A stretch of DNA of 64,000 nt, taken from assembly GCF_003100395.1 (NCBI RefSeq), contig NZ_CP029210.1, forward strand, positions 1,302,001-1,366,000. Reading direction: 5' to 3'. The notes beneath the pieces were generated by a model. The model did no database searches. It was not told the DNA's origin and was given only the letters and a program-made list of their open reading frames with translations. This document shows, piece after piece, positions 1-64,000 of the stretch. This stretch comes from Aquabacterium olei (lineage in GTDB: Bacteria > Pseudomonadota > Gammaproteobacteria > Burkholderiales > Burkholderiaceae_C). Each line of letters opens with the position of its first letter. Position 1 is the first letter of the stretch. The position numbers were made by a program, and so were the translations under genes.

Positions 1-1
1 G

Positions 2-151
2 ACGTTGCTGGTCAAGGAAGACCAGTCGGTGCGCCGCGGCCAGAAGATTGCCGAGATGGGCTCGACGGACGCCGACCGCGTCAACCTGCACTTCGAGATC
101 CGCAAGCAGGGCAAGCCCATCGACCCGGCCAAACAATTGCCGGCTCGCTGA
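2..151 (+). CDS. M23 peptidase C-terminal fragment (NlpD-like)
   Basis: This is the last 49 codons of a gene that begins before the window. The readable tail contains the LHFEIRKQGKPIDP motif typical of the end of the LytM/M23 zinc metallopeptidase domain in NlpD-type envelope proteins. These bind or cleave peptidoglycan, or activate amidases, in the periplasm. The HxH-type metal residues before this tail are outside the window except for the His in LHFEI, so activity cannot be judged. NlpD is the likely identity from the family, but the diagnostic N-terminal LysM domain is not visible. Confidence 0.75.
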   Translation, partial: TLLVKEDQSVRRGQKIAEMGSTDADRVNLHFEIRKQGKPIDPAKQLPAR

Positions 152-207
152 GCGCGCGCAGGGCTGGCCGGCCCGAAGAGCCGGGCCAGTCCTGAGACAA
201 TATCGGG

Positions 208-1650
208 ATGAGTGCCTCTCCCGAAACCCCTGTCACCGAAGCGCCGGCGCCCGTGCAGCCGGCCATCAGCCTCCCGCCGGTTGCACCCGGCCAGGAATGG
301 CTCACCGTCGAATCGCTTGATCTGGATGCCCAGGGCGTGGCCCACCGGGCAGACGGCAAGGTCGTGTTCATCGAAGACGCGCTGCCCGGCGAGGTCGTGC
401 GCGTCAACGTCGGGCGCCGCAAGAACAACTGGGAGCAGGCCACGCTGGCCGAGATCCGCCGCGAAAGCCCGCTGCGTGTCACGCCCCGGTGCACCTTCTT
501 CGGCCTGTGCGGCGGCTGCAAGATGCAGCACTTTCACGCCAGCGCCCAGGTGGCCGTCAAGCAGCGTGTGCTGGAAGACAACCTCTGGCACCTGGGCAAG
601 GTCAAGCCCGAAACCCTGTTGCGCCCCATTGAAGGCCCGGCCTGGGGTTACCGTTTCCGCGCCCGTCTGTCGGTGCGCTATGTGGCCAAGAAGAACACCG
701 TGCTGGTCGGCTTCCACGAGCGCAAGTCCCGCTATGTGGCCGACATGACGAGTTGCGAGGTGCTGCCCCCGCATGTGAGCCGCCTGCTGGTGCCGCTGCG
801 CGAGCTGATCGGCGCCATGGACGGGCGTGACCGCCTGCCGCAGATCGAAGTGGCCGTGGGCACGCGCGTGACCGTGCTGGTGCTGCGCCACCTCGAGCCG
901 CTGAGCGCCGCCGACGTGCAACGCCTGAAGGACTTTGCCGCCACGCACAGCCCGGCCGAAGGCGGCCAGACCACCCTGTCGTGGTGGCTGCAGCCCAAGG
1001 GCCCCGACACCGTGCATCCGCTGGACGAGACCGCGCCCACGCTGGACTACACGCTGCCCGAATTCGGCATCACCATGCCGTTCAAGCCCACCGACTTCAC
1101 GCAGGTCAACCATGCGATCAACCAGGTGCTGGTCGGCCGGGCGCTGCGCCTGCTGGCCGTGCAGCCCGACGAGCGTGTGATCGACTGGTTCTGCGGTCTG
1201 GGCAACTTCACGCTGCCGCTGGCCACGCAGGCCCGCGAAGTGCTGGGCATTGAGGGCAGCGAGACCCTGGTGGCCCGCTCCCGCGATAACGCCGTGGCCA
1301 ACGGGGTGGCCGAGCGGACGAGTTTTGTGGCCCGCAACCTGTTCGAGATCACGCCGCAGGAACTGGCCGGTTATGGCCACGCCACGCGTTGGCTGGTCGA
1401 CCCCCCGCGAGAAGGTGCTTTCGCCCTCGCCAAGGCCCTGGCCGACCTGCACCAGGATCCGACGCTCGTGCCGGACTGGCAGCGCCCGCAGCGCATCGTC
1501 TACGTCAGCTGCAACCCGGCCACGCTCGCGCGGGATGCCGGGCTGCTGGTGCATCAGGCGGGATACCGCTGCACGGCCGCGGGCGCGGTCAACATGTTCC
1601 CGCACACGGCGCACGTCGAGAGCATGGCCGTGTTCGAGCGCGCGGACTGA
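208..1650 (+). CDS. rlmD: 23S rRNA (uracil-1939-C5)-methyltransferase RlmD
   Basis: This SAM-dependent RNA methyltransferase of the TrmA/RumA family methylates U1939 of 23S rRNA. The 480-residue protein has an N-terminal TRAM-like RNA-binding region (about residues 30-90). Iron-sulfur cysteines follow at 95, 101 and 104 (motif [10 protein letters not shown]) with a fourth at 183. The methyltransferase domain shows [13 protein letters not shown] (SAM loop), LVDPPREG and the catalytic-cysteine motif [12 protein letters not shown]. Length and motif order match the family. The ATG at 208 has no clear Shine-Dalgarno but has a -10-like GACAAT at 196-201, so the mRNA may be nearly leaderless. A hairpin at 1663-1686 follows. 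Confidence 0.95.
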
Positions 1651-1662
1651 GCGGCCGGTTCA

Positions 1663-1686
1663 CCGATCACCCGCAGGGGTGATCGG
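1663..1686 (+). terminator. Inverted repeat after rlmD
   Basis: A perfect 10-bp inverted repeat (CCGATCACCC / GGGTGATCGG) with a 4-nt GCAG loop starts 12 bases after the rlmD stop. It has no T tract, so it is either an atypical terminator or a 3' stabilising stem. Confidence 0.5.
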
Positions 1687-1823
1687 GCCCGGTCTGCAGG
1701 GCCGGCGCCTGCCCGACATAATGGCGGAATGTCGCCCAGGCCCGATGCGGGCTTGACATGACTTCACACAGCCAGCGGGTCCGCTGTGTCAGCCCGCGGT
1801 GCCCCTTCCGCGTTGGAGGATGC

Positions 1824-2477
1824 ATGTCCGCTGCTGGAGACTCCGTGTCCCTGACCTCATCCCGAAGCCGTTCGCTGCAGTGCATCCGACGCTGGTCGCT
1901 CGCCTTGTGCGTGGGTGGCGTGGGTCTGCTGTCGGCAGGTGTGTTCGCGCCGGCCCAGGCGGCCACACTGGAGGGCCAACGCTTTGACGACACCCTGGTG
2001 CTGGCCGACCGCACCTTGCGCCTCAATGGCCTTGGTCTGCGTGGCGTGGCGTGGGTGAAGGCCTTTGTGGCGGGGCTCTACCTCAGCGCCCCCACCCGGG
2101 ACACGGCCCAGGCGCTGGCCATGCCCGGTCCCAAGCGCATCCGCCTGCAGGTGATGCTCGATGCGCCCAGCAAGGAGCTGACCCGGTCGCTGCTCAAGCG
2201 CGTGCACAAGCATGAGCCGGCCGAGGTGCAGCAACGCCTCGAAAGCCGCCTCACCACGCTGGCCACGCATCTGGACGGTGTTGGAGACCTGAAGGTGGGC
2301 GACACGCTGGACCTCGACTACGTGCCGGGCCGCGGCGTGCTGCTGCAGCACAACGACCGCCCGGTGGGTACGGCCATTCCGGGTGAAGACCTCTACCGTG
2401 CAGTCATGAAGATCTTCGTGGGCGACAACCCGGTGGACGCACGCATGAAGCAGGGGATGATGCGTGGCGGTGTCTGA
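1824..2477 (+). CDS. Chalcone-isomerase-like exported protein
   Basis: This protein of about 217 residues begins with a signal peptide (hydrophobic segment LALCVGGVGLLSAGVFA, then AQAA). The mature part matches the bacterial chalcone isomerase-like family: a conserved LRLNGLGLRGVAWVKAFVAG strand, GLYLSAP, and PVGTAIPGEDLYRAVMKIF near the end. Family members are periplasmic and mostly uncharacterised, and true isomerase activity should not be assumed. The ATG at 1824 was chosen because GGAGG sits 4 nt upstream (1815-1819); an in-frame ATG at 1758 would give a long charged leader before the signal sequence. The end overlaps xerD by 14 bases, suggesting translational coupling. Confidence 0.8.
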   Translation: MSAAGDSVSLTSSRSRSLQCIRRWSLALCVGGVGLLSAGVFAPAQAATLEGQRFDDTLVLADRTLRLNGLGLRGVAWVKAFVAGLYLSAPTRDTAQALAMPGPKRIRLQVMLDAPSKELTRSLLKRVHKHEPAEVQQRLESRLTTLATHLDGVGDLKVGDTLDLDYVPGRGVLLQHNDRPVGTAIPGEDLYRAVMKIFVGDNPVDARMKQGMMRGGV

Positions 2478-3360
2478 TCCGCACCTCGACCGCTTCATTG
2501 ACGCGCTGTGGCTGGAAGACGGCCTGAGCGCCAACACCCTGGGCGCCTACCGTCGTGATCTGCAGGCGCTGGCCGACTGGCTGGCGCATGAAGAAATCGG
2601 GCGCACGCTGGTGTCGGCCACCGAGACCGACTTGCTGGGCTACACCCTGGCACGTCACAGCGTGACCAAGCCCTCGTCGGCAGGTCGGCGTCTGAGCGTG
2701 TTCCGACGCTTCTACCGCTGGGCGGTGCGCGAGCACCTCACATCGCAGGACCCGACCGTGCGGATGGATGCGCCCCGTCAACGCATGCGGGTGCCCGGCA
2801 CGCTGACCGAGAGCCAGGTCGAAGCGCTGTTGAACGCCCCCGATGTGCATGAAAGTCTGGGGTTGCGCGACCGGGCCATGCTCGAGCTGATGTACGCCAG
2901 CGGCCTGCGTGTCAGCGAGCTGGTCGAGCTCAAGTCGGTGCATGTGGGGCTGGACGACGGCGTGCTGCGCATCACTGGCAAGGGCAGCAAGGAGCGGCTG
3001 GTGCCCTTTGGTGGCGAGGCCGGCGACTGGCTGCGCCGTTACCTGGCCGAGGCCCGGGCGGTGATCCTTGGCGGGCAGGTGAGCGATGCGCTGTTCGTGA
3101 CCGCGCGTGGTGGTCCCATGACCCGCCAGATGTTCTGGAAGCTGATCAAAAAGTACGCGATGCTGGCCGGCATCACGCAGCCCCTGTCGCCGCACACCTT
3201 GCGGCATGCGTTCGCCACGCACCTGCTGAATCACGGCGCCGATCTGCGTGTTGTGCAGATGCTGCTGGGCCACGCCGACATCTCGACCACGCAGGTTTAC
3301 ACGCACGTGGCGCGGGAGCGCCTGCGCCAGCTGCACAGCCAGCATCATCCGCGCGGTTAG
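2464..3360 (+). CDS. xerD: Tyrosine recombinase XerD
   Basis: This site-specific recombinase of 298 residues acts with XerC at dif to resolve chromosome dimers. It has an N-terminal SAM-like core-binding domain (about 5-90) and a C-terminal catalytic domain. The catalytic set is visible: Arg in YASGLRVSELV, Lys in TGKGSKERLVPF, HxxR in HTLRHAFATHLL, His in LLGHADISTTQ and the nucleophile Tyr in QVYTHVARERL. Start is a GTG inside the end of the preceding gene. XerD rather than XerC is inferred from length and from the LSPHTLRHAFATHLL form of the box; a plasmid integrase is unlikely in this housekeeping context. Confidence 0.92.
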   Translation: MAVSDPHLDRFIDALWLEDGLSANTLGAYRRDLQALADWLAHEEIGRTLVSATETDLLGYTLARHSVTKPSSAGRRLSVFRRFYRWAVREHLTSQDPTVRMDAPRQRMRVPGTLTESQVEALLNAPDVHESLGLRDRAMLELMYASGLRVSELVELKSVHVGLDDGVLRITGKGSKERLVPFGGEAGDWLRRYLAEARAVILGGQVSDALFVTARGGPMTRQMFWKLIKKYAMLAGITQPLSPHTLRHAFATHLLNHGADLRVVQMLLGHADISTTQVYTHVARERLRQLHSQHHPRG

Positions 3361-3381
3361 GCGCGGCCTGGCCGCGGTGGC

Positions 3382-3831
3382 TCACGCAAAGAGCCCGCCC
3401 CGGAACGACACGCCAACGACCACGAACAGCACCGAGGTCACCGTCACGATGCCGATGCGGCGCCCCATGGCGGGCAGGGTCTGTGCCGTAAGGCGGGGGA
3501 TAACACGCAAGCGGGCATCAAGCGCAGTGAGCACCGTCACGGCCAGCAGCGCGAGCTTGGCCGCCACCAGCGTGGCGGGCCGGTCGGCCAGCGACAGCCA
3601 CCGCCCCATGTCGGGCACCAGTGTGTGCGCCATCCAGAGGCCGGTCAGCACCTGAATGATCAGCGCAGGCATGCCGATGCGTTCGTATGCCGACTCGAAA
3701 TCGAGCAGGATGCGGACATCGCCTTGCTTCAGCGCCCGCGGCAGCACGGTGGTGGCGAGGACGAGGTGACCGCCCGTCCAGACGGTGGCGGCCAGAATGT
3801 GCAGAAGGAGAACGGTGCTGTACATCGCCAT
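3382..3831 (-). CDS. CopD-like four-helix membrane protein
   Basis: This 149-residue integral membrane protein has four hydrophobic helices (about 5-30, 53-72, 86-105 and 124-146). Conserved histidines lie in the first helix region (LLLHILAATVWTGGHL), as in CopD/YcnJ-type copper or haem-associated membrane domains. It is the last gene of the nos operon, 37 nt after the NosL-like gene, so a role in copper handling or redox support of N2O reductase is plausible but inferred. The open frame extends upstream to 3984, but that extension overlaps nosL and lacks membrane character. ATG 3831 (or 3825) places the first helix directly at the N terminus. No clear Shine-Dalgarno is seen. Confidence 0.75.
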   Translation of the reverse strand: MAMYSTVLLLHILAATVWTGGHLVLATTVLPRALKQGDVRILLDFESAYERIGMPALIIQVLTGLWMAHTLVPDMGRWLSLADRPATLVAAKLALLAVTVLTALDARLRVIPRLTAQTLPAMGRRIGIVTVTSVLFVVVGVSFRGGLFA

Positions 3832-3868
3832 GCAGGGAGAAGCCGGGGCCGTTCGATTGTCGGTGCTT

Positions 3869-4525
3869 TCAGCGACCGGGCGGACGGGCGCCGTGTCGAT
3901 GGGGGGCCTGCCTGCGCAGCGCGTCGGGCAGCGCGCGCCGCAATGGGGCCGCCGAGAGGATCTGGCCGCCGTGGCGTCGGGCAAAGGCTTCGGCGTCGGA
4001 CCGTGTGCGGAATGGCGGCAGGTTGCCGGCCCGCATGGGTCCCAGCGCGTCCGAGCCGTGAACGAACCAGGCCGAATCGAGGGGCAGCCAGGTGCCGGTT
4101 TCGAAGTCCTGAACGTAGCTGGCGCGCACCTCGGTGTGCAGGCGTCCCCGGCTGTAGCGCCCCACGTCCTGCAGGTACAGCAGCAGGCTCACCGGCGAGT
4201 CGAAGAAGTAGGCCGCCCCGTCGTCGAAGATGAGCTGGGCGGCCCAGCGCGGCGTGCGCGCCGGAAACATGCCGCACACCGGGCAGCGTGCGTCCTGCGG
4301 GATGGGGCGGGCGGCATGGCGGGGCAGGCCGGAGCGGGCGTCGTAGGTGTGCGGCAGGATGCTGCGGCACACATCGGCCTCCGCTGGCGATGGCGGGGCA
4401 ACCGAGGCGGATCGAACCGCGCCAGAGCCCGGCATGAGCGTGGCAACCGCCAACAGGGCGCCGCCTGCGAGCCACCATCTGACATGTGGCCGGCGGAGGG
4501 CCGATACCACGGGGGTGTGCATCAC
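3869..4525 (-). CDS. NosL-like copper accessory protein (second copy)
   Basis: This protein of 218 residues has an N-terminal hydrophobic export or anchor segment (about 15-35). It also has a CPVCGM motif near residue 80 followed by a NosL-type region (FDDGAAYFFDSP and VRASYVQDFETGTWL). NosL proteins carry copper to the CuZ centre of N2O reductase. It starts at 4525 with a 4-base ATGA overlap with the canonical nosL upstream, so it is translationally coupled. The CxxCGM form differs from the neighbouring NosL (CDLDGM), suggesting a diverged copper site. The C terminus is basic and low in complexity. It is a NosL-family protein; specific function is inferred from position. Confidence 0.8.
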   Translation of the reverse strand: MMHTPVVSALRRPHVRWWLAGGALLAVATLMPGSGAVRSASVAPPSPAEADVCRSILPHTYDARSGLPRHAARPIPQDARCPVCGMFPARTPRWAAQLIFDDGAAYFFDSPVSLLLYLQDVGRYSRGRLHTEVRASYVQDFETGTWLPLDSAWFVHGSDALGPMRAGNLPPFRTRSDAEAFARRHGGQILSAAPLRRALPDALRRQAPHRHGARPPGR

Positions 4526-5037
4526 ATCCGGCCGTCGTGCTGGGCGCCGCCGCTGAGGTCGGCCATGTCCGGGGTGACGTCGGCAAACTTCAGCACCCGT
4601 CCACCGAACTGACCGGCGAAGGCCTGGGCGTCGGCCGCGCTGGTGAAACTGGCCAGCGTGGGGCCCATGGAGCCATGGCGCTTGCTGCCTTGCACATAGA
4701 AGCCCTTGCGGGCGTCGAACCAGTGGCCGCGCGGCTGGTCCCAGTCGGCCTTGGCCATGTCCTGCACGTACACCGCCAGGATGGGGCGGGTCTGCTCGGG
4801 CTTGAGTAGTGCAGAGAACATTTCCACCGTGTCACAGAACCAGTGCGGCTGGGCATCGCCCTGGTAATGGATCTGCGCCTTGGGGCCGGGGTAATCGGCC
4901 AGCAGCATGCCGTCCAGGTCGCAGGTCGAGCCGGCTTCGATCTCGGCGGCGGCGATAACCTGGTCAGGCTGGCGTTCGCAGGCGCTCAGGACGAGGGCAG
5001 CACCGGCCAGCAGCAGGAATTGTCGGCGGGGAATCAT
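4522..5037 (-). CDS. nosL: Nitrous oxide reductase copper chaperone lipoprotein NosL
   Basis: This lipoprotein of 171 residues has an RR-containing n-region and the lipobox LSAC (Cys20). The NosL signature CDLDGMLLADYPGPKAQI follows, with the Met that ligates Cu(I) in characterised NosL. It delivers copper for assembly of the NosZ CuZ cluster together with NosDFY. The start ATG at 5037 overlaps the nosY stop in ATGA, and the stop overlaps the start of the second NosL-like gene in the same way, giving a continuous coupled operon. A longer open frame running upstream into nosY was rejected because it lacks a signal sequence at its start. Confidence 0.92.
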   Translation of the reverse strand: MIPRRQFLLLAGAALVLSACERQPDQVIAAAEIEAGSTCDLDGMLLADYPGPKAQIHYQGDAQPHWFCDTVEMFSALLKPEQTRPILAVYVQDMAKADWDQPRGHWFDARKGFYVQGSKRHGSMGPTLASFTSAADAQAFAGQFGGRVLKFADVTPDMADLSGGAQHDGRM

Positions 5038-5867
5038 GGTCGGAATCTCCAGGCAGCCAGACCGAGTGGCGCGGCAATCCAGGCGAGCATGGCGCCGCCC
5101 AGCAGCCAGGGATTGGCGAGGGCGGGCGGCACGATGCTGGTCAGCCCGTAGAGGGTGCGCATGTCGTCCAGCGAGAACACATTGAGGATGCGGAAGAGGT
5201 CGGCCGGGTTGCACAGCAGCAGCCAGGGCAGGGGCTCGCCACCCAGCCGGCCAGCACTGGCCACCAGCACACCGAGGAGCAACAAGTCGAACACCAGCAC
5301 GAGGGCGAACCACAGCATGATGGCGAGCCCCGAGGCGCGGGCGCGGTCGTGTGCCAGCACCGAGATCAGCACCGCCAGGCTCAGAAAGGTCAGGCCGAGC
5401 ATCCAGGCGCTGGCCACGAAGCCGGCGTAGTGGTAGAGGCCCGCCCACCCGAACTGGCGCCACAGCAGCCCGCCCACGAGCGTGAAGCCCGCCAGGGTGG
5501 ACAGCGTGAGCGCCATCGCGAGGCCGAGGTACTTGCCGAGCAGCAGCTCCTGCCGCGTGATGGGCAGCGACAGCAGCAGATCCAGTGAGCCCCGCTCGCG
5601 TTCGCCCACGATGGCGTCGAAGCCGAGCAACAGCGCGATCAGCGGCACCAGGTAGATGACCAGGCTGACGAGGCTGGCAATCGTGAGCTCGATGGAGGTG
5701 GGGCCGACCTGGCCCTGCGCGGCAGCGCCGAAGTAGGTGATGAGCAGCGAGGCCACCGTGAAGACGAGGGCGACGACCATGACCCAGCGGTTGCGCAGGC
5801 GGTCGCTGAACTCTTTGCGTGCCAGCGCGCGAATCTGGCGCCATTCGAGTAGACAGGTGGCACTCAT
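5034..5867 (-). CDS. nosY: ABC transporter permease NosY
   Basis: This inner-membrane permease of 277 residues has about six hydrophobic helices and the ABC-2 type motif GERERGSLDLLLSLPITRQELLLGK after the second or third helix. It pairs with the NosF ATPase and periplasmic NosD to mature the copper-sulfide centre of N2O reductase, moving or activating a sulfur or copper species. It starts 4 bases inside the nosF end (ATGA) and stops 4 bases inside nosL, so stoichiometric co-translation is expected. Length and motif position match NosY. Confidence 0.93.
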   Translation of the reverse strand: MSATCLLEWRQIRALARKEFSDRLRNRWVMVVALVFTVASLLITYFGAAAQGQVGPTSIELTIASLVSLVIYLVPLIALLLGFDAIVGERERGSLDLLLSLPITRQELLLGKYLGLAMALTLSTLAGFTLVGGLLWRQFGWAGLYHYAGFVASAWMLGLTFLSLAVLISVLAHDRARASGLAIMLWFALVLVFDLLLLGVLVASAGRLGGEPLPWLLLCNPADLFRILNVFSLDDMRTLYGLTSIVPPALANPWLLGGAMLAWIAAPLGLAAWRFRP

Positions 5868-6790
5868 GCGGCCCTCCGGAGACCGAAGAAGAGGTCTTCG
5901 AGCGAGGGTTCATGAATCTGCACATCGTCCACGCCGGTGCCGCTCGCCATGAGCACCTGCAGGACGCGCAGCTTCAGCGCGCGGGCGCAGGTCACCTTGA
6001 AGCCCTCGGCCTGCAGAGCGACTGCGGTCGGCTGCAGGGCGGCAAGCCGCTCGATCAGTGCCGTGGCGGCGCCGGGGGCAGCCCGCACGTCGATCGTGAG
6101 CGGCAGGCTGCTCTGCTCACGCAAGGCGGCCACGCTGCCGCACGCCAGCACGCGGCCGCTCGCCATGATGGCGAGTCGGTCTACACGGGCCTCCAGCTCG
6201 GCCAGGATGTGCGAGGTGATCACCATGGTGACGCCACGTCCGCGCAGGACATCGAGCTGCGCGTAGAAGTCACGTGTGGCGGCGGGATCGAGCCCCGTCG
6301 TGGGTTCGTCAAGAAACAGCAGGTGGGGCTCGCCGAGCAAGGCCTGCGCAAAGCCGAGGCGCTGGCGCATGCCTTTGGAGTAGCCGCGTATGGGTCGCAA
6401 AGCGGCGTCCTTCAGGCCCACCTGCTCAAGCAGTGGCTGGCACGAGGTCAACGGTGCGCCCTTCAGTCGCGCGAAGAAGTGCAGGGTTTCCAACCCGTTG
6501 AGGTTGTCGTAGAGCACGAGGTTCTCGGGCAGGTAGCCGATGCGACGGCGGGCATGGCGGAATGCGGAGCCATGCACCGGGCTGCCCGCCACGCGCAGTT
6601 CGCCGGAGGTGGGCGCGATGAGCCCGAGCATCAACTTGAACAGCGTGCTCTTGCCTGCACCGTTGTGCCCGATCAGGCCGAAGAGTTCGCCGCGTCGCAC
6701 ATCGAGGTCGACGCCGTCGACGGCATGGACCGCGCCATAGTGCTTGCGCACCTGCCGCAGGGTGATGGGGTCAGGGTCGGGAGGGGTCAA
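5864..6790 (-). CDS. nosF: ABC transporter ATPase NosF
   Basis: This is the ATPase partner of NosY. All ABC motifs are present: Walker A GHNGAGKST, a Q-loop region, signature YSKGMRQRLGFAQALL, Walker B LLFLDEPTTGLDP and an H-loop in MVITSHILAELE. The frame is open to a GTG at 6856, but I prefer the TTG at 6790. It has GGAG 8 nt upstream, overlaps nosD by only 20 nt and gives the usual family length (308 aa). The C-terminal part after residue 220 is a NosF-type regulatory extension ending LEDLFFGLRRAA. Confidence 0.92.
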   Translation of the reverse strand: MTPPDPDPITLRQVRKHYGAVHAVDGVDLDVRRGELFGLIGHNGAGKSTLFKLMLGLIAPTSGELRVAGSPVHGSAFRHARRRIGYLPENLVLYDNLNGLETLHFFARLKGAPLTSCQPLLEQVGLKDAALRPIRGYSKGMRQRLGFAQALLGEPHLLFLDEPTTGLDPAATRDFYAQLDVLRGRGVTMVITSHILAELEARVDRLAIMASGRVLACGSVAALREQSSLPLTIDVRAAPGAATALIERLAALQPTAVALQAEGFKVTCARALKLRVLQVLMASGTGVDDVQIHEPSLEDLFFGLRRAA

Positions 6791-8060
6791 GCCAGTGGCT
6801 CCATTCGGTATGGTGGGGACGCAGGCGAGGGCTGGGGTCGACCACGCTGGGTGCACGCAGCACAGGGAACTGCTGGCTCAGCAGGCGCAAGGCCTGCACG
6901 GCCGGACTGCCGAGCAGGAGCTTCATCGTGGGATAGCGCCATTGCAGGCGGTCGACCAGGTCATTGGCCTCGTAGGGCACGTCGCCCAGGCCGTTGCCAT
7001 CGCGGTCCCAGCCCAGGTAGTTGCTCCAGTGGTTGCCCAGCTCACCGGGCTGTCCCGGGGCAGGGCCCCATCGCTCATCGCGTGAGCCCAGGTAGCGGAC
7101 TTGCTCGCCGTTGGCGATGAAGTCGTTGCCCTGCACCACGTTGCGGGTCGAGCCGGCGGCCAGGTGCACGCCCGTTCGGTTGCCGATGACGAGGTTGCCG
7201 CGAAGCGTGGCGTACTCGACGTCGTAGATGAAGAGGCCGCGCTCGTTGTCGGCCACCACGTTGCCCTCGATCAAGGAGTCCTGCAGCGTGCGCAGCATGA
7301 TGCCGTGGTCCGCGTTGGCCCAGGTGCGGTTGCCTCGCACAACCTGATCTCGCACCTCCATCAAGGCCAGGCCACCGCGGTTGCGGTAGCTGTCATTGCC
7401 CTCCCAGAGGTTGTGGTACGAGTTCATGTAGTGGCTGCCGTAGCGGCTGTGGTGCAGCTTGTTGCCCTTGAACTCGGCGCGATGCGACACATCGATGTAC
7501 AGCGCATCGCGCACGAAGCTGATCTGGTTGTTCAGGATGCGGGCGCCCGTGGTGTTGTAGAGCTGAATGCCGTTGCCCCGCTGAGCGGAGTTCAGCTCGC
7601 GGAGGCCGGTGATGACGTTGCCTTCGATGCGCACGTCGTTGGCCTTCTCGATCCACAGGCCGAAGAGGTTGTAGGTCAGATCACACCCGCGCACCACGGC
7701 GCGGTGTGCGCCGGGCTGAAGGTAGATGCCCGCATGCTGGTGTTTCAGACTGTGGCCGGAGTCGCGCACGATCAGGCCTTCGATCAGGACATCGGGGGCC
7801 GTGACCCGGATGGTGTCCGCCTCGAATCCCCCGCTCAGCGTGGGTCGTTGCAGGCCTCGCAGGGTCAGGGGCCGGTCCACGCGCACCGGCCCGCTGTAGC
7901 GGCCTTTTTCGATCTCCAGCACGTCACCAGGGCGCGCGCGGTCGATGGCGGCCTGGATCGATTCGCCAGCATGCACGCGCACAGTGGCGGCATGAGCGGC
8001 CATGGTGCCGAGCGACAGCAGCCCAGTCAGCACGACGGTCAGAGCGTGGCGATGCAGCAC
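6771..8060 (-). CDS. nosD: Periplasmic copper-site maturation protein NosD
   Basis: This 429-residue exported protein has a cleavable signal peptide ending AAHA. Repeated right-handed beta-helix rungs follow (many RGN/EGN turns such as VIEGNVVADN and LRGNLVIGNRTG), typical of NosD. NosD takes part with NosFY in assembling CuZ on NosZ. The C-terminal NHWSNYLGWDRDGNGLGD segment is the conserved NosD tail. The gene starts only 4 nt after the nosR stop, in the same operon. Confidence 0.94.
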   Translation of the reverse strand: MLHRHALTVVLTGLLSLGTMAAHAATVRVHAGESIQAAIDRARPGDVLEIEKGRYSGPVRVDRPLTLRGLQRPTLSGGFEADTIRVTAPDVLIEGLIVRDSGHSLKHQHAGIYLQPGAHRAVVRGCDLTYNLFGLWIEKANDVRIEGNVITGLRELNSAQRGNGIQLYNTTGARILNNQISFVRDALYIDVSHRAEFKGNKLHHSRYGSHYMNSYHNLWEGNDSYRNRGGLALMEVRDQVVRGNRTWANADHGIMLRTLQDSLIEGNVVADNERGLFIYDVEYATLRGNLVIGNRTGVHLAAGSTRNVVQGNDFIANGEQVRYLGSRDERWGPAPGQPGELGNHWSNYLGWDRDGNGLGDVPYEANDLVDRLQWRYPTMKLLLGSPAVQALRLLSQQFPVLRAPSVVDPSPRLRPHHTEWSHWLDPSRP

Positions 8061-8064
8061 GGCC

Positions 8065-10698
8065 TTACCCCAGCCAGCCCATCGCCTTGAGGACCAGGAA
8101 CAGCGTGGCCCCGACCAGCAGGTTCTTGAAGCCGACGTAGCTCAGCATGTCCATCCAGGAGGCATGTCGGTAGTTCGCCTGCCACCACGGGCCGTCCTTG
8201 ACGTAGCGGCGGCCTCCCATGCGGATCAGCACTTCGTACACACTCCAGCCGAACCACCAGCCGATCAGCGCGCCGGACGACAGGCGCCCGGTGGCAGCGA
8301 GCAACCACGCCACGCTGGCCACGATGGCCAGCGAGAGCCCCGCGATCTGCAGTGCGCGGTGGTGGCGCCAGCCGTCCCGGCTCCAGGGCCACAGGTGGTC
8401 TCGTACTTCCAGCATGGCCCAGCGCAGGCCCCGTGTGCCGGTGGCGTACGGAGGTGTGACAGCGTCGGTGGGCCAGCGCGGATCCGGCCCCTGCGCCACC
8501 TTGTCGCTCATGCGCACTGGCTCGGCCGCGATGGGGATGAAGTAGCCGTTTTCGCCGATCGGGGTGATCAGCAGGCGATCGCGTTCACGGCGCTTGCGCT
8601 CCTTCGACAGCGGCGGGCAGCCGTGCTGGTCGGTGTAGAGCACCATGCAATCCAGACAATGCAGGCATTCGCGATGGTCGATGCGGCCCTTATCGTCGAT
8701 GGCCAGCGAGCCGCAGCCCACCGCACATGCCTTGCAGCTGTTGCAGTCCTGCTTGCGGCGCAGGCCGAACCACCGGAAGGTGCTGGGCATGGCCAGGGCG
8801 GCGCCCAGCGGGCAGATGTACTTGCAATAGGGCCGTTCGATGAACAGCGACACACCCAGCAGCACGCACACGAACAAGCCATAAGGCCAGGCGCGGTTGT
8901 GGATGCCGACCAGGAACGTCGTCTTGAAGGGCTCGACCTCGGCCAGCATCTCGGCCAGGCCCATGGAGAACATCGACACCGTCAGCAGGCCAAAGAAGAC
9001 TGCGTACTTGAGCCACTTGAGTCGGTCGTGTACCGGGCGTGGCAGGTGGCCTTGCCAGCGCTGGAGTCCCACCTTGCTGCCGATCTTGTAGAGCGCCTCC
9101 GACAGCGATCCGAAGGGGCACATCCAGCCACAGAACAGCCCGCGTCCGAACAGGAACACGGTCAGGATGATGAAGATCCAGAACACGAAGATGAACGGAT
9201 CCGACAGGAACAGGGACCACGTCCACTGGAACAGCACCGAGTGGAACCACGTGAGCACCTGCGTGATGCTGGGCTGTGCCATGACACCGAAGCCCACGAA
9301 CACGATGCTCAGGGCCCATGCGCTGTACTTGAATGCGTTGACGGGCCACTTGTTCTTGTGGGTGGACAGGCGCGTGAGCCGTTCACGCATCGCGTACACG
9401 ATGGTCACCGCCACCAGCAGCGCCACGAAGAGTCCGATGGACACGGCCCGGGTGCGCCACACGCGCTGCCACGGTGCCTCGTCTTCCGTCACTTCGGGGC
9501 GGCCGCCTTCGAGCATCTCGGCCGGCAGCCAGTAGCGGGCATCGAAGCTGGCGAAGCTGCGCGCGCCGGTGGCGCGGTCCACGCGGTTGCCCATGAAGCT
9601 CAGCTTCCAGGGGTAGGCGGCCGAGAAGCCCTTGGCCCGAACGATGAAGATGGCCGATTCGTTGTAGTCGGGGGCGCCCTGGGCGCTCAGGCCGTACAGG
9701 TTGAGGTAGTCCAGGTCACGGAACGTGTAGGCGTCGTGCCCCTGCTTGATCTGGACACGGTCATAGATACCGCCGCGCACAAAGCCCGAACCCTTGAAGG
9801 ATTCTTCACCGCCGGTGCGGATGACGAAGAAGGCGCGTTCCCCTTCCTTCAGTTGCCCGTGCAGGCTGGCCCAGCCATCCTGACCCAGCAGGCTTGCGCC
9901 CAGATCGGGCTGGTTCAGATCGCCAAACCAGAGTTCGATGAAAGGCTCGCTGCCACGCGCCAGACCGACCTGTTCAGGCTTGACCAGCAGGCGCTGCACC
10001 GCGCCCATCTTGACCAGCTCAGGCCAGGACCAGCGTTGGCCCGTGGTGTGAAAGCGTGCGGCGGGGCGCACATCGGGTGCCAGGATGCCCACCTGCCGCG
10101 CGACTGCCGCGCCAGACAAGCGCATCACCTGGTTCTGGGCGATGACGGTGACGGTGGCCCCCGAGATGGCGTCGACGCCCAGCACGCCTTCATCAGGCCG
10201 CGAGGGGCCGACTTCGATCTTGTCCTTGACGGACTTGCCAAGGTACTGGTTGTTGAACTTGATCAGCGCCGACTCAGGGATGCCCAGCAGCAGGATGGGC
10301 TCCGAGTGCTTGAGCACCTTGACCCCCACATACCGGCCCTGCATGTCCATGCCGATCAGTGTGACCACCGGCTTGCCGGAATAGGCCGGCGTGTCCGTGA
10401 TGTCGGTGGAGAGCATCACGTAACCCAGCAACGGCTTCTTGCCGGCCACGGCCTCACCATAGGCCTGCACATAGGGCGGCTGTCCCGTGCGCTCGGAAAA
10501 GCTCTTCGCGCCGGGGAACACGTCATGGCATGGCACGTGCGCGCACAGGTCGCGCACGGTGCCCAGATCGTCCGGCAGGGCTGCCTCATAAGCACCCGTT
10601 GCAGCCTGCGCAACAGACACCAGGGACAGAAGGGCCAGTGCAGCCAGCGTGCGCAGCACCAGGCGAGCCCAGCAGGAACGAACTGTGTGAAACATCAT
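8065..10698 (-). CDS. nosR: N2O reduction regulator and electron donor NosR
   Basis: This 877-residue polytopic flavo-iron-sulfur protein is needed for nos expression and electron delivery to NosZ. An N-terminal signal helix is followed by a periplasmic FMN-binding domain with DAISGATVT, where Thr182 is the expected covalent flavin site for ApbE/NosX. Next come membrane helices and NapH-like motifs CGWMCPFG and CKYICPLG, then a two-cluster ferredoxin block (CNSCKACAVGCG and CLHCLDC). The protein is longer than commonly described NosR (about 700-780 aa) owing to a C-terminal region of roughly 170 residues with further helices. The start overlaps the nosZ stop (ATGA); ATG 10695 is an alternative start. 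Confidence 0.95.
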   Translation of the reverse strand: MMFHTVRSCWARLVLRTLAALALLSLVSVAQAATGAYEAALPDDLGTVRDLCAHVPCHDVFPGAKSFSERTGQPPYVQAYGEAVAGKKPLLGYVMLSTDITDTPAYSGKPVVTLIGMDMQGRYVGVKVLKHSEPILLLGIPESALIKFNNQYLGKSVKDKIEVGPSRPDEGVLGVDAISGATVTVIAQNQVMRLSGAAVARQVGILAPDVRPAARFHTTGQRWSWPELVKMGAVQRLLVKPEQVGLARGSEPFIELWFGDLNQPDLGASLLGQDGWASLHGQLKEGERAFFVIRTGGEESFKGSGFVRGGIYDRVQIKQGHDAYTFRDLDYLNLYGLSAQGAPDYNESAIFIVRAKGFSAAYPWKLSFMGNRVDRATGARSFASFDARYWLPAEMLEGGRPEVTEDEAPWQRVWRTRAVSIGLFVALLVAVTIVYAMRERLTRLSTHKNKWPVNAFKYSAWALSIVFVGFGVMAQPSITQVLTWFHSVLFQWTWSLFLSDPFIFVFWIFIILTVFLFGRGLFCGWMCPFGSLSEALYKIGSKVGLQRWQGHLPRPVHDRLKWLKYAVFFGLLTVSMFSMGLAEMLAEVEPFKTTFLVGIHNRAWPYGLFVCVLLGVSLFIERPYCKYICPLGAALAMPSTFRWFGLRRKQDCNSCKACAVGCGSLAIDDKGRIDHRECLHCLDCMVLYTDQHGCPPLSKERKRRERDRLLITPIGENGYFIPIAAEPVRMSDKVAQGPDPRWPTDAVTPPYATGTRGLRWAMLEVRDHLWPWSRDGWRHHRALQIAGLSLAIVASVAWLLAATGRLSSGALIGWWFGWSVYEVLIRMGGRRYVKDGPWWQANYRHASWMDMLSYVGFKNLLVGATLFLVLKAMGWLG

Positions 10699-12629
10699 GC
10701 CTCGACGATCATGCGCGTGCGCATTTCAAGGTGCAGGGCATGGCAGAAGTGCGTGCAGTAGCACCAGAACACGCCAGGCTTGTCTGCGATGAACGTGACG
10801 GAGGCCGTCTCCTGCGGGTTCACGATGAAGTTCACGTTGTACTTCGGGATCGCGAAGCCGTGGGTCAGGTCTTCGACCTTGTCCAGGTTGGTCAGGATCA
10901 GCGTGACCTCATCGCCCTTCTTGAGCTTGAACTCGCGCAGGCTGAAGGCGGGCGCCTGTGATGTCAGCTTGACCGTGACCTTCTTGCCCTGACGGAACAC
11001 GCCCGATTCCTTCGGATCGCGGATCGCCAGCGGGAAGTCGTCGTGCGAGTAGATCTGCTTGGGCTTGACGATGTCGCGCTTGAAGATGATGAAGTCGTGC
11101 GGCTCGCCGCGCACCGGGTGGTCGGCCATCAACTTCATCTTGTCGCCCGAGATGTCGATCATCTGTTCGTTCTCGGGGTGCAGCGGGCCCACGGGCAGGA
11201 AGCGGTCCTTGGAGAACTTGCAACCCACGGCGAGGTACTTGCCATCGGCAGCCTTGGTCTCCGAGTGGCTGGCGTTCAAGTGGCCAGGCTGGTATTGCAC
11301 ATCAAGGCGGTCGACCACGTACTTGGCGCTCTTGTCGCCCGCGTGGAACTTGATGGCGGCGTCCACGTTCCACTTCACCACCTGGCTGTCCAGGAAGAGT
11401 GTGGTGTAGGCATTGCCGCGGCCGTCGAAGGCCGTGTGCAGGGGGCCCAGGCCCAGCTCGACCTCGGCCACGATGGCCTTGTCGATCTCGGCCAGCTTGC
11501 CCTCAAAATAGTCCAGCACCTTGGCCAGTTCGATCACGGTCGCGGTGGGCGAGAGCTTGCCGGCGCAGATGAAGTACTTGCCATCGGGGCTGGCGTTCAC
11601 GCCGTGCGGGTTCTTGGGCACGGACACATAAGCGGTCAGTGCGGTCTTGGGGTCCTTGTTGGCCTCGCGCGTGCCGTCCACCACAGGCACCTTGGAGTCG
11701 CCGATGGTCTTGAACTTGCCGGCCTTGACGGCGGCTTCGATGCGGCCCACGTTGAAGAACAGGCAGGCATCGCGTTCGGCCGACATCATGTCTTCATAGT
11801 GCGCACCCATCTCGATGTTGTACTGATTGGTGGCCGCGAGCTTGCCGTCGTACGAGGTGGCCACCAGGTCGCAGTTGCCGTCGATCAGCACCTGCCAGCG
11901 CACTTCCATGGTCTCGGCGTCCACGCACGTGAACATCGAGCGGTACTTGCTGTCGTCGTCGGTGCCGACGTTGTTGGGCAGCGGGATGGCGAACTCGCCG
12001 CCGCAGAACACGCGCGTGGTGTAGTTGATCTTCGGGTCGACCGGGTCGGCCTTGTCCGGGAAGATGCCGTGAAAGCCCTGCACATTGGGCAACTCGGTGA
12101 TCTTGTCGCAGACGAAGTAGTCCAGACGGATGCGGGCAATGCGCGAGTTGATCTTGTCGTTCACCCAGGCATAGCGGCCGTCGTAGTTGCCATCCTTGTA
12201 CGACGCGTGCGTGTGGTGAGTGTCGGCGACCGTGTAGCGCAAGGAGCCATCGGGCTTGGTGCCCATGATCTTCTTGGACTCGTTGGTGATGCCCCAGCCC
12301 ACGAGCGCATCGGGGTTGAACACGGGGATGCGCAGGATTTCGCGGCCGGACGGCAGGCCCAGCACGCGCATGTCGCCGGTGTGGCCGCCGCTCCACAGGC
12401 CGTAGTAGGTGTCGAGCTCACCGGGCTTGATGTGCACGCCGGATTCGGCTGCGTTGCCCGCAGGGCCTGACCCCGCGGCCGATGCCGCCGGGGCTGCGCC
12501 CACGCCCTTGTCCGTGCAGGCCACGGCGCCCAGGGCGAGGCCCGAGAGCGCAGCGCGGCTCATGAACTGACGGCGTCCCTGACCGATGGTCTCGGGGTTC
12601 TGCGGCTTCTTGATCTCTTGGTCTTTCAT
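10695..12629 (-). CDS. nosZ: Nitrous oxide reductase NosZ
   Basis: This 644-residue periplasmic multicopper enzyme reduces N2O to N2. It has a Tat signal (R19-R20 in GRRQFMSRAAL), marking clade I. CuZ ligands are visible in DTHHTH (D136-H141). The cupredoxin CuA domain ends with C625, C629, H633 and M636 in CTHFCHALHLEM. The residue between the two CuA cysteines that is Trp in well-studied enzymes is His here. ATG 12629 was chosen because the Tat motif follows at normal distance; the open frame upstream to 13046 is unrelated to NosZ. It lies 26 nt after the DUF2946 gene and overlaps nosR by 4 nt. Confidence 0.97.
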   Translation of the reverse strand: MKDQEIKKPQNPETIGQGRRQFMSRAALSGLALGAVACTDKGVGAAPAASAAGSGPAGNAAESGVHIKPGELDTYYGLWSGGHTGDMRVLGLPSGREILRIPVFNPDALVGWGITNESKKIMGTKPDGSLRYTVADTHHTHASYKDGNYDGRYAWVNDKINSRIARIRLDYFVCDKITELPNVQGFHGIFPDKADPVDPKINYTTRVFCGGEFAIPLPNNVGTDDDSKYRSMFTCVDAETMEVRWQVLIDGNCDLVATSYDGKLAATNQYNIEMGAHYEDMMSAERDACLFFNVGRIEAAVKAGKFKTIGDSKVPVVDGTREANKDPKTALTAYVSVPKNPHGVNASPDGKYFICAGKLSPTATVIELAKVLDYFEGKLAEIDKAIVAEVELGLGPLHTAFDGRGNAYTTLFLDSQVVKWNVDAAIKFHAGDKSAKYVVDRLDVQYQPGHLNASHSETKAADGKYLAVGCKFSKDRFLPVGPLHPENEQMIDISGDKMKLMADHPVRGEPHDFIIFKRDIVKPKQIYSHDDFPLAIRDPKESGVFRQGKKVTVKLTSQAPAFSLREFKLKKGDEVTLILTNLDKVEDLTHGFAIPKYNVNFIVNPQETASVTFIADKPGVFWCYCTHFCHALHLEMRTRMIVEA

Positions 12630-12655
12630 GATGACAACCTTTTGTTTGGCTTGAC

Positions 12656-13012
12656 TCAGACGGCAGGAGGACCTCGTGCCGGTGGTGGCACAAGGCGTTG
12701 GTGAAAAGCGGGAGAAGAAGGCAGCGTGACCGCGACCGACGCGGTGCGCACGAGCCTGGGTGGCGTCGTTGAAAAGGGCGGCGGCGAGGCGTCCGATGGC
12801 ATGCACTGGCCGCATTGGCCGTGCTGGTGCGCGGCCCCACCCGGGGCGTCCTGATCGATCTTGACCACGCTGACGATCGCCCCACCACCGCGGCAGATGG
12901 TGTCGAGCGTGAGCGGCCTGAACAAGGGGGCGGCCATGCTGTGTCCCCATGCCATCAGCACGACCACCACGACCCAGGTGGGCAGGCGACGTACGAGGCG
13001 AAGGATCGACAT
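12656..13012 (-). CDS. DUF2946-like small exported Cys/His protein
   Basis: This 118-residue protein has a signal peptide (RLPTWVVVVVLMAWGHSMAA). A short mature part carries Cys40 and the cluster HQHGQCGQC (residues 62-70), then a Pro/Ala-rich tail. The signal peptide, a single TIC cysteine and a CxxC after His residues fit the DUF2946 family, members of which often sit near copper or membrane-transport genes. It is the first gene of the nos operon, 26 nt before nosZ, so a copper-related periplasmic role is a reasonable guess, not shown. It hides inside a larger out-of-context frame (to 13618) that runs antisense through the cytochrome gene. Start ATG 13012. Confidence 0.7.
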   Translation of the reverse strand: MSILRLVRRLPTWVVVVVLMAWGHSMAAPLFRPLTLDTICRGGGAIVSVVKIDQDAPGGAAHQHGQCGQCMPSDASPPPFSTTPPRLVRTASVAVTLPSSPAFHQRLVPPPARGPPAV

Positions 13013-13072
13013 GGCGGCGGATGTGACTTGCAAAAAGCATCCGCATCGTCGGAGTCCCGAGGCGCGGTGTCC

Positions 13073-13086
13073 TTGAACCAGTTCAA
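13073..13086. promoter_or_regulatory. FNR/DNR-type binding site between nosZ operon and cytochrome gene
   Basis: The sequence TTGAACCAGTTCAA is a perfect palindrome with TTGA-N6-TCAA geometry, the half-site spacing of FNR/ANR/DNR/NNR regulators (consensus TTGAT-N4-ATCAA). Its centre is about 67 bp from the DUF2946/nosZ operon start and about 116 bp from the cytochrome start. A class II activator position for the nos operon would put transcription start near 13038. Confidence 0.65.
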
Positions 13087-13195
13087 GATTCACCAAGGTC
13101 CAACAAGGCCTGCGGCTTCTGAGGAAATGCGCTTGGCGGCGCAGTCGGCGGCGTTCCAGAATCAGGCGACTGAACCGCGCTTGTGGAGACGCACC

Positions 13196-13603
13196 ATGCA
13201 CATTCGAGAACTGACCCTGATCACCCTGGCCGCGCTGAGCCTCATGGCTTGCAGCAAGCAGGAACAGGCGCCTGCCGCCGCCCAGAACACGCCGTCGGCC
13301 AGCGCGACCGCCACCGAAGCTAGCCCGCCGCCGGCTCCAGTGGCCGAGAACACGCTGGGCAAGAGCGTGTATGGCAAGACCTGCGCGATGTGCCACGCAG
13401 CCGGGGTGGGTGGCGCGCCGAAGCCCGGGGACAAGGCCGACTGGGGCCAGCGCCTTGCACAGGGCGAAGGCGCGCTTTACCAGCACGCCCTTGAAGGCTT
13501 CACGGGGGCGAAGGGCATGATGCCGCCGCGGGGGGGAAGCCCCGCGTTGAAGGACGAAGAGGTCAAGGCCGCGGTTGACTACATGGTGGCGCAGTCGCGC
13601 TGA
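13196..13603 (+). CDS. c-type cytochrome lipoprotein (c5-like)
   Basis: This 135-residue protein has a lipoprotein signal (lipobox LMAC, Cys19), a flexible Ala/Pro/Thr linker (20-50) and one haem-binding CAMCH (Cys63, Cys66, His67). The probable axial methionine is in GAKGMMPPRGG (Met108 or 109). Fold and motif spacing match cytochrome c5/c555-type domains. It diverges from the nosZ operon across the FNR-type site and is followed 5 nt later by apbE/nosX, so it may pass electrons to NosZ; that role is inferred from position. GGAG lies about 7 nt before ATG 13196. An open frame extending upstream to 12815 has no signal sequence and was not used. Confidence 0.88.
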   Translation: MHIRELTLITLAALSLMACSKQEQAPAAAQNTPSASATATEASPPPAPVAENTLGKSVYGKTCAMCHAAGVGGAPKPGDKADWGQRLAQGEGALYQHALEGFTGAKGMMPPRGGSPALKDEEVKAAVDYMVAQSR

Positions 13604-13608
13604 ATGCC

Positions 13609-14625
13609 ATGGCTGCACAGCTTGGTCTGACGCGCAGGCAGTGGCTGGGCGCGACGCTGCTGATTCCGCTCTGTGGCGCCCGCGTGGCTTCGGCGCACAG
13701 CGCTGCCAGCCACGACAGCCGCACGATGATGGGCACCCGGGTCGACATCACCGTGCAGCACCACGATGCCGCCTTGCGTGAGAACGCGATGCAGGCAGCG
13801 TGGGCAGAGATGGGGCGCCTGGTGGGCAACCTCAGTCGTTACGAGCCCGACAGTGTGGTCGCTGTGCTGCAACGGCATGCCGGTCGCACGCCAGTCCGCA
13901 TCACGCCCGACGTGATGCATGTGCTGAACGAAGCCCGGTCGCTGTCCCGCGTCAGTGGCGGGGCCTTCGACATCACGGTGGGGGCGTACGCCGGCTGGCG
14001 CTTCGACGCAGCGCAGGCCGCCATGCCGACGCGTGCGGAGCTCGCGCAAGCGCGCTCGCTGGTCGACCACCGCGACGTGGTGCTCGACACCGACCATGGC
14101 ACGGCCTTCCTGCGTCGGCCGCACATGCTGCTCGACCTTGGCGGCATCGCCAAGTTGCCCATCCTCCAGGCCGGCATGACCGTGCTGCGCCTGCACGGTG
14201 TGCAGAACGCGCAGATCAACGGCGGAGGGGATGTGATCACCGCCGGGCGGTGGCAGGGGCGTGACTGGCGTGTGGGCATCCGGGACGCGCACGCGCCCGA
14301 GCGAATCGCCGGTGTGGTCACGCTGCGCGACGGCGTGGTGGTCTCATCGGGGGACTACGAGCGGTGCTTCGAGCGTGGCGGGCAGCGCTATCACCACATC
14401 CTCGATGCCCGAACCGGCATGCCGACACAAGGGCCGCACGGCGTGGTTCTGGTGGCCCGCGATGGGGCTGCCGTCAATGGCCGTGGCGCGGCCCTCATGG
14501 CGGCCAACCCGGCACAACGTGCGGCAATCCTGCGCGACCTTCAGGGCCGGGCAGACGTCCTGATGTTCGAGCGCAATCGCACACGCTGGCACACCGCCGG
14601 CATGGCGCGGTGGCTCAACGCCTGA
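13609..14625 (+). CDS. apbE: FAD:protein FMN transferase (ApbE/NosX)
   Basis: This 338-residue exported protein has a Tat-like leader (LTRRQWLGATLL). ApbE family motifs follow: MGTRVDITV near the start, SGGAFDITVGAY, DLGGIAK, INGGGDV and HHILDARTGMP. It attaches FMN to a Thr of target proteins; the NosR SGAT site in the opposite operon is the obvious substrate, making this the functional NosX. It starts 5 nt after the cytochrome stop, probably co-transcribed. The residues after DLGGIAK (LPILQAG) differ from the common GYAVD, a divergence sometimes seen in NosX-type proteins. Confidence 0.9.
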   Translation: MAAQLGLTRRQWLGATLLIPLCGARVASAHSAASHDSRTMMGTRVDITVQHHDAALRENAMQAAWAEMGRLVGNLSRYEPDSVVAVLQRHAGRTPVRITPDVMHVLNEARSLSRVSGGAFDITVGAYAGWRFDAAQAAMPTRAELAQARSLVDHRDVVLDTDHGTAFLRRPHMLLDLGGIAKLPILQAGMTVLRLHGVQNAQINGGGDVITAGRWQGRDWRVGIRDAHAPERIAGVVTLRDGVVVSSGDYERCFERGGQRYHHILDARTGMPTQGPHGVVLVARDGAAVNGRGAALMAANPAQRAAILRDLQGRADVLMFERNRTRWHTAGMARWLNA

Positions 14626-14639
14626 TCCAGCGCACGTTC

Positions 14640-14867
14640 TCAGTGCTCGCCCTGCGCCTTGGGGGCCAGGGCCTCGCCTTCCTGCGGCGGTGACCATGTG
14701 TCCCAGTCCGGCCCGAACAGCTCCGCCGGATGGGCCGTGCGATCCGAGCCATTCCCGCAGGCCATCGAGCCCGCAGGGCAGTATCTGTCGCAGCCCCAGC
14801 ACACTCGCTCGGGGTGGGGGGGATTGATGGGAAAGCGTTTGCGCACGTCCTCAGTGTCCCGCTCCAT
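14640..14867 (-). CDS. DUF3079 small cysteine-rich protein
   Basis: This 75-residue protein carries the DUF3079 pattern RVCWGCDRYC...MACGNGSDRTAHP.ELFG, with cysteines at 23, 26, 30 and 37. It has no signal peptide, so it is probably cytoplasmic. Four closely spaced cysteines suggest a metal or iron-sulfur site. It is transcribed divergently from hmp and shares the 111-bp control region with FNR-like and NsrR-type sites, so it may respond to NO or low oxygen; this is inference. It converges on apbE with 14 nt between stops. Function unknown. Confidence 0.75.
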   Translation of the reverse strand: MERDTEDVRKRFPINPPHPERVCWGCDRYCPAGSMACGNGSDRTAHPAELFGPDWDTWSPPQEGEALAPKAQGEH

Positions 14868-14881
14868 CGGGCAGCATGGTT

Positions 14882-14895
14882 TTGATGCGCGTCAG
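14882..14895. promoter_or_regulatory. FNR/DNR-like site upstream of hmp
   Basis: TTGATGCGCGTCAG matches TTGAT-N4-GTCAA except for the last base. Centred near 14888, it would place a class II transcription start around 14930, just ahead of the NsrR-type site. That is the order expected for an activated and NO-derepressed promoter. Confidence 0.4.
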
Positions 14896-14936
14896 CCTCG
14901 GACCCTTCACGGCATAGGGGTGTCAGCCCTTTTTTG

Positions 14937-14959
14937 AACATGCATGCATAATGCATCTT
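14937..14959. promoter_or_regulatory. NsrR-type operator before hmp
   Basis: The 23-bp dyad has left half AACATGCAT and right half ATGCATCTT about a central GCATA. It closely fits the 11-1-11 NsrR consensus (AAGATGYATTT-N-AAATRCATCTT), differing at only a few positions. It ends 19 nt before the hmp ATG, and nsrR follows hmp. NsrR would repress hmp until its Fe-S cluster reacts with NO. Confidence 0.75.
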
Positions 14960-14978
14960 CAAGAAAGGATCCCTCACG

Positions 14979-16202
14979 ATGTTGCCAGAGACCACCCGAA
15001 CCCTCGTCAAGGCCACCGCCCCCGTGCTCCAGGAGCACGGGGTGGCCCTCACCACCCACTTCTATGCGCGCATGTTCCAGCACAACCCTGAACTGCGCGA
15101 GGTGTTCAACCAGGGGCACCAGCGCAATGGGGCGCAACAGCAGGCGCTGGCCATGGCCGTGGCCGCCTATGCCCAGCACATCGACAACCCCGGTGTGCTG
15201 GTGCCTGTGCTCGAGCGGGTGGCGGCCAAGCACGTCAGCCTCGGCATCCGGAGCGAGCACTACGCCATCGTGGGCCGCCATCTGCTGGCATCCATCGCCG
15301 AAGTGCTCGGCGAGGCGGCCACCCCGGAACTGATCGACGCCTGGGCCGCGGCTTACGGCCAGCTGGCCGACATGATGGTCGGCATGGAGCGTGCGCTGTA
15401 CGACGAATCGGCCACGCGCGAGGGCGGCTGGACCGGGTGGCGAACCTTCCGCATCCGTCGCAAGCAGCCGGAAAGCGAAGAGATCACCTCGTTCGAACTG
15501 GCGCCGGCCGACGGCGGCAAGGTCCCGCACTACCGCGCGGGGCAGTACGTTTCCGTTCGCGTCGTGGTGCCCGAGCTGGGTTATCGCCAGCCGCGCCAGT
15601 ACAGCCTGTCGTGCGCCCCCGGGCAAGACCACCTGCGCATCTCGGTCAAGCGTGAACGCGATCCGGCGCAGCAAGCCGAAGGCATGGTGTCCAACTTCCT
15701 GCACGGGCAAGTCAAAGAGGGAGATCTGATCGAGGTCGCGCCGCCAGTCGGCGATTTCTACCTGCACGAAGACCGCGACAGCCCGGTGGTGCTGGTCAGC
15801 GCCGGGGTGGGCATCACGCCCATGGTCGCCATGCTGGAGCGGCTGGTGCAGACCGGTTCACGTCGGCCGGTGCGTTTCCTGCATGCCGCACGCCACGCTG
15901 GGGTGCAGGCCTTTGGTGCCCGGGTGGGCGAACTGATCGAGCAGCTGCCCGACGGACAGGCCTGGATCGTTCACGAGTCCGCCGCGGATGGACAGGATGC
16001 CGGCTCTGTGCAGCGCCACGCGGTGGGGCGCCTGGACCTTGCCGCGCTGACGGGCACGCCGTTGCTGCCGGCGGATGCAGACCACTACGTGTGTGGGCCG
16101 GCCGGCTTCATGGCCGAGCAGATCCGTACCCTGCGCAGCCGCGGTGTGCCGGCCGAACGCATCCATGCCGAAGCCTTCGGCACGGGTGGCGTCACGGCCT
16201 GA
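14979..16202 (+). CDS. hmp: Flavohemoglobin Hmp (NO dioxygenase)
   Basis: This 407-residue cytoplasmic enzyme oxidises NO to nitrate using O2 and NAD(P)H. The globin domain (1-140) has Tyr29 at the distal position and proximal His85 (AAKHVSLGI), as in the E. coli enzyme. The FAD domain shows RQYSLS and the NAD domain GVGITPM and CGPAGFM. Length is standard. Its promoter carries an NsrR-type box and an FNR-like site, and nsrR lies 69 nt downstream. It guards the cell from NO formed during denitrification; no nitrite or NO reductase genes are in this window. Confidence 0.96.
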   Translation: MLPETTRTLVKATAPVLQEHGVALTTHFYARMFQHNPELREVFNQGHQRNGAQQQALAMAVAAYAQHIDNPGVLVPVLERVAAKHVSLGIRSEHYAIVGRHLLASIAEVLGEAATPELIDAWAAAYGQLADMMVGMERALYDESATREGGWTGWRTFRIRRKQPESEEITSFELAPADGGKVPHYRAGQYVSVRVVVPELGYRQPRQYSLSCAPGQDHLRISVKRERDPAQQAEGMVSNFLHGQVKEGDLIEVAPPVGDFYLHEDRDSPVVLVSAGVGITPMVAMLERLVQTGSRRPVRFLHAARHAGVQAFGARVGELIEQLPDGQAWIVHESAADGQDAGSVQRHAVGRLDLAALTGTPLLPADADHYVCGPAGFMAEQIRTLRSRGVPAERIHAEAFGTGGVTA

Positions 16203-16271
16203 TCCGGCGGGCCCGTGTCGGCTGCGTCCTGCCTTGGTTATGCTCGCTGATTCAGAGCACGAGAGCGTCGA

Positions 16272-16757
16272 ATGCAGCTGACACGATTCACGGACCTGGG
16301 CCTGCGCGTCCTGATGTACCTGTCCGGTTCATCGCCAGGCGAGGTCACCACCATTGGCGAGATTGCCGAACGGTTCGACGTGGCCCACAACCACCTGACC
16401 AAGGTCGTGCAGTTCATGGGGCAGCAAGGCTGGCTGGTGAACTTGCGCGGCAAGGGCGGGGGCATCCGCCTGGCCCGGCCCGCCGAGGCCTATCGGCTGG
16501 GCGATGTCGTGCGCACGCTGGAGCGCACGGACGAACTCATCAACTGCGGTGAGCCCCCGTGCGTGTTGCGCGGCCAGTGCGAGCTCAAGGGCCTGCTGGG
16601 CGGTGCCACCGAGGCCTTCTACGCCGAGTTGAATCGCCACACGCTGGCTGCGGCGGTGCGCGGCACAACGGGCGAAGTCATCGTGCGTCTGCACCGCCCG
16701 TTGCTCCCGACTTCGATCAGTCCACCCCCAGCAGAAACGCCAGTTCGTCATCGGTGA
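16272..16757 (+). CDS. nsrR: NO-sensing Rrf2 repressor NsrR
   Basis: This 161-residue Rrf2-family regulator has an N-terminal winged helix ([17 protein letters not shown], then the HNHLTKVVQ recognition helix). Cluster-binding cysteines are at 92, 97 and 103 ([12 protein letters not shown]), the spacing of NsrR. It represses hmp and related genes, with NO attacking the 4Fe-4S or 2Fe-2S cluster. The last 41 bases overlap the 3' end of the convergent DUF455 gene, so its C-terminal 13 residues (from about ISPPPAE) are read from DNA also coding on the other strand. The upstream 69-nt gap has a TATGCT -10 candidate but no obvious NsrR box. Confidence 0.92.
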
Positions 16758-17577
16758 AGCCGGCGGCCTTGCGCGCAGCTTCGTTGAAGGGCGGCCGCAA
16801 CCGCGGCGCCTCATAACGCCGCACCAACTCCGGGTACAGGCTGACGGCATCCAGCCCCCGCTCCAGGCACAGCCGGTGGAACCAGCGGTTGCCGATGGCC
16901 ACGTGCCCCACCTCGTCGCGCAGGATGATGTCGAGGATGCGCACGGCCTCCAGATCGCCTGCGCGGGTCAGCTTGTCCTGGATCAGCGGCGTGGCGTCCA
17001 GCCCGCGGGCTTCCAGCGTCCGGGGCACCAGGGCCATGCGGGCCAGGATGTCGTCGCTGGTTTTCTCGCACATGCTCCACAGGCCGTCGTGCGCGTCGAA
17101 GTCGCCGTAGTCATGCCCCAGCGTTCGCAGGTGGTCGCGCAGCAGGCTGAAGTGCAAAGCCTCTTCCGACGCCACGCGCAGCCAGTCGAGGTAGAACGCG
17201 ACCGGCATGCCGGCAAAACGCCAGCACGCGTCCAGCGCCAGATTGATCGCGTTGAACTCGATGTGGCAGATCGCATGCAGCAGCGCCGCGCGGCCCTCCA
17301 GCGTGAAGGGCGAGCGCGAGGGCACCTGCTTGGCCGGCACGAGGTGAGGGCGTTCCGGGCGCCCCGGCATGGCGGCCTGTTGCGCCGCGCTCAGCCGCAG
17401 CGGGGGGACGCAATCGTCTGCGCTGAGTCCTGGCACGTCGGGCAAAGCCGCGTCGCCGGCCGCTGCGACCTGCGCCGCATCGCCGCCCAGGCGCGCATAC
17501 AGCCGCCGGGCGGCGTCGGCCTTGGTGGCCGGATCGGGGTTCAGCAGGATGACGAGGGCTTCTTCACGCGCAGACAT
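16717..17577 (-). CDS. DUF455 ferritin-like protein
   Basis: This 286-residue protein belongs to DUF455, a ferritin-like helical family. Probable metal-binding patterns are visible: [32 protein letters not shown] and [15 protein letters not shown], i.e. E..H pairs in successive helices as in diiron proteins. Some relatives are linked to tRNA hydroxylation or modification (MiaE-like fold), but the function of this one is not known. It converges on nsrR and overlaps it by 41 bases; uppP lies 27 nt upstream on the same strand. Confidence 0.88.
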
Positions 17578-17604
17578 CCGCGTATTGTGCCCAGCCCCGC
17601 TGCG

Positions 17605-18456
17605 TCACTCGGCCCAGGTCACCCAGCCGAAGTGCGCCGTCACCAGAATGACGATGCCGAAGGCGATGCGGTACCAGGCAAACGGATTGAAGTTGTGACT
17701 GGACACATAGCGGATCAGCCAGCGCACGCACACCCAGGCCGACAGGAAGGCAAACACCAGGCCGGTGCCGAACAGCGGCAGATCGGCCAGCGACAGCAGG
17801 TGCCGCTCCTTGTACAGGCTGTAGACGCCCGCCCCCATCAGCGTCGGGATGCCCAGGAAGAAGCTGTAGTCGGTGGCTGCCTTGCGCGACAGGCCCAGCA
17901 TCATCCCGCCGATGATCGACGCGCCCGAGCGGCTCGTGCCCGGCACCAGCGCCAGGCACTGCACCAGGCCCACCTTCAGCGCGTCCATCGGGGTCAGATC
18001 GTCCACCGTCTGCACGCGCGGGGCAGGGCGGCTCAGCGCCATGCGCTCAGCCAGCAGGATCAGGAGGCCGCCCGCAATGAAGGTGATGGCCACCACCGTG
18101 GGCGTGAACAGATGCGTCTTGATCGCCTTGCCGAGCAGCAGCCCCAGGATGATGGCCGGCACGAAGCCGATCAGCACGTTGAGCGCAAAGCGCTGCGCCT
18201 TCGGCTCGCTCGTGAGGCCGGTGACCGTGTCCTTCACGCGCTGCCAGTACACCAGCACCACGGCAAAGATGGCGCCGGTCTGGATGGCGATGTCGAACAC
18301 CTTGGCCTTGTCGGCGCCGGCGCTGTGGCCGAAGTCGAGCAGCGAGCCGGCCAGGATGAGGTGTCCGGTGCTGGAAATGGGCAGGAACTCGGTGAGCCCT
18401 TCCACGATGCCCATGAGGGCGGCTTTGACAAACAGGATGACGTCCACGACTGGCAC
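17605..18456 (-). CDS. uppP: Undecaprenyl-diphosphatase UppP (BacA)
   Basis: This integral membrane phosphatase of 283 residues recycles undecaprenyl pyrophosphate for peptidoglycan and O-antigen synthesis. Both signature motifs are present: [15 protein letters not shown] (residues 19-33) and [13 protein letters not shown] (about 170-185). About eight hydrophobic helices are seen. GTG 18456 is the first start, with another GTG three codons later; the choice makes little difference. It is the likely upstream partner of the DUF455 gene on the minus strand. Confidence 0.95.
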
Positions 18457-18597
18457 CGGTTGAGGGCTTGGGGGAAACGAGCACCGATGTTAGGCGACCG
18501 GCAGGGGGCATCAACCCGCCCTTCCCCAGGGACAGGGGGGCTTGTCTACACTGCGCCACATGCGGCACAGCCCGCGCGGTACCAAGGACGGATCACC

Positions 18598-19005
18598 ATG
18601 AGCGACGACTACCAGGTCAAGAAAACCGATGCCGAGTGGCGGGCCCAGCTGGCGCCGCTCGATTACGAGGTCACCCGCCATGCGGCCACCGAGCGGGCGT
18701 TCACCGGCCGCTACTGGGATCACTTCGCTGAAGGGCAGTACAAATGCGTGTGCTGCGGTGTCACGCTGTTCGAATCGGAAACGAAATTCGACGCAGGCTG
18801 CGGCTGGCCCAGTTACTGGCAGCCTACCGAACAGGCCCGGGTCGAGCGCGTGCTCGACACCAGCCACGGCATGACCCGGGTGGAGGTGCGTTGTCAGAAC
18901 TGCGGCGCCCACCTGGGGCATGTGTTCGATGACGGGCCGGCCCCCACGGGTGAACGCTTCTGCATCAATTCCGCCGCGCTAGACTTCGAGCCGCGCCAGC
19001 CCTGA
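18598..19005 (+). CDS. msrB: Peptide-methionine (R)-S-oxide reductase MsrB
   Basis: This 135-residue enzyme repairs methionine-R-sulfoxide. It shows zinc-site cysteines in CVCC and CQNC, the GCGWPSYW substrate motif and the catalytic Cys in RFCINSAAL. Length is typical. ATG 18598 starts the conserved N terminus; the frame is open far upstream as an antisense shadow of uppP and DUF455 and was ignored. TACACT at about 18546 could be a -10. yciB follows after 7 nt. Confidence 0.95.
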
Positions 19006-19012
19006 GACCCCC

Positions 19013-19651
19013 ATGAAAATCCTGTTCGACCTGCTCCCCATCATCCTGTTCTTCATCGCCTTCAAGTGGGGCGAAGGCCATCGGGAGCAGGCCGCGGCAT
19101 GGATGACGCAGTACCTGGGCTTTGCCGTGTCCGGCGGCGCCGTGGGGCCCACGGAGGCCCCCACCTTGCTGGCCACCGTGGTCGTCATCGTGGTGACGCT
19201 GCTGCAGGTGGTGGTGCTGAAGGCCCTGCGCAAGCCAGTGGACCGCATGCTGTGGATCGGCCTGGGCATCGTCGTGGTGCTGGGCGGGCTGACCCTCTGG
19301 TTCCACGACGAGACCTTCATCAAGTGGAAGCCGACCGCGATCTACTGGGTGATGGGTGCCGGCCTGTTCATCACCGAGGTGGTGCTGGGCAAAAAGATGC
19401 TCAATCAGATGATGGGCGGCCAGATCCAGGTGCCGGATGCCGTCTGGCGTCGACTGGGCTGGGCCTGGGTGGCTTTCTTTGCCGGCATGGGCGTGCTGAA
19501 CCTGTACGTGGCCTTCAACTTCCCGACCGACATCTGGGTGAGCTTCAAGCTCTGGGGCAGCCTCGGCCTGACGCTGGTGTTCACGCTGCTGCAAGGGGTC
19601 TACCTGAGTCGCCACATGCCGGCCGAGGCCACCGACAAGGCCGCGTCCTGA
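19013..19651 (+). CDS. yciB: Septation protein YciB (IspZ family)
   Basis: This inner-membrane protein of 212 residues has five or six hydrophobic helices. The family start MKILFDLLPIILFFIAFK and motifs DETFIKWKPTAIYW and GVLNLYVAF are present. YciB is linked to cell-envelope integrity and septation in gamma- and betaproteobacteria. It lies between msrB and bolA in a compact plus-strand run; bolA begins at or just after the stop. Confidence 0.94.
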   Translation: MKILFDLLPIILFFIAFKWGEGHREQAAAWMTQYLGFAVSGGAVGPTEAPTLLATVVVIVVTLLQVVVLKALRKPVDRMLWIGLGIVVVLGGLTLWFHDETFIKWKPTAIYWVMGAGLFITEVVLGKKMLNQMMGGQIQVPDAVWRRLGWAWVAFFAGMGVLNLYVAFNFPTDIWVSFKLWGSLGLTLVFTLLQGVYLSRHMPAEATDKAAS

Positions 19652-19680
19652 TGCCCGCCGTATCCGCTGAAGAACCTGCC

Positions 19681-19965
19681 ATGAGCCAAGACAACGCCTT
19701 TCCCGTGACCGCCGAGCAGATCGAGGCCGTGCTGCGCGCCGCCCTCGAGCCCGAATCCCTTCAGGTGGTGGACGATTCCCTCGCGCACGCCGGCCATGCG
19801 GGCTCCAGCGGGGCGTCCAGCGGCACGCATTTCACGGTGCAGGTAAAGGCGCGTTGCTTCAACGGACTGTCTCACGTTCAACGCCACCGCCTTGTGTATG
19901 ATGCCCTGCGCAATCTGATCGCCCATGGGATTCACGCTCTGGCGATCAAGGCCGAGCCCGTCTGA
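19681..19965 (+). CDS. bolA: BolA family protein
   Basis: This small protein of 94 residues has the BolA fold pattern: a central DDSLAHAGHAG segment and the C-terminal FNGLSHVQRHRLVYDAL...GIHALAIKA, with the conserved H-R-x-V-Y helix. BolA proteins work with monothiol glutaredoxins in iron-sulfur trafficking and in stress control. I chose ATG 19681 because family members have only a few residues before the first helix. ATG 19651, overlapping the yciB stop as ATGA, would add ten residues and remains possible. Confidence 0.88.
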   Translation: MSQDNAFPVTAEQIEAVLRAALEPESLQVVDDSLAHAGHAGSSGASSGTHFTVQVKARCFNGLSHVQRHRLVYDALRNLIAHGIHALAIKAEPV

Positions 19966-19996
19966 ATTCCATTCAAGAAAGCGTTCCGCTCCTACC

Positions 19997-20821
19997 ATGA
20001 AGACCTCTCGTATCGCCAAGGCTGCCGCGCTGGCTGCATCGCTCACGCTGGCCGCCCCGCTGGTGTTCGCGCAAAACATCGCCATCGTCAATGGCAAGGC
20101 TGTGCCCAAGGCGCGTGCCGAGGCCATGATCGAACAGATCCTGAAGCAACCCCAGCAGCCCGGCCAGCCTCCGCAAGAGCGTTCGCCCGAGCTGGAGCAG
20201 AAGGTCAAGGACGAAGTCGTGCTGCGCGAGATCTTCATCCAGGAAGCCGAGCGCCGCGGTCTGCAGGGTTCGGCCGACTACAAGGCCCAGATGGAACTGG
20301 CGCGCCAGTCCATCCTGATCCGTGCCCTGTTCCAGGACTTCGAGAAGAAGAACAAGCCGGACGAAGCTGAAGCCAAGGCCGAGTACGACAAGATCAAGGC
20401 CGCCAACGGTGGCCAGGAATACCGTGCTCGCCACATCCTGGTCGAGAAGGAAGACGAGGCCAAGGCCCTGATCGCACAGATCAAGGGCGGCGCCAAGTTC
20501 GAAGACCTGGCCAAGAAGAACTCGAAGGATCCGGGCTCGGCTGAAAACGGTGGCGATCTGGACTGGGCGAACCCCGGCAACTACGTGCCCGAGTTCTCGC
20601 AGGCCATGACCAAGCTGCAGAAGGGCCAGGTCACCGACTCCCCGGTGAAGTCGCAGTTCGGCTTCCACATCATCAAGCTGGAAGACGTGCGCACCGCCCA
20701 GTTCCCGTCGTTCGACGAGGTCAAGGGCCAGCTGATGCAGCGTCAGGCCCAGGCCAAGCTGGCGAAGTTCCGCGACGATCTGCGCGCCAAGGCCAAGACC
20801 GACTACAAGTTCAGCGAGTGA
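19997..20821 (+). CDS. Periplasmic parvulin-type peptidyl-prolyl isomerase
   Basis: This 274-residue exported protein has a signal peptide ending PLVFAQ. A helical chaperone-like N-terminal region follows (30-135), then one rotamase domain (about 143-240) with the parvulin pattern RARHILVEKEDEAK, FEDLAKKNSKDPGSAENGGDL and SQFGFHIIKLEDVR. It probably assists folding of outer-membrane or periplasmic proteins, like PrsA, PpiC or Cbf2-type isomerases. It lies 31 nt after bolA and is closed by a strong terminator. Confidence 0.9.
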   Translation: MKTSRIAKAAALAASLTLAAPLVFAQNIAIVNGKAVPKARAEAMIEQILKQPQQPGQPPQERSPELEQKVKDEVVLREIFIQEAERRGLQGSADYKAQMELARQSILIRALFQDFEKKNKPDEAEAKAEYDKIKAANGGQEYRARHILVEKEDEAKALIAQIKGGAKFEDLAKKNSKDPGSAENGGDLDWANPGNYVPEFSQAMTKLQKGQVTDSPVKSQFGFHIIKLEDVRTAQFPSFDEVKGQLMQRQAQAKLAKFRDDLRAKAKTDYKFSE

Positions 20822-20840
20822 TGCGCTCTGCCTGAAAGAG

Positions 20841-20865
20841 AAAACGCCCCGCGAGGGGCGTTTTT
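20841..20865 (+). terminator. Rho-independent terminator after the parvulin gene
   Basis: Arms AAAACGCCCC and GGGGCGTTTT surround a GCGA loop and continue into a T run; the hairpin starts 19 nt after the stop codon. Confidence 0.9.
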
Positions 20866-20911
20866 CATTGGTGAGCCCGCGCGCTGCCGGGGCTCGGGCG
20901 CGGTGCCCGCT

Positions 20912-21661
20912 TCAACCCCGCTTGCGGAAGACCAGGTCCCACACGCCGTGGCCCAGGCGCAGGCCGCGGTTTTCGAACTTGGTCAGCGGGCGGTAGGCCG
21001 GCTTCTCGGCGTAGCCTTGCGCCGTGTTTTCCAGGGTGGGCTCGGCCGACAGCACTTCCAGCATCTGCTGGGCATAGGGTTCCCAGTCTGTGGCGCAGTG
21101 CAGGTAGCCGCCTGGGGTCAGGTGCTGCACGAGTTTCGCCACGAACGGCGGCTGGATGAGGCGGCGCTTGTGGTGGCGCTTCTTGTGCCACGGATCAGGG
21201 AAGAAGATGTGGACGCCGGCCAGCGAGCCGGGGCGGATCATGTGTTCCAGCACCTCCACGGCATCGTGCTGAACGATGCGCAGGTTGGTCAGCCCCCGTT
21301 CGCCGATCTGCTTGAGCAGGGCGCCCACGCCGGGTTCATGCACCTCGCAGCCGATGAAGTCGGTGTCGGGCAGGGTCTGGGCGATCTTGGCCGTGGCGTC
21401 ACCCATCCCGAAGCCGATCTCGAACACCACCGGTGCCGTGCGGCCGAACGCTGCAGCCAGATCCAGCGGTTGCTGTGCGAAAGGCAGCACGAAGCGCGGG
21501 CCCAGTTCGCTCAAGGCGCGTGCCTGGCCCTCCGTGGTGCGTCCGGCGCGCATCACGTAGCTCCGGATGGTGCGGGGATGTTCAGGGCGCTCGCTGGCCG
21601 CGTCGGCGGCGGGCTGGGCCTCGTCGGCCGAGGCGGGCAGGGTGGGATCACTGGAAGACAT
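20912..21661 (-). CDS. trmB: tRNA (guanine-N7)-methyltransferase TrmB
   Basis: This 249-residue enzyme makes m7G46 in tRNA. SAM motif [12 protein letters not shown] and the [29 protein letters not shown] and [14 protein letters not shown] blocks are all TrmB signatures. The N-terminal 40 residues are an acidic, poorly conserved tail. It is transcribed away from the tRNA-Gly gene; its start at 21661 lies 81 bp from the tRNA. Confidence 0.95.
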
Positions 21662-21742
21662 GCGCGTTCGCTACAGCGTCGGACGAAAGGACGAGAGTGT
21701 GCCTCAATCCGCGCAGTGGCTGCGCTAGAATGCGTCGCACAC

Positions 21743-21816
21743 GCGGGTGTAGTTCAATGGTAGAACGCCAGCTTCCCAAGCTTGATACGTGGGTTCGATT
21801 CCCATCACCCGCTCCA
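21743..21816 (+). tRNA. tRNA-Gly (anticodon CCC)
   Basis: The 74-nt gene folds with acceptor GCGGGTG/CACCCGC, D arm GTTC/GAAC, anticodon loop TTCCCAA (CCC, reading GGG), T arm GTGGG-TTCGATT-CCCAT and an encoded CCA. The anticodon stem CCAGC/GCTTG has one C28-U42 mismatch. A -10-like TAGAAT lies at 21726-21731, and a terminator follows. Confidence 0.95.
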
Positions 21817-21824
21817 GAATCGAC

Positions 21825-21856
21825 AACGGCGACCCTCGGGTCGCCGTTCTGCTTTT
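21825..21856 (+). terminator. Terminator after tRNA-Gly
   Basis: A perfect inverted repeat AACGGCGACCC / GGGTCGCCGTT with almost no loop starts 9 nt after the tRNA CCA. It is followed by CTGCTTTT. Confidence 0.85.
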
Positions 21857-21878
21857 CGGCGGGTGTGTTAGGGCCGAC

Positions 21879-23366
21879 TCAGCGATCCAGCCCGCCCAGG
21901 CACACGTACTTGGTCTCCAGGTAGTCATCCAGCCCCTGGCGCGCGCCTTCACGCCCAAGCCCTGACTGCTTGACCCCGCCAAACGGCACTTCGCACGTCG
22001 AGATCAACCCCGTGTTGACGCCCACCATGCCGTACTCCAGCGCCTCGCTGACCCGGAAGATGCGGCCCACGTCGCGGCTGTAGAAGTAGCTCGCCAGCCC
22101 GAACTCCGTGTCATTCGCCATGCGGACGGCATCGGCTTCGCTCTCGAAGCGGAAGACCGGCGCCACCGGCCCGAAGATCTCTTCACGCGCCATCCGCATG
22201 CTGGCATCCACATTGGCCAGCACGGTGGGCTGGTAGAACGCGCCCCCCGCGACGCTGGCCCGCGCCCCGCCGGTCAGCACGCGCGCACCCTTGGCCAGGG
22301 CATCGCCCATCAGCGTTTCGACCTTGTTCAGCGCTTCGGCGTCGATCAGCGGGCCCTGGACCACGCCGGGCTCGAAGCCATTGCCCACCTTCATCTCGGC
22401 CACCCGCGCGGCCAGCTTTTCGACAAAGGCCTCGTAGATGCCGGCCTGGGCGTACAGCCGGTTGGCGCACACGCAGGTCTGGCCGGCGTTGCGGTACTTG
22501 CTGACCAGCGCACCTTCCACGGCGGCATCCAGGTCGGCGTCGTCGAACACGATGAAGGGCGCATTGCCGCCCAGCTCCAGCGACAGCTTCTTGACGGTGG
22601 GGGCGCACTGCTGCATCAGGATGCGGCCCACCTCGGTGGAGCCGGTGAACGACAGGTGCCGCACCGTGTCGCTCGCGCACAGCACCTTGCCGACCTCGAT
22701 CGAGCGCTGCGCATCGGCCGTGATCACGTTCAGCACGCCATCCGGCATCCCCGCGCGCAAGGCGAGCTCGGCCACCGCCAGGGCCGAGAGCGGGGTCGCC
22801 TCGGCCGGCTTGATCACCACCGGGCAGCCGGCTGCCAGGGCCGGGGCCACCTTGCGCGTGATCATCGCAATCGGGAAGTTCCACGGTGTGATGGCCGCGC
22901 ACACGCCCACGGGCTGGCGCACCACCAGATAGCGCTTGGTCGGGTCGGTGGTCGGGATGGTCTCGCCGTAGGCGCGGCGGGCCTCTTCGGCAAACCACTC
23001 GATGAACGAGGCGCCGTAGCCCACCTCACCGCGCGACTCGGCGAGGGGCTTGCCCTGTTCGGCGGTCATGATGCGGGCCAGGTCGTCGGCGTGCTGGTGC
23101 AGCAGGTGAAACCACTTCATCAGGATGGCGCCCCGGGCCTTGGCCGTCAGGGCGCGCCAGGCCGGCCAGGCCGCGTTGGCCGCGGCGATCGCGTGCTCGG
23201 TCTCCGCGGCCCCGAGGTTGGCCACCTCCGCCAGCAGGGCGCCCGTGGCCGGGTCGTGCACGGCGAAGCGGCTGGAGCCGTCCACCCACTGGCCGTTGAC
23301 GAGGGCCTGGGTCTTCAGCAGCGTCGGGTCTTGCAGTGAGGCCAGGGGCGAGGCGATGGCATCCAT
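21879..23366 (-). CDS. gabD: Succinate-semialdehyde dehydrogenase GabD-type
   Basis: This 495-residue aldehyde dehydrogenase resembles NADP-dependent GabD. It has TPWNFPIAMITRK (cofactor/oxyanion region), FTGSTEVGR (Rossmann turn), catalytic Glu in LELGGNAPFIVF and catalytic Cys in NAGQTCVCANR. The end motif GVKQSGLGREGARQGLDDY is GabD-like. It would convert succinate semialdehyde, from GABA or 4-hydroxybutyrate, to succinate. ATG 23366 was chosen because GGAG lies upstream; the frame is open to 23405. It diverges from alaS, and substrate range cannot be proved from sequence. Confidence 0.88.
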   Translation of the reverse strand: MDAIASPLASLQDPTLLKTQALVNGQWVDGSSRFAVHDPATGALLAEVANLGAAETEHAIAAANAAWPAWRALTAKARGAILMKWFHLLHQHADDLARIMTAEQGKPLAESRGEVGYGASFIEWFAEEARRAYGETIPTTDPTKRYLVVRQPVGVCAAITPWNFPIAMITRKVAPALAAGCPVVIKPAEATPLSALAVAELALRAGMPDGVLNVITADAQRSIEVGKVLCASDTVRHLSFTGSTEVGRILMQQCAPTVKKLSLELGGNAPFIVFDDADLDAAVEGALVSKYRNAGQTCVCANRLYAQAGIYEAFVEKLAARVAEMKVGNGFEPGVVQGPLIDAEALNKVETLMGDALAKGARVLTGGARASVAGGAFYQPTVLANVDASMRMAREEIFGPVAPVFRFESEADAVRMANDTEFGLASYFYSRDVGRIFRVSEALEYGMVGVNTGLISTCEVPFGGVKQSGLGREGARQGLDDYLETKYVCLGGLDR

Positions 23367-23512
23367 GGTGTGGCTCCGTGACAGGTCTTGATGGCGGGCC
23401 ATCATAGGCGGCAGCCCGAAATCTATAATCAGGGGCTTCGCTGAGCCCTGCCCGCGAGGTGGATTGCTGTTGCACGCCGCCCCGGCGCCCAGCCCTAAGA
23501 GAAAGACCCCGG

Positions 23513-26140
<2,628 letters not shown>

Positions 26141-26167
26141 TGCCACCGGCGTCTCCGGCCGGATCAC

Positions 26168-26192
26168 AAAGCGCCCTGCGGGGCGCTTTTTT
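26168..26192 (+). terminator. Terminator after alaS
   Basis: AAAGCGCCC / GGGCGCTTT with loop TGCG and a T run follows the alaS stop by 27 nt. Confidence 0.92.
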
Positions 26193-26329
26193 CATGCTGA
26201 AGCGGGTTTGAACCGCCGGCGATGCGGCAATTTGTCAGGTAGGAATCCTTCGGGTCGCACAGCATCCTGTTGTGCAGGCGCCCATTTTCCTAAAGTAAGG
26301 ACTAACAAGAACCCCTCCTGAGGACGCAC

Positions 26330-27223
26330 ATGAGCACCGCAACGACCAAAGCCACCGCCAAGCACCCGATCGTGCCGCGCCTGAAGCTGCAGTTCGGTCT
26401 GGATGGCGACATTCCGAAATACTGGATGGGCGGCGACGCCTTTCAATCACGCTTCTGGGACGCGCTTTCGATCATCTTCCCGCCCGGCGAGAAGTACTTC
26501 ATGAACTGCGTGCGCGACTTCCGCGACCAGATCTCCGATCCCAAGCTGCTGCAGGAAATCAAGGATTTCAACTTGCAGGAAGCGCAACACAGCATGGTGC
26601 ACCGGCAGGACAACGACCGCCTGCGCAAGCAGGGCGTGGACGTCGATCGCCTCACGGCCTATGTGGACAACATGCTGAACCGCGACTACCGGTCGAAGTA
26701 CAGCAAGGGCTACAACCTGGCCGTCACCTCGGCGCTGGAGCACTTCACGTCCATCATTGCGCACAGCTTGTTCGACAAGCGCGACATCATGAAGCACGCC
26801 GATCCCCGGGTGCGCGCCATGTACAACTGGCACGCCATCGAAGAGGTGGAGCACAAGGGTGTGGCCTACGACGTGATGGAGGATTACGCCAAGGTCGGCT
26901 ATTTCAAGCGCATCTGGGCGCTGGTGCATGCCACCGTGATGTTCCCGGTCACGATTCACTACGTCCAGCACGCCTTGCTGAAGCAGGACGGTTTCACGGG
27001 GTGGCAGCGTCTGAAGCTGTCGGCCAAAGGCCTGGTGTGGATGTTCAAGCCGGGCGGTTTGCTGCAGCCCATGGCCAAGGCCTACTGGCAGTACTACAAG
27101 CCGGGCTACCACCCCTGGCAGGAGACCGAGCAGCCTGGCTACGACCAGTGGCTCGCAGCCTTCAACGCCAGCGGCGACCCGGTCAAGGCCAGCGAGCAGA
27201 CCCGCATGGCGCTCGCGCTCTGA
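26330..27223 (+). CDS. PF10118-type predicted metal-dependent hydrolase (copy 1)
   Basis: This 297-residue helical protein is of the 'predicted metal-dependent hydrolase' family PF10118. E..H patterns recur in successive helices: NLQEAQHSMVH, SALEHFTSIIAH and HAIEEVEHKGVAYD, reminiscent of ferritin-like diiron sites. No signal peptide is visible. The C-terminal part contains a hydrophobic segment around YFKRIWALVHATVMFPVTIHY that may associate with membrane. Biological function is unknown. The next gene is a close paralogue; each has its own leader, and a terminator separates them. Confidence 0.85.
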   Translation: MSTATTKATAKHPIVPRLKLQFGLDGDIPKYWMGGDAFQSRFWDALSIIFPPGEKYFMNCVRDFRDQISDPKLLQEIKDFNLQEAQHSMVHRQDNDRLRKQGVDVDRLTAYVDNMLNRDYRSKYSKGYNLAVTSALEHFTSIIAHSLFDKRDIMKHADPRVRAMYNWHAIEEVEHKGVAYDVMEDYAKVGYFKRIWALVHATVMFPVTIHYVQHALLKQDGFTGWQRLKLSAKGLVWMFKPGGLLQPMAKAYWQYYKPGYHPWQETEQPGYDQWLAAFNASGDPVKASEQTRMALAL

Positions 27224-27258
27224 TCCCCACGCTTCTCTTCTCGCTCCTATTGCGATTC

Positions 27259-27284
27259 AAGGCCCTTCGGGGCCTTCTTTTTTT
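27259..27284 (+). terminator. Terminator after PF10118 copy 1
   Basis: AAGGCCC / GGGCCTT with a TTCG loop and a seven-T tail lies 35 nt after the stop, in the 215-nt gap between the two paralogues. Confidence 0.88.
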
Positions 27285-27438
27285 GCGGCGCCGCCAAGGG
27301 GGCAAGCGCGCCATCAGGGAAAGTCCCTGCCTGCACATGTCGCAGCGGAAACCTTGCTGTCACGCCTCATCCTGTGTGCCAGCAGGGTCATTTTTCAGAA
27401 TCCAGGTATTGCACTTCATCACGCCAGAGAGGCATGAC

Positions 27439-28326
27439 ATGACCACGAAGCACCCTGCCATGCACCCCATCGTGCCGCGCGAGCGCCTCGACTTCCAGCT
27501 CGACCACGCCGACATCCCCAAGTACTGGTTCGGCGGTGACCCGTTCAAGACGCGCCTGTTCGACGCCATGTCGATCATCTTCCCGCCCGGCGAGAAGTTC
27601 TTCATGACCTGCGTGCGCGACTTCCGCGACCAGATCTCGGACCGCCAGCTGCTCGACGAGATCAAGGGCTTCAACCGCCAGGAAGCTCAGCACAGCATGG
27701 TGCACAACCAGTACAACGAGCGGCTGCGCCAGCAGGGCATCGATGTCGACCGCCTCACCAAGTGGCTGGACGACCTGCTGTTCACCAACTACCGGGGACG
27801 CTTCAGCCGCGGCTACACGCTGGCGATCACCTGCGCGCTCGAGCATTTCACGTCCATTGGGGCGCACACGCTGTTCGACCAGCGCGACATCATGAAGGAG
27901 GCGGACCCGCGCGTGCGCGCCATGTACGCCTGGCACGCCATCGAGGAAGTCGAGCACAAGGGCGTGGCCTACGACGTGATGGAGGACTACGCCAAGGTCG
28001 GCTACGCCAAGCGCATTGCCGCCATGCTGCACACCACGGTGATGTTCCCGCTCACCATCCACTACTTCTGTGACCAGATGCTGAAGATGGACGGGTTCTC
28101 GTGGTGGGAGCGCCGGAAGATGCACGCCAAGGGCATGTGGTGGCTGCTCAAGCCGTCCGGCCTGCTGGCGCCCCTGGTGCGGCATTACTTCCCGTACTAC
28201 CGTGTCGGCTTCCACCCTTGGCAGGAAACCGAGCAGCCGGGCTACGACCAATGGCTGTCGGCCTTCAGCGTCAACCGCGACCCCGTCGAGGCCAGCGAGC
28301 TGATGCGCGCTGCCCTGGTGCGCTGA
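27439..28326 (+). CDS. PF10118-type predicted metal-dependent hydrolase (copy 2)
   Basis: This 295-residue paralogue of the preceding gene matches it along its full length. Long blocks are shared, including DALSIIFPPGEK-like, CVRDFRDQIS, EEVEHKGVAYDVMEDYAK and YHPWQETEQPGYDQW-type segments. The three E..H pairs are conserved. The ATG at 27439 follows AGAGAGG; an ATG five bases earlier is out of frame. The perfect inverted repeat at 28366-28390 may end its transcript. Tandem duplication within the lineage is likely; the division of labour is unknown. Confidence 0.85.
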   Translation: MTTKHPAMHPIVPRERLDFQLDHADIPKYWFGGDPFKTRLFDAMSIIFPPGEKFFMTCVRDFRDQISDRQLLDEIKGFNRQEAQHSMVHNQYNERLRQQGIDVDRLTKWLDDLLFTNYRGRFSRGYTLAITCALEHFTSIGAHTLFDQRDIMKEADPRVRAMYAWHAIEEVEHKGVAYDVMEDYAKVGYAKRIAAMLHTTVMFPLTIHYFCDQMLKMDGFSWWERRKMHAKGMWWLLKPSGLLAPLVRHYFPYYRVGFHPWQETEQPGYDQWLSAFSVNRDPVEASELMRAALVR

Positions 28327-28365
28327 CGGATTCCCCGACGCCCGTCCTCCGAACTGGTTAGACTT

Positions 28366-28390
28366 CGGCACACTCATTGGGAGTGTGCCG
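28366..28390. promoter_or_regulatory. Perfect 10-bp inverted repeat before AraC gene
   Basis: CGGCACACTC and GAGTGTGCCG flank ATTGG. The repeat lies 39 nt after PF10118 copy 2 and immediately before the AraC-type gene. The following ATTTCGTTT is T-rich, so it could be a terminator. Its symmetry and position also fit an operator for the regulator. Confidence 0.5.
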
Positions 28391-28399
28391 ATTTCGTTT

Positions 28400-29470
28400 A
28401 TGCGTATTCCCCTTCCACCAGCCATGCTCGAGGCGCTGGGCATCCGGCCCATCCCGCTGTTCATGCTCTCGAGCTGGATCAAGGCCGCGGCCAAGTGCGG
28501 CTTCAACGTGCAGCCGCTCTTCAAGGAAGCGGGCATCACCATCGACCTGATCCGCCTCGAAGAGGCGCGGGTCTCGCCGCTGCAGATGGTGTCCGTGCTG
28601 GAGCAGTGCGTCGCGATGTCGCCGGACAAGTACTTTCCGCTGGTGCTGGGCGACACATTCGCCTTCGAATCGCTGCCCGAGTTCGAAACGCTGCTGACCA
28701 CCAGCCCCACGCTGCGCGACGCGCTCAATGCCGCCAAGATGGCGCGCAAGGTGGTGCTGCCCTGGATCACCATCGAGCTGGAAGAGCAGGGCGACGAAGC
28801 CCGCGTTGTCATCGGCTTCGACGTGCCCGTGCCCGACATCGGCCGGTTCGGCTTGCCGCTGCACCTCGTGTCCCACGCGATCATGGCGTGCGTGCGCAAG
28901 TTCGGCCGCAACCTCGTGGGCCACGAAGAGAACTTTCGCGAGGTGCGTTTCAAGATCGCGGAGGATGCGACGCCGCATGCCGCCCAGATGCGCGCGTTCT
29001 TTCCGGAGGGCATGGTCCGCTTCGGGCAGAAGGAAGACGCCCTCGTGTTCGACCGGCACGCCCTGGACGTGCAGCTGGAAGGGGCGTTTCCGGCCCTGCA
29101 TCAGCAGGCCCAGCAGCTTGCCGAGCAACGCCTGGGCAAGGAAACGCGCCGCCAGGGCGTGGCCGCCGAGGTGGAGGAGTTGATCGCACGCGATCCCACG
29201 CTGCTGGCGCTGGGCGTGGAAGACATGGCCGACCGCCTGAACCTTCACCCGCGCACCTTGCAACGGCGCCTCAAGGACGAGAACGACAGCTACCTGGGGG
29301 TCCAGGCGCGCATGCGGCATCGACTGGCGTGTGAATGGCTCAGGCGCGGCGAAGTGTCGATCGACGACATCAGCGTGCGCCTCGGCTTCTCGGATCGGCG
29401 GGCCTTCACGGCCGCGTTCAAGCGCTGGGAGGGATGCACACCGAGCGCTTGGCGCGAACGCCAGGTGTGA
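28400..29470 (+). CDS. AraC-family transcriptional regulator (copy 1)
   Basis: This 356-residue regulator has an N-terminal ligand-type domain of the PF12625 (OruR/ArgR-like AraC) class, with LGDTFAFESLPEFETLL and LPWITIELEEQG. The C-terminal AraC DNA-binding domain (about 255-356) has LNLHPRTLQRRLKDEN and the second helix-turn-helix LGFSDRRAFTAAFKRWEG. The first possible start is GTG 28385, inside the inverted repeat; ATG 28400 gives an N terminus matching the downstream paralogue and is preferred. Likely targets are nearby genes, including the PF10118 pair, by inference. Confidence 0.85.
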   Translation: MRIPLPPAMLEALGIRPIPLFMLSSWIKAAAKCGFNVQPLFKEAGITIDLIRLEEARVSPLQMVSVLEQCVAMSPDKYFPLVLGDTFAFESLPEFETLLTTSPTLRDALNAAKMARKVVLPWITIELEEQGDEARVVIGFDVPVPDIGRFGLPLHLVSHAIMACVRKFGRNLVGHEENFREVRFKIAEDATPHAAQMRAFFPEGMVRFGQKEDALVFDRHALDVQLEGAFPALHQQAQQLAEQRLGKETRRQGVAAEVEELIARDPTLLALGVEDMADRLNLHPRTLQRRLKDENDSYLGVQARMRHRLACEWLRRGEVSIDDISVRLGFSDRRAFTAAFKRWEGCTPSAWRERQV

Positions 29471-29782
29471 AAACACGGCCGGGTGATCTTGTAACACGCG
29501 TAGTCGAAAGGGCCCCTGGAGGGCCCTTTGTTTTGCGCGATTTGTCCCGCACCGAGGGAAACCACCGGGTACCGATGACGTGATCCGGGCCACTGGGATG
29601 GGGGGATTGGCGCCTTTTGCTCCGAAATGGCGCGCAAAATTCCTTGGCTGGCACCGGGGCAGGGCCTAAATTCAGACACACGGAAAAGCCGTTCGGCGCC
29701 CTCTGTAACGACGCTGAATCTGGTGGTTTTCGTTGTCAGATATACCACCCGACCTTACTGTATCGACCTGAACAGGACTGCC
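29471..29782. other. 312-bp intergenic region between the two AraC genes
   Basis: It contains the terminator at 29507-29534. The remaining 248 bp hold no convincing gene, RNA or clear promoter. The stretch just before 29783 is comparatively A/T-rich and is the likely promoter region. Confidence 0.6.
29507..29534 (+). terminator. Terminator after first AraC gene
   Basis: AAAGGGCCC / GGGCCCTTT with loop CTGGA, followed by GTTTT, lies 36 nt after the stop. Confidence 0.85.
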
Positions 29783-30838
29783 ATGCAAGTCACGCAAGCT
29801 CCCCGCACCACCTTGTCGTCCGTTCCCCTGCCGGCCCTCGGGAGCTGGCGTCAGGCCGCGTCCGTCTGCGGCTTTCCGGTCGAACAGGCGCTTTCAGAAG
29901 CCGGCATCGGCCCGCATGACAAACTGCAGGCGCAGATGCGCGTCAGCCCGGATGTCCTGCTCAAGGCCTTCTCGCGCTGCGTGGAAAGCGCCAAGGGCCG
30001 GCATTTCCCTTTCGTGCTGGGTGACTGCTTCGTGTTCGAGCACTACGCCGAATTCGATGCCTTCATCGCATCGTGCTCCACGGTGCGCGACATCCTCGAG
30101 CTGGCCGGCTGGGCCCGCGAGTTGCTGACCCCCTGGATGGAACTGCGCCTTGACGAGTTCAACGCCGAAGCCCATCTTCGCGTCGAGATGACCGTGCCCC
30201 ATGCCGACAGTGCCAAGCTGGCCCCGGTGCGTGAGGTGATGCTGGCTGCCGTCTACCAGCTGATCACCCGCGCGACCCGCGAGCCCCAGTGGCTGCTGTC
30301 CGTGCGGGTGTCGGGCCCGAAGCCGGATTACGCCCAGGAGTTCAACGACCACTTCCGCGTGCCGGTGTTCTTCGACGAAGGCATGGATGCGCTGGTGATG
30401 GACCGCCGCTGGCTCGACGCGCCGCTGCGCACGCCCGTGCCTCAGGTGCTGACCCGCGCTCGCCAGATGATCGAGCGCCGGCTGAGCCAGGAGGGCGGCA
30501 CCCGCCGCGTGGTGGACGAGGTGCGCTGGGCGCTCGAGCGCCGTCCCGAGCTGCTGCGTGAGGGGCTGGATGCCACTGCGTCGGCGCTGGGCTTGCACCC
30601 ACGCACGCTGCAGCGCCGGCTGCAGTCCGAAGGCATGAAGTACGTCGACATCCAGTCTGAGGCCAAGCTGCACCGCGCCCGCGTGATGCTCAAGCGCCGG
30701 GCCATCAGCATGGAGTCCATCAGCACCGAGCTGGGGTTCTCCGATCGACGCGCCTTCACCTTTGCGTTCAAGCGCTGGACCGGCCTGTCGCCCAGCGCCT
30801 ATCGCAACCAGCTGAACGCTGTGGGCGTGGCGCGCTGA
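29783..30838 (+). CDS. AraC-family transcriptional regulator (copy 2)
   Basis: This 351-residue regulator is homologous to the preceding one over its whole length. Shared features are an SW...AA..CGF start, VLGDCFVFEHYAEFDAF, LGLHPRTLQRRLQSEG and LGFSDRRAFTFAFKRWTGLSPSAYR. ATG 29783 follows the 312-bp gap, and an open frame back to 29627 shows no family similarity. Ligand and targets are unknown. The strong conservation of DNA-contacting helices between the two copies suggests similar or overlapping sites. Confidence 0.85.
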   Translation: MQVTQAPRTTLSSVPLPALGSWRQAASVCGFPVEQALSEAGIGPHDKLQAQMRVSPDVLLKAFSRCVESAKGRHFPFVLGDCFVFEHYAEFDAFIASCSTVRDILELAGWARELLTPWMELRLDEFNAEAHLRVEMTVPHADSAKLAPVREVMLAAVYQLITRATREPQWLLSVRVSGPKPDYAQEFNDHFRVPVFFDEGMDALVMDRRWLDAPLRTPVPQVLTRARQMIERRLSQEGGTRRVVDEVRWALERRPELLREGLDATASALGLHPRTLQRRLQSEGMKYVDIQSEAKLHRARVMLKRRAISMESISTELGFSDRRAFTFAFKRWTGLSPSAYRNQLNAVGVAR

Positions 30839-30913
30839 GACCACCCTGTTTTTGCGCGGGTCCCGGTGCAGGCCGGGCCGTCCTGAGGGCCGGGGCCTGA
30901 TAGAGTCCCGGCC

Positions 30914-32146
30914 ATGTCAGATCGCAATGAGCTTCACGGCCGGCACATCGTGCTCGGCCTGACCGGCGGCATCGCCTGCTACAAGTCGGCCGAACTGGTC
31001 CGCCTGCTCGTGAAGGCCGGCGCCACCGTCCAGGTCGTCATGACCGAGGCCGCCGAGGCCTTCATCACCCCGGTCACTTTCCAGGCCCTGTCGGGCCGAC
31101 CCGTCTTCACCAGCCAGTGGGATGCGCGCCCCGACAACAACATGGCGCACATCAACCTCGGGCGCGAGGCCGATGCCATCGTGATCGCGCCGGCCAGTGC
31201 CGACTTCATGGCCCGCCTGGCCACCGGTCGCGCCGACGAGCTGTTGAGCCTCACCTGTCTCGCCCGCCCGCGTGAGCACACCGCCTTGCTGGTGGCGCCC
31301 GCCATGAACCGCGAAATGTGGTCGCACCCGGCCACCCAACGCAACGTGGCCACCCTGCAGGCCGACGGCACGGTCATCCTGGGCCCCGGCTGCGGCGAGC
31401 AGGCCTGTGGCGAAACGGGCGACGGCCGCATGCTGGAACCTGAAGCGCTGCGCGACGCCGTGATCGCCCACTTCCAGCCCAAGGTGCTGGCGGGCCGCAA
31501 GGTGCTGATCACCGCAGGCCCCACCTTCGAGCCGATCGACCCGGTGCGGGGCATCACCAACCATTCCAGCGGCAAGATGGGCTTTGCGCTGGCCCGCGCC
31601 GCTCAGGAGGCGGGTGCGGAAGTCACACTGGTGGCGGGCCCGGTGCACCTGCCCACGCCGCGGGGCGTGCGCCGCATCGACGTGATGACAGCACAGCAGA
31701 TGCATGACGTGGTGCTGCCCGCGGCGGCACAGCACGAGGTCTTCATCGCCACCGCCGCCGTGGCCGACTGGCGTCCCGCCACGCAGAGCGACCAGAAGAT
31801 CAAGAAGGAAGGCAAGAAAGTGGCCCCGACCTTCGCGCTGACGGAGAACCCCGACATCCTGGCTGCGGTGGCCGCATTGCCCGGCGCACCGTACTGCGTG
31901 GGTTTTGCTGCAGAAAGCGAGCAGCTGCTGACCCACGCGCGCGCCAAGCTGCAGCGCAAGCGCATCCCGCTGATCATCGGCAACCTGGGGCCGGCCACCT
32001 TCGGGCGTGACGAGAACAGCCTGCTGGTGGTCGACGCCGATTCGCACCACGCCCTGCCGGCCGATGGCAGCCAGGCCGACAAGCTCACGCTCGCCCGCAT
32101 CCTGATGCAGGAACTCTCTCAACGCCTTTCGAACCGCACCGCATGA
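30914..32146 (+). CDS. coaBC: Bifunctional phosphopantothenoylcysteine decarboxylase/synthase CoaBC
   Basis: This 410-residue enzyme carries out two steps of coenzyme A synthesis. The N-terminal flavin CoaC half (1-190) has the PAMNREMW motif and the catalytic-Cys segment [15 protein letters not shown]. The C-terminal CoaB half has [27 protein letters not shown] and the KIKKEGKK lysine region. A TAGAGT -10-like hexamer ends only 7 nt before ATG 30914 and no Shine-Dalgarno is seen, suggesting a leaderless transcript. dut follows with an ATGA overlap. Confidence 0.96.
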
Positions 32147-32595
32147 CCACCGTCGACGTCCGCATTCTTGATCCCCGCATGGCAGACGCCTTGCCGGCGT
32201 ATGCCACGGCCGGCAGCGCCGGGCTTGACTTGCGGGCCTGTCTGGCCGAGCCGGTGGTGCTGCAGCCCGGGCAGGCGGAGCTGATCCCGACGGGTCTGGC
32301 GATCCATCTGGGCGACCCGGGGCTGGCCGCCATGATCCTGCCTCGCTCGGGGCTGGGCCACAAGCACGGCATCGTGCTGGGCAACCTCGTCGGCCTGATC
32401 GACTCCGACTACCAGGGCCCGCTGATGGTGAGCTGCTGGAACCGTGGGCAGGCCGCCTTCACGATCCAGCCCATGGAGCGCATCGCGCAGCTGGTGATCG
32501 TGCCGGTGGTGCAGGCGGCCTTCCGCCAGGTCGAGCAGTTCGGCGAGGCCTCCACGCGGGGGGAAGGCGGTTTCGGCTCGACAGGGCGGGGCTGA
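32143..32595 (+). CDS. dut: dUTP diphosphatase Dut
   Basis: This 150-residue trimeric dUTPase keeps uracil out of DNA and supplies dUMP. All five motifs are present: [42 protein letters not shown] and the C-terminal [10 protein letters not shown]. It overlaps coaBC by four bases, a common pairing in proteobacteria, and converges on slyD with 4 nt between them. Confidence 0.97.
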
Positions 32596-32599
32596 GCGC

Positions 32600-33124
32600 T
32601 CAGTGCAGCGTCTCGCCCGGCGGGGCAGACGGCGGCGCCAGGCTGAACAGGGACGACGAGACCGAGCCCTGTTCCACCTCTTCTTCGGTGGCGGTGCGCA
32701 CGTCACACACCTTCAGGGACAGGCGCAGCGCGATGCCGGCCAGCGGGTGGTTGCCGTCCAGCACCACGTGGCTGTCGTACACCTCGGTGACGGTGTAGAT
32801 CGCGTCCTTGGGCAGATCCGGGGTCGTGCTGCCCGCCGGCGGGCCGTCGAACTGCATGCCCTCGGAAACGCCATCGGGGAAGATGTCGCGTGACTCGAAA
32901 AACACCAGTTCGGCGTGGTAGTCGCCAAATGCGTGTTCGGGCTCGAGAAACAGGTGGGCCTCGAAGCCCTCGCTCTGGCCGATGAGGGTGGTTTCGACCT
33001 TGGCGAGCAGGTCCTCGCCGCCGACCAGGAATTCCATCGGTTCCTGCAGCTCGTCAATCAACCGGCCCTGGGCATCTTCAAGACGCCACGTCAGGCTCAC
33101 CACGCACGGAGAAGAAATGATCAT
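32600..33124 (-). CDS. slyD: FKBP-type peptidyl-prolyl isomerase SlyD-like
   Basis: This 174-residue protein has a split FKBP domain with an inserted IF flap, as in SlyD. The N-terminal strand V..LTWRLEDAQG, EFLVGGEDLLAKVETTLIG, EPEHAFGDYHAELV and the C-terminal DGNHPLAGIALRLSLKV fit this family. The C-terminal tail is Ser/Pro-rich and lacks the His-rich nickel tail of E. coli SlyD, so metal delivery is doubtful. Likely cytoplasmic chaperone/isomerase. Confidence 0.87.
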   Translation of the reverse strand: MIISSPCVVSLTWRLEDAQGRLIDELQEPMEFLVGGEDLLAKVETTLIGQSEGFEAHLFLEPEHAFGDYHAELVFFESRDIFPDGVSEGMQFDGPPAGSTTPDLPKDAIYTVTEVYDSHVVLDGNHPLAGIALRLSLKVCDVRTATEEEVEQGSVSSSLFSLAPPSAPPGETLH

Positions 33125-33223
33125 CCCGCGATCATCTCATGCCCGATGCCGCTGAGCGCCGCGCGCCGGTGACTTGAGCCTGCGCAGATGCCGAAGCGCG
33201 GCACTCGGCGCACAATCCCGGGC

Positions 33224-34438
33224 ATGCCTAGACAACCCGCCCCCGCGCACGCCGCCGTGCCTGCCGCCATCGACATCGACGCCCCGACCCCGCTGCTCGG
33301 CGGCATCAGCCCGCAGACCTTCATGCGCCGCTACTGGCAGAAGAAGCCGCTGCTGATTCGCCAGGCGGTGCCGGGCGTCAAGCCGCCCGTCGACCGTGCG
33401 GCGCTCTTTGCCCTGGCCGCCGAGGAAGAGGTCGAGTCGCGCCTCATTGTTCAGCGCCTGCCTGGCACCGAGCCGCGCGCACGCAAGGCCGCGGTCGACA
33501 CCGACGTCGGCTGGCGCCTGTCGCACGGCCCGTTCACGCGCCGGCAACTGCCGCCGCTGACCCAGCCCGGCTGGACCCTGCTGGTGCAGGGTTTGGACCT
33601 GCACGTGCCCGCGGCCACCGAGTTGCTGCAACGTTTCCGCTTCGTGCCGGACGCCCGTATGGACGATCTGATGATTTCGTACGCCACGGAGCAGGGCGGA
33701 GTGGGGCCGCATTTCGACTCGTACGACGTGTTCCTGCTGCAGGTGCACGGCAGCCGCCGTTGGCGCATCGGGCCGTTGAAGGACGCTTCGCTGCAACCGG
33801 ACGTGCCGCTCAAGATCCTCACGCACTTCGAGCCAGAAGAAGAATGGGTGCTCGAGCCGGGCGACATGCTGTACCTGCCGCCGCGCTGGGCCCACGATGG
33901 CATTGCGGAGGGCGGCGAGTGCATGACCTGCTCGATCGGGTTCCGCGTGCCGGAGGCGACCGAACTGGCGCGCGAGGTGCTGATCCGCTGGATGGAGGGC
34001 ATGGAAAGCCCCGAGAAGCCACAGCTGTACAGGGATCCGGGTCAGCCCGCCACCGTCACGCCGGGGCGGGTGCCGGCGTCGCTGCAGGACTTTGCAGCCG
34101 ACGCCGTGGCCCGCGCGCTGAAGGACCCCGAGGCCTTGCGCACGGCGCTGGGCGAGATCATGACCGAGCCCAAGCCGCGCGTGTGGTTCCACCCGGGCGA
34201 GCCGCTCCCGGAGGGCTGTGGCGTGCGCCTGGACGCGCGGACCCGCATGGTCTACGACGACAAGCGCGTGTTCGCCAACGGCGAATCGTGGCGTGCGGCC
34301 GGCAAGGACGCGCGGCATCTGCGTCTGCTGGCCGACCAGCGCTGGCTGGATGCCCGCACGGTGGCCCAGGCGAGCGACGCCCTGCGCGAGCTGCTGCACC
34401 AGTGGTCGGAGGACGGCTGGCTGCATCCGATGGGCTGA
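33224..34438 (+). CDS. JmjC-like cupin, ribosomal uL16 arginine hydroxylase type (RoxA/YcfD)
   Basis: This 404-residue Fe(II)/2-oxoglutarate oxygenase belongs to the family that hydroxylates ribosomal protein uL16. It shows FMRRYWQKKPLLIRQA near the N terminus, the metal motif HFDSYDVFLLQVHG (HxD), EPGDMLYLPPRWAHDG with the distal His, and a C-terminal winged-helix-like region. ATG 33224 is preferred; the frame is open to 33188. A CACAAT hexamer at 33211-33216 sits only 7 nt before that ATG, again suggesting a leaderless mRNA. The uL16 target is inferred from the family. Confidence 0.88.
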   Translation: MPRQPAPAHAAVPAAIDIDAPTPLLGGISPQTFMRRYWQKKPLLIRQAVPGVKPPVDRAALFALAAEEEVESRLIVQRLPGTEPRARKAAVDTDVGWRLSHGPFTRRQLPPLTQPGWTLLVQGLDLHVPAATELLQRFRFVPDARMDDLMISYATEQGGVGPHFDSYDVFLLQVHGSRRWRIGPLKDASLQPDVPLKILTHFEPEEEWVLEPGDMLYLPPRWAHDGIAEGGECMTCSIGFRVPEATELAREVLIRWMEGMESPEKPQLYRDPGQPATVTPGRVPASLQDFAADAVARALKDPEALRTALGEIMTEPKPRVWFHPGEPLPEGCGVRLDARTRMVYDDKRVFANGESWRAAGKDARHLRLLADQRWLDARTVAQASDALRELLHQWSEDGWLHPMG

Positions 34439-34457
34439 TACGGTAAGGAGGCAAGCC

Positions 34458-34958
34458 ATGCACGTGGCTGAAGGGCACGACACCGGTCGGATCGACGGAT
34501 GGCGCGATGCGGGCGACCGCTTTCGTGCTGCGATGGCCATGCTGGCCGCCTCACCCTCGGATGTCTGGGTGGCCGACAGGGACTTTGCCCATTGGCCGCT
34601 GGGCGAGCGCAGTGTGATGGCGGCGTGGCACGAGTGGGCTGTGACCGGCGGGCGCAAGCGCTTGACGCTGCTGGGGGGCGACTTCGACGCGTTGCCCCGA
34701 CGTCATCCGCGCTGGGCGCAGTGGCGAGGCACCTGGTCCCACCGCATCACCTGTCTGCGGGCGCCCGAGGCGTTGCGAGACGAAGTGCACCCGATATTTC
34801 TGCTGGACGGGATGATCGGGCTCAAGATTCTGGACTTGCGTCATGGCACGGGGCTGTGGTCCCGCGACAAGGCCCGTCTGGCAACCTGGCGGGCTGAACT
34901 TGACGTAATTTTGCAACGCTCGTCGGAGGCGCTGCCTCCTACCACCCTGGGCCTCTAG
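34458..34958 (+). CDS. Hypothetical protein with strong ribosome binding site
   Basis: This 166-residue protein is one I cannot assign to a named family. It is rich in Trp (WRDAGDRF, WPLGERSVMAAWHEWAV, WRGTWSHRITCL), has no signal peptide or membrane helix, and ends LPPTTLGL. A strong AAGGAGG lies 7 nt before ATG 34458, which settles the start. It is 19 nt after the RoxA-type gene, so the two are probably one operon. It may be a small cytoplasmic partner protein; function unknown. Confidence 0.75.
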   Translation: MHVAEGHDTGRIDGWRDAGDRFRAAMAMLAASPSDVWVADRDFAHWPLGERSVMAAWHEWAVTGGRKRLTLLGGDFDALPRRHPRWAQWRGTWSHRITCLRAPEALRDEVHPIFLLDGMIGLKILDLRHGTGLWSRDKARLATWRAELDVILQRSSEALPPTTLGL

Positions 34959-34977
34959 GGAATGATCGTAGAGACCC

Positions 34978-35117
34978 TATAATCCTTGATTGAATGTGGC
35001 GCAGAGGAAAACCGCTGCGATGCATCCTTTGCCCTTGTCTCGTTTCAAGATGGGACTGTGGGCTTTGCACAGTTCCAATACCTCGGTTTTAATTGACACT
35101 CCTTTGAGGACACAAGC
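34978..35117 (+). promoter_or_regulatory. Promoter -10 and long structured leader of small lipoprotein gene
   Basis: A consensus TATAAT lies at 34978-34983, without a good -35. The predicted leader is about 130 nt. It contains a stem at 35052-35076 (GGGACTGTG / CACAGTTCC, one G-U pair, 7-nt loop) and a weak GAGGACA ribosome site before ATG 35118. The leader has no open frame of note. Confidence 0.5.
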
Positions 35118-35324
35118 ATGAAAAAGTCGCTCCTGCTGGCTTCGCTGATCGCTGCCATGGCCCTGGCCGCTTGCGGTAAGAAAGAAGAACCCGCTGTTGA
35201 AGCCGCCCCGGCCGCTTCGGAAGTCGCTTCGGCTCCGGAAGTTGCCTCGGCTCCGGAAGCTGCTTCGGAAGTCGCTTCGGCTCCGGAAGCTGCTTCGGCC
35301 GCTTCGGCTGCTGCTTCGAACTGA
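35118..35324 (+). CDS. Small Ala/Glu/Pro repeat lipoprotein
   Basis: This 68-residue lipoprotein has the signal KKSLLLASLIAAMALAAC, with Cys19 the lipidated residue. The mature part is a low-complexity Ala-Ser-Glu-Pro stretch built on a repeating EVASAPE/AASEVASAPE unit, with no globular domain. Similar tiny lipoproteins are common in Burkholderiales; the role is unknown and could be structural, like a spacer in the envelope. It has its own consensus -10, a long leader and a strong terminator, so it is a single, probably highly expressed, transcription unit. Confidence 0.8.
   Translation: MKKSLLLASLIAAMALAACGKKEEPAVEAAPAASEVASAPEVASAPEAASEVASAPEAASAASAAASN
35214..35289 (+). repeat. Direct repeat inside small lipoprotein gene
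   Basis: A 28-bp unit is repeated perfectly at 35214-35241 and 35262-35289 (period 48 bp, 16 codons), with partial copies between. It encodes the EVASAPE repeats and could change length by slippage without a frameshift. Confidence 0.85.
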
Positions 35325-35343
35325 TTTCGGTTCGATTGTGCTG

Positions 35344-35372
35344 AAAAGCCGCTCTTCGGAGCGGCTTTTTTT
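35344..35372 (+). terminator. Terminator after small lipoprotein gene
   Basis: AAAAGCCGCTC / GAGCGGCTTTT with loop TTCG and seven T starts 19 nt after the stop. Confidence 0.93.
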
Positions 35373-35486
35373 CGTTCATATGTCGCTGTGCTTCAGGGTA
35401 CGCGACGGTGCTGGGCGTTGCATGCACCGCGTTCATGCAGGGTTAACCAGAGGCCTGCCTTTTCGCGCCGGATCTGCATGACGGTG

Positions 35487-35536
35487 TCAACAAAAAACCC
35501 CGACTCGGGCATGGCCCGATCGGGGTTTTTTGTTGA
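35487..35536. terminator. Large bidirectional terminator hairpin
   Basis: Perfect 17-bp outer arms (35487-35503 and 35520-35536) enclose an inner stem TCGGGC / GCCCGA around ATG. A and T runs flank both sides, so it works in either direction. It ends 27 bases before the bamC stop and most likely terminates bamC on the minus strand. Confidence 0.9.
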
Positions 35537-35563
35537 GGCGACGGACAGCGTCCGCCTCATGGG

Positions 35564-36733
35564 TCAGTTCAGTTCGTCAGCCAGTTGTTTGGCGATGCGG
35601 CGGGCGGTGTCACCGCTGGCGGCCTGGCCCTTTTCGTCCGTCACCCGCACCTGCGTCTGGGTGCGGCTCTCGCCAGAGACCTCGACGCGGTAGCGGCTCA
35701 GGCCCTCGGTCTGGCTCTTGTCGCTGCCGAACAGGCGCGCAAAGAACCCGGGCTTCTTGGCTTGCGGATCGGTGTCGGACAGCCGCACCTCGTAGATGCC
35801 CAGCTTGCGATCCCGGTTCTCGACCGTGAAGCCGCTGCGGTCGAGCGCCAGCCCGACGCGACGCCAGGCGGTGTCGAAGTCGGTGGCCACGGTGAGGCTG
35901 GTGCCATTGGCGGCGAGGGATGCCACCCGCGCCGTCTTCGAGTCGGCGGGCTGAGCGGCCGGGGCGGCGCCCGCTTCGGTCCGGGCCGCGGCGACGGTTT
36001 CCTTCGGCGCGCCCAGGCGCGCCATCAGGCGCGACAGCATCTCGGCCTCCAGGCCGGGGTCGCTCGGGCGGGTCTTCCAGGTCGTCTGCTCCTTGCGGGC
36101 GTCGACGTACTCTTCGATCATGCCGCGGTGCGTGATGTAGACCTCGGTCGTGCCGTTTGCGGCGCGTTCGATGCGGGTGCGGTACTGGTCGCGCTCGCCC
36201 GTGTCGTACAGCGCTTCGAACACGCGACCCAGCAGGTTGCGGATGCCGCCTTCGGGCACCTTCTTGCGGTTCTCGGCCCAGGACGTTTCCATCAGGCCGA
36301 TGTCACGGCGGTTGGTGGCCAGCTCGAAGCCCATCTCTTCCCAGAAGGCCTCGGCTTCGTCCCAGACTTTTTCCGGCGGCAGGGCGACGGCCAGCCAGCG
36401 GTTCTGGCCCTGGCGCTCGAGCTTGACCACGCCCTGGGTGTTGGGGGCCACTGCGGCACCCGGTGCGACGGCCGCTTCGGCCTGCGCGGTGTTGCGCGCC
36501 ATGCTCGTGGCCGAGACGGCGCCAGTGGCGACCTGGCCGTAGCGCGATTGTCCGGGCAGCTGACTCAGGTCGGGCGGCACGTCCAGCTTCACCGTCTTGG
36601 CGCCGCTGGTCTTGTAGTCGACCTTGTCACCGGACAAGGCGTTGTCAAGGGCAGAGCAACCGGAGGTGAGCAGTGCGACGGAGAGGGTCGCGCCCAGTGC
36701 AAGCGTGGTCGGGTGACGGGAGTGGATCGACAT
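35564..36733 (-). CDS. bamC: Outer-membrane assembly lipoprotein BamC
   Basis: This 389-residue lipoprotein has lipobox LLTSGC (Cys26). It is part of the BAM complex that inserts beta-barrel proteins. The N-terminal unstructured segment contains the conserved VDYKTSGAKTVKLDVPPDLSQL region that contacts BamD. Two helix-grip domains follow, separated by an Ala-rich linker (about 250-280). dapA is 62 nt upstream in the same direction, the standard dapA-bamC order. It ends at a strong bidirectional terminator. Confidence 0.93.
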   Translation of the reverse strand: MSIHSRHPTTLALGATLSVALLTSGCSALDNALSGDKVDYKTSGAKTVKLDVPPDLSQLPGQSRYGQVATGAVSATSMARNTAQAEAAVAPGAAVAPNTQGVVKLERQGQNRWLAVALPPEKVWDEAEAFWEEMGFELATNRRDIGLMETSWAENRKKVPEGGIRNLLGRVFEALYDTGERDQYRTRIERAANGTTEVYITHRGMIEEYVDARKEQTTWKTRPSDPGLEAEMLSRLMARLGAPKETVAAARTEAGAAPAAQPADSKTARVASLAANGTSLTVATDFDTAWRRVGLALDRSGFTVENRDRKLGIYEVRLSDTDPQAKKPGFFARLFGSDKSQTEGLSRYRVEVSGESRTQTQVRVTDEKGQAASGDTARRIAKQLADELN

Positions 36734-36795
36734 GGATGGAGGGAATGAGGCCGGGCAGGCCGTGCGAGGACGACCGTGCCCGGACGTCGGGTGAG

Positions 36796-37677
36796 TTACA
36801 GCACCCCGGATTCGCGCAGCGCAGATTCGACCAGTTGCTGGCCGCCGGCGGTGAGCTCGGTCAGGGGCAGCCGCAGCGTACCACCAACCTTGCCCATGCG
36901 CGTGAGGGCCCACTTCACCGGGATCGGGTTGGGCTCGCAGAACAGCTGCTTGTGCAGGGGCAGCAGCTTCATGTGCAGGTCGATGGCGCGGGCGGCGTCC
37001 TTGGCCATCGCGGCGGCACACAGGTCGGCCATGGCGCGCGGGGCGACGTTGGCCGTCACGCTGATGTTGCCGTGGCCGCCGAGCAGCATCAGCGCAAAGG
37101 CGGTCGGATCGTCACCGGAGTAGACCGAGAAGCCCTTCGGGGCCTGACGGATCAGCCATGCTGCGCGATCGATGTTGCCGGTGGCTTCCTTGATGCCGAT
37201 GACGCCGGGGATCTGGGCCAGGCGCAGTGCCGTCTCGGGCGACATGTCGGCCACGGTGCGACCGGGGACGTTGTAGAGCACCACGGGGATGTCGACCGCT
37301 TCGGCAATGGCCTTGAAGTGGGCGTAGATGCCGTCCTGTGTGGGCTTGTTGTAGTAAGGAACGACCTGCAGCGTGCAGTCGGCGCCGACCTTCCTGGCGA
37401 ACTCGGACAGCTCGATCGCCTCGCGCGTGGAATTGGCGCCGGCGCCCGCCATGATGGGCACGCGGCCCTTGGCCTGTTCGACGGCCACGCGGATGATCTC
37501 GCAGTGTTCGTCGACGGACACGGTGGGCGACTCGCCGGTCGTGCCGACGACGCCGATCACATTGGTGCCTTCGGCGATGTGCCAGTCGATGAGCTTGCGC
37601 AGGCTGTCGTAGTCGACGCTGCCATCTTCATGAAAGGGCGTGACCAACGCCACGATGCTGCCGGAAATGGTTGTCAT
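36796..37677 (-). CDS. dapA: 4-hydroxy-tetrahydrodipicolinate synthase DapA
   Basis: This 293-residue aldolase-class enzyme of lysine and peptidoglycan precursor synthesis joins pyruvate and aspartate semialdehyde. It shows GTTGESPTV (substrate Thr pair), [16 protein letters not shown] with the catalytic Tyr, and the Schiff-base Lys in GIKEATGN. Length is typical. AAGGAAG precedes ATG 37677, and a TAGAAT -10 lies at 37699-37704 on the minus strand. bamC is the next gene in the operon. Confidence 0.97.
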
Positions 37678-37698
37678 GGTGCTTCCTTCAATCCTGCC

Positions 37699-37704
37699 AT
37701 TCTA
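37699..37704 (-). promoter_or_regulatory. Candidate -10 box for dapA
   Basis: On the minus strand this reads TAGAAT, 21 nt before the dapA ATG and followed by an AAGGAAG ribosome site. No clear -35 is visible. An imperfect stem (10 of 11 pairs) lies just upstream at 37716-37744. Confidence 0.5.
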
Positions 37705-37773
37705 ATCAGCCATCGACCGCCGTCTTTCGGGAGAAGACCGCGGTGAAACGAGGGCGGGGCGCGATGGGGGCGC

Positions 37774-37941
37774 TCAGAAACAGGTCCAGAGCTGGTTGGC
37801 CAGGTCGACCACCAGATCGGCGCGGGTGTAGAGCAGGAACACGCCGGCCAGGGCGGCCAGGGCCACGGCCCAGCCGAGCACCCTGAGCCACGCGGGCGGG
37901 CCGCTGGCAGGGGGCTGCGGGAGGGGGCGGGGCGTGGTCAT
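37774..37941 (-). CDS. Tiny single-helix membrane protein
   Basis: This 55-residue protein starts with a Pro-rich MTTPRPLPQPP leader, followed by one hydrophobic helix (WLRVLGWAVALAALAGVFLLY). It ends with a conserved-looking DLVVDLANQLWTCF tail. It lies 15 nt after the MFS transporter stop on the same strand, so the two are probably co-transcribed. Similar short proteins with a C-terminal W-x-C-F tail occur in Burkholderiales by my recollection; that needs a search. Function unknown. Confidence 0.65.
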   Translation of the reverse strand: MTTPRPLPQPPASGPPAWLRVLGWAVALAALAGVFLLYTRADLVVDLANQLWTCF

Positions 37942-37956
37942 CGCTCGGGTACGGAA

Positions 37957-39204
37957 TCAGGCGCTGGCGAGCCGTCGCGCCGGCTGCTGGTGCTCGCGGA
38001 TCGGCAGGTTGAGGGCGAACGCCACCAGGCCCAGCGCAATCGCGATCCACCAGACGACGTTGTAGCTGCCGGTCGCGTCATAGAGACGGCCTGCCAGCCA
38101 GACGCCCAGGAAGGAGCCGATCTGGTGGGAGAAGAAGACGGTGCCCCCCAGCATCGAGAGGTGTCGCACCCCCATCATCTGGGCGACCACGGCGTTCGTG
38201 GGCGGCACGGTGGACAGCCACAGCGCGCCCATGGTGGCGGCGAACACGCCCACGGTGAGCGGCGTGGGGGGGGTCATCAGAAAGAGCACCATCACGATGG
38301 CGCGCAGCAGGTAGATGGCGGCCAGGATGTGGTTCTTGCGCAGGCGCTGCCCCAGCAGGCCCACCGAGTAGGTGCCGAAGATGTTGAACAGGCCGATGAG
38401 GGCCAGCGCGGTGGTGGCCACTTCAGGAGCGAGCTGGTTGTCTTTCAGGTAGCTGGGCAGGTGGACGGCGATGAAGGCGACCTGGAAGCCGCAGACGAAG
38501 TAGCCGGCGGTGAGCAGCAGGTAGTCGCGGTGCTGGAAGGCTTCACGCAGGGCGGCCATGGCGCCGACCGGGCCGGTCGAGGGGGCGGTCGTGGGCGGGC
38601 TGCCCGGGCTTGCGGGCGTGGCGGGCAGGCGTTGCTCGCGCAGGCCGAATGCGGCCGGGGCGATCAGCAAGGCAGACACGGCCAGGCCCATCAACGCCTG
38701 TGACCAGCCGAGGTTCTGGATGAGCCAGCTCGAGACGGGCACCATCAGGAACTGCCCGAAGGAGCCGGCCGCGGCGACCAGGCCCATGGCCCAGGAGCGG
38801 CGCTCGGCCGAGACATGGCGGCCGACGACGCCGTAGACCACGGCGTAGGTGGTGCAGGCCTGGGCCAGGCCGATGGTGACGCCGGTGCTGAGGTTGAAGA
38901 ACAGGAGGTCGGAGCTGGTGGCCATGCCCAGCAGGCCCAGGGCGTACAGCGCGGCCCCCGTCCAGAGCACCCGGGTGGCGCCGGTGCGGTCGGCCCACCA
39001 GCCCACGAAGGGACCGGAGGCACCCCAGATCAGGTTTTGCAGTGCCATGGCGAGGGCGAAGTCCTCGCGTTGCCAGCCGTGCGCCATGATGACGGGCTGG
39101 AGCCACAGGCCGAAACCGTGGCGGATGCCCATGGAGAGCGTGACGACGATCGCGCTGCATAGCAGCAGCGGACCCAGAGGAAGGGGGCGGACGGAGGGTT
39201 GCAT
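37957..39204 (-). CDS. MFS transporter
   Basis: This 415-residue transporter has twelve predicted hydrophobic helices. The MFS motif A-like loop GWWADRTGATRVLW follows helix 2, and a central loop near residue 200 is rich in Pro, Ser and Thr. No substrate can be read from sequence; it resembles the monocarboxylate/oxalate-formate-like branch by the IRHGFGLWLQP first helix. The tiny membrane protein at 37774-37941 follows it. The fliE gene upstream is on the same strand, 44 nt away, but functionally unrelated. Confidence 0.87.
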   Translation of the reverse strand: MQPSVRPLPLGPLLLCSAIVVTLSMGIRHGFGLWLQPVIMAHGWQREDFALAMALQNLIWGASGPFVGWWADRTGATRVLWTGAALYALGLLGMATSSDLLFFNLSTGVTIGLAQACTTYAVVYGVVGRHVSAERRSWAMGLVAAAGSFGQFLMVPVSSWLIQNLGWSQALMGLAVSALLIAPAAFGLREQRLPATPASPGSPPTTAPSTGPVGAMAALREAFQHRDYLLLTAGYFVCGFQVAFIAVHLPSYLKDNQLAPEVATTALALIGLFNIFGTYSVGLLGQRLRKNHILAAIYLLRAIVMVLFLMTPPTPLTVGVFAATMGALWLSTVPPTNAVVAQMMGVRHLSMLGGTVFFSHQIGSFLGVWLAGRLYDATGSYNVVWWIAIALGLVAFALNLPIREHQQPARRLASA

Positions 39205-39248
39205 GGCAGGAGGCGCGGGGCCCGGCAGCAGCCGAGCCGGAGGGCGGC

Positions 39249-39599
39249 TCAGACCTGCATGTTCATGATATCCGTGTACGCCTGAACGAGCTTGTTGCGC
39301 ACCTGGACAGCAGATTGGAAACCCAGCTGCGCCTTCTGCATGGCGATCATGGTTTCTTCCAGGCTGACGGTGGGGTTGTCGAACTGCACCTCGCGCTGCA
39401 GGTTGGTGGCCGTGGCTTGCGCCTTGCTGATCGAGCCCAGGGCGCCGGTGAGAGCGGTCTGGAAGCTGGGCTTCTCGACGGCACCGCTGCCCTGTGCGGC
39501 TTCGGCGCGGGTCTTGGCTTCGACCCGGCGCGCGACGTCGGCCATGCCAGCCTTGGCGGCGGCCTGGGCGAAATCGAAGGGCTTCAGTTTGAGATCCAT
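39249..39599 (-). CDS. fliE: Flagellar hook-basal body protein FliE
   Basis: This 116-residue protein links the MS ring to the rod. The conserved C-terminal half (NPTVSLEETMIAMQKAQLGFQSAVQVRNKLVQAYTDIMNMQV, residues about 75-116) is diagnostic. It diverges from fliF across 204 bp, the usual fliE/fliF arrangement. GG-N10-GC at 39687-39700 in this gap only weakly resembles a sigma-54 element. Confidence 0.95.
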   Translation of the reverse strand: MDLKLKPFDFAQAAAKAGMADVARRVEAKTRAEAAQGSGAVEKPSFQTALTGALGSISKAQATATNLQREVQFDNPTVSLEETMIAMQKAQLGFQSAVQVRNKLVQAYTDIMNMQV

Positions 39600-39803
39600 G
39601 TGCCGAAAAGCAGATTAGGGCGTGATGCCATTCACCACGCTGGCCATCCTACGCAGGCTGGCTGCAACAGAAGCGGGGAAGTGCTTGGCATTTCTGCGGC
39701 TGTTCCCGGCACTTTTCCCCGCCTCCTCTTCGAATAATGGGCGTGTTCCAGTGGGTTTACGGCATCGTGTCTCGACGATGTCGGGCCCCCCGACCAGACG
39801 CTC

Positions 39804-41552
39804 ATGGAAGTCACTGTCGCCCCCTCATCTGCTGCCGCCGTTGTCCCGCCCGCCGAGGTGGTGGACAGCACGCCGCCTGGCTTTGTCCAGCGGATCATGG
39901 CCCTGCCCATGCAGCGCAAGCTCATGCTGGGCGGCGGCATTGCCGCGCTGGTGGCCATCTTCATCGCGATGCTGCTGGCCGGCCGCGAGGGCGAGTACCG
40001 CGTCCTGTATTCCAATCTGTCCGACAAGGACGGCGGCGCGATCATTGCGCAGCTGCAGCAGATGCAGGTGCCTTACAAGTACACCGAGGGCGGTGGCGCG
40101 ATCATGGTGCCGGCCGAGAAGGTGCATGACCTGCGCCTGAAAATGGCGTCGGCCGGGCTGCCGAAGGGCTCGGTGGTGGGCTTCGAGCTGATGGAGAACC
40201 AGAAGTTCGGCGTCACGCAGTTCCAGGAGCGGCTGAACTTCCAGCGGGGCCTGGAGGGCGAGCTGACCCGCTCGATCCAGGCGTTGTCGGGTGTGGAGAG
40301 CGCGCGGGTGCACCTGGCGCTCCCAAACCAGAACGGTTTCTTCCGCGAGCAGCAGAAGGCGTCGGCCTCGGTGGTGCTGACGCTGCTGCCGGGGCGCTCG
40401 CTCGACAAGGCGCAGATCGCCGGCATCGTGCATCTGGTGTCGTCCAGCGTGCCGGAGATGTCGCCAAAGGCCGTGAGTGTGGTCGACCAGAGCGGTTCGC
40501 TGCTGTCGGGCCCGAAAGAAGGCATGGAGTCGGCGCAGGCCGGGCTGGACGCCCAGCAGTTGCAGTACGTGCGCCAGATCGAATCCAACTTCACGCAGCG
40601 TGTGCGTGACATCCTGGAGCCGGTGGTGGGCCGCGACAACCTCCGCGCTCAGGTGACGGCCGAGGTGGACTTCTCTCAGGTGGAGCAGACCGCCGAGGAG
40701 TTCAAGCCGAATCAGGGCCCCAACCAGGCCACCATCCGCAGCCAGCAGTCGAGCGAGCAGGTGGGGCAGGGCAACAACACGCCGTCGGGCATCCCGGGTG
40801 CGGCCACCAACCAGCCGCCGGTGCCCGCCACGGCGCCGGTCAACGGGGCTTCGCAGCCGCTGGGGGCCGCGCAGCAGGGCGCCACCGGAGGCACGAGCCG
40901 CCGCGAGAACGTGACCAACTACGAGGTGGACCGCACGGTGCGCGTGATCCGCAACAGCACGGGCAATGTCCGTCGGTTGAATGCAGCCGTGGTGCTGAAC
41001 CACCGCAGCGTGACCGACGCGAAGGGCAAGACCACGACCGAGGCCATCTCGCAGGAAGAACTGGACAAGCTGACGGCGCTGGTGCGCGAGGCGATCGGGG
41101 CCGACGAGAAGCGGGGCGATTCGGTCAAGCTGATCACGACGCCGTTCCAGATCACCAAGGAAGAGCCGCAGGAAGTCTCGCTGTGGAAGGACCCGCAGAC
41201 GCAGGACATGATCCGCACGCTGGCGGTGCCGCTGGGCCTGGCGCTGGCTGCGCTGATCGTGGTGTTCGGGGCCATCCGCCCGGCGATCAAGGCGGCCCGT
41301 CCGCTGCCGCCGGAGCCGGCCGATGAGCAGCCCAAGCTCAGTGCCGTGGTCGACGACCTCAACGAGCTGCCGGCGTTGGAAGGCCCTGAAGGGGTGAAGC
41401 TCCGCCCGGGCGAGGTCATTGGCGAGGATGGCCTGCCCGTGGCGGCGCTGGAGGCCCCGGGCATCGACGCCCGCCTGGAAGAGGCCCGCAAGATGGCCCG
41501 AGAGAACCCGCTTGCCATGGCCACGCTGCTGCGCGGCTGGGTGAACAACTGA
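39804..41552 (+). CDS. fliF: Flagellar MS-ring protein FliF
   Basis: This 582-residue MS-ring protein has an N-terminal transmembrane helix (LMLGGGIAALVAIFIAMLLAG, about 46-66) and a ring-building region with EYRVLYSNLSDKDGG and ESARVHLALP. A flexible periplasmic loop follows (about 310-380, Pro/Gly/Ala-rich). The second transmembrane helix is near 475-495, and the cytoplasmic FliG-binding tail ends NPLAMATLLRGWVNN. It heads the fliFGHIJK operon; fliG starts 18 nt later. Confidence 0.97.
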   Translation: MEVTVAPSSAAAVVPPAEVVDSTPPGFVQRIMALPMQRKLMLGGGIAALVAIFIAMLLAGREGEYRVLYSNLSDKDGGAIIAQLQQMQVPYKYTEGGGAIMVPAEKVHDLRLKMASAGLPKGSVVGFELMENQKFGVTQFQERLNFQRGLEGELTRSIQALSGVESARVHLALPNQNGFFREQQKASASVVLTLLPGRSLDKAQIAGIVHLVSSSVPEMSPKAVSVVDQSGSLLSGPKEGMESAQAGLDAQQLQYVRQIESNFTQRVRDILEPVVGRDNLRAQVTAEVDFSQVEQTAEEFKPNQGPNQATIRSQQSSEQVGQGNNTPSGIPGAATNQPPVPATAPVNGASQPLGAAQQGATGGTSRRENVTNYEVDRTVRVIRNSTGNVRRLNAAVVLNHRSVTDAKGKTTTEAISQEELDKLTALVREAIGADEKRGDSVKLITTPFQITKEEPQEVSLWKDPQTQDMIRTLAVPLGLALAALIVVFGAIRPAIKAARPLPPEPADEQPKLSAVVDDLNELPALEGPEGVKLRPGEVIGEDGLPVAALEAPGIDARLEEARKMARENPLAMATLLRGWVNN

Positions 41553-41570
41553 GCACGAACAGGTCGCACC

Positions 41571-42569
41571 ATGGACGAAAAAGGACTCGAAGACGCCGCC
41601 ATCCTCCTGATGTCCCTCGGGGAAGAGGAAGCCGCCGGCGTGTTCAAGCACCTCGAGCCAAAGGAAGTGCAGAGCCTGGGTGAGACGATCGCCAAGCTCA
41701 AGACGATCACGAAGGACCGCATCGAGTCGGTGCTGGACCGCTTCAAGGACGAAGCCGTCGAGATGGGCTCGCTGGTGCCGGACACCGACGAGTACATCAA
41801 GTCGGTGCTGCGCAAGGCGCTGGGCGATGACAAGGCCAACCTGCTGATCGACCGCATCATCCAGGGCAGCGACGTCACGGGCATCGAGAGCCTGAAGTGG
41901 ATGGACCCGGGCTCGGTGGCGGAACTGCTGCGCAACGAGCACCCGCAGATCGTGGCGGCCATCCTGGTTCACCTGAGCCCGGACCAGGCCTCGTCGGTGC
42001 TGAAGTGCTTCGGCGACCGGCACCGCAACGAGGTGATGGTGCGGATCGCGACGCTCGATGGCATCCAGCCAGCGGCGCTCAAGGACCTGAACGAGGTGCT
42101 GTCGCGCGTGCTGTCGGCGGGGGGCAGCCAGATGCGCAAGTCGTCGCTGGGCGGTGTGAAGCCGGCGGCCGAGATCATCAACCTGATGGGCTCGAGCGTC
42201 GAGACGTCGGTGCTGGACTACATCCGCGAATCGGATGGCGACCTGGCTCAGAAGATCATGGACAACATGTTCACCTTCGACGACCTGATCAAGCTCGACG
42301 ACAAGGGCTTCCAGACGCTGCTCAAGGAAGTGCAGACCGAGTCGCTGATCATCGCGCTCAAGGGGGCGTCGCCCGAGATCAAGGAAAAGGTCTTCAAGAA
42401 CATGTCCAGCCGGGCGGCCGAAACGCTGCGCGAGGACCTGGAGTCGCGCGGCCCGGTCAAGCTGTCCGAGGTCGAGGGCGAGCAGAAGGAAATGCTGAAG
42501 ATCGTCCGCCGTCTGGCCGACGAAGGCCAGATCACGCTGGCCAGCGGAGGAGACGATGAGTACGTCTAA
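41571..42569 (+). CDS. fliG: Flagellar motor switch protein FliG
   Basis: This 332-residue switch protein binds FliF and interacts with MotA and FliM. The EHPQ motif in LLRNEHPQIVAAILVHL, the middle GGxxxxAEIIN region and the C-terminal torque helix with charged residues (MFTFDDLIKLDDKGFQ) are present. It overlaps fliH by 14 bases. Confidence 0.97.
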   Translation: MDEKGLEDAAILLMSLGEEEAAGVFKHLEPKEVQSLGETIAKLKTITKDRIESVLDRFKDEAVEMGSLVPDTDEYIKSVLRKALGDDKANLLIDRIIQGSDVTGIESLKWMDPGSVAELLRNEHPQIVAAILVHLSPDQASSVLKCFGDRHRNEVMVRIATLDGIQPAALKDLNEVLSRVLSAGGSQMRKSSLGGVKPAAEIINLMGSSVETSVLDYIRESDGDLAQKIMDNMFTFDDLIKLDDKGFQTLLKEVQTESLIIALKGASPEIKEKVFKNMSSRAAETLREDLESRGPVKLSEVEGEQKEMLKIVRRLADEGQITLASGGDDEYV

Positions 42570-43647
42570 GCCCAAGCCCCAGGCGCCAGCGGCCCCCGGC
42601 GGCCACGGCAGCAGCTCGTACACGCGCTTCATTCCGCGCGAAGAGCTGGGCAGCTTCTCGGCCTGGAACCTGGAGACCTTCGAGACCCCGCCGCCCGCGC
42701 CCGTGGAAACCGGCGTGCGCAAGCCGACGCTGGCCGAGCGTGCTGCCGCCGAGATGCGGGCCACGCAGCGGCCGTTTGCGCCGTCGGCCGGGTCGGCTGC
42801 CGGTGCGTCGGGCGTGCCGGGTGCGCGCCCGGCATTTGGTGGCGCCGCCGCACAGGCTGACGCCCCCGCGGCCGGACCCCGTGCGGCCGTGCCGCCGCAG
42901 CAGCCTCCGCGTCCGGCCATGCGCCGGCCCATTGTGGGGGGGGTGCCGGGCCAGGCCGAGGCTGAAACCCGTGCTGCCGAGGCGGCGGCCGCAGCGGCAG
43001 CCAAGGCTGCTGAGCAGGCTGCGGCGCCGGCCGGCCCCAGCGTGGACGAGCTGGTCGAGCAGGCGCGCCAGAGCGGCTACCAGGACGGCTACCGCAACGG
43101 GCTGGCCGCGCTGGAGACCTACAAGCAGACCCAGGGCGCGCAGATGGCCGCCTACATGAACGACCAGATTGGCGCGCTGGCGGCCGATTTCCATCATCGG
43201 CTGGAGCTGCTGGAGCAGCAGCTGGCCGGCCGCATTGCCGGCGTGGCGCTGGAACTGGCCCGCCAGGCCGTGCGCACCGAGTTGCTGCAGCGCCCGGAAG
43301 TGGTCGTGGCGGTGGCCGAGGAGGCGTTGGGTGCGCTGCTGTCGTCAGCGCGGCAGATCGTGCTGCGCCTGAATCCGGATGACCACGCCCTGGCCCAGGG
43401 GCAGCTGGACGAGTTGCTTCAGGCGCGGGGCGCCCGCGTCGTGCCCGACCCGATGCTCGCCCGCGGCGGCTGCATCGTCGAATCGGACATCGCCATCGTG
43501 GATGCCACCGTGGAGGCGCGCTGGAACCTGGCGGCGGCTTCGATCGGTCACAAGACGGAATGGAACGGCGGTCGCGAGGACACGCGCAACACCGCGGTAT
43601 CGGCCGATGAGGGCGACGTGCGACCCGACGACGGAGGTGAAGCATGA
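42556..43647 (+). CDS. fliH: Flagellar export regulator FliH
   Basis: This 363-residue protein controls the FliI ATPase. It is longer than many FliH proteins (about 230-260 aa) because of a Pro/Ala-rich linker at about residues 40-155. The conserved part begins [15 protein letters not shown] (GxxxG-like repeats) and ends with the FliH C-terminal domain ([27 protein letters not shown]). The linker includes a G8 run at 42936-42943. It overlaps fliG and fliI by short ATG-stop overlaps. Confidence 0.92.
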
Positions 43648-45074
43648 ACATGCCCTTGCAATTGCAGCCCGGCGTGGCGATGGACCGCTGGAGCCGTTTT
43701 CTGGACGATCTGGACGATTGCGCCATGGCCCGCAGCCCGCTGGAGAACCAGGGCAAGCTGGTGCGCGTGGCCGGGCTGGTGCTGGAGGCCGCCGGCCTGC
43801 GTCTGCCGGTGGGCGCCGTCTGCGAGATCCACTCGGAAGCCCGGCTGGAATCCACGCCGGTGCTGGCCGAAGTGGTGGGCTTTGCCGGCGACCGGGCGTA
43901 CCTGATGCCGACCGCCGAGGTGCATGGCCTGGCCAGCGGCGCCCGCGTGGTGCCGCGCACGATTCCCGTCAACCCGCCGGTGCTGGGGCGCCCGAATCAC
44001 CCGTGGCGCCGCAGCGAAGACCGCACCCGCCATCTGCCCGTGGGCAGCGGCCTGCTGGGCCGGGTGGTGAACGCCCAGGGCGAGCCGCTGGACCGCATGG
44101 GCCCGCTGAAGGACGTGCGCAGCGAGCCGCTGGCCCGCCGCCCCATCAACGCGATGGAGCGTGATCCGGTGCGCCTGCCGCTGGACACCGGCGTTCGCGC
44201 CATCAATTCGATGCTGACCGTGGGCCGCGGGCAGCGGATCGGCCTGTTCGCCGGCTCCGGCGTGGGCAAATCGGTGCTGCTGGGCATGATGGCCCGCTAC
44301 ACGCAGGCCGACGTCATCGTGGTGGGCCTGATCGGCGAGCGGGGCCGCGAAGTCAAGGAGTTCATCGAGGACATCCTGGGCGAAGAGGGCCTGGCCCGCT
44401 CGGTGGTGGTGGCCGCACCGGCCGATGCCCCGCCGTTGACCCGCATGCAGGGCGCCAACTACGCCACCGCCGTGGCCGAGCACTTCCGCGATCAAGGCCT
44501 GCACGTGCTGCTGCTGATGGATTCGCTGACCCGCTATGCGATGGCCCAGCGCGAGATCGCCCTGGCCATTGGCGAGCCGCCGGCCACCAAGGGCTACCCG
44601 CCCTCGTGCTTTGCCAAGCTGCCGCAGCTGGTGGAACGCAGCGGCAACGGCCTGAATGGCCATGGCTCGATCACCGCGTTCTACACCGTGCTGTCCGAAG
44701 GCGACGACCAACAGGACCCGATTGCCGACGCGGCGCGCGCCATCCTGGACGGCCACATTGTCCTGTCGCGCGATCTGGCCGAGGCCGGGCATTTCCCGGC
44801 CATCGACATCGAACGGTCGGCCTCTCGGGTGATGCACAACGTGGCCGACCCCATGCACATCGACGATGCCCGTCGCTTCCGCCAGTTGTGGTCGCGCTAC
44901 AGCAAGGCGCGTGACCTGATCCAGCTCGGCGCCTATGTGCCTGGCGGCGATCCGGAACTGGACATGGCCGTGCGTGTTCACCCTTCCATGGTGCACATGC
45001 TGCAGCAAGGCATGCACACCCCCGCTATGCTGGAAGACAGCGTCGCGCAGCTTCACCAGATTGTGAATCCCTGA
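43644..45074 (+). CDS. fliI: Flagellum-specific ATPase FliI
   Basis: This 476-residue ATPase powers flagellar type III export. It shows Walker [16 protein letters not shown], Walker [14 protein letters not shown], and the ATP-synthase-like GPLKDVR and [18 protein letters not shown] motifs. ATG 43644 overlaps the fliH stop (ATGA). Identity is clear from length, motifs and position. Confidence 0.97.
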
Positions 45075-45120
45075 TGTCGTCCAAGCAGTTCATGAACGTC
45101 GTTGAAAAGAAGGTGGCCCG

Positions 45121-45600
45121 ATGAGCGGTGCACACGCCCTGTTGATGGTGCTCGAGTCGGCCGAGAAGGCCCGTGACGAGGCCCTCAGCGCCCTGGACGC
45201 CGGTCGCAAGGCCCTGGACGCCGCACAACGGCAGGCCCAGTCCCTGACCGACTGGCGCCGTGATTACGAGCAGCGCTGGCAGGCGCAGTTCCGCCAGAGC
45301 GGCGGCATGGAAATCCTGCGCTGCTACCAGGATTTCATGGCCCGCCTGGCCGAAGCCGTGGGCGAGCAGGATCGCCGCGTGAGCCTGGCCCGTGCCAATG
45401 TGGACCGCCTGCAGGCCCAGCTGATCGAGCGCGAGCGCCGCGTGGCCGCCGTCTCGCAGCTGATCGACCGCCGCCATGCCGAACAGCAGGTGCGTGCGGC
45501 CCGCCAGGAGCAGAAGGCCACCGACGAGATGGCAGCCCGTCTCACCCGAGGTGGCAGTGGCCTGGGCGGCACCCTGTCGATGGCCGTCGGGCCCCTGTGA
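45121..45600 (+). CDS. fliJ: Flagellar export chaperone FliJ
   Basis: This 159-residue helical coiled-coil protein has Arg/Gln/Ala-rich heptads (ARANVDRLQAQLIERERRVAAV) and fits FliJ, the central stalk of the export ATPase. Sequence conservation of FliJ is low, so position between fliI and fliK carries much of the weight. It starts 46 nt after fliI. Confidence 0.88.
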   Translation: MSGAHALLMVLESAEKARDEALSALDAGRKALDAAQRQAQSLTDWRRDYEQRWQAQFRQSGGMEILRCYQDFMARLAEAVGEQDRRVSLARANVDRLQAQLIERERRVAAVSQLIDRRHAEQQVRAARQEQKATDEMAARLTRGGSGLGGTLSMAVGPL

Positions 45601-45658
45601 TTGCTTGATTCCTGTTTCGTTCTCCGTCTGACCCGCTGCAGCCCCAAGGAACCCCGCG

Positions 45659-46960
45659 ATGAGCTCTCCGATTGCCAGCAACAAGAACGTCACCGTCAGC
45701 CCGAACGCCGTCAACGGCAGCAGCCTGGGTGACCTCGCCTCCCGCCTGGCGGCTCAGCAGGCCGGCAGTGGCGCGCCCTCGTTCGCGCAGCTGATGAGCC
45801 AGCAGCAGGCCGGCAGCGAGCCCGCGCCGAAGCCGGCGAGCGCGCCCGCGCGCCCGGCCCAGGTCGCGAAGGCGCCCCAGCCGGTCCGTACCCCCGTGCC
45901 GGTGCGCCCGCAAGCAACGCAGCCCGAGGTGGCCATGCAGGCCCAGCGCCCGGCCGATCGCAGCGTCAACCGGGCAGAGGCGCGCAACAAGCCTGCGCCC
46001 GCCAAGGAAGGGCAGCGAGCCGAATCCAGTGAGAAGCCGGCCGAAGAGGGCAGCACGCGCGAGACCGAAGAGCAGCGCGCGGCCGCCGCAGCCGATGGCG
46101 GCCCGCTGGTGCAGGAGCTGCAGCCGCCGGCCCACCTTCAGCCGGGTGATGCCGCGGGCCTGATGGCCTGGCTGGCAGGGCAGGCCGAGGCCGATGCCCT
46201 GGCTGCCGAAGCGGCCGCAGCGTTGTCGGGCGGTGAGCAGGCCGAGGCGGCCGCAGGCCAGGGCGCACAGGCCACCGACGCGGCAGGCCAGGGCACGTTG
46301 GCCCTGGATCCGGCTGCCTGGCGTCAGGCCTCCGGCACGCTGGCCCTGCAGGCCGATGCCATGCTGTCGCCCACCGGCAAGTCGGGCGAGCAGAAGGTGG
46401 AAACCGATGCGTTTGCCAGCCTGATGGCCGGCGGCCTGCGCGGCGCCCCGGCGCAAGCCGCCCGCACCGACGCCCCGACCCAGAGCGCCACCCTGCAGAC
46501 CCCCGTGAACAGCCCGGATTTCGCACAGGCACTCTCGGATCAGGTTCGCGTGTGGGTCGGTCGTGCCGGCACCGAAGGCCCGATGACGGCCGAGCTGCAC
46601 CTGAATCCGGCCGAGATGGGGCCCATCAGCGTGAAGATTTCACTGGATGGCCAGTCTGCCCAGGTGGACTTCGCGGCCGCCGCGTTAGAAACGAGAAAGG
46701 CCATCGAGGCCAGCATGTCCGTGTTGTCCAGCGCGCTCGACAGCGTGGGCCTGAGCCTGACCGGTGCCGGCGTGTCTGACCAGACCGCCCAGCAGTCCTT
46801 TGGTCAGCCATCTGCTCAGGCCGACGCCCAGCGTGGCGGGATCACCACGGGCCGGGCTGGCCGGGCCGACACGGAGGCTGGCCTCGACCACGAGGCAGCG
46901 ATGCGTCCGGTGAACGTGCCGCGCCCAGGGAGACTGGGCGGTCTGGACCTCTACGCCTGA
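45659..46960 (+). CDS. fliK: Flagellar hook-length control protein FliK
   Basis: This 433-residue ruler protein has a long Ala/Pro/Gln-rich N-terminal ruler region (1-290). The conserved C-terminal hook-length domain follows (TAELHLNPAEMGPISVKISL and VDFAAAALETRKAIEASM), which switches export specificity from hook to filament. It lies 58 nt after fliJ. The 141 nt to fliL contain an imperfect inverted repeat only. Confidence 0.9.
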   Translation: MSSPIASNKNVTVSPNAVNGSSLGDLASRLAAQQAGSGAPSFAQLMSQQQAGSEPAPKPASAPARPAQVAKAPQPVRTPVPVRPQATQPEVAMQAQRPADRSVNRAEARNKPAPAKEGQRAESSEKPAEEGSTRETEEQRAAAAADGGPLVQELQPPAHLQPGDAAGLMAWLAGQAEADALAAEAAAALSGGEQAEAAAGQGAQATDAAGQGTLALDPAAWRQASGTLALQADAMLSPTGKSGEQKVETDAFASLMAGGLRGAPAQAARTDAPTQSATLQTPVNSPDFAQALSDQVRVWVGRAGTEGPMTAELHLNPAEMGPISVKISLDGQSAQVDFAAAALETRKAIEASMSVLSSALDSVGLSLTGAGVSDQTAQQSFGQPSAQADAQRGGITTGRAGRADTEAGLDHEAAMRPVNVPRPGRLGGLDLYA

Positions 46961-47101
46961 GCGGGCGCGACACCGCAGCGGAGAATCAAACGCCTTTCAC
47001 CGGGCTTATCGCTTTTTCGCGATGCGGCTGGCTTCGGACAATCCACCCATGGCCTGTACACCGTTTGAGTGTGCAGGGCATGGACTCCAGGAGAAGAGCG
47101 A

Positions 47102-47734
47102 ATGTCAGCTGCCCCTGCTGCGGCCCCCGCCGATGGCGACGCCCCCAAGAAGGGCAAGAAGAAACTGATCATCATCCTTGCTGCAGTGGCTGTGTTGCTG
47201 CTGGGCGGGGGGGGGGCCGCCTTTTTCGTGATGAAGAAGAATGCGGCCGAGGCCGAAGCGGCTGCGGAAGAAGGCGGCGAGGAAGAGCACGCCAAGCCCG
47301 CCAAGTCGGCCAAGAAGCCCGCGCATGGCAAGGATGAACATGCCGCCCCGCCCACCTTCGTGCCGCTGGACCCGTTCGTGGTCAACCTGGCGGACAAGGA
47401 CGAAGAGCGCTACGCCCAGGTGGGTGTGAGCCTGCAGGTGGACGACCCCAAGCTGGGCGAAGAGATGAAGGCCTACATGCCGGCCATCCGCAACGCCATC
47501 CTGCTGATCCTGTCGCACAAGTCGTCGACCGAACTGCTGACGGCCGAAGGCAAGCAGCAACTCGCCGAAGAGATCCGCCGCGAGGCCGCCCGCGCGATGG
47601 GCTATGAGGTGGAAGACCCCGAAGAGGAAGAAGCGGCGGAAGACACGGCCAAGAAGAAGAAAAAGAAGAAGCGCCGCGTCGAGCTCTACAACCCGATCGT
47701 CCAGGTCGCCTACTCCTCGTTCATCATCCAGTGA
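47102..47734 (+). CDS. fliL: Flagellar basal body protein FliL
   Basis: This 210-residue inner-membrane protein supports the motor stator. A Lys-rich start precedes one transmembrane helix (LIIILAAVAVLLLGGGGAAFF, about 23-43), then a charged linker and the periplasmic FliL domain (PFVVNLADKDEERYAQVGVSLQV). Unusually, an Asp/Glu then Lys-rich stretch (about 173-196) precedes the conserved end NPIVQVAYSSFIIQ. A run of ten G bases encodes the Gly cluster of the helix. AGGAGA precedes ATG 47102. Confidence 0.94.
   Translation: MSAAPAAAPADGDAPKKGKKKLIIILAAVAVLLLGGGGAAFFVMKKNAAEAEAAAEEGGEEEHAKPAKSAKKPAHGKDEHAAPPTFVPLDPFVVNLADKDEERYAQVGVSLQVDDPKLGEEMKAYMPAIRNAILLILSHKSSTELLTAEGKQQLAEEIRREAARAMGYEVEDPEEEEAAEDTAKKKKKKKRRVELYNPIVQVAYSSFIIQ
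47207..47216 (+). repeat. Poly-G(10) tract in fliL
   Basis: Ten consecutive G residues lie within the codons for Gly-Gly-Gly-Gly-Ala in the FliL membrane helix. Homopolymers of this length are prone to slippage, and a one-base change would destroy the rest of FliL. Confidence 0.9.
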
Positions 47735-47781
47735 ACGAGCGTGTCGACCCTCGCGCCCACGGTCTCTGAAGTCTGCCGACC

Positions 47782-48783
47782 ATGACCCAGCAAATCCTCT
47801 CGCAAGACGAAGTCGATGCCCTGTTGCAGGGCATCACGGGCGAAAGCCAGAAGCTCGAGCAGGACGAGACGCCCAAGGAAGGCATCCGCGAGTACAACCT
47901 CGCGCAGCAAGAGCGCATCGTGCGTGGGCGCATGCCCACGATGGAGATCATCAACGAGCGCTTTGCCCGCAACATCCGCATCGGCCTCTTCAACCTGATC
48001 CGCAAGTCGCCCGAAGTCTCGGTGGGCGGCATCAAAGTGCAGAAGTACAGCGCCTTTCTGCGCGACATCGTCGTGCCGACGAACTTCAACATCATGGCCA
48101 TCAAGCCGCTGCGTGGCTCGGGCCTGATCGTCTGTGATCCGACGCTGGTGTTCTCGGTGATCGACGCGCTGTTCGGCGGCTCGGGCAAGTTCCATACGCG
48201 CATCGAAGGCCGCGACTTCTCGGCCACCGAGCAACGCATCATCCGCCGCCTGGTCGACGTGATCAGCGAAGAGTACAAGCGCTCGTGGCAGGGCATCTAC
48301 CCGGTCGAGCTCGACTACCAGCGTTCGGAAATGCAGCCGCAGTTCGCCACCGTGGCCACGCCCAGCGAGATCGTGGTGTGCTGCTCGTTCACGCTGGAAA
48401 TCGGCGACACCAGCGGCACCATCCACATCTGCATCCCGTATGCGACGCTGGAGCCGATCCGCGACATCCTGTTCTCGTCCATCCAGGGCGACTCGGCCGA
48501 GCCGGATCGCCGCTGGGTGACGCTGCTGACCCAGCAGATCCAGTCTGCCGAGGTCAGCCTGGTGGCCGAGCTGGGCCATGCGCCTGCCACGGTCGAGACC
48601 CTGCTGGCGCTCAAGCCCGGCGACTTCATCGAGCTCGACCTGGAGAAGATCATCCAGGCCAAGGTCGATGGCGTGCCCGTGTTCGACTGCTACTACGGCA
48701 CCTCGAACGGCAAGTATTCCCTCCGTATTGAAAAGCTACTGACGGCCGGCAACACAGGCTGGCTGGGAGACCGACATGTCTGA
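47782..48783 (+). CDS. fliM: Flagellar motor switch protein FliM
   Basis: This 333-residue switch protein has the N-terminal CheY-binding peptide ILSQDEVDALLQGI. The CheC-like middle domain includes GSGLIVCDPTLVFSVIDALFGG, and the C-terminal SpoA domain includes LKPGDFIELDLEK. It binds phospho-CheY to reverse rotation. It overlaps fliN by 8 bases. Confidence 0.97.
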   Translation: MTQQILSQDEVDALLQGITGESQKLEQDETPKEGIREYNLAQQERIVRGRMPTMEIINERFARNIRIGLFNLIRKSPEVSVGGIKVQKYSAFLRDIVVPTNFNIMAIKPLRGSGLIVCDPTLVFSVIDALFGGSGKFHTRIEGRDFSATEQRIIRRLVDVISEEYKRSWQGIYPVELDYQRSEMQPQFATVATPSEIVVCCSFTLEIGDTSGTIHICIPYATLEPIRDILFSSIQGDSAEPDRRWVTLLTQQIQSAEVSLVAELGHAPATVETLLALKPGDFIELDLEKIIQAKVDGVPVFDCYYGTSNGKYSLRIEKLLTAGNTGWLGDRHV

Positions 48784-49267
48784 TGCTGCAGAGTTCCCCC
48801 CGAGCGACGGCGCCGAACAGGACGCGATGGCGGCCGAATGGGAGGCCGCGCTGGCGCAGCAGGCTTCTTCCGGTGGCGCTGCTTCGGCCGACGATGTGTT
48901 CGCCTCGGCGGCCAGCGAAGTGACCAGTGCCGCCCCGCAGATGACGCCTGCGGCGTTTGCCAACTTCGCGCCACAGCAGCCGGCTGCCAACCCGGCCGGC
49001 AACGACATCAACATGATCCTGGACATCCCCGTCCAGCTGACGGTGGAACTGGGCCGCACCCGCATCCCCATCAAGAACATCCTGCAACTGGCGCAGGGCT
49101 CGGTGGTGGAGCTGGATGCGCTGGCCGGCGAGCCGATGGACGTGCTGGTCAACGGCTTCCTGATTGCGCAGGGCGAAGTGGTGGTGGTCAACGACAAGTT
49201 CGGCATCCGCCTGACCGACATCGTGACCCCGTCCGAGCGCATGCGCCGCCTCAGCCGCGGCGGCTGA
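48776..49267 (+). CDS. fliN: Flagellar motor switch protein FliN
   Basis: This 163-residue protein has an acidic Ala-rich N terminus and a C-terminal SpoA domain (ILDIPVQLTVELGRTRIPIKNIL, LAQGSVVELDALAGEP and VNDKFGIRLTDIV), typical of FliN in the C ring. The start overlaps the fliM end. Confidence 0.96.
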   Translation: MSDAAEFPPSDGAEQDAMAAEWEAALAQQASSGGAASADDVFASAASEVTSAAPQMTPAAFANFAPQQPAANPAGNDINMILDIPVQLTVELGRTRIPIKNILQLAQGSVVELDALAGEPMDVLVNGFLIAQGEVVVVNDKFGIRLTDIVTPSERMRRLSRGG

Positions 49268-49294
49268 TCCCTCACACAGAGAAAGAGCAGGGCG

Positions 49295-49681
49295 ATGGCC
49301 TCCAGTGGATTGATGGTGTTCTGGTTCGTGTTCGTGGTGGCCTGCATCCCCGTGTGCCTGTGGCTGCTCAAGCGATCGGGCCTGGCCCAGGGCGGCGGTC
49401 TGCCGGGCGGGCAGGCGCTGATGAAGACCATCAGCGTGCTCAACCTGGGCCCGGGCCAGCGCCTGGTGGCCGTCGAGGTGGGCGCCGGCGAAGACCGCAC
49501 CTGGCTCATCCTCAGCGTCACCGCGCAGCGCATCAGCAAGCTGCACGCGATGGCGCCGCTGTCTGGCTATGAACCCGCGCAGGCCGTGCCCCCCGCGCAG
49601 GCCTTCGCTGCCGTGCTGAGCCGCCTGACGGCCGGCAAGGCCGCTGGCAACCAGGGCACCTCCAACGGCCCTCAGGCATGA
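49295..49681 (+). CDS. fliO: Flagellar biosynthesis protein FliO
   Basis: This 128-residue protein has one N-terminal membrane helix ([20 protein letters not shown]) and a short cytoplasmic domain with [18 protein letters not shown] and [10 protein letters not shown]. These match FliO, the assembly factor for the FliPQR export gate. It overlaps fliP by 4 nt. Conservation is low, but position is decisive. Confidence 0.88.
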
Positions 49682-50457
49682 CCATGTCTTCTTCGAATCG
49701 ACGCCGCCTGGCACTGCGCCTGCTGGCCGCACTGGGCCTGAGCCTGGCCGGTGGCCTGGTGTGGGCCCAGACCCCCACGGCCCCCGCAAGCCTGCCGCTC
49801 ATGGTGGGGCAGGGCCCCTCGGGCAACAGCTACTCGGTGCCCATCCAGACGCTGCTGTTCTTCACGGCACTCAGCTTCCTGCCGGCCGTGCTGCTGATGA
49901 TGACGGGCTTCACCCGCATCGCCATCGTGCTGAGCCTGATGCGTCAGGCCCTGGGCACGCAGGCGGCACCGCCCAACCAGGTCATCGTCGGCCTGTCGCT
50001 GTTCCTCACGATGTTCGTCATGGGCCCGACGCTGGACAAGGTCTACAAGGAGGCCTACGAGCCTTTCGCCGCCAGCCAGATCAGCTTCAACGAGGCGCTG
50101 GAGCGCGGCCAGGCGCCGATGCGCCAGTTCATGCTCAAGCAGACGCGCCAGTCCGACCTGGGCCTGTTCGTCAAACTTGCGCGCATCGAAGGCGAAGTCA
50201 AGCCCGAGACTGTGCCTTTCCGCGTGCTGGTGCCGGCCTTCGTCACCAGCGAATTGAAGTCGGCCTTCCAGATCGGCTTCCTGATCTTCATTCCCTTCCT
50301 GGTCATCGACATGATCGTGGCCAGCGTGCTGATGAGCCTGGGGATGATGATGCTGTCGCCCGTGCTCGTGGCCTTGCCCTTCAAGCTGATGCTCTTCGTG
50401 CTGGCCGATGGCTGGAACCTGCTGCTCGGCTCCCTGGCCGCCAGCTTCGTGCAGTGA
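49678..50457 (+). CDS. fliP: Flagellar export gate protein FliP
   Basis: This 259-residue membrane protein has a cleavable signal peptide ending GLVWAQ and several helices. It carries the FliP signatures [25 protein letters not shown] and [18 protein letters not shown]. It forms the core of the type III export channel with FliQ and FliR. Confidence 0.97.
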
Positions 50458-50471
50458 ACTGAAAGCCGACC

Positions 50472-50741
50472 ATGGATCCCCAACAAGCACTCACCATCAG
50501 CCGTGACGGCCTGCTGACCCTGTTGACCGTGTGCGGGCCCATCGTGCTCGTCGTGCTGGCCGTCGGCCTGGTGGTCAGCATCTTCCAGGCGGCCACGCAG
50601 ATCCACGAGCAGACGCTGTCCTTCGTGCCCAAGCTGCTGGCCGCGTTCGCCACGCTGGCCGTGGCCGGCCCGTGGATGATCAGCACGCTGGTGGACTACA
50701 TCCAGCAGGTGCTGCAGAACATTCCCAACGTGGTGGGCTGA
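50472..50741 (+). CDS. fliQ: Flagellar export gate protein FliQ
   Basis: This 89-residue protein has two membrane helices. The FliQ pattern LVVSIFQAATQIHEQTLSFVPK sits between them. It starts 14 nt after fliP and is followed by fliR after 6 nt. Confidence 0.96.
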   Translation: MDPQQALTISRDGLLTLLTVCGPIVLVVLAVGLVVSIFQAATQIHEQTLSFVPKLLAAFATLAVAGPWMISTLVDYIQQVLQNIPNVVG

Positions 50742-50747
50742 CGCACC

Positions 50748-51512
50748 GTGGTGTCCTTCACCGAAGCCGAGGTGCTGGCGTGGATCTCGCCCTGGCTCTG
50801 GGCCTTCTTCCGGGTGCTGGGCCTGTTCACCTCCGCGCCGGTGCTCTCGATGCGGGTGGTGCCGCGCCGGGTGCGCATCGGGCTGGCGCTGCTGGTGGCC
50901 GTAGCGGCCGAACCCAGTCTGCCGCCCGAGCTGAAGGCGTACACCATTGCCTCGCCGCACGCGTTGATGCTGATCGTGCAGCAGGTGCTGATCGGCCTGA
51001 CGGTGGGCTTTGCGGCGCGTGTGGTGTTTGCCGCCATCGAGTTTGCGGGTGAGATCGTGGGCCTGCAGATGGGCCTGAGCTTCGCATCCTTCTTCGACCC
51101 GACCAGCGGTGGGCAGCTGAACGCCGTCGCCCGCTTCTATGGGACCGTGGCGGCGTGGCTGTTCGTGGTGATGAACGGCCATCTGCTGCTGACCGCCGCC
51201 GTCCTGCAGAGCTTTCAGGCCTTTCCGGTGTCACCCGAACCGCTCGCGTTCATGAAGGTGGTTCAGCCGCAGACCTGGGGGGCCGAGCTGTTCAAGCTGG
51301 GACTGTGGGTGTCGCTGCCCGTGGTCGCCATGCTCATCCTCATCAACATGGTGATGGGCCTGGTGGCGCGCGTGGCACCTCAGATGAACATCTTCTCGGT
51401 GGGCTTCCCGGTGACGCTGGGCGTGGGCCTGACAGGCCTGTGGCTCACGCTGCCGATGATGCAGCAGCCCTTCACGATGGCGATCGAGCGGATGCTGGGA
51501 TACTTCCAGTGA
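50748..51512 (+). CDS. fliR: Flagellar export gate protein FliR
   Basis: This 254-residue membrane protein has six helices and the FliR motifs FFRVLGLFTSAPVLS, GEIVGLQMGLSFASFFDP and GLVARVAPQMNIFSVGFP. Two adjacent GTG codons (50748 and 50751) can start it. It ends the flagellar block, 16 nt before a convergent PEP-CTERM gene. Confidence 0.95.
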   Translation: MVSFTEAEVLAWISPWLWAFFRVLGLFTSAPVLSMRVVPRRVRIGLALLVAVAAEPSLPPELKAYTIASPHALMLIVQQVLIGLTVGFAARVVFAAIEFAGEIVGLQMGLSFASFFDPTSGGQLNAVARFYGTVAAWLFVVMNGHLLLTAAVLQSFQAFPVSPEPLAFMKVVQPQTWGAELFKLGLWVSLPVVAMLILINMVMGLVARVAPQMNIFSVGFPVTLGVGLTGLWLTLPMMQQPFTMAIERMLGYFQ

Positions 51513-51528
51513 GCTGCAGCGGCCGGGT

Positions 51529-52128
51529 TCAGCTCGGTTTGCGCTGGCCAGACCGTGCGTGTGTTGCCCAGGCCACCGCACCCAGGCCCAGCAGCATCAG
51601 CGCCATCGAGCTCGGCTCGGGCACTGGCTGAGCAAAGCTGAACTTCGCGATGTAACTCGACCCGGCCGAGCCGGTGGCCGTGCCAGACACAAAGGCCGAG
51701 TAATCGCCGGCGGCGAAGTCACCCGACAGGAACAGCGACTTGTTGGGGTCGAAGCCGGCCACCACCATGTCCATCACGCCGGGCTCGAGCAGCGACACGG
51801 TGCGCTGCGCTTCGGGGAAGAGCACGGCGCGGTACTCGCGCTCTGTCCGGTTGTTCACCAGCACCAGCGAAACGCCCTCGGTGTCTTCGACCTGATCGAA
51901 GCCGAACCAGGCATCCTGGCGGGCGAACAGCCAGATGTAACCCGAGGTCGGGGCGCTGAGCCTGAAATTGAAGCTGTCACTGAACTCGCCCGGCGCCACG
52001 TGGTTTTCGAACCGCGTGTACGGGTCAGCCGTCGGGATGCCGACCGTGTAGCTCGTGTTCGCCCACGCGCTGCCGGCCAGCGTCATGGCGGTCAGAAAGG
52101 AGGCGGTGGCGCGCTGCAGCAGCTTCAT
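51529..52128 (-). CDS. PEP-CTERM sorted exported protein
   Basis: This 199-residue protein has a signal peptide (ATASFLTAMTLAGSAWA) and a C-terminal PEP-CTERM signal: VPEPSSMALMLLGLGAVAWA, then RSGQRK. It is expected to be processed by an exosortase, encoded elsewhere, and delivered to the surface or matrix. The mature domain is beta-rich and of unknown role. ATG 52128 is used; the open frame to 52194 has no signal before the hydrophobic segment. It stands alone between fliR and parE. Confidence 0.88.
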   Translation of the reverse strand: MKLLQRATASFLTAMTLAGSAWANTSYTVGIPTADPYTRFENHVAPGEFSDSFNFRLSAPTSGYIWLFARQDAWFGFDQVEDTEGVSLVLVNNRTEREYRAVLFPEAQRTVSLLEPGVMDMVVAGFDPNKSLFLSGDFAAGDYSAFVSGTATGSAGSSYIAKFSFAQPVPEPSSMALMLLGLGAVAWATHARSGQRKPS

Positions 52129-52243
52129 GAAGGAATCCGGTTCGTGAACAGTGTGGATTTTGTCACGGAACGATGGGGGTGTGTGCAAACGCAACCGAAG
52201 GGTGCATGGGGTGCGCCTGGGTAAGGGGGCAGCCAGACGTCCG

Positions 52244-52249
52244 TAGAAT
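52244..52249 (+). promoter_or_regulatory. Candidate -10 box for parE
   Basis: TAGAAT ends 8 nt before the parE ATG (52258) and no ribosome site lies between. A transcript starting at the usual distance would be nearly leaderless. The -35 region is not recognisable. Confidence 0.5.
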
Positions 52250-52257
52250 CGGCCCCC

Positions 52258-54264
52258 ATGTCAGTCAAGCCGTCTTCCAAAGCGTCCACCCAGCCCAGCG
52301 CCACCTACGGCGAGGGCTCCATCCGCGTCCTCAAGGGCCTGGAGCCCGTCAAGCAGCGGCCGGGCATGTACACCCGCACGGACAACCCGCTGCACGTCAT
52401 CCAGGAAGTGATCGACAACGCGGCCGACGAGGCGCTGGCGGGCTTTGGCAAGCGCATCGCCGTCACGCTGCACACCGATGGTTCGATCAGCGTGGAAGAC
52501 GACGGCCGGGGCATCCCCTTCGGCCTGCATCCGGAGGAGGGCGTGGCGGTCGTCGAAATCGTGTTCACCCGCCTGCATGCGGGGGGCAAGTTCGACAAGG
52601 GGTCGGGCGGGGCCTACAGCTTCTCGGGCGGCCTGCACGGCGTGGGCGTGAGCGTGACCAACGCGCTGGCCACGCGCCTGCAGGTGACGGTGTGCCGCGA
52701 CAAGCAGGTGGCCACGCTGGCCTTCAGCGGCGGCGACGTGATCGAGCCGGTGGCCGTGCGCCCGGCCGCCAGTGGCGACCGCAAGAACGGCACCACGGTG
52801 CGCGTGTGGCCGGACGCGAAGTACTTCGAAAGCGCCGAACTGCCGCGTGGCGAGCTGGTGCACATGCTGCGCAGCAAGGCCGTGCTGATGCCGGGCGTGA
52901 CCATCACGCTCACCATCGAGAAGGCCGGCAAGGACGCCGAGGTGCAGACCTGGCTCTACAAGGGCGGCCTGCGCGACTACCTGACCCAGACGCTGACGAC
53001 CGATCCGGTCATCCCGCTGTTCGAGGGCGAGCAGTACGCCAGCGGCAGCGAGACCGAGAACTTCGCCGAAGGCGAGGGCGCGGCCTGGTGCGTGGCCTTC
53101 ACCGAAGAAGGCGCGCCCATGCGCGAAAGCTACGTCAACCTGATCCCGACCGTCGCCGGCGGCACGCACGAGGCGGGGCTGAAGGACGGCCTGTTCAACG
53201 CGGTGAAGGGTTTCATCGAGATGCATTCGCTGATGCCCAAGGGTGTGAAGCTGATGCCCGACGACGTGTTCAGCCGCGCCAGCTTCGTGCTGAGCGCCAA
53301 GGTGCTGGACCCGCAGTTCCAGGGGCAGACGAAGGAGCGCCTGAACAGCCGCGATGCACTGCGCCTGGTGACCACCTACGTGAAGCCCGCCATGGAGCTG
53401 TGGCTCAACCAGCACGTGGAGTACGGCCGCAAGCTGGCCGAACTGGTGATCAAGCAGGCGCAGGCGCGCCAGCGGGCCGGCCAGAAAGTCGAGAAGAAGA
53501 AGAGCTCCGGCGTGGCCGTGCTGCCGGGCAAGCTGACCGACTGCGAAAGCCGCGACATCGCGTTCAACGAGGTGTTCCTCGTCGAGGGCGACTCGGCCGG
53601 TGGCAGCGCCAAGATGGGCCGCGACAAGGAGACGCAGGCCATCCTCCCGCTGCGCGGCAAGGTGCTCAACGCCTGGGAAGTCGAGCGCGACCGCCTGTTC
53701 GCCAACAACGAGATCCACGACATTTCGGTGGCCATCGGGGTCGACCCGCACGGGCCGAACGACGAGGTCGACCTGTCAGGGCTGCGCTACGGCAAGATCT
53801 GCATCCTGTCGGACGCCGACGTGGACGGCTCTCACATTCAGGTGCTGCTGCTCACGTTGTTCTTCCGTCACTTCCCGAAGCTGATCGAGACGGGCCACAT
53901 CTACATTGCTCGCCCGCCGCTGTTCCGGGTGGATGCGCCGGCGCGCGGCAAGAAGCCGGCGGCCAAGCTGTATGCGCTGGACGAGGGCGAGCTCACCGCC
54001 ATCCTCGACAAGCTGCGCAAGGAAGGCTGCCGCGAAGGCGCCTGGAGCATCAGCCGCTTCAAGGGCCTGGGCGAGATGAACGCCGAACAGCTGTGGGACA
54101 CCACGCTGAACCCGGACACCCGCCGCCTGCTGCCGGTGGCCTACGGCGAGCCTGGCTTCTGTGACACCGAAGGGGCGTTCAACCGCCTGATGGGCAAGGG
54201 TGAGGCCGCGTCGCGCCGTGAGCTGATGGAGCTGCACGGCGACGCGGTCGACGTCGACATCTGA
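52258..54264 (+). CDS. parE: DNA topoisomerase IV subunit B ParE
   Basis: This 668-residue ATPase subunit of topoisomerase IV separates replicated chromosomes with ParC. It shows the GHKL ATP site (EVIDNAADEALAG, EDDGRGIPFG, SGGLHGVGVSVTNAL) and TOPRIM metal motifs (EGDSAGGSAK and DADVDGSHI), with a typical C-terminal end. It is closer to ParE than GyrB, as the longer GyrB insert is absent. The partner parC lies 8 kb downstream on the same strand. Confidence 0.95.
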   Translation: MSVKPSSKASTQPSATYGEGSIRVLKGLEPVKQRPGMYTRTDNPLHVIQEVIDNAADEALAGFGKRIAVTLHTDGSISVEDDGRGIPFGLHPEEGVAVVEIVFTRLHAGGKFDKGSGGAYSFSGGLHGVGVSVTNALATRLQVTVCRDKQVATLAFSGGDVIEPVAVRPAASGDRKNGTTVRVWPDAKYFESAELPRGELVHMLRSKAVLMPGVTITLTIEKAGKDAEVQTWLYKGGLRDYLTQTLTTDPVIPLFEGEQYASGSETENFAEGEGAAWCVAFTEEGAPMRESYVNLIPTVAGGTHEAGLKDGLFNAVKGFIEMHSLMPKGVKLMPDDVFSRASFVLSAKVLDPQFQGQTKERLNSRDALRLVTTYVKPAMELWLNQHVEYGRKLAELVIKQAQARQRAGQKVEKKKSSGVAVLPGKLTDCESRDIAFNEVFLVEGDSAGGSAKMGRDKETQAILPLRGKVLNAWEVERDRLFANNEIHDISVAIGVDPHGPNDEVDLSGLRYGKICILSDADVDGSHIQVLLLTLFFRHFPKLIETGHIYIARPPLFRVDAPARGKKPAAKLYALDEGELTAILDKLRKEGCREGAWSISRFKGLGEMNAEQLWDTTLNPDTRRLLPVAYGEPGFCDTEGAFNRLMGKGEAASRRELMELHGDAVDVDI

Positions 54265-54277
54265 GCGACGTTGTCGT

Positions 54278-55837
54278 TCAGGCGTGGCGGAGTCGGAAGG
54301 CGGCCACGGCCTGCACCAGTTCATCGGCGCGGTGGTTCATGCTCTGCGTGGCCGCGGCCGATTCCTCCACCAGCGCAGCGTTCTGCTGGGTGGACTGGTC
54401 CATCTGATCGATGGCCTGCCCGATCTGGCCGATGCCGGCGCTCTGCTCGCGGCTGGCGGTGCTGATCTCGCGGACGATCTCGTTGACCCGCGTGATGGCG
54501 CGCACGATGCCGTCCATGGTTTCGCCGGCTTCCTGGACCAGCGTCGCGCCTTGCTCGACCTGTTCCACGCTGCCCTGGATCAGCGACTTGATCTCGCGGG
54601 CGGCCTCGGCGCTGCGCTGCGCGAGGTTGCGCACCTCGCTGGCCACCACGGCGAAGCCACGGCCCTGCTCGCCCGCGCGGGCGGCTTCCACGGCGGCATT
54701 GAGCGCCAGGATGTTCGTCTGGAACGCGATGCCGTCGATGACACTGATGATGTCGGCGATCTGGCGCGAGGACGACGAGATGCCCTGCATCGTCTGCACG
54801 ACGTTGCCCACCACCGTGCCGCCCTGTACCGCCACGGACGCGGCTTCTTCGGCCAGTTGCGTGGCCTGCTGCGCCTGCTGGGCGTTGTGGTGCACGGTCG
54901 CGCCGAGCTGGTCCATGGTGGCGGCCGTCTCCTCCAGTGCCGACGCCTGGCTCTCGGTGCGCACCGACAGGTTCTGGTTGCCCAGCGCGATTTCACGGCT
55001 GGCGGTCGCCACGCTTTCGGCGCTGCTGCGCACGCCCGACACGACACGCGCCAGAGCGGCCTGCATCTCGGCCAGGGCGTTCACCAGCGGCGAGAGCTCG
55101 TCTCGCGCCTCGTCCCGGATCTCGCTGGCCAGGTCGCCGTCACGCACCCGCTCGGCCACGGTCTGTGCAGCGCGCACACGCTGACGGAGCGTGCGACCGG
55201 TCCACACGGCAAAGCCGATGAGCCCCGCGATCAGGAAGGCGAACGCGCCCAGCAGTGTGCGCCGGATGGCGTCTGCGGCGTTCTGAATGTCGGTGACTTC
55301 TTCCGAAAGGCTGTGGCTCTGGTACTCGACCGTGTCGGCAAGCACCTTGAGCAGCGCGTTGCGCGCCGGGATGGTGTGCTCGACGAGAAAGGCAAACGCC
55401 TCGTCCTTGCGATCCTGCTGAATCAGGGCGATGTTGGCCTCGCCGGTCTTCCAGAAGGCTTTGAGCAGATCCGGCAGCGCGGCGTAGCGTTGCCGACCGA
55501 CGTCCGTCAGCAGGAGGCTGCGGTAGCGTTCCAGCTCCTCGTCGATGAGGCGGCGCTTGGCGCCGATGTCATCGAGCGCGGCCTGTCGTTCGGCCGGGGT
55601 ACGGGCCAGCATGGCGTGGCGCAGTTGAAGTGACACCCGCGTCACGTTCAACTCGATGTGCGCCATCCGCGTGAGCTGCGGGACGCGGTTCTTTTCGGCG
55701 CGCAGGGCGAGGTGTTCGACCTCACCGAGCTGGCGGGTGGCATAGACCGCGGTGCCCACCAGCACCAGGGTCAGCAGCGCCACCACGGCCATCAGACGTC
55801 CGGCGATGCCGAACGGGGTGGAAGATGAGCGTGTCAT
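54278..55837 (-). CDS. Methyl-accepting chemotaxis protein
   Basis: This 519-residue chemoreceptor has an N-terminal transmembrane helix ([19 protein letters not shown]), a periplasmic four-helix sensing domain (about 35-185), a second helix near 190-212 and a HAMP domain. The signalling hairpin tip is [22 protein letters not shown]. No C-terminal pentapeptide for CheR/CheB docking is seen. The ligand is unknown. Upstream on the minus strand are a FliA-like -10 (55862-55869) and an FNR-type palindrome (55963-55976), so it may be expressed with motility genes and under low oxygen. Confidence 0.93.
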
Positions 55838-55861
55838 GGAGTCCGGGTTCCTTTGTTGGAT

Positions 55862-55869
55862 TTATCGGT
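55862..55869 (-). promoter_or_regulatory. FliA (sigma-28)-like -10 for chemoreceptor
   Basis: On the minus strand this reads ACCGATAA, one base from the GCCGATAA element, 24 nt before the MCP start. The -35 TAAA at the expected spacing is absent, so it is only a candidate. Confidence 0.35.
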
Positions 55870-55962
55870 TCTTTCACTTTCGGCCAATTGGCGTCGACCT
55901 GAAGGGGAAAAAACCGGTTTTCCGGACCTGTGACTTAGACATGCCCTGTGCATGCAATGCGT

Positions 55963-55976
55963 TTGATGTGGATCAA
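55963..55976. promoter_or_regulatory. FNR-type binding site upstream of chemoreceptor
   Basis: TTGATGTGGATCAA is an exact match to the FNR/ANR consensus TTGAT-N4-ATCAA. It lies 125 bp upstream of the MCP start and overlaps the last codon and stop of the TPMT-like gene. Activation at -41.5 would place a minus-strand start near 55928. Confidence 0.6.
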
Positions 55977-56584
55977 AGGCGGTCTAACGTCAGCGCCAGT
56001 TCATGCGACAGGCTGGGATGCGGTACCTTGATGTACGGCGGCTTGGTCCACTGCCACCGTGTTGCGGGAAACAGCGCGCGCACGGCGTTGATGTCGCAGT
56101 GATAGGGCGGCCCTTCGATCAGTCCCTGTTCGCTGGCTTCGGGGCGCACCCGCTGCATCAGCAGGGCATGGAGCCGGCCACCGGGCTTCAGCCACGTGTG
56201 CAGTTGCCCGGCGTACGTCACCCAGTGATCGGGGTGGAGCGCGCACAGGCAGGTCTGCTCGTACACGGCGTCATAGGGGGCATCTGGCTGGAAGGTCAGC
56301 ACGTCGGCCTGGACAACGTGGGCCTGGAAGCCGCGCTCGGCACACAGTGCGCGGGTACGGGCCACCGCCGCCTCGGTGTAGTCGATGCCGGTGACATCGA
56401 AGCCGCGGGCCGCCAACTCGGCCACCTCCCAGCCGTTGCCGCAGCCGGGCACGGCGATGCGGCAGGGTTGAAGGACGCCGCTGTCCAGCCATGCGTTCAG
56501 CTGGGGACTCGGGCCGCCGCGGTCCCAGCCAGTCTGTTCGGTGTCGAAGCGTTCTTGCCAGAAGGCGCGGGTGGGGCCGGTCAT
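55973..56584 (-). CDS. TPMT-family SAM-dependent methyltransferase
   Basis: This 203-residue methyltransferase is related to thiopurine S-methyltransferase. The N-terminal FWQERFDTEQTGWDRGGPSPQL, SAM motif AVPGCGNGWEVAELA and YDAVYEQTCLCALHPDHW are characteristic. Bacterial relatives methylate sulfur, selenium or tellurium species or small thiols; the true substrate here is unknown. It ends inside the FNR-type palindrome. The EAL remnant lies 47 nt upstream on the same strand. Confidence 0.85.
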   Translation of the reverse strand: MTGPTRAFWQERFDTEQTGWDRGGPSPQLNAWLDSGVLQPCRIAVPGCGNGWEVAELAARGFDVTGIDYTEAAVARTRALCAERGFQAHVVQADVLTFQPDAPYDAVYEQTCLCALHPDHWVTYAGQLHTWLKPGGRLHALLMQRVRPEASEQGLIEGPPYHCDINAVRALFPATRWQWTKPPYIKVPHPSLSHELALTLDRL

Positions 56585-56631
56585 TGCGCTTGTCTGCGGG
56601 AGTGGAAATACCCCGCATGGTAGCCGGCTGA

Positions 56632-57486
56632 TCAGGCGAGGGGCGCAGGGAAGGTAGGGGGCGGATCGGCGGCGTCGGGCTCTTCGGCGTGCCGGACACC
56701 CCCCGGGCCCCAGCTCACATCACCGCACACCACGCGCCACCCCGATTCGGCCTCGCCATGCGGTTGGGCCTGCTGGAAGGCGTAGGAGACGGTGACCGTC
56801 ATGCCCTTGCCGCCCAGAGTTCGGTAGGGGCGGGTCACCTGTACGCGTCCCGGTGACTGGAGCGCACGCTTGAAGTACGGCCGGCGCGCCCAGCAGGCGC
56901 CGTCCGCCTGCGCCAGCGGACTGAAGGCCGGCCCCTGTGCGGTGCGCTGGTCTTCCACCCACAGGTTCGGCCCCACCTGGAAGCCGGATTCGTCCAGCAC
57001 GAAGCAGACCAGTGCACCGGGCAGCGCCAGGAACGAGCGCGCGGCTTCGTCCAGCGAGCGCCCCGCGCTCAGCAGCACGCCCGCATAGCCGATGGCGTTC
57101 TGGAAGGGGGCGAGCAGGTTCTTCTGGCGCTGCCGCTGGGCGGCGCGGAAGCGGGCCAGCTCGCCATGCAGCGCCACGATGTCGTCGTGGCGCGCGCGGC
57201 GATCGAGTTCAGGATGCGGGCGCGCAAAGTAGAAGCCTTGCACCAGATCGACATCCGACTCCAGCGCGAGCAGCGCCTCGCGCGCCGTCTCGATGCCCTC
57301 CATGAGCACCAGGGCCTCGGCCTCGTGCAGCACGGATACCGTCTGCGTGATGACACGCAGGCGCGCCGGGTCTTCGGCCAGGGCGGTGACCAGGCTGCGG
57401 TCGAGCTTGACGATGTCCGGCCGGATGCGCCAGACGCGGTCGAAGTCGGAGTGGCCGGCGCCGAAATCGTCCAGCGCGATCAGCAT
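56632..57486 (-). CDS. N-terminally truncated EAL-domain protein (likely non-functional)
   Basis: The 284 residues begin in the middle of an EAL phosphodiesterase domain at MLIALDDFGAGHSDF. DDFG, the VKLDRSL lysine region, GIET and VQGFYFARP remain. The front half of the barrel, with the EAL motif and first metal ligands, is missing. A C-terminal sensory-like domain (about 120-260) follows. The same frame stays open upstream with recognisable EAL sequence (HAVEALRDRG) up to the end of the photolyase gene at 57551, but no start codon occurs there. It cannot hydrolyse c-di-GMP as it stands and may be a decaying remnant. Confidence 0.75.
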   Translation of the reverse strand: MLIALDDFGAGHSDFDRVWRIRPDIVKLDRSLVTALAEDPARLRVITQTVSVLHEAEALVLMEGIETAREALLALESDVDLVQGFYFARPHPELDRRARHDDIVALHGELARFRAAQRQRQKNLLAPFQNAIGYAGVLLSAGRSLDEAARSFLALPGALVCFVLDESGFQVGPNLWVEDQRTAQGPAFSPLAQADGACWARRPYFKRALQSPGRVQVTRPYRTLGGKGMTVTVSYAFQQAQPHGEAESGWRVVCGDVSWGPGGVRHAEEPDAADPPPTFPAPLA

Positions 57487-57550
57487 GCCGCGGTCGCGCA
57501 GCGCCTCGACGGCATGGCGCCCCTTCGGGTGCCCCGATCCCGGCGGCGCG

Positions 57551-59089
57551 TCAGAGCGTGTCGATGTCTGCCAGCCACCGTGTGGCCTGGGCCTGGGTGG
57601 CGGTGCGCTCGTCGGGTGTCATGCGGTCGATCTGCTTGTAGACCATGCCGATGCGAGGGTTGCGACGCAAGGTCTGTTCATGCCGCAGGTGGAAATCCCA
57701 GTAGAGCGCGTTGAAGGGGCAGGCGTTTTCGCCCAGTCGGGCCTTGCGGTCGTAGGGGCAGCCGGCGCAATGGTCGCCCATGCGGTGCAGGTAGGCGGCG
57801 CTCGACACGTAAGGCTTGGTGGCCAGCTGGCCGCCGTCTGCAAACTGGCTCATGCCCAGCGTGTTGGGCGCCTCCACCCACTCGAAGGCGTCGATGTAGA
57901 CGCCCAGATACCACCGATGCACCGCTTGTGGATCGAGCCCCGCCAGCAGCGCGAAATTGCCGATCACCATCAGACGCTGGATGTGGTGGGCGTAGGCCTC
58001 GCGCAGCGACTGGCCGATGGCCTGCTTCATGCACGCCATCCGCGTGTCGCCCGTCCAGAACCAGGCGGGCAGCGGGCGCGTGTGGCCCAGCTGGTTGCGC
58101 TCGGTGTAGCCCGGCATGTGGGCCCAGTACACGCCGCGCACGTACTCGCGCCAGCCGAGGATCTGCCGGATGAAGCCTTCCACCGCGGGCAGGGGCGCGT
58201 GGCCGGCTTGCCAGGCGGCCGTTGCCGCGCCCACCACCTCGCGCGGGTTCAGCATCTTGGTGTTGAGCGCGAACGACAGCAGCGAGTGAAACAGGCGCCA
58301 GCCGCGGTGCGTCAGCGCGTCCTGGAAGTCGCCGAAGTGGGGCAGGGCGTGCTGCACGAAGGCAGCCAGGTGCTGCAGGGCTTCTTCGCGGTTCAGCGGC
58401 CAGGCCAGCGTGCCGGCCTGCGGCTCACCGAAGTGGGCGACACCGGCCGCTTCGATGGTGGACCACAGCGCGCGATGGTCGTGCGGGGTGCGCCAGTCGG
58501 CAGGCTCGGCCGGGGTGCCGGGCCACGGCTTGCGGTTGTCGTGGTCGAAGTTCCACTGGCCGCCGGATGGCTTGCCATCGGCCTCCAGCAGCACGCCGTG
58601 GCGCAGGCGCATCTGCCGGTAGAAGTGCTCCATCAACCACTGCGTGCGGCCCTGGAAGATGGCCCGGGCCTCGTCGCGTGTGGTCAGGAAGTGCTCGCTG
58701 TCCACCATCTCGACCACGACGCCTTGCGCGCGTTGCCCCCGGGCCCAGGCCGCCAGCTCGGCGTCAAGCCGCCATTCATCGGGTGCCTGGTACGCGACGC
58801 GCAGGGCACCGTAATGGGCCACGAGGGCACTCAGGTTGCCCGTGATCGACTGGCGGTTGCTCGCATCGTCGATGGCGACGTAGCGCACGCGGTGGCCGGC
58901 TTCTTTCAAGCGGCGCGCCATGTCCCGCAGGCCGGCGAAGATCGCGAGGATTTTCTGCGCGTGGTGCTGCACGTAGTCGGTCTCGCTGCGTACCTCCATC
59001 AACACGTAGACGACATCCGGGTGCACCTCGGCCAACCAGCTGTGCTGCGGGTTGAGTTGGTCACCGAGGATGAGGCGCAGTGTGGTCAT
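57551..59089 (-). CDS. FeS-BCP photolyase (PhrB/CryB type)
   Basis: This 512-residue member of the iron-sulfur bacterial cryptochrome/photolyase group repairs (6-4) photoproducts in characterised relatives. The start MTTLRLILGDQLN is typical. Cluster cysteines at 353, 441, 444 and 457 (MACMK, CAGC, ACPFN) keep the exact spacing of Agrobacterium PhrB. FAD-binding motifs such as GWREYVRGVYWAHMPGY are present. ATG 59089 overlaps the CRY-DASH stop (ATGA); a GTG at 59101 is less likely. The stop abuts the truncated EAL gene. Confidence 0.93.
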   Translation of the reverse strand: MTTLRLILGDQLNPQHSWLAEVHPDVVYVLMEVRSETDYVQHHAQKILAIFAGLRDMARRLKEAGHRVRYVAIDDASNRQSITGNLSALVAHYGALRVAYQAPDEWRLDAELAAWARGQRAQGVVVEMVDSEHFLTTRDEARAIFQGRTQWLMEHFYRQMRLRHGVLLEADGKPSGGQWNFDHDNRKPWPGTPAEPADWRTPHDHRALWSTIEAAGVAHFGEPQAGTLAWPLNREEALQHLAAFVQHALPHFGDFQDALTHRGWRLFHSLLSFALNTKMLNPREVVGAATAAWQAGHAPLPAVEGFIRQILGWREYVRGVYWAHMPGYTERNQLGHTRPLPAWFWTGDTRMACMKQAIGQSLREAYAHHIQRLMVIGNFALLAGLDPQAVHRWYLGVYIDAFEWVEAPNTLGMSQFADGGQLATKPYVSSAAYLHRMGDHCAGCPYDRKARLGENACPFNALYWDFHLRHEQTLRRNPRIGMVYKQIDRMTPDERTATQAQATRWLADIDTL

Positions 59090-60477
59090 GCGGTGCCCCA
59101 CAGCCGGCGGTAGTGGCCTTGTGGGTCGTGGTCCTGCGCCTGCTTGTCGAGGTTGAAGCGGCGTCCGCCTCGCGGGTCGGTGCCGCGGCCGGCCACATAC
59201 AGCCAGTTCCCCTGGTTGCTGTAGACGTCGTGGTCGACGAGTTGGGATTCGAACCAGGCGGCCCCGGCACGCCAGTCACAGCGCAGGTCGTGCACCAGGT
59301 GGCTGGCCACCACCTGCCGCATGCGGTTGGACAGAAAGCCGCTGGCTGCCAGTTCCCGCATGCCGGCGTCCACCAGGGGCTGTCCGGTGCGGGCCTCGCA
59401 CCAGCGCTGGAAGGCCTGGGGGTCATGGGGCGGTGGGGACAGTTGAGTCAGGCCCCGGGCGCGATACAGCGCACGGCCGTGCTTGAGGTGCATCAGCCGG
59501 AAATGATCGCGCCACAGCAACTCGAACCACAGCCAGTAGCTGCCGTCGTTTGCGCCGTGTTCGGCCTCGAAGGCGCGCAGCGCCGCCATGATCTGCGGGG
59601 CCGACAGCGCGCCGCTCGCCAGCCAGGGAGAGAGCTTGCTCGAGTAGTCCACGCCGATCAGGCCATTGCGCGTGTGCTTGTAGCTGTGTGGCAGTTTGCG
59701 GCTCATGTACTGAGCCAGATGGTCCTGCGCGCCAGCCTCGCCAGGGGCGCAGGCGGGCAGGTGGTAGGGAAAGGCCGAACGTGCCTCCGGCATCAGCACG
59801 GGGGGCACAGGCCGTTTCAGCGGGGTGTGGCACAGCAAGGGCGGCCCGTGCGCGCCATCCTGAGTGAGCCGCGCAGCATGACCCTGTGCCGCAGCCATCG
59901 GCTCCCAGAGCGCATCGTGCGGGGGCAGGGCTGGCAGCCGGGCGGCGGCGGGCAGCGGCGCCCGGGGTTGCACGTCGGCGCGCTCCACTTGCTGCCGAAA
60001 GGCGGTGAACACGTCCGGGGTCCGCTCCACGGCAAAGGGCAGGTCGGGTGGATCCAGCAGGCTCGACTGCCACACCGGCGTCCAGCGCCATCCCTCCAGG
60101 CGGGCTGTGCGCGCCAGCGCGTCGGCCTCGTCCTGCTCCTCGGGCGCGGCAATGGCCTCGGCGCTCACCTGCACGGCCTGCACCGCCCGCACCAGCCGCG
60201 GCAGAAGGGACACGGCCGCGCCGTGCAACACCAGCAGGCGGCTGCCGCGTTGCTGCAGGGCGCTGTCGAGCGCAGTCAGCGTGTCGGCCAGCACGGCCAT
60301 GCGGTGCGGCCCCATGCGGCGTGGCACCCAGCGTGTGGGCTGCGCCTGGGCCGGATCCCAGATGTAGACCGGCAGCAGGGTGTGCCCGTGGGCCTGGGCG
60401 GCCCGCACCGCGCGGGTCAGGGCCGGGTTGTCAGCCAGACGCAGGTCGTGGCGGAACCAGTGGATCACCGTGCTCAT
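59086..60477 (-). CDS. CRY-DASH-type cryptochrome
   Basis: This 463-residue cryptochrome begins VIHWFRHDLRLADNPAL. The DASH-type body has SRKLPHSYKHTRNGLIGVDYSSKLSPWLA, LLWRDHFRLMHLKHG and LSNRMRQVVASHLVHDL, with the ending WFESQLVDHDVYSNQGNW. Relatives repair CPD lesions in single-stranded DNA or act as light sensors. ATG 60477 overlaps the DUF2256 stop (ATGA), and the stop overlaps the PhrB-type start the same way. The frame is open to 60597, but that part belongs to the preceding genes. Confidence 0.92.
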   Translation of the reverse strand: MSTVIHWFRHDLRLADNPALTRAVRAAQAHGHTLLPVYIWDPAQAQPTRWVPRRMGPHRMAVLADTLTALDSALQQRGSRLLVLHGAAVSLLPRLVRAVQAVQVSAEAIAAPEEQDEADALARTARLEGWRWTPVWQSSLLDPPDLPFAVERTPDVFTAFRQQVERADVQPRAPLPAAARLPALPPHDALWEPMAAAQGHAARLTQDGAHGPPLLCHTPLKRPVPPVLMPEARSAFPYHLPACAPGEAGAQDHLAQYMSRKLPHSYKHTRNGLIGVDYSSKLSPWLASGALSAPQIMAALRAFEAEHGANDGSYWLWFELLWRDHFRLMHLKHGRALYRARGLTQLSPPPHDPQAFQRWCEARTGQPLVDAGMRELAASGFLSNRMRQVVASHLVHDLRCDWRAGAAWFESQLVDHDVYSNQGNWLYVAGRGTDPRGGRRFNLDKQAQDHDPQGHYRRLWGTA

Positions 60478-60635
60478 GCGGCAGCCTTGCCCTGTGAGGG
60501 GCGCTGCTGTCGGCAGCGGTCGGAGCAGTACTTGACCTCGTCCCAGTCGCGCGCCCATTTGCGCCGCCAGGCGAAGGGCCGCTGGCAGGCCAGGCACAGC
60601 TTGGTGGGCAGATCGGCTTTCTTGCGCATGCGCAT
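60474..60635 (-). CDS. DUF2256 small zinc-ribbon-like protein
   Basis: This 53-residue basic protein fits DUF2256: KKADLPTKLCLACQRPFAWRRKW and VKYCSDRCR. Cysteines 14, 17, 37 and 41 form a probable zinc site. DUF2256 genes recur beside photolyase or cryptochrome genes in other bacteria (established association; function not established). It starts 1 nt after the photolyase stop and overlaps CRY-DASH by 4 nt, so it is translated in step with them. It may bind DNA or assist the photolyases; this is inference. Confidence 0.85.
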   Translation of the reverse strand: MRMRKKADLPTKLCLACQRPFAWRRKWARDWDEVKYCSDRCRQQRPSQGKAAA

Positions 60636-60636
60636 G

Positions 60637-62226
60637 TCAGAACTCCAGGGACAGCTGCGGATGGTCGGCCGCCGGCGTTGCGGGGCTGCGGCTGCGGCGC
60701 GGGCCCAGGCCGCGGCCATCGCGGTTCACGCGCGAGCCGTGCCGCTCGACGATCCCGGCCACGGCAGCCTTCACGTCGGGCCGCGCCCGCACGGCGTGCA
60801 CCTGGGCACGGGCGGTCCGCAAGGCCGTCTCCAGGTCCACCAGCGGCAGCGGGATGTCTGCAGCCGGGTCGCTGCCCACCCGCACACCACAGCGCTGCTG
60901 CACATCGGGCGGCATGCGCCACGGCTCGAACAGCCAGGTGTCGGGCACGCGGCGCAGGGCAGGCAGCCATCGGCGCACGAAGTGCCCTTGCGGGTCCTGG
61001 TCGCGCGCCTGCTTGATCGGGTTGTAGACCCGGGTGGTGTTGATGCCCGTGGTGCCTGCCTGCATCTGCATCTGGCTCCAGTGGATGCCGGGCTCGTAGT
61101 CGACGAACTGGCGCGCCAGCCACAGGCCCACGGGCCGCCAGTGCAGCCAGAGCGGATACGTGGCCACGGACACCAGCATGGCGCGCATGCGGAAGTTGAG
61201 CCAGCCGGTCTCGCGCAGCATCGTCACGCAGGCATCCACCAGCGGCCATCCGGTGCGGCCTGCCATCAGGGCCGCGAGGCGGGCCTCGTCGGCGGTTTCG
61301 TCGCGCAGGCCGTCGTAGCCGCGGTGCAGGTTGCGCCACTCCAGCTCGGGCTCGCTCTCCAGCTTCTGAATGAAGTGGCAGTGCCAGTGCAGGCGGCTCA
61401 GGAACGCGCTCAGGCCAGCGTGCTGCCTGGCCGCGTGCGGGTCAAGGGCGGCCTGCGCGTGAAGCACGTCCATGCGGGCTTCGGTGGCCTGCACCACCTC
61501 GCGCATCGACAGGCAGCCCCATGCGAGGTAGGGCGACAGACGCGAGCACGCGGTGGGGGCCGACAGCGGCGACGAGATGCCCCCGCGGTAGCGCCCGCAA
61601 CGGTCATGCAGGAACTCGTTCAACACCGCCATGCCTGCTTCGCGGCCGCCACGCTGGCGATGGCGCGGCAGCCCGTCGGTCAGGCCCAGCGCGGCGGAGG
61701 CGGGCAGCACAAGACCCGGCGCTGCGGCTCTGCCAACATCTTGCGTCATCGGTGCCCGCAGCGTCGGGCTGGCCATGAAGCGCTGCCAGTGCCGATGCCA
61801 CCCGTTCCGGTCGCGCAGGCGCCGCACGACCCCGGTCTGCGGTGTTTCGCCAAACACCACACCGTGCGCCGTGCACCACTGCGCCACCGCCACATCGCGC
61901 TGGTACGTCACCGCGTTGCCCGTTTCTTCGTGGGCCAGCAGCGCCTCGAACGGGGCTTCAAGCCACAGCGCGTCCAGTACGTCGACCACCTCACCCTGGC
62001 GCACCATCAGGCGGCAGCCGGCCCGGCTCAGCGCCTGTTCCAGTTCGATCAGGCTTTCGCGCACAAACGCCCACTGCCGCGCCGATGCATCGGGTTGCCG
62101 CCACAGCGAGGGCTCGATCACGTACAGGCAGCGCACCCCGGCTGCACCGTGGCGCGCCAGCGCTGCATGCAGCGGCGCGTGGTCGACCGTACGCAGGTCG
62201 CGCTTGAACCAGACGAGGGCAGACAT
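60637..62226 (-). CDS. Photolyase/cryptochrome family FAD-binding protein
   Basis: This 529-residue protein has an N-terminal photolyase domain starting ALVWFKRDLRTVDHAPL and a C-terminal FAD domain with SPYLAWGCLSMREVVQA, TGWPLVDACVTMLRETGWLNFRMRAML and INTTRVYNPIKQA. The NFRMRAML form differs from the class I CPD photolyase LHNRxRM box, so it belongs to a separate clade; CPD repair is likely but not certain. The C-terminal 60 residues are basic and low in complexity. It is the first gene of the four-gene operon; ATG 62226 lacks a clear Shine-Dalgarno. Confidence 0.88.
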   Translation of the reverse strand: MSALVWFKRDLRTVDHAPLHAALARHGAAGVRCLYVIEPSLWRQPDASARQWAFVRESLIELEQALSRAGCRLMVRQGEVVDVLDALWLEAPFEALLAHEETGNAVTYQRDVAVAQWCTAHGVVFGETPQTGVVRRLRDRNGWHRHWQRFMASPTLRAPMTQDVGRAAAPGLVLPASAALGLTDGLPRHRQRGGREAGMAVLNEFLHDRCGRYRGGISSPLSAPTACSRLSPYLAWGCLSMREVVQATEARMDVLHAQAALDPHAARQHAGLSAFLSRLHWHCHFIQKLESEPELEWRNLHRGYDGLRDETADEARLAALMAGRTGWPLVDACVTMLRETGWLNFRMRAMLVSVATYPLWLHWRPVGLWLARQFVDYEPGIHWSQMQMQAGTTGINTTRVYNPIKQARDQDPQGHFVRRWLPALRRVPDTWLFEPWRMPPDVQQRCGVRVGSDPAADIPLPLVDLETALRTARAQVHAVRARPDVKAAVAGIVERHGSRVNRDGRGLGPRRSRSPATPAADHPQLSLEF

Positions 62227-62388
62227 CCGATGAGCGTAGCGAGGCTGCGGCGCTCTGCCGCGAGACTGAGTCCGGCAATCCGATGCAAACCCGCGTCAAA
62301 GGGAGGCCCGCCCGCCGCCGGCGAGAGGCCGCCGTGCCACTACACTTCCTTCCGCCCGGACAGCCCGGGCCCGCATTGACCGACCACG

Positions 62389-64000
<1,612 letters not shown>

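What the first reader, a model, noticed from the sequence alone, without database searches (positions are those of the whole stretch)
57551..62226. Coupled operon of three distinct photolyase/cryptochrome classes plus DUF2256
Four minus-strand genes are joined by a 1-nt gap and two ATGA overlaps. They encode a divergent photolyase, a small CxxC/CxxxC DUF2256 protein, a CRY-DASH protein and an FeS-BCP (PhrB-type) photolyase with all four cluster cysteines. Having three different light-driven classes translationally coupled to one small zinc-ribbon-like protein suggests a combined repair or light-sensing module in which DUF2256 could be a shared partner. The overlaps and motifs are seen directly; the module idea is inference.
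Basis: partly seen in the sequence, partly recalled or inferred. Interest (0 to 1): 0.72.

Follow-up and report, generated by a model that had tools for sequence, protein, structure and literature searches.

The report
Photolyase operon with small zinc-type protein
A bacterial operon encodes three light-using DNA-repair-type proteins and a tiny protein of unknown function, and in the genomes surveyed that tiny protein usually accompanies one of the three, the iron-sulfur (6-4) photolyase, which gives an orphan protein family a likely job.

Summary
Four minus-strand genes (57551-62226) are joined by a 1-nt gap and two ATGA overlaps: an unclassified photolyase-family protein (A), DUF2256 (53 aa), CRY-DASH and an FeS-BCP (6-4) photolyase with its cluster cysteines.

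New here: DUF2256 follows FeS-BCP rather than all three classes equally. In 249 Pseudomonadota genomes: both 59, FeS-BCP only 10, DUF2256 only 9, neither 171 (p 1e-36; family-stratified p 1e-9). In 198 Bacteroidota: 57, 7, 7, 127. In 25 of 59 and 32 of 57 of the genomes with both, the genes were not found within 5 kb (some lie on separate contigs). Without FeS-BCP, A genomes have DUF2256 in 0 of 3 and CRY-DASH genomes in 1 of 3. CRY-DASH is optional even in this genus.

Protein A is its own clade, with Arg and Phe (36 of 36) where class I-type and DASH rows have Glu and Asn.

Best reading: DUF2256 is an in-vivo accessory of (6-4) photorepair; the mechanism is inferred. Two held papers name DUF2256; the passages seen do not link it to photolyases.

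The parts
60637..62226 (-). gene A: uncharacterised cryptochrome/photolyase-family clade (529 aa)
   Evidence: PF00875 82 bits and PF03441 197 bits, no NCBIfam model over cut-off; own side of a branch against DASH and class I-type rows, 36 rows, SH-aLRT 100 in a quick tree that warns of long branches; AlphaFold model pLDDT 89, Foldseek hits to several CPF classes at 20-25% identity
60636..60636 (-). 1-nt gap between stop of A and ATG of DUF2256
   Evidence: sequence
60474..60635 (-). DUF2256 gene (53 aa, CxxC...CxxxC, predicted pI 10.4)
   Evidence: PF10013 81.2 bits; invariant C15, C18, C38, C42, W24, R25, W28, W32 in 31 aligned sequences; pI
60474..60477 (-). ATGA stop/start overlap DUF2256 / CRY-DASH
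   Evidence: sequence
59086..60477 (-). CRY-DASH gene (463 aa)
   Evidence: TIGR02765 434.5 bits against cut-off 317
59086..59089 (-). ATGA stop/start overlap CRY-DASH / FeS-BCP
   Evidence: sequence
57551..59089 (-). FeS-BCP prokaryotic (6-4) photolyase gene (512 aa)
   Evidence: PF04244 246.5 bits; PDB 7ykn/8a1h 528 bits, 4dja PhrB 465 bits; cluster Cys and PhrB active-site residues present
62227..62388 (.). intergenic region between the operon start and divergent parC (ATG at 62389); no sigma-70-like site found by consensus scan

Best explanation
The locus is a light-dependent DNA-repair cassette. Its core is an FeS-BCP (6-4) photolyase with DUF2256 as its accessory protein; CRY-DASH (by homology a single-strand CPD photolyase) and protein A are further family members in the same operon. 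DUF2256 is a very basic protein of about 45-55 aa with a CxxC...CxxxC motif, predicted as a small knuckle, and three invariant tryptophans. Most likely it acts in the cell by docking onto DNA or onto the photolyase, helping (6-4) lesions to be found or presented, and it can also serve other family members (A, NewPHL). It is probably not needed to insert the Fe-S cluster or for basic catalysis. Shown here: gene anatomy, residue conservation, adjacency, and co-occurrence with FeS-BCP in two phyla, also where the genes are not close. Inferred: zinc binding, physical contact, and the docking role.
For: Co-occurrence in 249 Pseudomonadota genomes: 59 both, 10 FeS-BCP only, 9 DUF2256 only, 171 neither (Fisher p 1e-36). 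Stratified among the 146 genomes with PF03441 or PF04244, for which group codes were listed: CMH by family p 1.1e-9 (11 informative families), by genus p 1.3e-3 (8 genera). Replicated in 198 Bacteroidota: 57, 7, 7, 127, p 1e-33; leaving out two partial DUF2256 hits gives 57, 7, 5, 129. Of the 80 named loci the 19 outside Pseudomonadota (by record title) come from genomes of which 17 carry FeS-BCP. Within 5 kb in 34 of 59 and 25 of 57; of the rest 16 and 9 are further apart on one contig and 9 and 23 on different contigs. Specificity: PF03441 genomes with none of FeS-BCP, A, DASH or NewPHL carry DUF2256 in 7 of 71; FeS-BCP without A, DASH or NewPHL 26 of 34. Where no family gene is close, 59 neighbour proteins show no cross-lineage theme. 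Against a maturation role: PhrB was made in E. coli, carries the cluster and repaired (6-4) lesions in vitro (passages of PMC3204975 and PMC4619345), and E. coli is not among the control genomes that rang for DUF2256.
Confidence: 0.6

Rival explanations
1. DUF2256 is an equal, shared partner of all photolyase-family classes (the first reader's module), binding each of them or the DNA they act on.
For: Found within 1 kb of FeS-BCP (18), A (21), DASH (7) and NewPHL (4) among 80 loci; NewPHL genomes have it in 13 of 13, and A genomes that also have FeS-BCP in 21 of 21 against 38 of 48 FeS-BCP genomes without A, p 0.026.
Against: A without FeS-BCP 0 of 3 and DASH without FeS-BCP 1 of 3 have DUF2256 (small numbers); in a logistic fit the coefficients are FeS-BCP 3.5, NewPHL 3.4, any PF03441 2.3, A 1.0, DASH 0.7.
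Confidence: 0.3
2. DUF2256 is a maturation or stability factor for the FeS-BCP [4Fe-4S] cluster or its cofactors.
For: Follows the cluster-bearing class; four invariant cysteines could carry metal; in PhrB the cluster is needed for soluble protein (PMC4619345, abstract and passages). Genomes whose one PF04244 homolog lacks the cluster cysteines have DUF2256 in 3 of 6 against 67 of 81 for the other rows (p 0.09), but this set holds all 7 DUF2256-less Bacteroidota and only 11 of the 57 with both, so it is skewed.
Against: PhrB carries its cluster when made in E. coli, which did not ring for DUF2256. Of the 17 FeS-BCP proteins from DUF2256-less genomes 13 keep all four cysteines (3 lack them, 1 is a short sequence with one). 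DUF2256 also sits beside A, DASH and NewPHL genes, where no such cluster is known.
Confidence: 0.15
3. DUF2256 only shares a light or stress regulon with photolyases and does something else, for instance modulate a topoisomerase as its TRASH-clan relative YacG does with gyrase.
For: Top Foldseek hits are YacG chains of 4tma, not significant; TRASH clan membership is stated in PMC4047054 (passage); the operon lies between parE and divergent parC here; MerR/B12-type, SDR and FAD-oxidoreductase genes of the kind named in a Pseudomonas light regulon (PMC9758184 passages) recur near DUF2256.
Against: parC/parE-like genes lie near DUF2256 in 12 of 157 loci, and 9 of these 12 are this genus or near kin, eight of them fetched for this very comparison. 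Co-occurrence is with one photolyase class and much less with class I-type enzymes, which that regulon also contains.
Confidence: 0.2
4. Ordinary operon; DUF2256 is a hitch-hiking neighbour with no functional tie.
For: Absence is scattered and tolerated.
Against: Co-occurrence holds also where the genes are not close, and in two phyla.
Confidence: 0.04

Closest known systems
FeS-BCP / PhrB-type prokaryotic (6-4) photolyase (Agrobacterium PhrB, Rhodobacter CryB)
   Same: P0004 aligns end to end (PDB 4dja 465 bits, 3zxs 458 bits, 7ykn/8a1h 528 bits) and keeps the cluster cysteines and W342, H366, L370, W390, Y424, Y430 equivalents.
   Different: Coupled to three other genes; no accessory protein came up in the passages seen of the papers looked at (two DUF2256 papers; PhrB and CryB papers; COG4338 in none).
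CRY-DASH (single-strand CPD photolyases such as those of Vibrio cholerae, PMC5241685 passage)
   Same: TIGR02765 over the cut-off; PDB 1np7 295 bits; Glu and Asn kept (22 of 22 DASH rows).
   Different: Optional member of this operon, in 4 of 8 relatives.
Class I CPD photolyase / other CPF classes (for protein A)
   Same: Same fold and domain order.
   Different: Arg for Glu274, Phe for Asn341, Glu for Asp372, Met for Trp384 (each 36 of 36), Ala (27) or Ser (9) for Met345 (E. coli numbering recalled). The class I-type rows are those most like the fourth family gene of this genome (PRK10674 406 bits, itself under the 506 cut-off; A has 141).
NewPHL (inverted-domain ssDNA CPD photolyases, introduction passage of PMC13274461)
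   Same: Fourth CPF kind found beside DUF2256 (L074, L086, L101, L110; L028); L028 has only the FAD domain in Pfam.
   Different: Not in this window. Assignment rests on this description, not on alignment to a named member.
UV-B-inducible two-photolyase operon of Synechococcus PCC 7335 (PMC9649867 passages)
   Same: Two photolyase-family genes in one operon with stop and start together.
   Different: Other classes (class II-like and another PHR); the word DUF2256 is not in that paper.
YacG / TRASH-clan zinc knuckles
   Same: Small cysteine-motif proteins; YacG chains are the top, non-significant, Foldseek hits.
   Different: DUF2256 has its own Pfam family and three invariant Trp, and follows FeS-BCP; no gyrase link was tested.

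Membership tests
FeS-BCP (P0004) | PF04244 N-terminal domain and full-length similarity to PhrB/CryB | tested here: met
FeS-BCP (P0004) | four Fe-S cysteines | tested here: met
   C353, C441, C444, C457; kept in 80 of 87 aligned rows, window included
FeS-BCP (P0004) | His366 and Tyr424 equivalents needed for (6-4) repair | tested here: met
   H369, Y427; residue roles from PMC4619345 passages
FeS-BCP (P0004) | (6-4) photoproduct repair activity | not testable with these tools
   needs biochemistry
CRY-DASH (P0003) | TIGR02765 over curated cut-off | tested here: met
   434.5 bits against 317
CRY-DASH (P0003) | ssDNA CPD repair | not testable with these tools
   needs biochemistry
Class I CPD photolyase (P0001) | NCBIfam class I model over cut-off | tested here: inconclusive
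   PRK10674 141 bits against 506, but the genome's own class I-type gene also stays under the cut-off with 406
Class I CPD photolyase (P0001) | Glu274 / Asn341 pair (recalled as lesion contacts) | tested here: not met
   Arg and Phe in 36 of 36 A rows; Glu and Asn in 7 of 7 class I-type and 22 of 22 DASH rows
DUF2256 (P0002) | PF10013 over gathering score, full length | tested here: met
   81.2 bits against 25, profile 1-40 of 40
TRASH / YacG-like zinc knuckle (P0002) | shared fold with YacG or FCS fingers | tested here: inconclusive
TRASH / YacG-like zinc knuckle (P0002) | zinc binding | not testable with these tools
   four invariant Cys are compatible
FeS-BCP accessory protein (proposed for DUF2256) | co-occurrence beyond linkage and beyond class I-type photolyase | tested here: met
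FeS-BCP accessory protein (proposed for DUF2256) | physical or genetic interaction | not testable with these tools
   needs pull-down and mutants

The most novel reading that the evidence does not exclude
DUF2256 is the missing protein subunit of (6-4) photorepair in living cells: a tiny zinc-type DNA/lesion adaptor that hands lesions to FeS-BCP and, in some lineages, to NewPHL and to clade A, a photolyase-family clade with a swapped active-site signature (Arg/Phe for Glu/Asn) that acts on a different lesion or as a sensor.
Probability: 0.3. Interest if true: 0.82.

Novelty: new variant of a known kind. Interest (0 to 1): 0.62.

Why it matters
Photolyases are usually treated as single-protein enzymes (general knowledge). 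A dedicated accessory protein for the prokaryotic (6-4) class would change how light repair in bacteria is studied, would give a function to DUF2256, named in PMC11796252 among the domains of high frequency in proteins of up to 50 aa (passage), and makes a direct knockout test possible. Clade A is a well-populated photolyase-family group with no solved structure closer than 20-25% identity in the Foldseek list seen and a changed catalytic signature.
Full report
Observation. The window region 57551-62226 carries four minus-strand genes exactly as described. A (529 aa) is followed after one base by DUF2256 (53 aa), which overlaps CRY-DASH by ATGA, which overlaps FeS-BCP by ATGA. Pfam and NCBIfam confirm DUF2256 (PF10013), CRY-DASH (TIGR02765 over its cut-off) and FeS-BCP (PF04244); A has PF00875 and PF03441 but no NCBIfam model over its cut-off. 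P0004 matches eight PDB sequences of the PhrB/CryB type at 354-528 bits and keeps the four cluster cysteines and the PhrB residues W342, H366, L370, W390, Y424 and Y430 (their roles from passages of PMC4619345). A further PF03441 gene lies at 2.87 Mb in the same genome; it scores 406 bits with the class I model PRK10674 (cut-off 506) and served as the class I-type reference.

The operon in relatives. Among 61 genomes (the window's own and 60 relatives) 28 have a DUF2256 match, 27 over the family cut-off. In 27 loci with up to 1.5 kb flanks (L004-L030, the window's own included; two weak partial matches left out), 25 have a photolyase-family gene beside it. In 14-kb stretches of ten genus relatives picked by me among those with DUF2256, eight have parC, divergent from A and DUF2256, with FeS-BCP on the same stretch; CRY-DASH is present in four of these eight. 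The remaining two carry a more distant FeS-BCP (44% identity) with DUF2256 and show no parC. The core of the operon in this genus is therefore A-DUF2256-FeS-BCP, and CRY-DASH is optional.

Which class does DUF2256 follow? The same 249 Pseudomonadota genomes (drawn evenly over the phylum) were searched for DUF2256 (68 genomes), PF04244 (69), PF03441 (145), an A profile (24 at 445 bits or more), TIGR02765 (23 over cut-off) and a NewPHL-type profile (13 at 250 bits or more). DUF2256 with FeS-BCP: 59 both, 10 FeS-BCP only, 9 DUF2256 only, 171 neither. With A 21/3/47/178, DASH 19/4/49/177, NewPHL 13/0/55/181 (both / class only / DUF2256 only / neither). Where FeS-BCP is absent, A has DUF2256 in 0 of 3, DASH in 1 of 3, NewPHL in 1 of 1. 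FeS-BCP without the other three classes has it in 26 of 34; PF03441 genomes with none of the four in 7 of 71. Stratified by family among the 146 genomes with PF03441 or PF04244, the FeS-BCP association remains (CMH p 1.1e-9), and is weaker for A (3e-3), NewPHL (6e-3) and DASH (1.5e-2); stratified by genus, FeS-BCP p 1.3e-3. None of the 68 DUF2256 genomes lacks both PF04244 and PF03441.

Replication. In 198 genomes drawn from the phylum of Runella (Bacteroidota), DUF2256 is in 64 and PF04244 in 64, both in 57, FeS-BCP only 7, DUF2256 only 7, neither 127; two DUF2256 hits are partial, and without them the table is 57, 7, 5, 129. Of the 80 named loci, 19 lie outside Pseudomonadota by their titles; 17 of these 19 genomes have PF04244. 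The two genes are within 5 kb in 34 of 59 (Pseudomonadota) and 25 of 57 (Bacteroidota, all 25 on the same strand). Of the others 16 and 9 are further apart on one contig, 9 and 23 on different contigs, some of which could be assembly breaks. So a good part of the co-occurrence is between genes that are not close.

Adjacency. With class profiles, a photolyase-family gene lies within 1 kb of DUF2256 in 35 of 67 fetched regions (plus the window itself) and in 40 of 80 named loci; the nearest one is on the same strand in 32 of 35 and 38 of 40. By class within 1 kb: 27 FeS-BCP, 8 A, 4 DASH in the 67 regions; 18 FeS-BCP, 21 A, 7 DASH, 4 NewPHL in the 80 named loci, which are the best-scoring 80 of 568. 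Where no such gene is near, 59 immediate same-strand neighbours were scanned and show lineage-bound genes such as leucyl aminopeptidase (9) and 3-dehydroquinate synthase (5).

Absences. Seventeen FeS-BCP genomes (10 + 7) lack DUF2256 also on a second search with another profile, 0 of 17. On a tree of 87 FeS-BCP proteins (all 69 Pseudomonadota, 18 of 64 Bacteroidota) the label needs 16 changes, as many as in shuffles (mean 15.8), so loss is repeated and not tied to an FeS-BCP subtype. Six of the 18 Bacteroidota homologs lack the cluster cysteines but keep H366, L370, Y424 and Y430 equivalents; three of their six genomes have DUF2256.

Protein A. In a quick tree with CRY-DASH and class I-type rows, the 36 A rows are one side of a branch with full SH-aLRT support; the program warns that the A and DASH branches are long. 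At the places of class I Glu274, Asn341, Asp372 and Trp384 (E. coli numbering recalled) A has Arg, Phe, Glu and Met in 36 of 36, while 22 of 22 DASH and 7 of 7 class I-type rows have Glu and Asn at the first two. Its model (pLDDT 89) matches class I, class III, animal, plant and DASH structures alike at 20-25% identity in the 50 rows listed. A close family is plentiful: the protein search scored 7999 candidates below E 0.001 (capped; they may include other classes), and the 120 listed are 61% or more identical.

Mechanism. The simplest reading that fits is an accessory role in (6-4) photorepair. A maturation role is less likely, because PhrB made in E. coli carries its cluster and repairs (6-4) lesions in vitro (passages), while E. 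coli, one of the named control genomes, is not among those that rang for DUF2256. A docking or lesion-presenting role fits a tiny basic protein with invariant Trp and Cys, dispensable but widely kept, and placed also beside other family members (A, NewPHL). This last step is inference. The regulation rival remains open: MerR/B12-type regulators, SDR and FAD-oxidoreductase genes of the kind named in the Pseudomonas LitR regulon (PMC9758184 passages) recur near DUF2256.

Verdict. Observation confirmed; module idea partly supported and redirected: DUF2256 belongs first to FeS-BCP. The operon is a new variant of known photolyase operons; a DUF2256 to FeS-BCP link was not found in the held literature with the searches (listings, plus passages where named).

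Noticed in passing
L251, L256, L257, L264, L265, L266 (Bacteroidota): PF04244 homologs that lack the Fe-S cysteines yet keep PhrB His366, Leu370, Tyr424 and Tyr430 equivalents in 6 of 6: natural cluster-free relatives of a class whose cluster is reported as needed for solubility.
   Followed up: partly
window 56632-57486 (-): EAL protein directly downstream of the operon matches only PF00563 positions 149-236, its first start codon after the upstream stop is at 57486; it looks N-terminally short, and the same stretch is 82% alike in relative L211.
   Followed up: partly
window 52258-54264 and 62389 on: The operon lies between parE and divergent parC, kept beside parC in 8 of 10 genus relatives; a parC-like gene is also near DUF2256 in L107, L166 and L195.
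   Followed up: partly
L079 (Tistrella mobilis), near 10001: DUF2256 appears fused in frame to a further stretch of about 250 residues.
   Followed up: no
L018, L020, L022, L030, L087, L170, L205: MerR-type genes of one similarity cluster near DUF2256; the L018 member has a B12-binding domain and resembles CarH/LitR light regulators, under the cut-off.
   Followed up: partly
L274 (Thioclava plasmid) 5180-5800; L275 (Cupriavidus plasmid) 6711-7634: Other DNA-damage genes: an SOS-response-associated peptidase beside DUF2256, and excinuclease Cho after FeS-BCP.
   Followed up: no
L028, L074, L086, L101, L110: Photolyase-family genes of the NewPHL-like kind next to DUF2256.
   Followed up: partly
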